Virus record (IMG/VR): IMGVR_UViG_3300040856_002958
Span: 1-22,885 of that record
Length of the DNA: 22,885 nucleotides
Reading direction: 5' to 3' (one strand)
DNA from: a virus
The position numbers and the translations under genes were made by a program. Under the pieces are notes generated by a model that was not told the origin of the DNA, did not search any database, and saw only the letters and a list, made by a program, of their open reading frames with translations. Below, piece by piece: positions 1 through 22,885 of the stretch. Each line of letters opens with the position of its first letter. Position 1 is the stretch's first letter.

Positions 1-3000
1 CCGTGTTGCCCGAGTAGTCTATGACCACCGTCCTATGGTCTGGTGTGCTGGACACCTGGTACACCGCATTGAGGGTTGTCTCCTCGCTGTTGCTGATGGC
101 GAAGAAGTCGGCCTCCGCTGTTGGTGATGCACCAGACAGACCGTGTGATCCTGTGAATGTTATCTCCAACTGTGAGGCGTTGTTTATGGTCCTCAACCTT
201 GCGATCTTGAAGTTGGCCACGGTCAACCTGAACACGTCCCAGTCCCTGTTGAATTTGTTTGCGACCCAGATCAGGTCATTGGCCGTGACCCTGTTGACAT
301 CTAGGTTGAAGAGGTCTGTTATGGTGAATGCCGTGTGTTGTACTTGTCGAAGTTGAGGATATCCGGCGGTGTTGTACACCTGTGCTGTGTCTCTGTCAAC
401 TCCTGACTGAGAGTAGTCCAACCTACTGAAGGTGTTTGCCGCTGTGTATTCCACTGGTTTGTAGTAAAGGTCTTCCTTGGCCACGTATTCGGATCTTGCG
501 TACTCCCTTGTGCTGTTGGTGTCGTCGAACAGCTCGATGCTCTGTGGATCCGCAGTGATCTCGTCATCACGTAGCGTTATCTGTATGCTCTCTGTGGAGT
601 CTGTGTTTCCGAACCGGCCTGTCCTGATCATCCATTCCGGATACATGTCAAGTGTGATATCTGATCCCTCGTACTTGGCCTTCAGTATCTTGTCTATGGC
701 GTTCTTGGTTCCTTTCTCACGGATGTAGCCCTGGTAGAACTTGTACTGTGACACGTCATTGACGAACAGGTTCTCCAGGTAGTCCCTGCTCTGGTAACCG
801 ATCAATCTCTGTGCCAGTTGCTGTTGTGACTCGTCGAAGTTGTTGGATTCCAGATTGTAGAAGTCATTGAACTGCGCTATCTTGTAGTCGAAGTTGGGTA
901 GCAGTTGTGGAGCGGGTTTTGCCGACTTCAGCGTCCAGTTCGAAGTTTCGAACACTGAACCCGAGTTGTGATTCACACGCGCCACGTAGAACTTGCCCTG
1001 ATGTTCCACTGTGTCTCCGATCCTGTAGTCAGTGTTGGCCAACCAGTACGTGACCTGTGCGGCGTCAAACACGAATCCAGGTGCGTAGTAATCTCCGTTC
1101 CATCCGGCCGTCTTCCAACCAACCAGTTTCAATCTCGGTTGCCTGAATCCTGTGAATGGGTCATAGATTATGTCAGCGAACACAGTGCTGTTGTCAAACA
1201 ACAGAACGTGTTCCTTCTGCACTGTGTTTAGAGCTATGTTATACAGTCCCACATCCGTTGACTTGATCGCCAACTCAAATGTCTTTCCGATCCTCTTGGT
1301 GGATATCTCCCTGATGTCTATCTTCCTGCCGCCCGCGTCCAACAGTGAGTAATCTCCCGCTAGGTTCCTCAATCTGCCAACTATGCTGTTGTTGGTGTCC
1401 AACTCGAAACCATCGGCGGCCGGTGATACAGTAACCGCAGATCCCGGTGCCCACTCCTGTGTGGTCCAGAACAGGAACTCCCTCACGGCGTTGGCCCAGT
1501 TCAGGGTCTCCTTCAACTCCGTCGAGAACTTGTTGAATCGGAATCCTTGTTCCTCCAACCAGTGTCCGTAGCCGAACAGGAAGTCCGCCACGTCCTGTAT
1601 GGTGTCGAACACGTGACCGTATGGTATGGTCTGTGTGGTCTCCTGGTAAGCGTTGTACTGTGCAACCGCTTGTGATCCTGTCACGGACACCGACTTGTTG
1701 GTGGTGGTCTTAACAGGATAATTGAAGTTGAAATAGGGTTTAGTGGTCGAATATCCTAACACCTTGTAACCACCTAGGAGAGTTGAACCATCCTGGCTTA
1801 CGTCGGTGTTCTTCTCTATAAGCACACCTGAATATTGGAAGCTCTCCACTGGGTTGGATGTCCTGAACAGGATCTTGTAGTTCTCGTCGGGTATGAATTT
1901 TGAACCAGAGGTGGACCCTGGGGAAACGGAATCAGTAAGAACCTTGATGTTGTCCTTGTCTGTGAATCCGCCCAGTTTATAGGCCAACTGTACTGTGAGT
2001 CCTTTCATCTTGTCGTAGTAGAAGGTCTTTGGATCTAGGTTACGTGAAATCAAATAGTTGACCACGAACGGTTGGTATCCCGCCGTCTGGTATCTGGTTG
2101 TAACTCCCGTTGCTGTGTCAGTCTCCGTTTCTAGGTGGTACTTGGCAGTTGCCAGCGTCTTCCTGATCCCTGTCAGGGTGTAGATCTGGTTTCCGGCTGT
2201 GTTAGTGGTGATCCTAGAAGGATCAAACAGATTACTGAATAACCGGGCCGGTTTCGTGAGGGCCAGTGTCTTCATCACTGTGAATGGATACGCACTCGAT
2301 CTGCGCCATGCCGTCTCTGCCGGTGCTTGGTCTCCAAACTTCCAAGCGGCCTGCCTGCCTGGTATGTCAAAATTGTCTATCAATCCCGCCGCTATAGGAT
2401 CAAGCAGGTTACCGGATGCATCCACGGGTAGGTAATTCCTGATCTCTGGTTTTCCGTACCTCCCTGGTTCCGTGGCTATCCTGTTCCATAAAACATCGTT
2501 GCCTGACGTGTACGGTGCGGTGCCATATGTGGCTTCCCAATCAGTGGGCTTCTCGGAATGTCCCAACATCTCCCATGGTCTCACATGTGGTGCGTCCGTG
2601 TCATAGAAATACTTGTAGATCGCCCTCCAGTGTCCTGGCAGTTTTTGGCCTGTCAATCTATCAGTAGATTTTGCGTAGTTGTAGGTGAACGGCGACCCCT
2701 CTGTGAAAGTGGTGTTGTTTATGTATTGCACATTATTGCGTCCGGCCCACACATAGAAGTCCGGTGATATCACACTGTCCACCTCGGCCAGTGTGTAATC
2801 GGTTGTGGTAAAAGCACTAGGCAAGACGTCGTGAATGTCTAGCAGTGTTGAATCAAACTGGACTTTTATATTGTTGTATATCCTCTTCTCCAATTCCAAG
2901 ATAAGATCATCTCGCTCATCACCGTAGGCTTTGATTATAGATCCGTCGTGTCTCCTTATCACTGTGGTGTTGATAAGATAGGTATCATCTGTGAATATCT

Positions 3001-6000
3001 CTGGTTCGAATTTTGGATACATTCCCTGTTTGGTAGGTGTCACTGGCATGTAACTGCCCGTAGTGTCGGCGTAATCTTTTATAACAATCTCGTCACCTTC
3101 CTGAAGCGTGGCGGTGATATCGATACTGTCGTCTTCAGTGCTGAACGTGTAGTCTGTGCCTAGCAACAACTGTGTGCCATTGAGATATACATACACCGCC
3201 CTGTTGCTTAAGGTAGTGATACTGTGTTGGGAATCTATGGCGTACTCCGTCTGTGATGCGCCCTGCACCGTGTAGGTCCTAGTGGAAACGTTCTCCCCCC
3301 AACCCACCATGTCCTCGTAGAAGAATGGGAATGTGCTGTTCTTGCCTTGGTTTATGGCCGATATGATCTCGTCAACCCTGTCAGCGGCCACTCCCTCGTA
3401 AGCAGTTCCGGTGGCGTGTGTCAGGAAAGAATTATACCATTTCTCATACTCCTGATTCGCGTAATCGATAGCGGTGACGAAATTGGAGTCTTGGTCTATA
3501 AGGCCGAACACCGCTGGTAGCAGTGGCGCCTCGTGCTGGTGAATCGTCCCGCCCTTGAGCCTGGCGTCGGGTTTGTCTCTTAGGTTCGAGACCCCCGGGA
3601 TCGCACCCGTGACTTCCTGGTTCTTGTCTAAAATGTCTCTGACGTGGTTCAATACCTGTCCCAGCGTGAATGTGCCCAGTTGTTGGTTGAGACTGTTGGT
3701 GGCCAGGTTCTCGGGCAGTTCATATATGCCCTTGCCTGAGATTTTCTGGGCACTGCTGTAGGTCGCAAACCTTATCTGGTCATTGACTGCGAGCTCATCA
3801 ACGAACCTCACGTACCTGTTGGTGGTGCCATTCACTAATGTGTAGTCTGTGCCTTGAGTCATCCTGTCACCGTTCACAGACACGGATACCTCTAGGTCAG
3901 TCAGCGCGGCGGAATTCTCGTAAACGTCTATGGGAAACAATCTCTTCTCCGTGTCGTCCACTATGCGGGTCCTTATCACGCGCTGTCGACTCTCGTTGGT
4001 CCTTTGTATCCATGCACTGCGTGAGTTGTGAGTCTGCCTGCCCGTGGTGTAGTGCAGGTGTCCCTCTGCCAGGTTCTTGGTCAGGGTCCTCGACCCACTC
4101 TTGTAGGTGAACGTGCCTGAAGTGTGGTCTGACTCGAAAACTATGTCTCCCACGTTGTTGATGGTGTTGTACTTGACCCTGATGCCCAAAACGGTGTCCA
4201 CGGGCGCCGTGTCGCTGGTCGCGTACTTGAACACGGTGGCTCCTTGGAACGAGCTGTTTGGGTAAGTGGTCTCGTCATTGAACGGGGTATGGTCATTGTC
4301 CCACATGCCGAACAACGGCTGTTGGTTCACACCGGTCTTCTGCTGTGCCTCCGTCCAGGCCTCCGTGGTAGCGTCGTAGTAGAACGTCTTGCCCTGATTG
4401 ACTGTGCCGAACTCTATGAACACGCTGTCCTTGTCTGTTGGCGTGGCGTCCGTGGCCTCCGTCAGTGCTATCTTCTGCGTTGAGTCTCCTGCTGTGACGA
4501 AACTGACGTCGTAGATCTTGTTGCGCACTATGGGATCGGTGTCAGCGGCGAATATCACCCGCATGCCGTCCGCCAGTGCTATGCCATCTATGATGTAACC
4601 GCTATTGTTCACTATTGTACTGAAAGCGTCCGTGGTAACCGTGTCATACAATGTGACCGATCTCTTGGCCACCGTGCCATGGTTGAACAGGGCAAGCCCT
4701 GAGTCGAATTCTATGATGGGTCTCTTGGCACGGTCATCCTCGTTCAGCACCGGTGTGAACCCACTTACACGTGCGGTCTCCTCTATCACGCTACGGTGGA
4801 ACCACCTGTTGTACCTCGACCAGGCGTTCTGGTCCCGGCTGTCGCGCTTTATTGTGATGTAGTCCTTAACATCAGGCGTGTAGTAGGCCAGAGCGTATGG
4901 ACGTGTGTCATAGGCTACTGAATCATAAAGGATTGTGGTCTCCGTGGCGTAACTAGCCGGAGTGATAAGATCCTGCACATCTGTCAATGTTATTGCGTCG
5001 CCCACTCCTTCCACATAGTATTCTTTTCCTTGGTAGGTGGCGGCAACCAGACTGCTAGTAAATTTCACTTTCATGCCGTTGGAAAGGTCCAGTGTCCTCA
5101 GGCTGTAGTTCTTGGCACCTATGATGTCGTCTTCCGGGTCGATGGCTGTTGTGGCAGTGGCGTCCTTGATCTGCAGTATGCCGTACATGGCATCATGGTT
5201 GCCACACTGGTAGTACAACGTGTCTGGTGCTCCTGAGGTGGGCACAGTGAATGTGACCACGCCTTCGTCCTCGCCATTGTTGGTGACACCTGTTGAATAA
5301 ATTGTTGAGGTTGATCCGTCCTCTGACACCTTGCTCTTGTAGGGCTCCGTCATTATCCAGAACGGATGTCCCTTGGCGTTGACGTTGAACCTATAGGTGT
5401 TGCCCCTGTACAGTGTCAGGATGGGATTGTTCTCGTTCTCCCTGTGCCTGAACTCATATGCGGCCTGGCCCACGTTGGTCACTGTGTATTCAGCCACCGC
5501 GCTTGGTCCCACGGAATCGATCTCTATGGCGCTTGGTCCCTCGGGCATCCAGTAGTACTCCCTGTAGTTGACCAGTTTGTCATAGTCTATGGCGGGATTC
5601 CAACTGTACACGGTCTCCTTGTTGAGCCTGTCGTGGTTGTTAACCTTGCCTCCCAGGTAACGGATCTGGTTGATGTAGTCGTCGTACGTGCCTGTGAATT
5701 TGACCTGGTCCTCGGGATTCACCGAGGTTGTGTCCCTGTCCGTGTATGTGACCGATGGTTCCAACTGGTATGCGAACCTGTTCCTGCTGGTCGCTCCTAT
5801 GTATCTATCTGTGATTTGTCTAGTGTATGCGTCTTGCCTTCCTATGAATCCGTCCAGCCTTTCCAGTTGGCCCTTCTGTACAAGTGTGTCCAATGTGCTG
5901 GCCAGGAAACGTTGGTTGGTGTCCGTACGATAGAACGCTGGTAGGTGTTGTACCGTCCTACGGTATTCGTTGTCACCCTGCTGGACGACTTCGTTGTTGG

Positions 6001-6028
6001 TCAGTGCGTTGGTTGGTTCGTCAGCCAT
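1..6028 (-). CDS. 7: gp7-like baseplate wedge protein, giant, partial (3' end outside window)
   Basis: Reading the minus strand from ATG at 6028, the frame stays open to the left edge: 2009 complete codons without a stop, so the C-terminus is missing. The start overlaps the gp6 stop as TAATG, with AGGA just upstream. Position directly after gp6 is the T4 gene order for gp7, the wedge protein that clamps gp6/gp53/gp25 together. Residues about 1760-1780 contain FYQGYIREKGTKNAIDKI, which resembles the FYSTKGIEASYKFL segment near the C-terminal third of T4 gp7. Around residue 1147 is a PHVRPWEMLGH segment. Residues about 195-290 look like an inserted cupredoxin domain (separate entry). T4 gp7 is 1032 aa, so this protein is at least twice that length. 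The gp7 assignment rests on synteny plus one weak segment; other baseplate or fibre-attachment functions may be fused in. Confidence 0.7.
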   Translation of the reverse strand, partial: MADEPTNALTNNEVVQQGDNEYRRTVQHLPAFYRTDTNQRFLASTLDTLVQKGQLERLDGFIGRQDAYTRQITDRYIGATSRNRFAYQLEPSVTYTDRDTTSVNPEDQVKFTGTYDDYINQIRYLGGKVNNHDRLNKETVYSWNPAIDYDKLVNYREYYWMPEGPSAIEIDSVGPSAVAEYTVTNVGQAAYEFRHRENENNPILTLYRGNTYRFNVNAKGHPFWIMTEPYKSKVSEDGSTSTIYSTGVTNNGEDEGVVTFTVPTSGAPDTLYYQCGNHDAMYGILQIKDATATTAIDPEDDIIGAKNYSLRTLDLSNGMKVKFTSSLVAATYQGKEYYVEGVGDAITLTDVQDLITPASYATETTILYDSVAYDTRPYALAYYTPDVKDYITIKRDSRDQNAWSRYNRWFHRSVIEETARVSGFTPVLNEDDRAKRPIIEFDSGLALFNHGTVAKRSVTLYDTVTTDAFSTIVNNSGYIIDGIALADGMRVIFAADTDPIVRNKIYDVSFVTAGDSTQKIALTEATDATPTDKDSVFIEFGTVNQGKTFYYDATTEAWTEAQQKTGVNQQPLFGMWDNDHTPFNDETTYPNSSFQGATVFKYATSDTAPVDTVLGIRVKYNTINNVGDIVFESDHTSGTFTYKSGSRTLTKNLAEGHLHYTTGRQTHNSRSAWIQRTNESRQRVIRTRIVDDTEKRLFPIDVYENSAALTDLEVSVSVNGDRMTQGTDYTLVNGTTNRYVRFVDELAVNDQIRFATYSSAQKISGKGIYELPENLATNSLNQQLGTFTLGQVLNHVRDILDKNQEVTGAIPGVSNLRDKPDARLKGGTIHQHEAPLLPAVFGLIDQDSNFVTAIDYANQEYEKWYNSFLTHATGTAYEGVAADRVDEIISAINQGKNSTFPFFYEDMVGWGENVSTRTYTVQGASQTEYAIDSQHSITTLSNRAVYVYLNGTQLLLGTDYTFSTEDDSIDITATLQEGDEIVIKDYADTTGSYMPVTPTKQGMYPKFEPEIFTDDTYLINTTVIRRHDGSIIKAYGDERDDLILELEKRIYNNIKVQFDSTLLDIHDVLPSAFTTTDYTLAEVDSVISPDFYVWAGRNNVQYINNTTFTEGSPFTYNYAKSTDRLTGQKLPGHWRAIYKYFYDTDAPHVRPWEMLGHSEKPTDWEATYGTAPYTSGNDVLWNRIATEPGRYGKPEIRNYLPVDASGNLLDPIAAGLIDNFDIPGRQAAWKFGDQAPAETAWRRSSAYPFTVMKTLALTKPARLFSNLFDPSRITTNTAGNQIYTLTGIRKTLATAKYHLETETDTATGVTTRYQTAGYQPFVVNYLISRNLDPKTFYYDKMKGLTVQLAYKLGGFTDKDNIKVLTDSVSPGSTSGSKFIPDENYKILFRTSNPVESFQYSGVLIEKNTDVSQDGSTLLGGYKVLGYSTTKPYFNFNYPVKTTTNKSVSVTGSQAVAQYNAYQETTQTIPYGHVFDTIQDVADFLFGYGHWLEEQGFRFNKFSTELKETLNWANAVREFLFWTTQEWAPGSAVTVSPAADGFELDTNNSIVGRLRNLAGDYSLLDAGGRKIDIREISTKRIGKTFELAIKSTDVGLYNIALNTVQKEHVLLFDNSTVFADIIYDPFTGFRQPRLKLVGWKTAGWNGDYYAPGFVFDAAQVTYWLANTDYRIGDTVEHQGKFYVARVNHNSGSVFETSNWTLKSAKPAPQLLPNFDYKIAQFNDFYNLESNNFDESQQQLAQRLIGYQSRDYLENLFVNDVSQYKFYQGYIREKGTKNAIDKILKAKYEGSDITLDMYPEWMIRTGRFGNTDSTESIQITLRDDEITADPQSIELFDDTNSTREYARSEYVAKEDLYYKPVEYTAANTFSRLDYSQSGVDRDTAQVYNTAGYPQLRQVQHTAFTITDLFNLDVNRVTANDLIWVANKFNRDWDVFRLTVANFKIARLRTINNASQLEITFTGSHGLSGASPTAEADFFAISNSEETTLNAVYQVSSTPDHRTVVIDYSGNT
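5160..5450 (-). other. cupredoxin-like (type-1 copper) domain inside the gp7-like protein
   Basis: Residues about 195-290 of the gp7-like protein read as a plastocyanin-type beta domain. After ILTLYRGNTYRFNV comes H221 in GHPFW, and about 50 residues later YYQC-GNH-DAM-YG gives C275, H278 and M281. A first His followed by a C-x2-H-x2-M cluster is the classical type-1 copper ligand set, here in the compact spacing seen in small phage and cyanobacterial cupredoxin-like repeats. The intervening TGVTNNGEDEGVVTFTVP is also typical of such domains. Seen: all four candidate ligands are present in order. Inferred: copper binding. The fold could equally be a structural beta-sandwich that has kept the ligands. 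Confidence 0.6.
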
Positions 6029-9000
6029 TAGTATCCTGCCCCACTACTGCCGGTGCTTGAACCGGAACCTGTTGTAGTAGAGCCTGATACCGCTGATCCT
6101 GTGGTGGTGTTGGTAGTGGCAGTTGATGTTGATGTGACCACAGTTCCTGAAGCCGCAAGTTGATTGGCTCCAAGCGCTGTTATGATTGACACATCATCAA
6201 CGGTGGCCCCACTGATGAAAATCTCGTCCGCCGCTGAATTAATCTGGAACAAGGACCCAAAACCCTGTCCTGATTGATTTGGCACGATCACTGCTGTCAG
6301 CAGGTCTGGTGCCAATTGGGTGTGTATGTAAGCGGCTAATTCCGTAAAGTAAAAAGTATCTCCGAAGTCCCAGTTGTCCAAAGCGAAGAATTCGTTTATG
6401 GCCTGTATGACTCTAGTTTTTACCACTGCGTCAGTGATATTAGTTTTAGTATTCTTCACCACCTTGAATGTGGCTTGTAATTCCTCGTCGGCATTAGTAC
6501 CAAAAAGTATCTTGTACTTGACCGGATGGTACACTATCTGGTCTGACAGTGATTTCAATGGATTTAGTACTCCCGAGTAGTTGATCCTCAACTGGTCCTG
6601 TGTTGATGTCGCGGGTCTCACACCCCCGTCCTGTAGCCATATCCTGAACAGGTTGTCGTATGTCCTCTCCAGCAGGTAGATGTCAACTATGTTGCTCACA
6701 CTAGGGTCAATCCTAGTCTCCTGGCCGGCGTGATGCTTGTACTGGAAACTGATGGAGCTCCTTCCCCTCCTTGCCATGTAGTCTGTGGTAGTTGATAACG
6801 TGTTGGTGGTTGAGCTGTAGGTTTTAATCACGTCCTCGTCCGCGGCGTAGAAGTAGAACAACTGTCCATCCGTGTAGGTGGCGGTGTTTAGGTTGATGTC
6901 CGCTTCGTTCTCGGTGACCACGAAGTTGGTTGACGCGTATGGTCTGAATCTCTCTATGGCATCGTATGATGTGTATTTCTCAAAGAACACGAATTTGGTG
7001 TTCTCTGACAGAGTGGGTTCTACCACAATGTCAAATATATCAGGATTGTCCACAACACCATCATCATCGTCATCATAGAATCCAACCTTGACCTTCCTGT
7101 TGTCCTGGAAACCATCCGCCTCTGTGACTGTGTCCACCACCTGCCACGTGATAGGATACCCTATGCTGTTGCCTGTTGAAACAATGCTGTTGGTCTTCAA
7201 GATCTTGACCGTGTCCTTTACAGTTTTACCCGTTTGGTAGTCATAAATCTTCTCTTGCGCGTCAAAGTGGAACTTGTTCTGTGACTCTGACTCGAATACG
7301 TAGTCCAATCGTCTATAGGTCACTGTGTAGGTGTTGCCGTCATTGGTGAATTTGAACCACCAGCTGGCGTCCAGATTGGTTCCTGTAGTGTCTCCCGTGT
7401 TGTCGAGGCTGAACACAGAACTGGTGCTGAGATTGGTTGATGTTATCACCTTCCAGGTCTCGGTGTCTATGTCATACCTGAGTCCGAACTCCTCGTAGGC
7501 CTCGATCCTGTCTATGATGTCTGCCTCCAGCGCGTTGGAGAATGATGTAGTGAAGTTGGGTATCACAGCACTGAGAACCGCGCCGTTTGGTATGATGTCG
7601 TTGAGCGTGATTGGTCCGACTCCTGATTCGAGATTCCCCAGTCCGCCGTTGGCTCCGTCAAGCACCACCGCGCCTATTTTGGCCCAGGCCCTGTCCTCGG
7701 CGTTGTCTGTGCCTGATGTCACAAGTGTTTCATTTAAGAACTTCCTGGTGTCTGGTGATGTGAATTTTATGAGCGCTCCTGGTTTGGCAAATTTTAAATT
7801 TGAAGTAGCGTAGTCACCCACGACCAAGGCACCACCTGATGTAAAGTAACCAGTGTTGGTGTTGGTGGATGTGGTTGTGGAATTCCACGTGGCGGTCAAT
7901 GTGCTTAGGTCCTTGGTCCCATACTTAAGGTAATAGAACTGCCTCGCATATGCTTCCTTGAGCTTGGCCTCAACCGATGTGTCTATAGTGGACTGAATAT
8001 TGCTCCTGTTGTTAAAAGTGAATGTGAATTGTTGTGTACTCTCTTCCCTGTACAGGATACCATCCTCGGCGAACACAGAAACGTTTGAGTACGCTCCTGT
8101 TGGATCCAGTATCTCTTTTGCCCTGCTGATGCCCGATGCCGATCTGTTGACCGATCTAACCTTGACGATTTCTTGCGATGCTGAAAGTGGGACCACCTGG
8201 TAGTCCTCTGCTGTTATCATCCTGTTCTGTGAATAGTATACCTGTGCGGCTTTCTCCCGGATGCTGTCATTTGACTCGGTGGCCGCGGCGTTGTACACGC
8301 TGGCCTTGAGGCTCATGGATATGGTCAGGGTCTGTTGTGCGCCGTTGGCGTCGGTGTATGGCACCGACACTTGTATGTTCTGCATGTCAGCAGGCTGTAT
8401 GGCGTACTTGGCATTGTCACTGATCCTGTGGTATGTCCTGAACGAACCCAGTGGTAAGTTTGAGAAGTTTCCATCTCCAAACACCAAATCAATTGCGTCG
8501 TTATTTTTTGTAACTACATTGTAGATGTTTCTTTCCGAAGCGGCTAAAGAATTGTATATCGCGTTGTTGCCTGTCAGCGAAGGAACCTTGGCCCACTTCT
8601 CTGCTATCTGTCCAAACTGATCTAACTTGTACAACCAAACATCTGTGTCGTTGACGTTCGATGCCGCTATGGATCTCACGTAGTTGGTCACTGCCGTGTC
8701 CACCGTGAAGTCCGCGTACTGCATGGCACCTTGCTTGAACAGGAAGAAGAATCCTGTGTTGTTTGAACTGTCACCTGCGCCGTCTGACCTGTAGACGTAT
8801 GCCAATCCTGTGCCTGGGATTGGATCTGATTCATATATGGAATCTGAATTATTAATTGTAGTAGGCACTATCTCGAACTGCCTGCTGATGCCTCCCACTG
8901 ATTTGGTGTACTTGAACAGAGGTAGGTCGGTCTGGTTTGAACTAAGTGTGTACACCTCCGTGTCTATTCCGCCTATGGATCCCGACTCCCTGGGATTTCC

Positions 9001-9510
9001 GAACAGTTGTCCGGTCTGGTTGGCCGCATTCAGTATCGCCGTGAACTGTTCCCTGTAGTTGGAGTTGGCTGAATCGTTCCAGATGATGGTCTGCGTGGCC
9101 AGGTTTGTGCCAGTCGAATCCACCACGTCCTGTGTTGTTGAAATAGAATCAATTTTTAAAAGTCCTGTTGCTGGTTTATTTCTTTTGGCGTTGTAGTTGA
9201 TCAGCCTCGCCAACCTAAGGACACTATTCCTTCTCTCCGCGGTCTCTAGGAAGTTCTCTCTGGCGTTGAGGTCCACCCTGAACGATAGCGCCTGTGCTAT
9301 GTAGGCTATGAGGTCTATGAGCGCCACATACTCAGAGCTCTCAACGAAGTCGTTGAAATCATCCGGGTAGTTCTCCCTGAGGTATGACACCATGGTCCTC
9401 CTCAGCGTCTCGAAGTCGTAGGATTTGAAATCTGCCTGTTGGAAGGCCTGGTAGATCTTCCTCCAATCCTCCGCGACTAGTAATCTATTTTGTCTGTCTG
9501 TAGTGGCCAT
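6028..9510 (-). CDS. 6: gp6-like baseplate wedge protein
   Basis: Predicted 1160-aa baseplate wedge subunit, the gp6 dimer that links neighbouring wedges into a ring. The N-terminus (LRENYPDDFNDFVESSEYVA... LIDLIAYIAQALSFRVDLNA) and the following ARENFLETAERRNSVLRLAR segment are typical of T4-type gp6 proteins. The gene lies between gp25 and the gp7-like gene, as in T4-like phages. It is clearly longer than T4 gp6 (660 aa), with the extra length in the C-terminal half. Residues 813-824 form an Asp-rich calcium-loop-like motif, and the last ~40 residues are a Ser/Thr/Gly tail. The start at 9510 gives MATTDRQNR; no Shine-Dalgarno is visible in the 42-nt gap before it, but a late-promoter-like CATAAATA is. 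The stop overlaps the next start (TAATG). Confidence 0.88.
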   Translation of the reverse strand: MATTDRQNRLLVAEDWRKIYQAFQQADFKSYDFETLRRTMVSYLRENYPDDFNDFVESSEYVALIDLIAYIAQALSFRVDLNARENFLETAERRNSVLRLARLINYNAKRNKPATGLLKIDSISTTQDVVDSTGTNLATQTIIWNDSANSNYREQFTAILNAANQTGQLFGNPRESGSIGGIDTEVYTLSSNQTDLPLFKYTKSVGGISRQFEIVPTTINNSDSIYESDPIPGTGLAYVYRSDGAGDSSNNTGFFFLFKQGAMQYADFTVDTAVTNYVRSIAASNVNDTDVWLYKLDQFGQIAEKWAKVPSLTGNNAIYNSLAASERNIYNVVTKNNDAIDLVFGDGNFSNLPLGSFRTYHRISDNAKYAIQPADMQNIQVSVPYTDANGAQQTLTISMSLKASVYNAAATESNDSIREKAAQVYYSQNRMITAEDYQVVPLSASQEIVKVRSVNRSASGISRAKEILDPTGAYSNVSVFAEDGILYREESTQQFTFTFNNRSNIQSTIDTSVEAKLKEAYARQFYYLKYGTKDLSTLTATWNSTTTSTNTNTGYFTSGGALVVGDYATSNLKFAKPGALIKFTSPDTRKFLNETLVTSGTDNAEDRAWAKIGAVVLDGANGGLGNLESGVGPITLNDIIPNGAVLSAVIPNFTTSFSNALEADIIDRIEAYEEFGLRYDIDTETWKVITSTNLSTSSVFSLDNTGDTTGTNLDASWWFKFTNDGNTYTVTYRRLDYVFESESQNKFHFDAQEKIYDYQTGKTVKDTVKILKTNSIVSTGNSIGYPITWQVVDTVTEADGFQDNRKVKVGFYDDDDDGVVDNPDIFDIVVEPTLSENTKFVFFEKYTSYDAIERFRPYASTNFVVTENEADINLNTATYTDGQLFYFYAADEDVIKTYSSTTNTLSTTTDYMARRGRSSISFQYKHHAGQETRIDPSVSNIVDIYLLERTYDNLFRIWLQDGGVRPATSTQDQLRINYSGVLNPLKSLSDQIVYHPVKYKILFGTNADEELQATFKVVKNTKTNITDAVVKTRVIQAINEFFALDNWDFGDTFYFTELAAYIHTQLAPDLLTAVIVPNQSGQGFGSLFQINSAADEIFISGATVDDVSIITALGANQLAASGTVVTSTSTATTNTTTGSAVSGSTTTGSGSSTGSSGAGY
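6031..6150 (-). repeat. low-complexity Ser/Thr/Gly tail of gp6
   Basis: The last ~40 codons of gp6 encode almost only Ser, Thr, Gly, Ala and Val (for example STSTATTNTTTGSAVSGSTT). This looks like a flexible C-terminal linker. No exact tandem unit is kept at DNA level, so it is compositional rather than a true repeat array. Confidence 0.6.
7039..7074 (-). other. Asp-rich calcium-loop-like motif in gp6
   Basis: Residues 813-824 of gp6 read DDDDDGVVDNPD. The D-x-D-x-D-G-x-x-D-x-x-D spacing matches EF-hand or thrombospondin-type-3 calcium loops. It is encoded by a run of GAT/GAC codons, seen on the plus strand as catcatcatcgtcatcat. Calcium binding is inferred from spacing only. Confidence 0.45.
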
Positions 9511-9524
9511 ACTGTTTGTACGGA

Positions 9525-9532
9525 TATTTATG
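9525..9532 (-). promoter_or_regulatory. putative phage late promoter (-10) for gp6
   Basis: On the minus strand the 42-nt gap between gp25 and gp6 contains CATAAATA, one mismatch from the T4 late promoter box TATAAATA. Its 3' edge is 14 nt from the gp6 ATG, so a transcript would start with a leader of only about 8-10 nt. This is the only gap of any size within the baseplate operon. Confidence 0.5.
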
Positions 9533-9552
9533 TGATAGATTATCTACGTATA

Positions 9553-9969
9553 TTAAGATAGACGTAGCAGTGCGTTCTCGTCGAAACTGAACCTTAGTTT
9601 CTCGGTTATGTTGAGTGGTACATAAGTTATAGTGGCCTGTATGGCTATGCCCTTGTCCGCCTCTGTGACCGTGATGTCTTCAGTGGAGATCCTGGGATCC
9701 GCATTGAGATTCTGTGTGATGTCTTCTAATATAGCGTCTCTGAGGGCCTCCGTGAATGGCTCGAACAGCGCGTCGTATATTATGGTGCCGAATTCGGGGT
9801 TCTCCACCCGCTCGCCCTTGCGAACCGAAAGCCTGTTGATCAGGTCCTGCTTGGCCGTCTCGAAGTCGTACAGTTTGAAGTTCTGTTTATCTGCACGCGA
9901 ACTGAAACCCTTAAAGGTCACTGTCTTGTTGCTCAATCCGTTGTCTGATCCATTATCGCCGTATGCCAT
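9553..9969 (-). CDS. 25: gp25-like baseplate wedge protein
   Basis: Predicted 138-aa member of the GPW/gp25 family (often labelled gene 25-like lysozyme, although the conserved role is structural). In T4 gp25 binds gp6, gp7 and gp53 at the inner baseplate and seeds sheath assembly. Visible family features are KLYDFETAKQDLINRLSVRK GERV, then NPEFGTIIYDALFEPFTEAL, then the C-terminal beta region ending in LRFSFDENALL. Length is close to T4 gp25 (132 aa). The start at 9969 overlaps the gp5 stop as TAATG, with AGGAGG 8 nt upstream inside gp5, so translation is probably coupled. Confidence 0.92.
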   Translation of the reverse strand: MAYGDNGSDNGLSNKTVTFKGFSSRADKQNFKLYDFETAKQDLINRLSVRKGERVENPEFGTIIYDALFEPFTEALRDAILEDITQNLNADPRISTEDITVTEADKGIAIQATITYVPLNITEKLRFSFDENALLRLS

Positions 9970-12611
9970 TAGTGTATCCTCCTGAACTCCACGTCGACCT
10001 TGCTGTAGTCAACCATGTAGTATCCCGTGTCGGTCATGATCCTGGCCCATGGCACCTCCTGTGCCATCACACCCTGCCACGTGCCCGACGTGTGCTTGTA
10101 TTTAAACTCGTAGATGTTGATTCCCGATGGTGATCTGCCAATCAGTCTGATGTCTTCCTTCAATCTCACGTCACTGAACCCACTGAAGAATGTCTTCACG
10201 GCCGTGAACGCCCCTGCGACATTTCCACCCCCGAACAACGCGGGCAGTTTCATGGCACCGATCTTGGCACCTATGTTAGTGAACGCTCCGGCCTTGATGC
10301 CCTGTGCACCCAGTTCCCTGGCTGTGCTTCCACCCAGTCCCGCCAGGAACCCCTTGGCCTGGCTGGCCACTGCGTTTATTGCCGTCTTCTGTATGGTCGA
10401 CGTTACCTGTCCCGCCACCACGTTCTTGAACACCTGTGTGGTGGCCTTGATATCAGCGATGGATGAAATGTTGGCGATGTTGATGTTGCCCGCGATGCCG
10501 GATATGTCTATACCGGCGATCGAACTTGGAATGACCGATGGTGCGTATATAGGACTGCCATCTTTATCGTAGTCGATAATTTTCCTCTTGGTGAGGTCTC
10601 CCACCGCCTTCTGGAATGTGTCGTTGGCGTAGTTGGCCGCGGCCTTGCTCCCCACGTCAGTGGCGAATCCCTTGAAGTCACCCGAGTACAACTGCGTCTT
10701 GTCACCTAGGGCGAACAGTTCTCCAGCCTGGTTCACGAACACGTTGTCCTTGAACAGTTCAGCCACATCTGATCCTGTGACGGTGTCAATGACCTGGTCC
10801 GCTAGTTTCTTGGTGTTGTTGTTGAGCACCTCCGACACGGAGTCAGACACGTCGAATCCCTTGAACTGGTTGCTGATGCTGGCCGCGGTGTCCCACTTGC
10901 CCCTGGCGCCATTCACTATGTCATAGTCCTTGTCATAATTCTCGACAACTTCCGCCAGTATCTGCTTGGCCTTGACCGGGTCAGTGGATGTGCCCATCCT
11001 TTCCTTCAGTTCTCTCTCCATATCGGCCTGTGCCTGTGCCTTTCTTGTCGGAGCATGTGGTGAAAGCCTGTTTCTCTGTTCCGTGTACTCCACTGTGCCT
11101 GGGGTGTTGGCCAGCCTATACCAGGCCTTCCTGTTGTCCGCTCCTCCCGTGGGCAGTGCGCCCTCTGAAGAGAATCCTCTGAATCTCGGCATGGGCTCGT
11201 GTGTGACAAATCTATGTACTGTTGTGGAAGTCTGTGCAGTGAAAGGTCTCAACGGCTCTATACCCTTCTTGACCAACTCCACATCACCCTCCTGCCTCTC
11301 GGTCATGTTCGCGGCGTCCGTGTCCAACCACTTAGGTCCCCAGGTGTCGCTGGCACCCGTTGAGTTAAAGTGCACCTGTGCACCCGCTAGGTGTATCTGT
11401 CCTCCAGCACCGTGTAACTGCTGTCCGTCAGTGTATGACGTTAATCCGTCTCTGGCGTAGTCCCTTATACTTCCTTTTTGTGAACTGTTGAATATACCCT
11501 TCTCTCCGAGGTTCAGCATGTAGGTGCCCGCCGACTTGACGATCTCGTTGGTTGCGCTCATCCTTATCTGTCCCGAGGCGTGCATGTTGATGTTGGCGTC
11601 CGAGTGCAGGTTGAAATCACCCTGCGTCCTCATGTTAATTCCGCCGATGCCCGAGTAAACGTCAATCCTGCCTTCGCTGTCCATCTCTATCCAAGCATTA
11701 CCTGAACCGTTGGCTATGTACACCACGCCTTCCGTGTCATGCATTAATAATTGGTGCCCTGATGCCGTACGTAATCTTGTGAGTTGGTTGGTGCCATCAC
11801 GCGCTCCGTCGTCCATGACGAAACTGTGTCCGTGATCCCGGTCCACGCTGACCGGCCTGCTATCGAGCCCTATATTTGGTTTCTTTGAATCTGGTTTGAT
11901 CCTGCCTGGTGTGCTGATTCCAAACACCGCGCTTGGCGATTCCCTACGCGCACTACTGGTCGTTGTGCCCCTGACCTGATCCGCAACCAGTCCTTGTCTG
12001 ATCAGTTGGTCGGCCAATCTGTCATTGATTGGGAACTTCTGTTGTTGCAGTTCAACATCTACATTTACTTTCCTGTTCTTCTCACCCGTGGGCAAGATGT
12101 CAGTGCCGTATGTGTCCTGTTTGCTTTCACTAAAGTCTCCACCGTTGCTGGGCATGGCGGTGTCTTGGCTGGCCGCGTGTCCTGGTATCTGTTGGTTCAT
12201 GTTGGGTTCTTGAACACAACCCATCCAGAACGCCTCAGGTCTGCCCGAGTCACCTTTTGCGAATATGACCAAAACAGTTGTGTCTATGTCTGGTGGCACT
12301 GCCCACATTCCATAACTGGTCTGGCTCGCCTTGTAGTCATAGGGGTCTGTCTTGCTCACACTCCTCAATGATTTTACGCCATAAAAAGGCGAAAGGTACT
12401 GGCACCAGGTTATCTGGCTGGGCTTTGGCTCACTGGTTTTAGTAAGGGCGGGAATGTTCACTCCCAGTCTTCCCATCTTTTGGGGATCTTGTGTGTACTT
12501 GACCGTAGCCAGATACGGACCTGGATCATTGTCGATGTACTTCTGATCGAAAAATTTTTGATTGTTCTGTGAGTCCGTGAATCCCCTGGAATCGTTGTAG
12601 AATTTACTCAT
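9969..12611 (-). CDS. 5: gp5-like baseplate hub spike protein with S74-type C-terminal chaperone
   Basis: Predicted 880-aa central spike protein. Residues about 30-140 form the gp5/VgrG-type OB-fold domain (GPYLATVKYTQDPQKMGRLG, later YGMWAVPPDIDTTVLVIFAK and the EAFWMGCVQEP segment). Residues about 255-375 look like the trimeric beta-helix (HQLLMHDTEGVVYIANG, then alternating short strands such as GDFNLHSDANINMHASGQIR). Between them there is no recognisable lysozyme domain; T4 gp5 carries one at this point. Residues 813-880 are a peptidase-S74-like intramolecular chaperone (separate entry). The region between about 400 and 800 is largely helical/Ala-rich and not recognised. The start overlaps the hub gene stop (TAATG) with AGGAGA just upstream. 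Confidence 0.85.
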   Translation of the reverse strand: MSKFYNDSRGFTDSQNNQKFFDQKYIDNDPGPYLATVKYTQDPQKMGRLGVNIPALTKTSEPKPSQITWCQYLSPFYGVKSLRSVSKTDPYDYKASQTSYGMWAVPPDIDTTVLVIFAKGDSGRPEAFWMGCVQEPNMNQQIPGHAASQDTAMPSNGGDFSESKQDTYGTDILPTGEKNRKVNVDVELQQQKFPINDRLADQLIRQGLVADQVRGTTTSSARRESPSAVFGISTPGRIKPDSKKPNIGLDSRPVSVDRDHGHSFVMDDGARDGTNQLTRLRTASGHQLLMHDTEGVVYIANGSGNAWIEMDSEGRIDVYSGIGGINMRTQGDFNLHSDANINMHASGQIRMSATNEIVKSAGTYMLNLGEKGIFNSSQKGSIRDYARDGLTSYTDGQQLHGAGGQIHLAGAQVHFNSTGASDTWGPKWLDTDAANMTERQEGDVELVKKGIEPLRPFTAQTSTTVHRFVTHEPMPRFRGFSSEGALPTGGADNRKAWYRLANTPGTVEYTEQRNRLSPHAPTRKAQAQADMERELKERMGTSTDPVKAKQILAEVVENYDKDYDIVNGARGKWDTAASISNQFKGFDVSDSVSEVLNNNTKKLADQVIDTVTGSDVAELFKDNVFVNQAGELFALGDKTQLYSGDFKGFATDVGSKAAANYANDTFQKAVGDLTKRKIIDYDKDGSPIYAPSVIPSSIAGIDISGIAGNINIANISSIADIKATTQVFKNVVAGQVTSTIQKTAINAVASQAKGFLAGLGGSTARELGAQGIKAGAFTNIGAKIGAMKLPALFGGGNVAGAFTAVKTFFSGFSDVRLKEDIRLIGRSPSGINIYEFKYKHTSGTWQGVMAQEVPWARIMTDTGYYMVDYSKVDVEFRRIH
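9972..10175 (-). other. S74-like self-cleaving chaperone domain at gp5 C-terminus
   Basis: The last 68 residues begin SDVRLKEDIRLIG and continue INIYEFKYKH and GVMAQEVP. This is the signature of the peptidase S74/endosialidase intramolecular chaperone: an S-D scissile bond (here S813-D814), the LKxDI dyad region (K818, D820), and the YxFxYK...G.MAQE block. In known members the domain helps trimerise a beta-helical fibre or spike and then cuts itself off. The domain is short and sits at the very end, as expected for a removable chaperone. Confidence 0.8.
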
Positions 12612-14887
12612 TATCTCCTGCCACTCCTTGGATTGTCATTTGCTGTATCTATCTTCTTGCCCGCAGAGTCATAGATTTTCTTGTAGTTACCAGCACCGCG
12701 AGCCGATCTGGATCCGGATTTGTATATGTTCTCAACTTCCTTAGATGCCGTTGTGTCGTCCTTCTTCGTGATGTATTCAGGATTCAATGCCGATGAGCTG
12801 ATGACGTTGGGCGCCAGTCCTTGACCTTGTTGGTTGTTCATCCTCACACATGTCAGTGTCTGAAGAAACTGTCCCTGGTCGAACTTGCTCTCTACCTTTA
12901 CCACCTGGTACACACCATTGAAAAAGAGATTCTCCTCACGGTACTTGTTCTTGCCCGAGAACATGGTGCCCTCACGCTCGTCTATGTCGTCGGGGAGCCT
13001 GTACCTGAGATTTATTAAGGTCATGTACTGGTCAGCATTGAAACTGCCAAACTGGTTTTCGTCAAAATCAGAGTCAATGGTGATGACCTGCGCGGTTCTG
13101 TCCTCATTGATCTTCTTAAGGGTTGACAGCACATCCTGGCAGATGTAGTGTGGATCTCCCAGTATGTCTAACTCTATCCTGACCATATCCGCTTCAGGAT
13201 TGGTTAGATAGTCAAAGAATTCTTGTGCCTTGTGTCCCCCAGCGCGGAAATTTTGTGTGGTCGACCTCCCCTTGATGTTGGAGGGGTATGAACGCAGGGG
13301 CAGTAATGGCTCTGGGTAGTCCTCTTGTCCGAACGCCTTGTTAAAGACGCGCTGTACCACTCTCGTCAACCCGGATTCATTCTCGGTCTTGTCGTCACCT
13401 CGCACATTCCTCATGTAGTAGGCACTTTTGTAATTGATTCTTAAGCCCTGCACGTCCACGTTATCTCCTGTGTAAATGTAGTCGTAGTTCTTGCGGACTA
13501 ACTTGTCCCATCTCACCTTGCCTATGCTGAGTCCAGACGCCAATAACTTTAACACGTGTATCTTGTAGGGAATTGCCTTGTACACTATGGTTTTAGGATG
13601 CATCTTGGTCACCGCGTCCAACCTATCCGTGTCAGTGAACACAGTGCTCTTGATCTTGAACCAAGGCACGTACTGGTGTTCGAGGAAAAGTTTCTCCAGT
13701 TCAAGTTCCTTTTCCTTGCTGGTCAACAACCTGTTGATGTAGACTGTCCTATCCTGTTCGTTTTCTGGCAACTGGTATCCGGCCATAGTGAGATAGGCAC
13801 GCCAGAAATCTTCTGCTATGTCAAAGAAACCAGGATGATTCCTGAGCCAATCCTCGAACGCTTTTGTGACTGTTGTGCCGGAGTCGGCGGTCTGTGTCTG
13901 TTCTGCCTCGACCACACCCGCATCTGAGAAACCAAAATCCGTGGTACCTATAAGGTCACCCACGGATCGGTCCGCGTATGATGATTTCAAAGTGTAGGAG
14001 TATTGGTAAAGTTTTTTATTCAACAATTCAGGATCCACCTCGAACTTGTATCTATCCGGTAGTTGCCTGACCTTTTCCTTGACCTCCTGGGTCATCTGAT
14101 CATCGAGGGCCTGCTCGAAACTGGTCTTCCACTGGCGGAAACTGCCCGCGGTCAGGTCCACCCTGGTCCTCAACACTTTGAATCTGTCATCGAAACCCAC
14201 ATCACCATAAGGTACGGCCGTGATGTTGTACCTGGCCCCACCCTCGTTCACATCGAAGTCAACCCTCACAATCAGTATGGGTATCTTTCTGGTCTCCGAC
14301 CTGCCCTGTTTCAATGGTTGGCCGTTCTCATCATAGCCCTTGAATTCTATGGTCAGCAACAGCGGTGCGTCCTGGTAGTCCAGGAATCCACTCACAAAAG
14401 TGGCGGCCCTCACTTTCTCTATGAAGGTGATCCCAAACGGTTCGTGTATCTCGAACTCCATCTTGGTGAAGTTGGCAAGGTTTCTCTCCGTGTTTGGTGC
14501 TATTGTTGAAAGCATGTTGACGTTTTCTATGAAGAGGTCGTGCTGTCTCTGTAGGATACTGATGCTGTCCTTGTACTGTTCACTTTGATTCTCCAGTCGC
14601 TCCAACACCCTGTCTTTGCCCCGCGGGGCGACGTCGGATTCCCTTACTCGGGTCTTCTCTACACCGCGGAAAGCACTGGTCAGTCCCGTTGGACCTATAC
14701 CACTGGATCTCGCTATCACGTCGTGCACCGGGAGAGTCAAATAGGCACCCTTTTCCAGTTCCTCTTCTGTGACCGCGGACAGCGTGAAGAGTGCGTTGTA
14801 GGTAGCGTACTTGTGCAACGGGTTAGGCAATTCGTATGAATTGTACTGCCTAAGATATCCGGCCTCTCTTGGACTGTTGCCTACCAT
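12611..14887 (-). CDS. large baseplate hub protein (possibly gp27-like)
   Basis: 758-aa protein between gp53 and the gp5-like spike gene, a place that in T4-like marine phages belongs to the baseplate hub. Visible segments include KMEFEIHEPFGITFIEKVRA, DAPLLLTIEFKGYDENGQP and RYNITAVPYGDVGF in the first third, and VRIELDILGDPHYI near residue 575. Alternating strands and absence of signal peptide or membrane segments fit a hub/tube-interacting structural protein. T4 gp27 is 391 aa, so if this is the gp27 counterpart it is nearly twice as long. I infer the role from synteny; I cannot align it to gp27 by eye. The start is 1 nt after the gp53 stop, with AGGA 7 nt upstream. The last 40 residues are basic and Ser/Gly/Asn-rich. 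Confidence 0.55.
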   Translation of the reverse strand: MVGNSPREAGYLRQYNSYELPNPLHKYATYNALFTLSAVTEEELEKGAYLTLPVHDVIARSSGIGPTGLTSAFRGVEKTRVRESDVAPRGKDRVLERLENQSEQYKDSISILQRQHDLFIENVNMLSTIAPNTERNLANFTKMEFEIHEPFGITFIEKVRAATFVSGFLDYQDAPLLLTIEFKGYDENGQPLKQGRSETRKIPILIVRVDFDVNEGGARYNITAVPYGDVGFDDRFKVLRTRVDLTAGSFRQWKTSFEQALDDQMTQEVKEKVRQLPDRYKFEVDPELLNKKLYQYSYTLKSSYADRSVGDLIGTTDFGFSDAGVVEAEQTQTADSGTTVTKAFEDWLRNHPGFFDIAEDFWRAYLTMAGYQLPENEQDRTVYINRLLTSKEKELELEKLFLEHQYVPWFKIKSTVFTDTDRLDAVTKMHPKTIVYKAIPYKIHVLKLLASGLSIGKVRWDKLVRKNYDYIYTGDNVDVQGLRINYKSAYYMRNVRGDDKTENESGLTRVVQRVFNKAFGQEDYPEPLLPLRSYPSNIKGRSTTQNFRAGGHKAQEFFDYLTNPEADMVRIELDILGDPHYICQDVLSTLKKINEDRTAQVITIDSDFDENQFGSFNADQYMTLINLRYRLPDDIDEREGTMFSGKNKYREENLFFNGVYQVVKVESKFDQGQFLQTLTCVRMNNQQGQGLAPNVISSSALNPEYITKKDDTTASKEVENIYKSGSRSARGAGNYKKIYDSAGKKIDTANDNPRSGRR

Positions 14888-14888
14888 T

Positions 14889-15188
14889 TTATATTCCTAG
14901 ATCACTGTTAACGTTCGTGGCCTTGGGCAACTGTATGGTCACGCCTGGTCTGAAGTCGTAGATGGGATCCTCTATCTGGTCTGGGTTACGCTGTGCGAAC
15001 ACCCACCAAAGCCTTGGTGTGCCGTACAAGTCATAAGCCAGCAGGTCCGGCCTGTAGGCGTAGGTCCTCTCGATGGTGTAACTCTGATCGTCATCCTCTG
15101 CGGTGATCGTGCGAGGCACGAAGGTCTCAAGATTGATCTGGTTCTGTGGTGTTGAAAAGTAAGGTGATGTCGCTGAATACTTGGCCAT
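14889..15188 (-). CDS. 53: gp53-like baseplate wedge protein
   Basis: 99-aa protein with the hallmark of T4 gp53 and LysM-like baseplate proteins: YRPDLLAYDLYGTPRLWWVF AQRNP, in which a YGTxxLWW core is followed by the N-P turn (IEDPIYDFRPGVTIQLP). gp53 joins wedges around the hub. It is about half of T4 gp53 (196 aa), and seems to keep mainly the LysM-like core. The start overlaps the preceding gene stop (TAATG) with AGGA upstream. The next gene begins 1 nt after its stop. Confidence 0.82.
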   Translation of the reverse strand: MAKYSATSPYFSTPQNQINLETFVPRTITAEDDDQSYTIERTYAYRPDLLAYDLYGTPRLWWVFAQRNPDQIEDPIYDFRPGVTIQLPKATNVNSDLGI

Positions 15189-16024
15189 TAGATGAATCCT
15201 ATCTCGTCTGTTCCCTTGCCGTTGAGTTTGCCACGGGCGAAATCCGCCAGTGAGAAGTTCTTGATGGAATCCCTAGAGTACACAGGTGTCACCAGCACTG
15301 ATATGTTTGACAACGTGGGCGCCCAGGTCTGGTCCAGGTCATTGACGTCAAATTGCCCTGCCCTATACAAATCTCGTCTTGACTGTTCTAGACCTGTTCC
15401 AAAGAACACGTTGTCCTGTCGGGTGGAGATGTAGTCTATGCCCTGCCTCAGTTCCACGTTGAATGAGTTTATCACAACCGGGACCTTCTGGAACATGTGG
15501 TCACCGTATCCAGACAGATGCAGGATCGGTGGTGGATTGCCCTTCAGCGGTTGCTCCCGACCGAAGAACATCTTGGTCACTGTCCTCAGGAAGTTCACAG
15601 TGGCCACCCAGTGCGCGGCATCCTGTTGGTTCTGTACCGGGAACTCGCCCAGTATGTTGAACGAGTCAACTTGTGAGTTTTGGTAGGCCTGGAACGGGTA
15701 GTTGCTGTGGGTCTGTGACAGAGGATTGTAGTTGGCGGAGTGTTGTATCTGCATTATGGGTGTCAGGGGCCAGAATATGCCACGTGCCTCTCGCAGTGGT
15801 TCCAACAGTTTGTTGTTGGACATCAGCGCATTATATAATGCGTCCGCCCCAGTGGGGATCTGTATCCTCACGCGCCAGTCACGGTCGTCCTTTCGGCCGC
15901 TCCATCTGGCCGTGGATCTCTCTATGGCACTGTTCCTGTTGATGCCCGCACCCGTCAGCCTGCCCAGGGTTCTATTAAATATGCCCTGTCCTACATCCTT
16001 TAGAACTTTTCCAATTGTGGCCAT
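15188..16024 (-). CDS. 48: baseplate tail-tube cap/initiator protein (gp48/gp54-like)
   Basis: 278-aa first gene of the minus-strand baseplate operon. The N-terminus MATIGKVLKDVGQGIFNRTL resembles the start of T4 gp48, and the body (FWPLTPIMQIQHSANYNPLS, then AAHWVATVNFLRTVTKMFFG, then VPVVINSFNVELRQGIDYIS) has the layout of tail-tube-like proteins that sit on the hub and start tube growth. T4 uses two paralogues, gp48 and gp54 (364 and 320 aa); only one is present here, so this may serve both roles or the second may lie elsewhere. A consensus late promoter lies 47 nt upstream. No strong Shine-Dalgarno is near the ATG at 16024. Confidence 0.68.
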   Translation of the reverse strand: MATIGKVLKDVGQGIFNRTLGRLTGAGINRNSAIERSTARWSGRKDDRDWRVRIQIPTGADALYNALMSNNKLLEPLREARGIFWPLTPIMQIQHSANYNPLSQTHSNYPFQAYQNSQVDSFNILGEFPVQNQQDAAHWVATVNFLRTVTKMFFGREQPLKGNPPPILHLSGYGDHMFQKVPVVINSFNVELRQGIDYISTRQDNVFFGTGLEQSRRDLYRAGQFDVNDLDQTWAPTLSNISVLVTPVYSRDSIKNFSLADFARGKLNGKGTDEIGFI

Positions 16025-16070
16025 GTGTTATAGGTTGCTTTCCATAGTAAAATTCTGTATACTTAGACTA

Positions 16071-16078
16071 TATTTATA
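16071..16078 (-). promoter_or_regulatory. consensus T4-type late promoter (TATAAATA) for the baseplate operon
   Basis: The minus strand reads CCTATAAATATAG, an exact match to the T4 late promoter box recognised by gp55-containing RNA polymerase. It is placed 47 nt before the first baseplate gene. The gene for that sigma factor begins on the other side of the same intergenic region. Confidence 0.75.
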
Positions 16079-16165
16079 GGCACAATTTTAGGCGCACTTA
16101 ATTACTCTAGCGGCACGATTCTAACAGACCTGTTTGTGGTCACTTTACACTACATTATATAAAGC

Positions 16166-16170
16166 AAAGG
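16166..16170 (+). promoter_or_regulatory. ribosome binding site deciding the gp55 start
   Basis: AAAGG with a 5-nt spacer before ATG 16176. It supports this start over the upstream TTG. Confidence 0.6.
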
Positions 16171-16175
16171 AATTT

Positions 16176-17156
16176 ATGAAGAGAGTGAAATATCTTAACA
16201 ACAGGGATCTGCTGGCACAGATACACGCCAGCAAGAACACCTACTGCTCGTACGTCGCGCCTGAGGACTCACAGTACGACATCATTGTGCCCAATTTGAA
16301 AAAAATCAATGTTAGGAGCATAGCGGAGGCCAAGAAGAACCGGGCCAAGCGACTGACACAGGAGGCCTGGGAGCAGGCCAAGGATGCCGGACTGAAGAAG
16401 ATCAAACTGGCGGACTACACTGTGTCTCCCAGGAAGATCAACAAGACGGAACTGGTGTTCCGTGTGATGATGTTCGACCACGTGCCCATGGATGACACCC
16501 GTAAGAAGAATCCCAAGCAGACGGCAGACCACCACTCAAAGGTCAACTTCCCGCCGTTCCAACACTACAGAATTGACAACAAGGGCAAACTGGTGTGCGT
16601 GGGCAAAAGTCACTGGGTGGGTGGAATGACGAACGGCCACTTTTCCGCGGATCATGGCAAGATGACCAACCAACTGGCACTCATGTACATGAAACTTTGC
16701 GAGAGATACGGTACCAGGGCCAACTGGAGGGGGTATACCTACAATGACGAGATGCAGTCTCAGGCCCTGATGCAACTGTCACAGATTGGTTTACAATTCG
16801 ATGAATCGAAATCAGACAACCCGTTCGCTTACTACACCGCGGCGATCACAAACAGTTTCACGAGGATATTGAACATCGAGAAGAAGAACCAGGCCATCAG
16901 AGATGACCTACTAGAGTTCAATGGCATGATGCCATCATTTACCAGGCAAAACGAGAACGAGACCATGGGTCCTTCATACAAAAAGAAAATGAAAACAGCC
17001 CACGGTGAGGCCAAGGTCGTGAACAAGACCGGGATCGCGAAACTGAACAAGAAATTCAAGAAGACCGGAAAGATAGATGCGGCGGATTTTGACGAGGTCA
17101 ACTACAAGAAAGTGGACATGACAAATCACAAACCAATCGTAAAGAAGAAATGGTAA
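16176..17156 (+). CDS. 55: gp55-like late-transcription sigma factor, enlarged
   Basis: Predicted sigma factor that directs host RNA polymerase to phage late promoters. I chose the ATG at 16176 (326 aa) because AAAGG lies 5 nt upstream; an in-frame TTG at 16134 lacks an RBS. The N-terminus VKYLNNRDLLAQI matches the YVNNKELLQAI start of T4 gp55. Residues about 162-247 match its core: TNQLALMYMKLCERYG, NWRGYTYNDEMQSQAL, FDESKSDNPFAYYTAAITNS and RILNIEKKNQAIRDDLL. Between these lie about 130 residues absent from T4 gp55 (185 aa), including PPFQHYRIDNKGKLV and SHWVGGMTNGHFSADHGKMT. The tail (residues 255-326) is Lys-rich and ends IVKKKW; I do not see the SLDFLYE-type clamp-binding end of T4 gp55. 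First gene of the plus-strand operon, 3 nt before gp47. Confidence 0.88.
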   Translation: MKRVKYLNNRDLLAQIHASKNTYCSYVAPEDSQYDIIVPNLKKINVRSIAEAKKNRAKRLTQEAWEQAKDAGLKKIKLADYTVSPRKINKTELVFRVMMFDHVPMDDTRKKNPKQTADHHSKVNFPPFQHYRIDNKGKLVCVGKSHWVGGMTNGHFSADHGKMTNQLALMYMKLCERYGTRANWRGYTYNDEMQSQALMQLSQIGLQFDESKSDNPFAYYTAAITNSFTRILNIEKKNQAIRDDLLEFNGMMPSFTRQNENETMGPSYKKKMKTAHGEAKVVNKTGIAKLNKKFKKTGKIDAADFDEVNYKKVDMTNHKPIVKKKW

Positions 17157-17159
17157 CCC

Positions 17160-18185
17160 ATGGCATTCTTTAAAAAGGTAGCCTGCTTCACTGACATACA
17201 CTTCGGACTCAAGGGCAATTCAAGGGTACACAACGACGACTGTGAGGCTTTTGTTATATGGTTCATAGAGCAGGCAAAATTGCATGGGTGTGAGACCTGC
17301 ATATTCCTGGGAGACTGGCACCACCACAGGTCAGCGACCAATGTTTCAACAATGAACTACACGGTGTCAAACATAGAGAGACTAGGCCGGGCTTTCGAGA
17401 AAGTCTATGTAATAATGGGAAACCATGACCTGTACTACAGGGACAAAAGGGAGATCAACTCCATGGAGTACATCAGGAACATACCCAACATACACATCGT
17501 GAACGAGTGGTTGGTAGAAGATGATGTTGCTATACTTCCGTGGATCGTGGAAGACGAATACAAGAAGATCGAGAAAATGACACAGAAGTACGTGTTCGGA
17601 CATTTCGAACTGCCCTACTTCAAAATGAATGCCATGGTGGAGATGCCAGACACAGGAACCATACAGGCGGATCACTTCGCAGGATGTGGCCGGGTGTTCT
17701 CAGGGCACTTCCACAAGAGACAGTACATGAAGAACATCACCTACATGGGCAACGCCTTCCCACACAACTACGCGGATGCGGGAGATGACGAGCGTGGCAT
17801 GATGGTGTTGGAATATGACAAGGAACCAAAATTTATCAACTGGCCAGACATGCCAAGATACAGGACCATAAAAATCAGTGAACTACTAGCGGATCCCGAC
17901 AAGCACTTACTAACAAAGATGTATGTTAGAGTAACCTTGGACATAAAGATCTCATACGAAGAAGCCAATTTCATCAGGGAGACCTTCATAGACAAGTACC
18001 AATTAAGAGAACTACAACTGATACCGGAACAGATCGACAACGCACAGCAACCACAAGTGGAGATACAGAAGTTTGACAGCGTTGACCAGATCGTGATCAA
18101 ACAACTACAAGGGGTGGATTCAGAGGTGTATGACAAGAACATACTCACCGCGATCTACAATGATCTGGATGTCGAGAATCAGTAA
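17160..18185 (+). CDS. 47: gp47-like recombination endonuclease subunit (Mre11/SbcD family)
   Basis: 341-aa metallophosphoesterase, the nuclease half of the gp46/gp47 complex. In T4 this complex resects DNA ends for recombination-dependent replication and helps degrade host DNA. All phosphodiesterase motifs are visible: D12-I-H14, G51-D52 followed by W-H-H-H, G87-N-H-D90, G147-H148, and S181-G-H-F-H185. Length equals T4 gp47 (339 aa). It starts 3 nt after gp55, and its 3' end overlaps a small ORF in another frame. The last ~100 residues, lacking metal motifs, are the expected gp46-binding part. Confidence 0.95.
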   Translation: MAFFKKVACFTDIHFGLKGNSRVHNDDCEAFVIWFIEQAKLHGCETCIFLGDWHHHRSATNVSTMNYTVSNIERLGRAFEKVYVIMGNHDLYYRDKREINSMEYIRNIPNIHIVNEWLVEDDVAILPWIVEDEYKKIEKMTQKYVFGHFELPYFKMNAMVEMPDTGTIQADHFAGCGRVFSGHFHKRQYMKNITYMGNAFPHNYADAGDDERGMMVLEYDKEPKFINWPDMPRYRTIKISELLADPDKHLLTKMYVRVTLDIKISYEEANFIRETFIDKYQLRELQLIPEQIDNAQQPQVEIQKFDSVDQIVIKQLQGVDSEVYDKNILTAIYNDLDVENQ

Positions 18186-18333
18186 ACGTAAATTGATGAA
18201 AGCATTAAAAGGCGACCTGGAAATGCCCGTCAACAGGAAAACACTGTTGGACCAACTTGCGAAACCCGTTACGCAGGAAGAGTGGTTGAGAGGATACAGG
18301 GAATGGAGGAGGAAACAACTTGCTGACGATTAA
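18169..18333 (+). CDS. small basic protein of unknown function between gp47 and gp46
   Basis: About 54 aa from ATG 18169, overlapping the end of gp47 by 17 nt and the gp46 start by 14 nt. The C-terminal part (DQLAKPVTQEEWLRGYREWR RKQLADD) looks like a designed amphipathic, charged helix rather than random sequence. Other possible starts are ATG 18196 and ATG 18223; the latter has AAAAGG about 10 nt upstream, whereas 18169 has no clear RBS. T4 also has small genes between 47 and 46 (46.1, 46.2), so the position is not unusual. The Shine-Dalgarno for gp46 lies inside it, so its translation may tune gp46 expression. Function not recognised. Confidence 0.6.
   Translation: MSRISKRKLMKALKGDLEMPVNRKTLLDQLAKPVTQEEWLRGYREWRRKQLADD
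18305..18313 (+). promoter_or_regulatory. strong Shine-Dalgarno fixing a TTG start for gp46
   Basis: GGAGGAGGA followed by a 6-nt spacer and TTG at 18320. The next in-frame ATG is 12 codons downstream, within the conserved N-terminal beta strand (NFMSVGN), so the TTG start is preferred. Confidence 0.7.
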
Positions 18334-20095
18334 GGAAATAACGGTCAAGAACTTCATGAGCGTGGGCAACCAGGCACAGGCCATCGACTTCTCCAACAAA
18401 AGCCTGGTGCTGGTCATAGGTGAGAACATGGACCTAGGAGGCGACGACGCAGGAGCAAGGAATGGTACGGGTAAGACAACCATAATCAACGCACTGAGTT
18501 ACGTGTTCTACGGAGAGGCGCTAACAAACATCAGGAGAGACAACCTGGTCAACAAGACCAACGAGAAGGGCATGTTGGTCTCTGTCAAGTTCATCAAGAA
18601 CGGCGTGACCTACACCATAGAGCGTGGACGTAAACCACAGATATTCAGATTCTACGCCAACGACATAGAACAGAAGGCGGACAGCAACGAGGCACAAGGT
18701 GAGAACAGGGAGACGCAGGTGGAGATCAACAAATTATTGGGCATGACCCACGCCATGTTCAAAAACATAGTGGCCCTGAACACCTACACACAACCTTTCC
18801 TGAGCACAAAGCAGGCGGAACAGAGAGAGATCATAGAACAGTTGTTGGGTATCACTTTACTGTCGCAGAAAGCGGATCTACTGCGTGAGAAACAGAAGGC
18901 AACGAAACAGTTGCTGACGGAAGAGAAGATGAGATTAGATGCCAAGGTGTCGTCCAACGAGAAGATACAGGAGTCCATAGAGAGCCTCAAGATTAGATCC
19001 GCCGCATGGACAAAACAGAAGGCACAGGACATCGAGAGTTTCCGAGAGGCAATCGCGGAACTGGAGAAGGTGGACAGCGAGATCGAGATCGAGAAACACA
19101 AGAAACTGCAGAAACACAACGAGGCACAGACAGCGTTGCGCAACCTCATGAAGGAGAAGGCCTACCACGAGGATTCCTTGACCAAGGCGGAATCAACCGT
19201 AGAGAAGACCGAGAAGGACCTGGAGTTCGCGGAGGCGGCCAAGTGTCCCACCTGCGAACAGGCATTACACGACGACAAGCACGAACATCTCGTTGGTAAA
19301 CTGAAGACGAACCTGACAGAGAACAAAGAATACGCAGACAAACTGCGAAATGATCTTGCCCAGATACAACAGGGCATAGACGACATAGGAGATTTGGGAC
19401 AGGTTCCTGACACCTACTATGACACCATAGACGAGGCCTACAACCACAAGGGCACATTACAAGACCTCAAACGACAGTTGGAACACACCGAGAAGAAGGA
19501 AGACACCTACGCGGAACAGATCGCAGAACTGGAGAGCAAGGCCATACAGGAGGTGGATTACGAGAAGGCCAACGAACTGGAAGACCTACACAGGCACCAG
19601 GACTTCCTTTACAAATTACTGACAGCGAAAGACAGTTTCATAAGGACCAGGATCATAGAACAGAACCTGACCTATCTGAACCAGAGATTGGCGTTCTTCC
19701 TGGGCAAGGTCAAGCTACCACACACTGTGACATTCCAAGCGGATCTCAGTGTGAGGATCGAAGAACTGGGCAGGGAACTGGATTTTGACAACTTGAGCAG
19801 AGGGGAAAGAAACAGACTGATACTCAGCATGAGTTGGGCGTTCAGGGACGTGTGGGAAAGTCTTTATCAACAGATCAACCTGTTGTTCATAGACGAGCTG
19901 GTGGATGCTGGCATGGACATATCCGGTGTCGAGAGCTCCATGGCGGTGCTGAAGGACATGGCGAGGACGCAACAGAAAAACATATTCCTGATATCACACA
20001 AGGACGAATTGGTCAGCAGGGTCAACTCCGTGCTGAAAGTGGTCAAAGAGAATGGATTCACTAACTACGCAAATGACGTTGACATCATTGTTTAA
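18320..20095 (+). CDS. 46: gp46-like recombination endonuclease subunit (Rad50/SbcC family ATPase)
   Basis: 591-aa ABC/SMC-type ATPase partner of gp47; it bridges DNA ends and controls the nuclease with ATP. Domains in order: N-terminal lobe with Walker A (RNGTGKTT, K52); long coiled coil (about 180-480) rich in E, K and Q; zinc hook CPTC at C309/C312 in the middle; C-terminal lobe with the signature LSRGER (S493-E496) and Walker B LLFIDE (D525, E526). T4 gp46 is 560 aa. The start is a TTG at 18320, chosen because of the GGAGGAGGA upstream. The stop lies 11 nt inside the convergent gene on the other strand. Confidence 0.95.
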   Translation: MLTIKEITVKNFMSVGNQAQAIDFSNKSLVLVIGENMDLGGDDAGARNGTGKTTIINALSYVFYGEALTNIRRDNLVNKTNEKGMLVSVKFIKNGVTYTIERGRKPQIFRFYANDIEQKADSNEAQGENRETQVEINKLLGMTHAMFKNIVALNTYTQPFLSTKQAEQREIIEQLLGITLLSQKADLLREKQKATKQLLTEEKMRLDAKVSSNEKIQESIESLKIRSAAWTKQKAQDIESFREAIAELEKVDSEIEIEKHKKLQKHNEAQTALRNLMKEKAYHEDSLTKAESTVEKTEKDLEFAEAAKCPTCEQALHDDKHEHLVGKLKTNLTENKEYADKLRNDLAQIQQGIDDIGDLGQVPDTYYDTIDEAYNHKGTLQDLKRQLEHTEKKEDTYAEQIAELESKAIQEVDYEKANELEDLHRHQDFLYKLLTAKDSFIRTRIIEQNLTYLNQRLAFFLGKVKLPHTVTFQADLSVRIEELGRELDFDNLSRGERNRLILSMSWAFRDVWESLYQQINLLFIDELVDAGMDISGVESSMAVLKDMARTQQKNIFLISHKDELVSRVNSVLKVVKENGFTNYANDVDIIV

Positions 20096-20909
20096 TTTGT
20101 CCTAGTATCTTACCAATGGAATATAGTTTGTCATCGCTGTCCTTTAAAACATAACAGAACATACTATGTCGCAGATCTAGTTTATCACAAATTTTTTGTA
20201 TCTGTTTGGTATATTTTTGCCATCCATAATCCCTATCGAGGTTATCCATCATGAAGGCCCCGCAGGCTGTAGTCAATTCGTTGTACTTTTTTTGCGTACT
20301 GATCAAAGTGCAGGAGTCCATAGTACGTTGTCGTGACCAGCGTAGCCCAATCCTGTTCCAGGTGAAATTATACTTCGACATACTCATAGCAAATGACTTG
20401 ATATTAGGATGATCAAAATCAAAATTGAATCCCTTTGCGGCCGTTACCCATGCGCAATCAATATGTATGTCGATGTCCTTTTGTTCGCATTCCCTCAACA
20501 CTTCTTGCCATTCCGGCCTATCTCCATAAAAGTAGTTAGGAAGAGACACAATCAAGGGTATTCCCTCTTTTAATTTTCCCGGTGATGTTGGGTGTTTTCC
20601 CATAATCGAATAATAGGCATACTCTTTTGGTAATATCTGCACGTTCCACTTGTGTTTACTGACCAAACTTTCGATAAAATGTGTACACCCCATTATCACA
20701 TCCACGTTTGTAAATTTTGACCAACCTTGTAAATCGTTTACTTTCGTTGATTTGAACCAGGCACTGGCCTTGTCTATGAATTCGTTGTGTTCGATAGGTG
20801 TTTGAGGATCATTGTACCATTTTTCTTTGAGCGCTGTCAAATACGAGTCCTGCAAGGGAACCAATGTTTTATGCAAATCTGATATTTTTAGATTATCTAT
20901 ATCTAACAT
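20085..20909 (-). CDS. short fold-type-I PLP enzyme, aminotransferase-like
   Basis: 274-aa protein with the landmarks of class I/II aminotransferases. VDVIMGCTHFIESL (about 69-82) corresponds to the cofactor-phosphate loop (TxGxxxAI). IVSLPNYFYGDRPEW (120-134) corresponds to the NPxNPTG region. D151 in DIHIDCAW is the candidate pyridine-N Asp. SMSK (176-179) with K179 is the candidate Schiff-base lysine, followed by R186 in NRIGLRW. The usual length is 350-400 aa, so the C-terminal small domain is largely missing and the N-terminus differs. The product could be a minimal aminotransferase, another PLP enzyme, or a non-catalytic relative. Its start lies inside the upstream oxygenase gene (17-nt overlap, AGGAG 8 nt before ATG), so the two are co-translated. 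Its 3' end overlaps gp46 convergently. Confidence 0.55.
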   Translation of the reverse strand: MLDIDNLKISDLHKTLVPLQDSYLTALKEKWYNDPQTPIEHNEFIDKASAWFKSTKVNDLQGWSKFTNVDVIMGCTHFIESLVSKHKWNVQILPKEYAYYSIMGKHPTSPGKLKEGIPLIVSLPNYFYGDRPEWQEVLRECEQKDIDIHIDCAWVTAAKGFNFDFDHPNIKSFAMSMSKYNFTWNRIGLRWSRQRTMDSCTLISTQKKYNELTTACGAFMMDNLDRDYGWQKYTKQIQKICDKLDLRHSMFCYVLKDSDDKLYSIGKILGQIKQ

Positions 20910-21447
20910 AAACGCTTCTCCTATCCCCGTGCGTGGATTTGCTGGTAGTTCCGTGTAAACTGACGTTGTTGTTTAAAAGTGCGTATCCTGAATTCAACTT
21001 ATAATCGAAACTTTTAATAATGTTGTTTTCGCTGTCATACAGAGACGTCCCTACGTTGTTGTCACCTAAATAGATTTGTATGGCAAGTTTAATACTGGGA
21101 TCATCTGTGTGTGGTGGCAAATAATAACCGGCACTGTCTTTCCATATGTCAACGCTGTCCAACAACAAAGTTGTTTTGAATTTTTTTTCCAGAGCAGTGA
21201 TGATGGCCGTACGCATGAAAAAAATTTTCAATACCTTCATAATCTCACTTTCGTATAAAATTCTCTGCCTCGGCAAGTGTGCCTGCCGTTCGAGATCAAC
21301 ATGGTCAACATTCCTCAAATGCATAAGTTGATTTGGCACAGACTTACCAAAAAAATTTGCGTATTCTTGGTAAATTATGCCATTTAAATTTACCAAAGGT
21401 GCTTTTTCTATTGACCGGACCACATCTTGTGTGCTTAAATTAAACAT
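20893..21447 (-). CDS. 2-oxoglutarate/Fe(II)-dependent oxygenase
   Basis: 184-aa prolyl-4-hydroxylase-like oxygenase. The facial triad is visible: H113-x-D115 in PPHTDDP, distal H165 in SLHGTT, and R176/R177 in GDRRSVYVRY as the 2-oxoglutarate-binding Arg, 11-12 residues after the distal His. The preceding DSVDIWKDSAGYYL strand is also typical. Enzymes of this type are common in marine T4-like phages, but their substrates (protein, amino acid or nucleic acid) are mostly unknown. It lies directly upstream of, and overlaps, the PLP-type gene. The ATG sits in CATATG with no clear Shine-Dalgarno. A TATAAT-like box is only about 10 nt upstream of the ATG. Confidence 0.85.
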   Translation of the reverse strand: MFNLSTQDVVRSIEKAPLVNLNGIIYQEYANFFGKSVPNQLMHLRNVDHVDLERQAHLPRQRILYESEIMKVLKIFFMRTAIITALEKKFKTTLLLDSVDIWKDSAGYYLPPHTDDPSIKLAIQIYLGDNNVGTSLYDSENNIIKSFDYKLNSGYALLNNNVSLHGTTSKSTHGDRRSVYVRYR

Positions 21448-21493
21448 ATGTTAATTAATTATATCGTACGATAACGAAGGAAGGAAAAAACAT
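21448..21493. promoter_or_regulatory. short divergent promoter region with stacked palindromes
   Basis: 46 nt separate the divergent oxygenase and H1-like genes. The region has TTAATTAA (21451-21458), the perfect 12-mer TATCGTACGATA (21462-21473), and AACATATGTT (21443-21452) across the oxygenase start. On the minus strand TATAAT lies at 21458-21463. AAGGAAGGA (21477-21485) is the RBS of the plus-strand gene. The palindromes could be an operator shared by the two genes, or chance in AT-rich DNA. Confidence 0.4.
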
Positions 21494-21688
21494 ATGTCAA
21501 ATGAAACACATGAACAGATCATGACCGAGATACAGACTTACTCAGAAGAGAACGGTAAGTTCGTAGACAAGGGTGTGAAAGCATCTGCGACAAGGGCCAG
21601 GAAGGCACTTGCCAATCTCGCCAAATTGATCAAAGCAAGAAGAAAAGAGATTCAAGAAGTCAAAAACGCGGCCAAAGAGTCAGCGTAA
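21494..21688 (+). CDS. small Lys-rich histone H1/Hc1-like protein
   Basis: 64-aa basic protein. The second half (KFVDKGVKASATRARKALAN, then LAKLIKARRKEIQEVKNAAK) has the KA-T-RARKAL...K..RKEIQ pattern seen in bacterial Hc1-type histone-like proteins, and is predicted to be helical and positively charged. Likely role: non-specific DNA binding or nucleoid/genome compaction; this is inference. It has a strong RBS (AAGGAAGGA, 8 nt spacer) and its own downstream terminator. It is therefore a monocistronic unit on the strand opposite the genes on both sides. It could also be a small RNA-polymerase or nucleoid modulator. Confidence 0.65.
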   Translation: MSNETHEQIMTEIQTYSEENGKFVDKGVKASATRARKALANLAKLIKARRKEIQEVKNAAKESA

Positions 21689-21713
21689 TCGATCATTGGA
21701 TTTTGCAAAACCC

Positions 21714-21749
21714 AAAACCCCCGGCTGGCACCAGTTGGGGGTTTTTTTT
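21714..21749. terminator. strong intrinsic terminator, probably bidirectional
   Basis: AAAACCCCCGGCTG, loop GCAC, CAGTTGGGGG, then eight T: a 10-14 bp hairpin with two G-U pairs and a U tract, ending the H1-like gene 26 nt after its stop. In the minus direction the same hairpin is followed by TTTTGGGTTTT and lies at the very end of the amidinotransferase gene, whose TAA (21748-21750) overlaps the T run. It therefore probably ends both convergent transcripts. Confidence 0.88.
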
Positions 21750-22587
21750 AGAAATAATTTTCAAGTACGCCTTCCCTGTACAAGTCTTGCGTCATACAAT
21801 GAATGCCATTGTCCCAGAACGCTTTATGACGCAATTCACACACTACCGGTTCGATGCCGTGTTTTTGTAAAAAATCAAACATCACATCACTTACATCGGT
21901 CGTGAAGCAAGTGTTTTCATCTATGGACAGTATGTTTACGTCATAGTTGCTTTCTTCATGATTGCCTCCCCACATGTGCTTTATAGGCGCATATTTCCTA
22001 ACAGGGTCAAGATAACATATATCCCATCCTGGATATATCTCTTCCAATTCAGGTAAATCACGACTGGCAACTATGACACCGGGTTTCAATATACTGTACA
22101 CCCCGTCCATGTGCCAACCGTATCTAGTAATAGAAACCCTGTACTCATTTTCATGTAACCATTTTTTTATGGATCTTTCACTTTCAGGATGGACGTGATT
22201 GCTGATATCCCAATGCAGATGATTGCCACACCTTACCATGTTGCCACTGGATATGTCATTGTCCAGATACCATTTAATCCGACCCTTATCGATCTTAGAA
22301 AGTATGTCCTTGTAGCCAGCTATCACCTTCCCGACCAAGAGATTTTCACCGATTGCTACGAAATAATCCCTGGGTGATATGGGCGGGCGAGAATCTTTTT
22401 TTTCCACGTTTGGTCTGTAACAAATCACTCCCGCTGACGTGAGTTTATCAACTAGCGCATCTAGGTCTTCATTGGTGTCTTCCATGATCTTTTTCAATGA
22501 ATCACCGACATCCTTTGGGTCATGAGCCCTACCAACAATGCAGTGCTTCAAAGGATGGAATGTTGCGAAGCCTTTAACCGGTATCAT
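21748..22587 (-). CDS. amidinotransferase-family enzyme (glycine/arginine amidinotransferase-like)
   Basis: 279-aa member of the amidinotransferase/guanidino-modifying superfamily. Visible motifs: SPRD (71-74) near the N-terminal third; WHMDG with H159 and D161, the catalytic His motif; and GIHCMTQDLYREG with C264, the nucleophilic Cys that forms the amidino-enzyme intermediate. In known members (AGAT, StrB) arginine donates its amidino group to an amine such as glycine or an aminocyclitol; related enzymes hydrolyse arginine. The acceptor here cannot be told. It is shorter than human AGAT (423 aa) but close to bacterial and hydrolase-type members. Start ATG 22587 overlaps the upstream gene stop (ATGA), with AAAGGA upstream. 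The stop overlaps the shared terminator. Confidence 0.8.
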   Translation of the reverse strand: MIPVKGFATFHPLKHCIVGRAHDPKDVGDSLKKIMEDTNEDLDALVDKLTSAGVICYRPNVEKKDSRPPISPRDYFVAIGENLLVGKVIAGYKDILSKIDKGRIKWYLDNDISSGNMVRCGNHLHWDISNHVHPESERSIKKWLHENEYRVSITRYGWHMDGVYSILKPGVIVASRDLPELEEIYPGWDICYLDPVRKYAPIKHMWGGNHEESNYDVNILSIDENTCFTTDVSDVMFDFLQKHGIEPVVCELRHKAFWDNGIHCMTQDLYREGVLENYF

Positions 22588-22880
22588 TTTTTTATTATTC
22601 CTTTACCATGAACACGCACACGGATATGTCCGTTGTAGTAATCGTTCGATTCTAAAACTTTCCTAGCGAACTGTTCCCGGGCTTCGATGTATGACAGTTC
22701 TGCCTTGGAGTAGCAATAGAACAGTATCTCCCTTGTGAATTTTTCTTTGCCCAATTTCATGACATCCGCTGTGAGTTCGTCACTAGAACCATAATAGTCC
22801 TGCCAGTCCGAATCCACTTTGTACCTACGCTTGTTCTTGCGTCCTTTCAGCGGTGGTCTGCTCCTTTTGAATCTCGCCAA
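22584..22880 (-). CDS. SegE/GIY-YIG-like protein, possibly 5'-partial
   Basis: 98 aa from a TTG at 22880; the frame stays open to the right edge, so the true start may lie outside. The segment DWQDYYGSSDELTADVMKLG KEKFTREILFYCYSKAEL followed by SYIEAREQF has the pattern (YYGSS..L...I..xGKENF.R.IL..C.S..EL...E) of T4 Seg-type GIY-YIG endonucleases and their degenerate phage relatives. The first GIY motif is not evident in the visible part, so catalysis is doubtful. The N-terminus is very basic (RFKRSRPPLKGRKNKRRYK), fitting nucleic-acid binding. It is translationally coupled to the amidinotransferase by ATGA. Confidence 0.5.
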   Translation of the reverse strand: MARFKRSRPPLKGRKNKRRYKVDSDWQDYYGSSDELTADVMKLGKEKFTREILFYCYSKAELSYIEAREQFARKVLESNDYYNGHIRVRVHGKGIIKK

Positions 22881-22885
22881 TTTTT

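What the first reader, a model, noticed from the sequence alone, without database searches (positions are those of the whole stretch)
20085..22587. Three small-molecule-type enzymes side by side in a T4-like phage accessory island
Seen: an amidinotransferase-family protein (Cys-264, His-159), a 2-oxoglutarate/Fe(II) oxygenase (H113, D115, H165, R176), and a short PLP fold-type-I protein (SMSK K179, D151) lie within 2.5 kb, all on the minus strand. The oxygenase and PLP genes overlap by 17 nt. Known: bacterial pathways for unusual guanidino amino acids and natural products combine amidinotransferases, arginine or amino-acid hydroxylases and PLP enzymes. Inference: the phage may make or decorate something (a guanidino metabolite, a modified nucleotide, or a protein side chain), or rewire arginine/nitrogen use in the host. 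I do not know this set as a described phage system.
Basis: partly seen in the sequence, partly recalled or inferred. Interest (0 to 1): 0.75.

Follow-up and report, generated by a model that had tools for sequence, protein, structure and literature searches.

The report
Phage module of linked tailoring enzymes
Many uncultured phages carry a compact vitamin-B6-type enzyme that nearly always sits beside an iron oxygenase and often beside a relative of arginine amidinotransferases, which suggests that they build an unusual nitrogen-rich chemical group during infection; what it decorates is unknown.

Summary
The three genes are real, where stated, with the named active-site residues conserved. They are not one clean operon: an opposite-strand histone-H1-like gene and a hairpin separate the amidinotransferase relative (ATF) from the overlapping oxygenase-PLP pair (OXY-PLP). 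Co-occurrence is far beyond chance: of 34 non-redundant PLP loci with enough flank, 32 have OXY (29) or ATF (18) within 3 kb, 15 both; OXY lies within 3 kb of PLP in 22 of the 23 larger records that have one (about 4 expected). Orders and strands vary, on gp46/47, gp41/primase and a few other backbones. The core is PLP plus OXY; ATF is an optional third partner, common elsewhere in phages (PLP near 4 of 44 ATF clusters). PLP is a reduced class-I aminotransferase fold, essentially viral. OXY is nearest in fold to PasI; its relative PolD is proposed to work before a PLP aminotransferase. Best reading: oxidise to a carbonyl, transaminate, often amidinate to a guanidine. The target is unknown; a sugar or nucleotide-sugar is weakly favoured, DNA or protein not excluded. 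My literature searches found no description. No activity has been shown.

The parts
20085..20909 (-). PLP: compact fold-type-I (class I/II aminotransferase-like) protein, 274 aa; K179 (putative Schiff-base Lys), D151, H149, T76, R190 invariant
20893..21447 (-). OXY: 2-oxoglutarate/Fe(II) oxygenase-like protein, 184 aa; H113-x-D115...H165...R176; overlaps PLP by 17 nt
21494..21688 (+). Histone-H1-like 64-aa protein (PF07432) on the opposite strand between ATF and OXY; probably a backbone gene, as L007 and L008 have it near gp46 and show no PLP in the stretch held
21714..21745 (.). Hairpin between ATF and the H1-like gene, terminator-like; suggests that ATF is a separate transcription unit from OXY-PLP (inferred)
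   Evidence: the pattern scan did not list it
21748..22587 (-). ATF: AGAT-like (pentein) amidinotransferase relative, 279 aa; D74, H159, D161, C264 kept, AGAT Asp254 position is Ser113
22584..22880 (-). segE-like GIY-YIG endonuclease gene, 4-nt overlap with ATF, cut by the window edge; borders the variable site
18320..20095 (+). gp46-like (SbcC-like) recombination nuclease subunit, convergent with PLP; backbone
17160..18185 (+). gp47-like (SbcD-like) subunit; backbone

Best explanation
A mobile tailoring module of (mostly uncultured) tailed phages. Shown: three conserved protein families with their cofactor or catalytic residues kept, purifying selection on the window's copies, and strong non-random linkage of PLP with OXY and/or ATF in several gene orders and genome backbones. 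Inferred: OXY oxidises a carbon of a small or polymer-bound substrate to a carbonyl (directly or through a hydroxyl), the compact PLP protein transaminates that carbonyl to an amine, and, in about half of the loci, ATF moves the amidino group of arginine onto that amine to give a guanidine. Favoured target (weakly): a phage-directed sugar or nucleotide-sugar that ends on a virion or host-surface glycoconjugate; radical SAM proteins, common in the same genomes, may supply other oxidation steps.
For: Linkage: 32 of 34 loci; 39 of 41 in 11 partner arrangements; 22 of 23 records with OXY have it within 3 kb of PLP against 4.1 expected, ignoring shared ancestry; no OXY or ATF at 3-7.5 kb in 20 large loci. 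gp46 is 70-94% identical pairwise (94% is the ceiling set by de-duplication at 95%) while PLP is 36-95%, OXY 31-97%, ATF 23-96%: parts vary yet stay together. Chemistry by precedent: OXY's best fold match is PasI (Z 18.6, rmsd 2.6, 177 aligned); PolD follows (Z 17.4, rmsd 2.6, 172 aligned), second family in Foldseek's list; in polyoxin, PolD/PolK are proposed to make a keto acid that the PLP aminotransferase PolI aminates (PMC5365060, passages). The PLP model is class-I-like over residues 10-274 (Z 16.9, rmsd 4.0, 257 aligned). ATF aligns with AGAT, SxtG, HsvA, StrB1. Sugar-type neighbours of relatives: KdsA/KdsB beside the S-SCSM2R ATF, whose next gene is a 2OG oxygenase matching the OXY profile at 5.6e-6; UGDH and a DegT aminotransferase beside the two ATFs of L126; a nucleotide-diphospho-sugar transferase in F379; carbamoyltransferase, an annotated aminoarabinose aminotransferase, 2OG-type genes and tail fibres around the PLP relative of phage Mosig.
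Against: No activity, substrate or product is shown for any member. By VIA, OGFOD1 (Z 17.6) stands one unit below PasI and is tied with PolD, which points to protein substrates as well. PLP matches are tied among aminotransferases, C-S lyases and arginine oxidases MppP/RohP, and Foldseek ranks a decarboxylase first, so transamination is not singled out; the C-terminal Arg of aminotransferases seems absent. AGAT Asp254 is Ser in the window ATF. Sugar genes are not universal in PLP records: epimerase over cut-off 6 of 16, carbamoyltransferase 4 of 16, DegT 4 of 16, and the records may be fragments. The Mosig relative is remote (E 1.3e-10), and no ORF of that stretch matches the ATF or OXY profile at E 0.01.
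Confidence: 0.38

Rival explanations
1. DNA base hypermodification: OXY oxidises a base substituent, PLP aminates it and ATF caps it with a guanidine, protecting phage DNA.
For: On both main backbones the module lies among replication/recombination genes (gp46/47, or gp41-like helicase and primase). ATF relatives, one 61% identical (L109), sit with IMPDH-, phosphoribosyltransferase-, purine-permease- or Vut_1- and QueE-like genes, a purine or 7-deazapurine setting: QueE-like in 5 of 44 ATF clusters. OXY's best fold matches act on nucleoside-antibiotic intermediates.
Against: No thymidylate-synthase family match in 16 of 16 PLP records, which may be fragments. QueC matches in 5 of 16 are partial and weak. 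None of the ATF clusters with IMPDH- or QueE-like neighbours has PLP within 3 kb.
Confidence: 0.17
2. Protein or peptide side-chain modification (virion protein, ribosomal protein or a RiPP-like peptide).
For: OXY resembles OGFOD1/Tpa1 and bacterial prolyl hydroxylases almost as well as PasI. Radical SAM matches in 14 of 16 PLP records, up to 8 per record; SPASM matches below cut-off in two radical SAM examples. Tail-fibre genes adjoin the Mosig cluster. The aminotransferase C-terminal Arg seems lost, as expected if the substrate has no free alpha-carboxylate.
Against: No precursor peptide was identified, though none was searched for systematically; d15, the unknown gene within 3 kb of PLP in 15 of 34 loci, has no convincing Pfam or PHROG match and was not detected beside PLP in the gp46-type loci.
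Confidence: 0.17
3. Free amino-acid or guanidino metabolism (an auxiliary metabolic pathway around arginine), one of the first reader's options.
For: AGAT relatives use arginine; MppP/RohP arginine oxidases are among the tied PLP matches. A viral guanidinoacetate methyltransferase has been read as creatine biosynthesis in ocean viruses (PMC11360552, passages).
Against: No arginine or polyamine gene appeared among the recurrent neighbours that I annotated; many neighbours were not annotated. The apparent loss of the alpha-carboxylate Arg argues against a plain amino-acid aminotransferase.
Confidence: 0.1
4. Cargo drift: unrelated accessory genes gathered at an insertion hotspot without working together.
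For: The site beside gp46 is variable; module genes have lower G+C than core genes in 46 of 50 gp46-type and 41 of 43 gp41-type loci, redundant loci included.
Against: The same association recurs on different backbones, in different orders and strands, and OXY is close to PLP in 22 of 23 records.
Confidence: 0.04

Closest known systems
Polyoxin/nikkomycin-type 2OG oxygenase plus PLP aminotransferase step (PolD/PolK then PolI; also PasI)
   Same: OXY's best fold matches include PasI (first) and PolD; paired 2OG oxygenase and PLP enzyme, with radical SAM genes in the same genomes. Proposed pathway order from PMC5365060 (passages).
   Different: PLP here is a 274-aa viral family; an amidinotransferase relative is often added; no octosyl-acid pathway was looked for or seen; substrate unknown.
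Campylobacter phage CP220/CPt10/F379 cluster of radical SAM proteins with a putative glycine amidinotransferase
   Same: Homologous ATF (A3 profile E 8.3e-24 in F379) in an accessory cluster; published for CP220/CPt10 as an interchangeable module of unknown function (PMC2853527, passages).
   Different: No PLP or OXY profile match at E 0.01 in the F379 stretch examined; radical SAM genes are beside ATF there, none was seen in the part of the window searched.
Streptidine-type amination and amidination (aminotransferase then StrB1)
   Same: ATF profile matches StrB1 1bwd at E 7.1e-20; in L126 a DegT aminotransferase gene adjoins an ATF gene, convergently. The streptidine pathway itself is recalled, not from a call.
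   Different: The window's PLP protein gave no DegT-family match; no cyclitol genes were looked for or seen.
Pelagibacter phage Mosig EXVC030M aminotransferase Mosig_00079
   Same: Remote relative of the PLP family (A1 profile E 1.3e-10), near Asp_Arg_Hydrox, carbamoyltransferase, MoaA-like and tail-fibre genes.
   Different: Remote, has an NRINI C-terminal motif, and no ATF- or OXY-profile match in the 18.7-kb stretch.
L-arginine:glycine amidinotransferase (AGAT), SxtG, HsvA
   Same: Profile homology at E about 1e-26; the AGAT Asp170, His303, Asp305 and Cys407 positions are kept (residues counted in the alignment; conservation).
   Different: Ser113 at the AGAT Asp254 position; the window protein, 279 aa, is about 100 residues shorter than the solved chains.

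Membership tests
2OG/Fe(II) oxygenase superfamily (OXY) | His-x-Asp...His metal triad and 2OG-binding Arg | tested here: met
   H113, D115, H165, R176 invariant in 18 of 18; their roles are recalled from the superfamily motif
2OG/Fe(II) oxygenase superfamily (OXY) | double-stranded beta-helix fold | tested here: met
   AF2 pLDDT 92.5; Foldseek PasI 3.5e-8, VIA Z 18.6
2OG/Fe(II) oxygenase superfamily (OXY) | 2OG- and Fe-dependent turnover | not testable with these tools
   needs an assay
PLP fold-type I, class I/II aminotransferase (PLP) | fold | tested here: met
   AF2 pLDDT 92; VIA Z 16.9, 257 residues aligned
PLP fold-type I, class I/II aminotransferase (PLP) | Schiff-base Lys and Asp facing the pyridine nitrogen | tested here: met
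   K179 and D151 invariant in 21 of 21; roles assigned by motif, not by a ligand-bound model
PLP fold-type I, class I/II aminotransferase (PLP) | alpha-carboxylate-binding Arg in the C-terminal small domain (role recalled) | tested here: inconclusive
   no Arg after R226 among the invariant or nearly invariant columns of 21 sequences, while L157, L154, L128 and Mosig_00079 have an Arg-containing C-terminal motif; no structure-based alignment was read at this position
PLP fold-type I, class I/II aminotransferase (PLP) | transaminase activity | not testable with these tools
   fold matches are tied with lyases and include a decarboxylase
AGAT-type amidinotransferase (ATF) | sequence homology over most of the domain | tested here: met
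   profile E 1.1e-26 (SxtG) to 7.1e-20 (StrB1), in two or more stretches
AGAT-type amidinotransferase (ATF) | catalytic Cys, His-x-Asp and the Asp170-type substrate Asp | tested here: met
   C264, H159, D161 each in 111 of 113, D74 in 109 of 113 distinct sequences
AGAT-type amidinotransferase (ATF) | Asp254 of the AGAT active site (role recalled) | tested here: not met
   window Ser113 by the alignment; Asp in 21 of 113 phage ATFs, 11 of 13 in gp41-type PLP loci and 1 of 24 in gp46-type. Hence filed as an AGAT-like relative, not as an AGAT
AGAT-type amidinotransferase (ATF) | amidino transfer from arginine | not testable with these tools
   needs an assay
Campylobacter phage CP220-type cluster | about five radical SAM genes in one cluster with the amidinotransferase | tested here: inconclusive
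   no radical SAM match among the 10 window ORFs searched; the other window ORFs were not searched and the window is a 22.9-kb fragment. Separate five-gene radical SAM clusters occur in related records (L182-L185)

The most novel reading that the evidence does not exclude
Phages possess a dedicated route, not known in any virus, that installs a guanidino (arginine-like, cationic) group by oxidising an unactivated carbon, aminating it with a minimal aminotransferase and amidinating the amine, so as to decorate phage DNA or virion/host-surface glycans; the apparent loss of the carboxylate-binding Arg would mark an aminotransferase that works on a polymer-bound or nucleotide-bound carbonyl.
Probability: 0.2. 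Interest if true: 0.85.

Novelty: new variant of a known kind. Interest (0 to 1): 0.6.

Why it matters
It turns three obscure phage genes into a testable pathway with a proposed enzyme order, and defines an essentially viral family of very small aminotransferase-fold proteins. If the product is a guanidinylated sugar or base, it would be a new kind of viral chemical decoration and a candidate for defence evasion or receptor exclusion; it would also give a lead for the unexplained radical SAM/amidinotransferase clusters of Campylobacter phages.

Tried and rejected
Neighbour maps from a longest-ORF-first picker wrongly showed no oxygenase in L005, L006, L022, L024, L026, L027 and L053; tblastn found a full-length match in each, and later counts use all ORFs.

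Late-promoter motif TATAAATA: 9 matches with up to one mismatch against 8.75 expected, so no claim on timing. Sigma-70-like sites were at chance (13 against 12.7) and terminator-like ones slightly above (11 against 7.1, sd 3.1).

Radical SAM as a stand-in for OXY: of the 34 loci, 3 of 5 without OXY and 7 of 29 with OXY have a radical SAM gene within 3 kb (split counted by eye; the call prints the total of 10): too few to conclude.

PLP and OXY profiles matched no PDB sequence at E up to 1. No dimer, ligand-bound or ATF model was made.

Tree agreement: identity matrices of PLP, OXY, ATF and gp46 correlate with each other (r 0.38-0.66), so module genes follow the backbone in part; PLP-OXY (0.61) is hardly above PLP-gp46 (0.57), which does not by itself show co-evolution.

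Thymidylate synthase (PF00303): 0 of 16 PLP records. d15 and a gp41-type PLP had no match among phage isolates at E 0.01; a radical SAM protein of L182 matched two Vibrio phages only, at 24.8% identity.
Full report
WHAT IS THERE. ATF overlaps a segE-like GIY-YIG gene that is cut by the window edge. On the other side lie gp46/gp47-like genes, a late sigma factor and a baseplate gene. G+C drops from about 0.5 to 0.40 over the island.

FAMILY ASSIGNMENT. Pfam sees the proteins only weakly: Pyridoxal_deC E 0.059 for PLP, ADI E 0.019 for ATF, nothing for OXY. ATF matches phrog_25854, of unknown function, at 2.9e-13. A profile of 21 ATF sequences matches SxtG, AGAT, HsvA and StrB1 at E 1.1e-26 to 7.1e-20. 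PLP and OXY profiles match no PDB sequence, but both fold confidently: PLP pLDDT 92, OXY 92.5. PLP aligns over residues 10-274 with class I/II aminotransferase-fold enzymes (Z 16.9, rmsd 4.0, 257 aligned with 4dgt); aminotransferases, C-S lyases and the arginine oxidases MppP/RohP are tied, and Foldseek ranks L-threonine-O-3-phosphate decarboxylase first at 5e-9. The 50 rows have target lengths of 353-424 residues, so a 274-aa member is unusually small. OXY is nearest to PasI (Z 18.6, rmsd 2.6, 177 aligned); OGFOD1 (17.6, rmsd 2.5, 174 aligned) and PolD (17.4, rmsd 2.6, 172 aligned) follow and are tied with each other; in Foldseek's order PasI and PolD come first and OGFOD1 is at rank 11.

ACTIVE SITES. 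K179 and D151 of PLP are invariant in 21 of 21. H113, D115, H165 and R176 of OXY are invariant in 18 of 18. In 113 distinct phage ATFs, H159, D161 and C264 are each kept in 111 and D74 in 109. The position of AGAT Asp254 is Ser113 in the window; it is Asp in 21 of 113, in 11 of 13 ATFs beside PLP in gp41-type loci but in 1 of 24 in gp46-type loci. The window-type PLP family has no conserved Arg after R226, while four divergent relatives (L157, L154, L128, Mosig_00079) have an NRIN- or IRVC-like C-terminal motif; I read this, from recalled aminotransferase biology, as loss of the alpha-carboxylate Arg.

DISTRIBUTION. The isolate-phage collection holds three records with an ATF match and none with OXY or the window's PLP at E 1e-5. 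A scan of bacterial and archaeal genomes with the PLP alignment gave one confirmed locus of 44 pattern matches, L058, a contig in a Pelagibacter MAG with a phage-like neighbourhood. Viral contigs gave 131 PLP relatives, of which 80 were returned. These scans rest on short peptide patterns and can miss distant relatives. The best viral-structure match is one uncultured phage protein (32% identity, TM 0.88).

CO-OCCURRENCE. Of 106 PLP loci (several from the same contig), 56 clusters remain at 90% identity; 34 have at least 2.5 kb on both sides. Of these 34, 29 have OXY, 18 ATF, 15 both and 32 at least one within 3 kb; the exceptions are L041 and L073. In the 20 loci with 7.5 kb or more on both sides there is no OXY or ATF at 3-7.5 kb. 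A stricter PLP cut gives 53 clusters, 41 with 2-kb flanks, 39 of these with a partner, in 13 arrangement classes, 11 of them with a partner: ATF-OXY-PLP, OXY-ATF-PLP, PLP-ATF-OXY, OXY-PLP-ATF, ATF-PLP with OXY on the other strand, and others, on gp46/47 or gp41/primase backbones and on neither. I picked 24 records of 13-210 kb behind these loci: one has no OXY match; in 22 of the other 23 it lies within 3 kb of PLP against 4.1 expected (from; the nominal probability of 2e-17 ignores shared ancestry). The odd one, G008, has only a weak match (2.4e-6) 39 kb away. ATF occurs anywhere in 12 of these 24 records, in G009 only weakly and 60 kb from PLP. The reverse view is asymmetric: of 44 ATF clusters with flanks, from the best 80 of at least 576 ATF loci, 4 have PLP and 3 OXY within 3 kb; 12 have a radical SAM gene, 12 a DUF6614 gene and 5 a QueE-like gene. 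So ATF is a widespread phage enzyme that PLP-OXY borrows.

EVOLUTION. In gp46-type loci, de-duplicated at 95% gp46 identity, gp46 is 70-94% identical pairwise, PLP 36-95%, OXY 31-97% and ATF 23-96% (24 loci, 14 with ATF). Module genes have lower G+C than core genes in 46 of 50 gp46-type and 41 of 43 gp41-type loci, redundant loci included. I read this as an exchangeable cassette; the window's copies are under purifying selection (PLP dN 0.058, dS 0.389 against L018). The identity matrices also track gp46 in part.

WHAT SURROUNDS RELATIVES. S-SCSM2R: ATF directly after KdsB/KdsA, with glycosyltransferase and carbohydrate-phosphorylase genes a few genes away, and before two annotated 2OG oxygenases, the first of which matches the OXY profile at 5.6e-6. 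L126: two ATFs, one beside a UGDH gene, the other convergent with a DegT aminotransferase gene. L109-L118 and L122: IMPDH-, PRTase-, Vut_1- or purine-permease-, cupin- and QueE-like genes beside ATF, not each gene in each locus (QueE by my reading of the sequence, Pfam gives only a weak radical SAM match). L154 and L157: seven radical SAM genes each by profile, ATF and a divergent PLP. Campylobacter phage F379: six annotated radical SAM genes in the stretch, five within about 5 kb of ATF, and a nucleotide-diphospho-sugar transferase; the like cluster of CP220/CPt10 was described as an interchangeable module of unknown function (PMC2853527, passages). Mosig: PLP relative among carbamoyltransferase, MoaA-like, aminoarabinose-aminotransferase, Asp_Arg_Hydrox, taurine-dioxygenase and tail-fibre annotations. 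Of 16 PLP records, 14 have radical SAM matches (13 over cut-off, up to 8 per record), 6 epimerase over cut-off, 4 carbamoyltransferase, 4 DegT, 5 partial QueC matches, 0 thymidylate synthase; records G001-G003 and G007 hold a cluster of five radical SAM genes. Pelagimyophage hypervariable regions with glycosyltransferases, and radical SAM cassettes in one pair, have been described and read as host-surface modification (PMC7029224, passages).

HOW IT MOST LIKELY WORKS. The chemistry that fits all three classes is oxidise, aminate, amidinate. The first two steps have a precedent among the nearest structural relatives of OXY: in polyoxin, PolD/PolK are proposed to produce a keto acid that PolI aminates (PMC5365060, passages). 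The third has a precedent in streptidine-type pathways (recalled) and a parallel in L126, where a DegT aminotransferase gene adjoins ATF. Linkage and homology are shown; reactions, their order and the target are inferred. Sugar-type neighbours of relatives in several phage settings make a sugar or nucleotide-sugar substrate my first choice, with DNA and protein modification close behind.

NOVELTY. I found no description of this module in the listings of searches, which cover open-licence PMC only; I opened passages of five papers, and in a sixth, the Mosig genome announcement, none of my terms occurred. The parts are known kinds; the combination, the minimal PLP family and its viral restriction are new to me. 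I rate it a new variant of a known kind, interest 0.6.

Noticed in passing
L182 (G001), L183 (G002), L184 (G003), L185 (G007): Five clustered radical SAM genes, with a carbamoyltransferase gene nearby in all four records, in gp46-type phages that carry the module elsewhere.
   Followed up: partly
L042:7505-7990 and the other loci with d15: d15, an about 160-aa protein without a convincing Pfam or PHROG match, within 3 kb of and mostly directly beside PLP in 15 of 34 non-redundant loci, not detected beside PLP in the gp46-type loci.
   Followed up: partly
L109, L111-L118, L122: ATF relatives beside IMPDH-, PRTase-, Vut_1- or purine-permease-, cupin- and QueE-like genes: a possible 7-deazapurine setting for phage amidinotransferase relatives.
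   Followed up: partly
ATF loci: DUF6614-like proteins recur near ATF in 12 of 44 non-redundant ATF clusters.
   Followed up: no
L154 and L157: Very dense radical SAM clusters (seven by profile in each) with ATF and a divergent PLP; L157 also has, by eye, 2OG-oxygenase-like proteins that Pfam does not recognise.
   Followed up: partly
window 21494-21688: Histone-H1-like protein (PF07432); relatives lie near gp46 also in L007 and L008, where no PLP was seen.
   Followed up: no

What the first reader, a model, noticed from the sequence alone, without database searches (positions are those of the whole stretch)
20085..20909. Unusually short PLP aminotransferase-like protein retaining the lysine site
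At 274 aa it is about 100 residues short of usual fold-type-I aminotransferases, yet the SxSK lysine motif, the candidate Asp151 and the phosphate-loop-like segment remain. The K-to-R distance (K179 to R186) is close to, but shorter than, that of standard aminotransferases. It may be a minimal enzyme or a repurposed cofactor-binding protein. No phage role for such a protein is known to me.
Basis: partly seen in the sequence, partly recalled or inferred. Interest (0 to 1): 0.6.

Follow-up and report, generated by a model that had tools for sequence, protein, structure and literature searches.

The report
Pocket-sized vitamin-B6 enzyme in phages
A gene in an uncultured T4-like phage encodes an unusually small but apparently complete vitamin-B6 (PLP) enzyme, part of a large phage-only family that keeps company with an iron oxygenase and an arginine amidinotransferase, which suggests that these phages carry a small pathway making an amine- or guanidine-bearing compound whose identity is still unknown.

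Summary
The minus-strand ORF at 20085-20909 encodes a 274-aa fold-type-I PLP protein. AlphaFold2 gives pLDDT 91, with VIA-align Z up to 16.3 to solved PLP enzymes. By sequence, the family matches a 368-aa bacterial fold-type-I-like protein (hhalign E 8.5e-7). It is not a broken gene: 78 distinct full-length phage relatives measure 263-287 aa. Asp151, Trp154, Ser176 and Lys179 are invariant, Arg186 is present in 77 of 78, and dN/dS is about 0.15 against the nearest relative. The missing residues lie mainly between the phosphate loop and the Asp, and after the Lys. No conserved arginine remains where ordinary transaminases hold the substrate carboxylate. New here is the setting. Of 42 distinct relatives with good flanks, 39 lie beside a 2OG-Fe(II) oxygenase, an AGAT-type amidinotransferase and/or a CBM60-like protein, in two phage backgrounds and shuffled gene orders. 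In the window the gene overlaps the oxygenase gene by 17 nt. Best reading: a minimal, probably active PLP enzyme in a phage pathway for an amino/guanidino product; substrate and product are unknown. Campylobacter phages carry an unrelated 262-aa PLP protein near an amidinotransferase and radical-SAM genes. Real; a new variant of a known fold; moderately interesting.

The parts
20085..20909 (-). Minimal fold-type-I PLP protein, 274 aa (G74-C75-T76 phosphate loop, D151, W154, S176, K179, R186)
20893..21447 (-). 2OG-Fe(II) oxygenase-like protein, 184 aa; invariant H113-x-D115 ... H165 ... R176; its 3' end overlaps the PLP gene's start by 17 nt
   Evidence: neighbour of the PLP gene in 34 of 42 distinct loci
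21748..22587 (-). Amidinotransferase of the arginine:glycine amidinotransferase (AGAT) superfamily, 279 aa; invariant H159-x-D161, W258-D259-x-G261-x-H263-C264
   Evidence: E 1.5e-25 to AGAT, 2jdx; neighbour in 20 of 42 distinct loci
21494..21688 (+). Histone H1/Hc1-like 64-aa protein lying between the amidinotransferase and oxygenase genes on the other strand; context only, role in the module unknown
   Evidence: PF07432, E 3.7e-12; cluster c9 in 36 loci
21710..21745 (-). Terminator-like hairpin (C5/G5 stem with A and T tracts) between the amidinotransferase and the Hc1-like gene; weak evidence
   Evidence: -17.3 kcal/mol, z -1.36; not listed by the consensus scan

Best explanation
The gene encodes a size-reduced but catalytically competent fold-type-I PLP enzyme. 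SHOWN (computationally): fold-type-I fold; conserved cofactor site (Lys179 for the internal aldimine, Asp151 for the pyridine nitrogen, Trp154 in the place of AAT Tyr225, Gly74/Thr76 + Ser176 + Arg186 for the phosphate); purifying selection; persistent linkage to a 2OG-Fe(II) oxygenase and an AGAT-type amidinotransferase. INFERRED: the three enzymes act in one phage-encoded pathway. The PLP enzyme does amine chemistry (most likely amino transfer, possibly a beta/gamma-elimination-type cyclisation or a decarboxylation) on a substrate that the oxygenase hydroxylates and the amidinotransferase guanidinylates using host arginine. Because the usual carboxylate-clamping Arg is not conserved, the substrate is probably not held like a free alpha-amino acid in AAT. 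The CBM60-like protein that accompanies the second lineage hints that the final acceptor may be a glycan.
For: Fold: AF2 pLDDT 91.3, pTM 0.89; Foldseek PDB E 1.6e-8 (1lc8) with 880 matches at E<=0.001; VIA Z 16.3 over 254 residues (4dgt), RohP/MppP/Plu4 among the tied top rows. Cofactor site: 78/78 D151, W154, S176, K179; 77/78 R186; hhalign puts D151/K179/R186 on AspC D211/K246/R254, though with a weak score. Sequence homology: family HMM vs a 368-aa bacterial protein E 1.9e-6 in one genome, hhalign probability 91.5, E 8.5e-7 over 210 columns with D, K, R in register, 24.0 bits vs best of 200 shuffles 6.9 bits. Selection: dN/dS about 0.15. Module: 34/42 with the 2OG gene, 20/42 with AGAT, 19/42 with c5, 39/42 with at least one, in two genome backgrounds (gp46/gp47 region vs primase/helicase region) with shuffled order and orientation. 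Partners: AGAT E 1.5e-25; oxygenase HxD..H..R invariant and Pfam 2OG E 9e-4; c5 CBM60 fold Z 11.4 against 6.0 for the next unrelated row.
Against: No biochemistry. Direct hhalign to AspC, HisC and MalY is not significant. The window protein is far below Pfam cut-offs (Pyridoxal_deC 12.5 vs 27 bits). The dimer, which normally completes a fold-type-I active site, was not modelled. The amidinotransferase is missing from about half of the loci within 3.5 kb, so it is not an obligate neighbour. In the window the amidinotransferase gene is separated from the oxygenase-PLP pair by an opposite-strand gene.
Confidence: 0.6

Rival explanations
1. Aminosugar/aminocyclitol route: the PLP enzyme transfers an amino group to an oxidised sugar or cyclitol, the amidinotransferase guanidinylates it (as StrB1 does in streptomycin biosynthesis), and the product decorates a phage or host glycan.
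For: The AGAT-like profile also matches StrB1 (1bwd, E 4.8e-16); c5 has a CBM60 (calcium-dependent carbohydrate-binding) fold; in cyanophage S-SCSM2R the closest isolate amidinotransferase (29% identity) sits next to 2OG oxygenases, KdsA, KdsB and a glycosyltransferase.
Against: Human AGAT scores better than StrB1 (1.5e-25); no glycosyltransferase is a conserved neighbour of the PLP gene; c5 was not found next to the window's gene and may bind something else.
Confidence: 0.3
2. Modified arginine/amino acid: as in the VioC-VioD, OrfP-OrfR, MppP or GntC systems, the oxygenase hydroxylates arginine (or a relative) and the PLP enzyme cyclises or eliminates; the amidinotransferase makes or consumes the guanidine group. 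The product could be a free compound or a protein modification.
For: Same combination of chemistries (2OG oxygenase + fold-type-I PLP enzyme on guanidine amino acids; PMC10367076); RohP and MppP are among the tied top structural matches.
Against: All top rows are tied, so the match is not subfamily-specific; GntC, VioD and AspC keep the carboxylate-binding Arg (GntC R346), which this family lacks.
Confidence: 0.25
3. Hypermodification of phage DNA (or tRNA): the enzymes tailor a base.
For: Fold-type-I PLP enzymes and 2OG oxygenases have been proposed or shown in phage base hypermodification (own knowledge, not tested here); in the B lineage the genes lie near primase and helicase.
Against: No base-modifying gene (hydroxymethylase, base glycosyltransferase) is a conserved neighbour within about 6 kb.
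Confidence: 0.12
4. A catalytically dead PLP-binding or PLP-fold protein reused as a regulator or scaffold.
For: Small-domain reduction and loss of the substrate Arg would fit.
Against: Lys179, Asp151, Ser176 and Arg186 would be free to drift but are essentially invariant across relatives down to 28% identity; the gene travels with enzyme genes.
Confidence: 0.08

Closest known systems
Fold-type-I PLP enzymes (aspartate aminotransferase superfamily: AspC, HisC, MalY, CobD)
   Same: Overall fold and the order phosphate loop - Asp - Lys - Arg
   Different: 82-122 residues shorter: phosphate loop to Asp is 77 residues (AspC 109, HisC 101), Lys to C-terminus 95 (150, 142), K-R spacing 7 instead of 8; no conserved carboxylate-binding Arg
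368-aa protein of an unnamed bacterial genome (L224:1240-2343:-, drawn from the class of a Pelagibacter MAG)
   Same: Closest full-size relative found by sequence; D, K and R in register
   Different: Full length, with an insertion exactly where the phage family is short and about 90 extra residues at the C-terminus; its own function is unknown
262-aa 'aminotransferase class I and II' of Campylobacter phages (vB_CjeM_WX1, CP20, CPt10, CJLB-12/13; P0002)
   Same: Phage-encoded, equally short, PF00155 over its cut-off, DxxY / SK / LRxG motifs, within 4 kb of an amidinotransferase and of radical-SAM genes
   Different: No detectable sequence relationship to the window family (hhalign E 0.56); different length distribution; radical-SAM rather than 2OG partners
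Guanidino amino acid pathways VioC/VioD, OrfP/OrfR, MppP/Q, GntC
   Same: 2OG oxygenase and/or fold-type-I PLP enzyme acting on arginine-derived substrates (PMC10367076)
   Different: Those PLP enzymes are full-size and keep the carboxylate Arg; bacterial secondary metabolism, not phage
L-arginine:glycine amidinotransferase family (AGAT, SxtG, HsvA, StrB1), for the neighbour gene
   Same: Profile match E 1.5e-25 with catalytic His-x-Asp and Cys motifs
   Different: 279 aa in the window, against 383-423 aa for the AGAT, SxtG and HsvA chains

Membership tests
Fold-type-I PLP enzymes | Aspartate-aminotransferase-type fold | tested here: met
   AF2 pLDDT 91, pTM 0.89; Foldseek E 1.6e-8; VIA Z 16.3, 254 aligned residues, rmsd 4.0
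Fold-type-I PLP enzymes | Lysine for the internal aldimine | tested here: met
   K179 in 78/78; aligned to AspC K246 and to the Lys of L224
Fold-type-I PLP enzymes | Asp bonding the pyridine nitrogen | tested here: met
   D151 in 78/78, aligned to AspC D211
Fold-type-I PLP enzymes | Phosphate cup: G-x-T loop, Ser three before the Lys, Arg 7-8 after it | tested here: met
   G74 78/78, T76 77/78, S176 78/78, R186 77/78 (Lys in L085)
Fold-type-I PLP enzymes | PLP actually bound as an aldimine | not testable with these tools
   needs a UV-visible spectrum or a crystal structure
Fold-type-I PLP enzymes | Homodimer with a shared active site | not tested
   only a monomer could be predicted here
Canonical aminotransferase class I/II (PF00155) | Pfam PF00155 above its curated cut-off | tested here: not met
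   No PF00155 match for the window protein or any of the 26 members at E<=1
Canonical aminotransferase class I/II (PF00155) | C-terminal Arg binding the substrate alpha-carboxylate (AAT Arg386) | tested here: not met
   No conserved Arg after position 226; the last 48 residues have no column with mostly Arg
Group II PLP decarboxylases (PF00282) | PF00282 above cut-off | tested here: not met
   12.5 bits vs cut-off 27; best member only E 0.0013
2OG-Fe(II) oxygenases (neighbour 20893-21447) | HxD...H iron triad and downstream Arg | tested here: met
   H113, D115, H165, R176 invariant in 25 sequences; Pfam 2OG families match some members at best E 9e-4
AGAT-type amidinotransferases (neighbour 21748-22587) | Profile similarity to solved AGAT plus catalytic His and Cys motifs | tested here: met
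   E 1.5e-25 to 2jdx; H159-x-D161 and C264 invariant

The most novel reading that the evidence does not exclude
Two or more lineages of uncultured T4-like phages carry a mobile pathway cassette (minimal PLP enzyme + 2OG oxygenase + AGAT amidinotransferase, often with a CBM60-like protein) that makes a new guanidino/amino modification of a polymer, probably a glycan, during infection; Campylobacter phages evolved a parallel cassette from another small PLP protein and radical-SAM enzymes.
Probability: 0.3. Interest if true: 0.75.

Novelty: new variant of a known kind. Interest (0 to 1): 0.5.

Why it matters
It shows how far the fold-type-I PLP fold can be cut down (about 270 aa) while keeping its cofactor site, in a family with at least 78 distinct full-length members that was not found in the 50,697 isolate phage records searched. 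The linkage to an oxygenase and an amidinotransferase turns three 'hypothetical' phage genes into one testable biochemical pathway, and a similar combination in isolated Campylobacter phages suggests that guanidine chemistry is a recurring, unexplained phage trait.

Tried and rejected
Truncated or broken gene: rejected, the length is conserved at 263-287 aa in 78 relatives. Chance motif: rejected by invariance, fold and selection. Reverse-strand artefact: the + strand reading is full of stops. Relation to the Campylobacter phage 262-aa protein: sought, not detected (hhalign E 0.56; 0.1 bits), so the likeness is treated as convergent or too remote to see. Direct sequence match to solved structures: none for the single sequence or the profile; direct hhalign to AspC/HisC/MalY not significant on its own. 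PHROGs: no usable family. Defence-system models (PADLOC): no match for the PLP, oxygenase or amidinotransferase proteins. Isolate phages: no relative by tblastn with four different members. Subfamily from structure: all top rows tie, so no subfamily is claimed. L024 was suspected of recoded stop codons because of its short neighbouring ORFs; longest open frames do not support that. Literature: one search on phage, hypermodified, pyridoxal, 2-oxoglutarate and amidinotransferase returned a single unrelated paper, one on a minimal fold-type-I PLP protein in phage likewise, and one on phage amidinotransferase and 2OG genes gave general phage papers, none of them read here.

Full report
1. The observation. 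The ORF 20085-20909 is on the minus strand, 274 aa. It lies in a T4-like phage record (22,885 bases, IMG/VR) with gp46/gp47/gp55 homologues on the plus strand and large virion proteins on the minus strand.

2. It is a fold-type-I PLP protein. AlphaFold2 on 26 aligned relatives gives pLDDT 91.3 and pTM 0.89. Foldseek finds 880 PDB chains at E<=0.001, led by CobD (1lc8, 1.6e-8). VIA-align gives Z 16.3 (4dgt), with many tied aminotransferases, C-S lyases and the arginine oxidases RohP and MppP; ties mean that no subfamily can be named. Sequence evidence was weak at first (Pyridoxal_deC E 0.059; best member 0.0013), but the family profile hits one 368-aa bacterial protein with E 1.9e-6 among 289 genomes. 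hhalign aligns 210 columns with E 8.5e-7 and puts D151, K179 and R186 on the Asp, Lys and Arg of that protein. In a shuffled control it scores 24.0 bits against at most 6.9.

3. It is a family, not an accident. Scans of IMG/VR confirmed 36, 265 and 288 loci in three differently designed scans (lists overlap). 78 distinct full-length proteins measure 263-287 aa. D151, W154, S176 and K179 are invariant, G74 too; R186 is 77/78. Identity to the window protein falls to 28%. dN/dS against the nearest relative is about 0.15. Only two genome contigs in GTDB matched, in a Pelagibacter MAG and a Pacearchaeota MAG; the first has the same gene order as the phage loci, so these are most likely binned phage contigs (inference). 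No isolate phage has it. A BFVD model of an uncultured Caudovirales phage (A0A6J5KXV0, TM 0.88, 32% identity) is a further member, named only as uncharacterized.

4. What is missing. Compared with AspC and HisC, the phosphate-loop-to-Asp stretch is 77 residues instead of 109 and 101, and Lys-to-end is 95 instead of 150 and 142. The insertion in L224 falls between Y100 and L113 of the window protein, which fits loss of the edge strand and helix of the large domain (inference). No Arg is conserved after position 226, so the usual carboxylate-binding Arg (AAT R386, GntC R346) has no counterpart by conservation. R190 (77/78) and the R/K at 193 and 195 are candidates for another anionic group (inference).

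5. The surroundings. The start codon overlaps the end of a 184-aa gene by 17 nt. That protein is a 2OG-Fe(II) oxygenase by its invariant H-x-D...H...R and weak Pfam matches (best 9e-4). Further upstream lies an amidinotransferase whose profile matches AGAT at 1.5e-25. Of 42 distinct PLP genes with at least 3 kb on both sides, 34 have the oxygenase, 20 the amidinotransferase, 19 the 161-aa c5 protein, and 39 at least one of them. The tree shows two main clades that follow two genome contexts, next to gp46 or near primase and helicase, and inside both the order and orientation of the partners vary; staying together through rearrangement argues for a shared function. c5 folds like a CBM60 carbohydrate-binding module (Z 11.4; next 6.0).

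6. Precedents. Campylobacter phages carry a 262-aa protein annotated as aminotransferase class I/II (PF00155 over its cut-off) within 4 kb of an amidinotransferase and several radical-SAM genes; these interchangeable clusters were described in 2010 (PMC2853527), the passages read there do not mention the PLP protein. It is not detectably related to the window family. Cyanophage S-SCSM2R has an amidinotransferase flanked by 2OG oxygenases and Kdo genes. Bacterial pathways that pair 2OG oxygenases with fold-type-I PLP enzymes on arginine are well known (PMC10367076), and phages do encode PLP enzymes of another fold (PMC9992855).

7. Judgement. Shown: fold, cofactor-site conservation, selection, gene linkage. 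Inferred: catalysis, a shared pathway, an amino or guanidino product. Unknown: substrate, product, target. The gene should be called a minimal fold-type-I PLP enzyme, not an aminotransferase.

Noticed in passing
window 21748-22587 (-): Phage AGAT-type amidinotransferase; relatives in cyanophage S-SCSM2R and Campylobacter phages.
   Followed up: partly
window 21494-21688 (+): 64-aa histone H1/Hc1-like protein (PF07432 E 3.7e-12) conserved in 36 loci, mostly just upstream of the oxygenase gene and on the opposite strand.
   Followed up: no
window 22584-22883 (-): SegE-like GIY-YIG protein (PF19835 E 5e-22); its PHROG (447) is labelled 'NAD synthetase', which looks like a wrong label.
   Followed up: no
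L067 and L086 (one 196,581-base contig): Two PLP paralogues in one phage contig; the second (287 aa, 28% identity to the window protein) lies away from the module and keeps the Lys and Asp.
   Followed up: partly
L063:544-1026 (+) and relatives: c5, a 161-aa protein with a CBM60-like fold directly upstream of the PLP gene in the second lineage.
   Followed up: partly
L224:350-3386 (-): Bacterial three-gene overlapping operon around the 368-aa full-size relative; the 296-aa neighbour has no Pfam match.
   Followed up: no
L033:3144-4346 (+): Radical SAM/SPASM-like protein near the PLP gene in a lineage without the gp46 or primase context.
   Followed up: no
window 20085-20095: The PLP gene and the gp46-like gene converge and overlap by 11 nt.
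   Followed up: no
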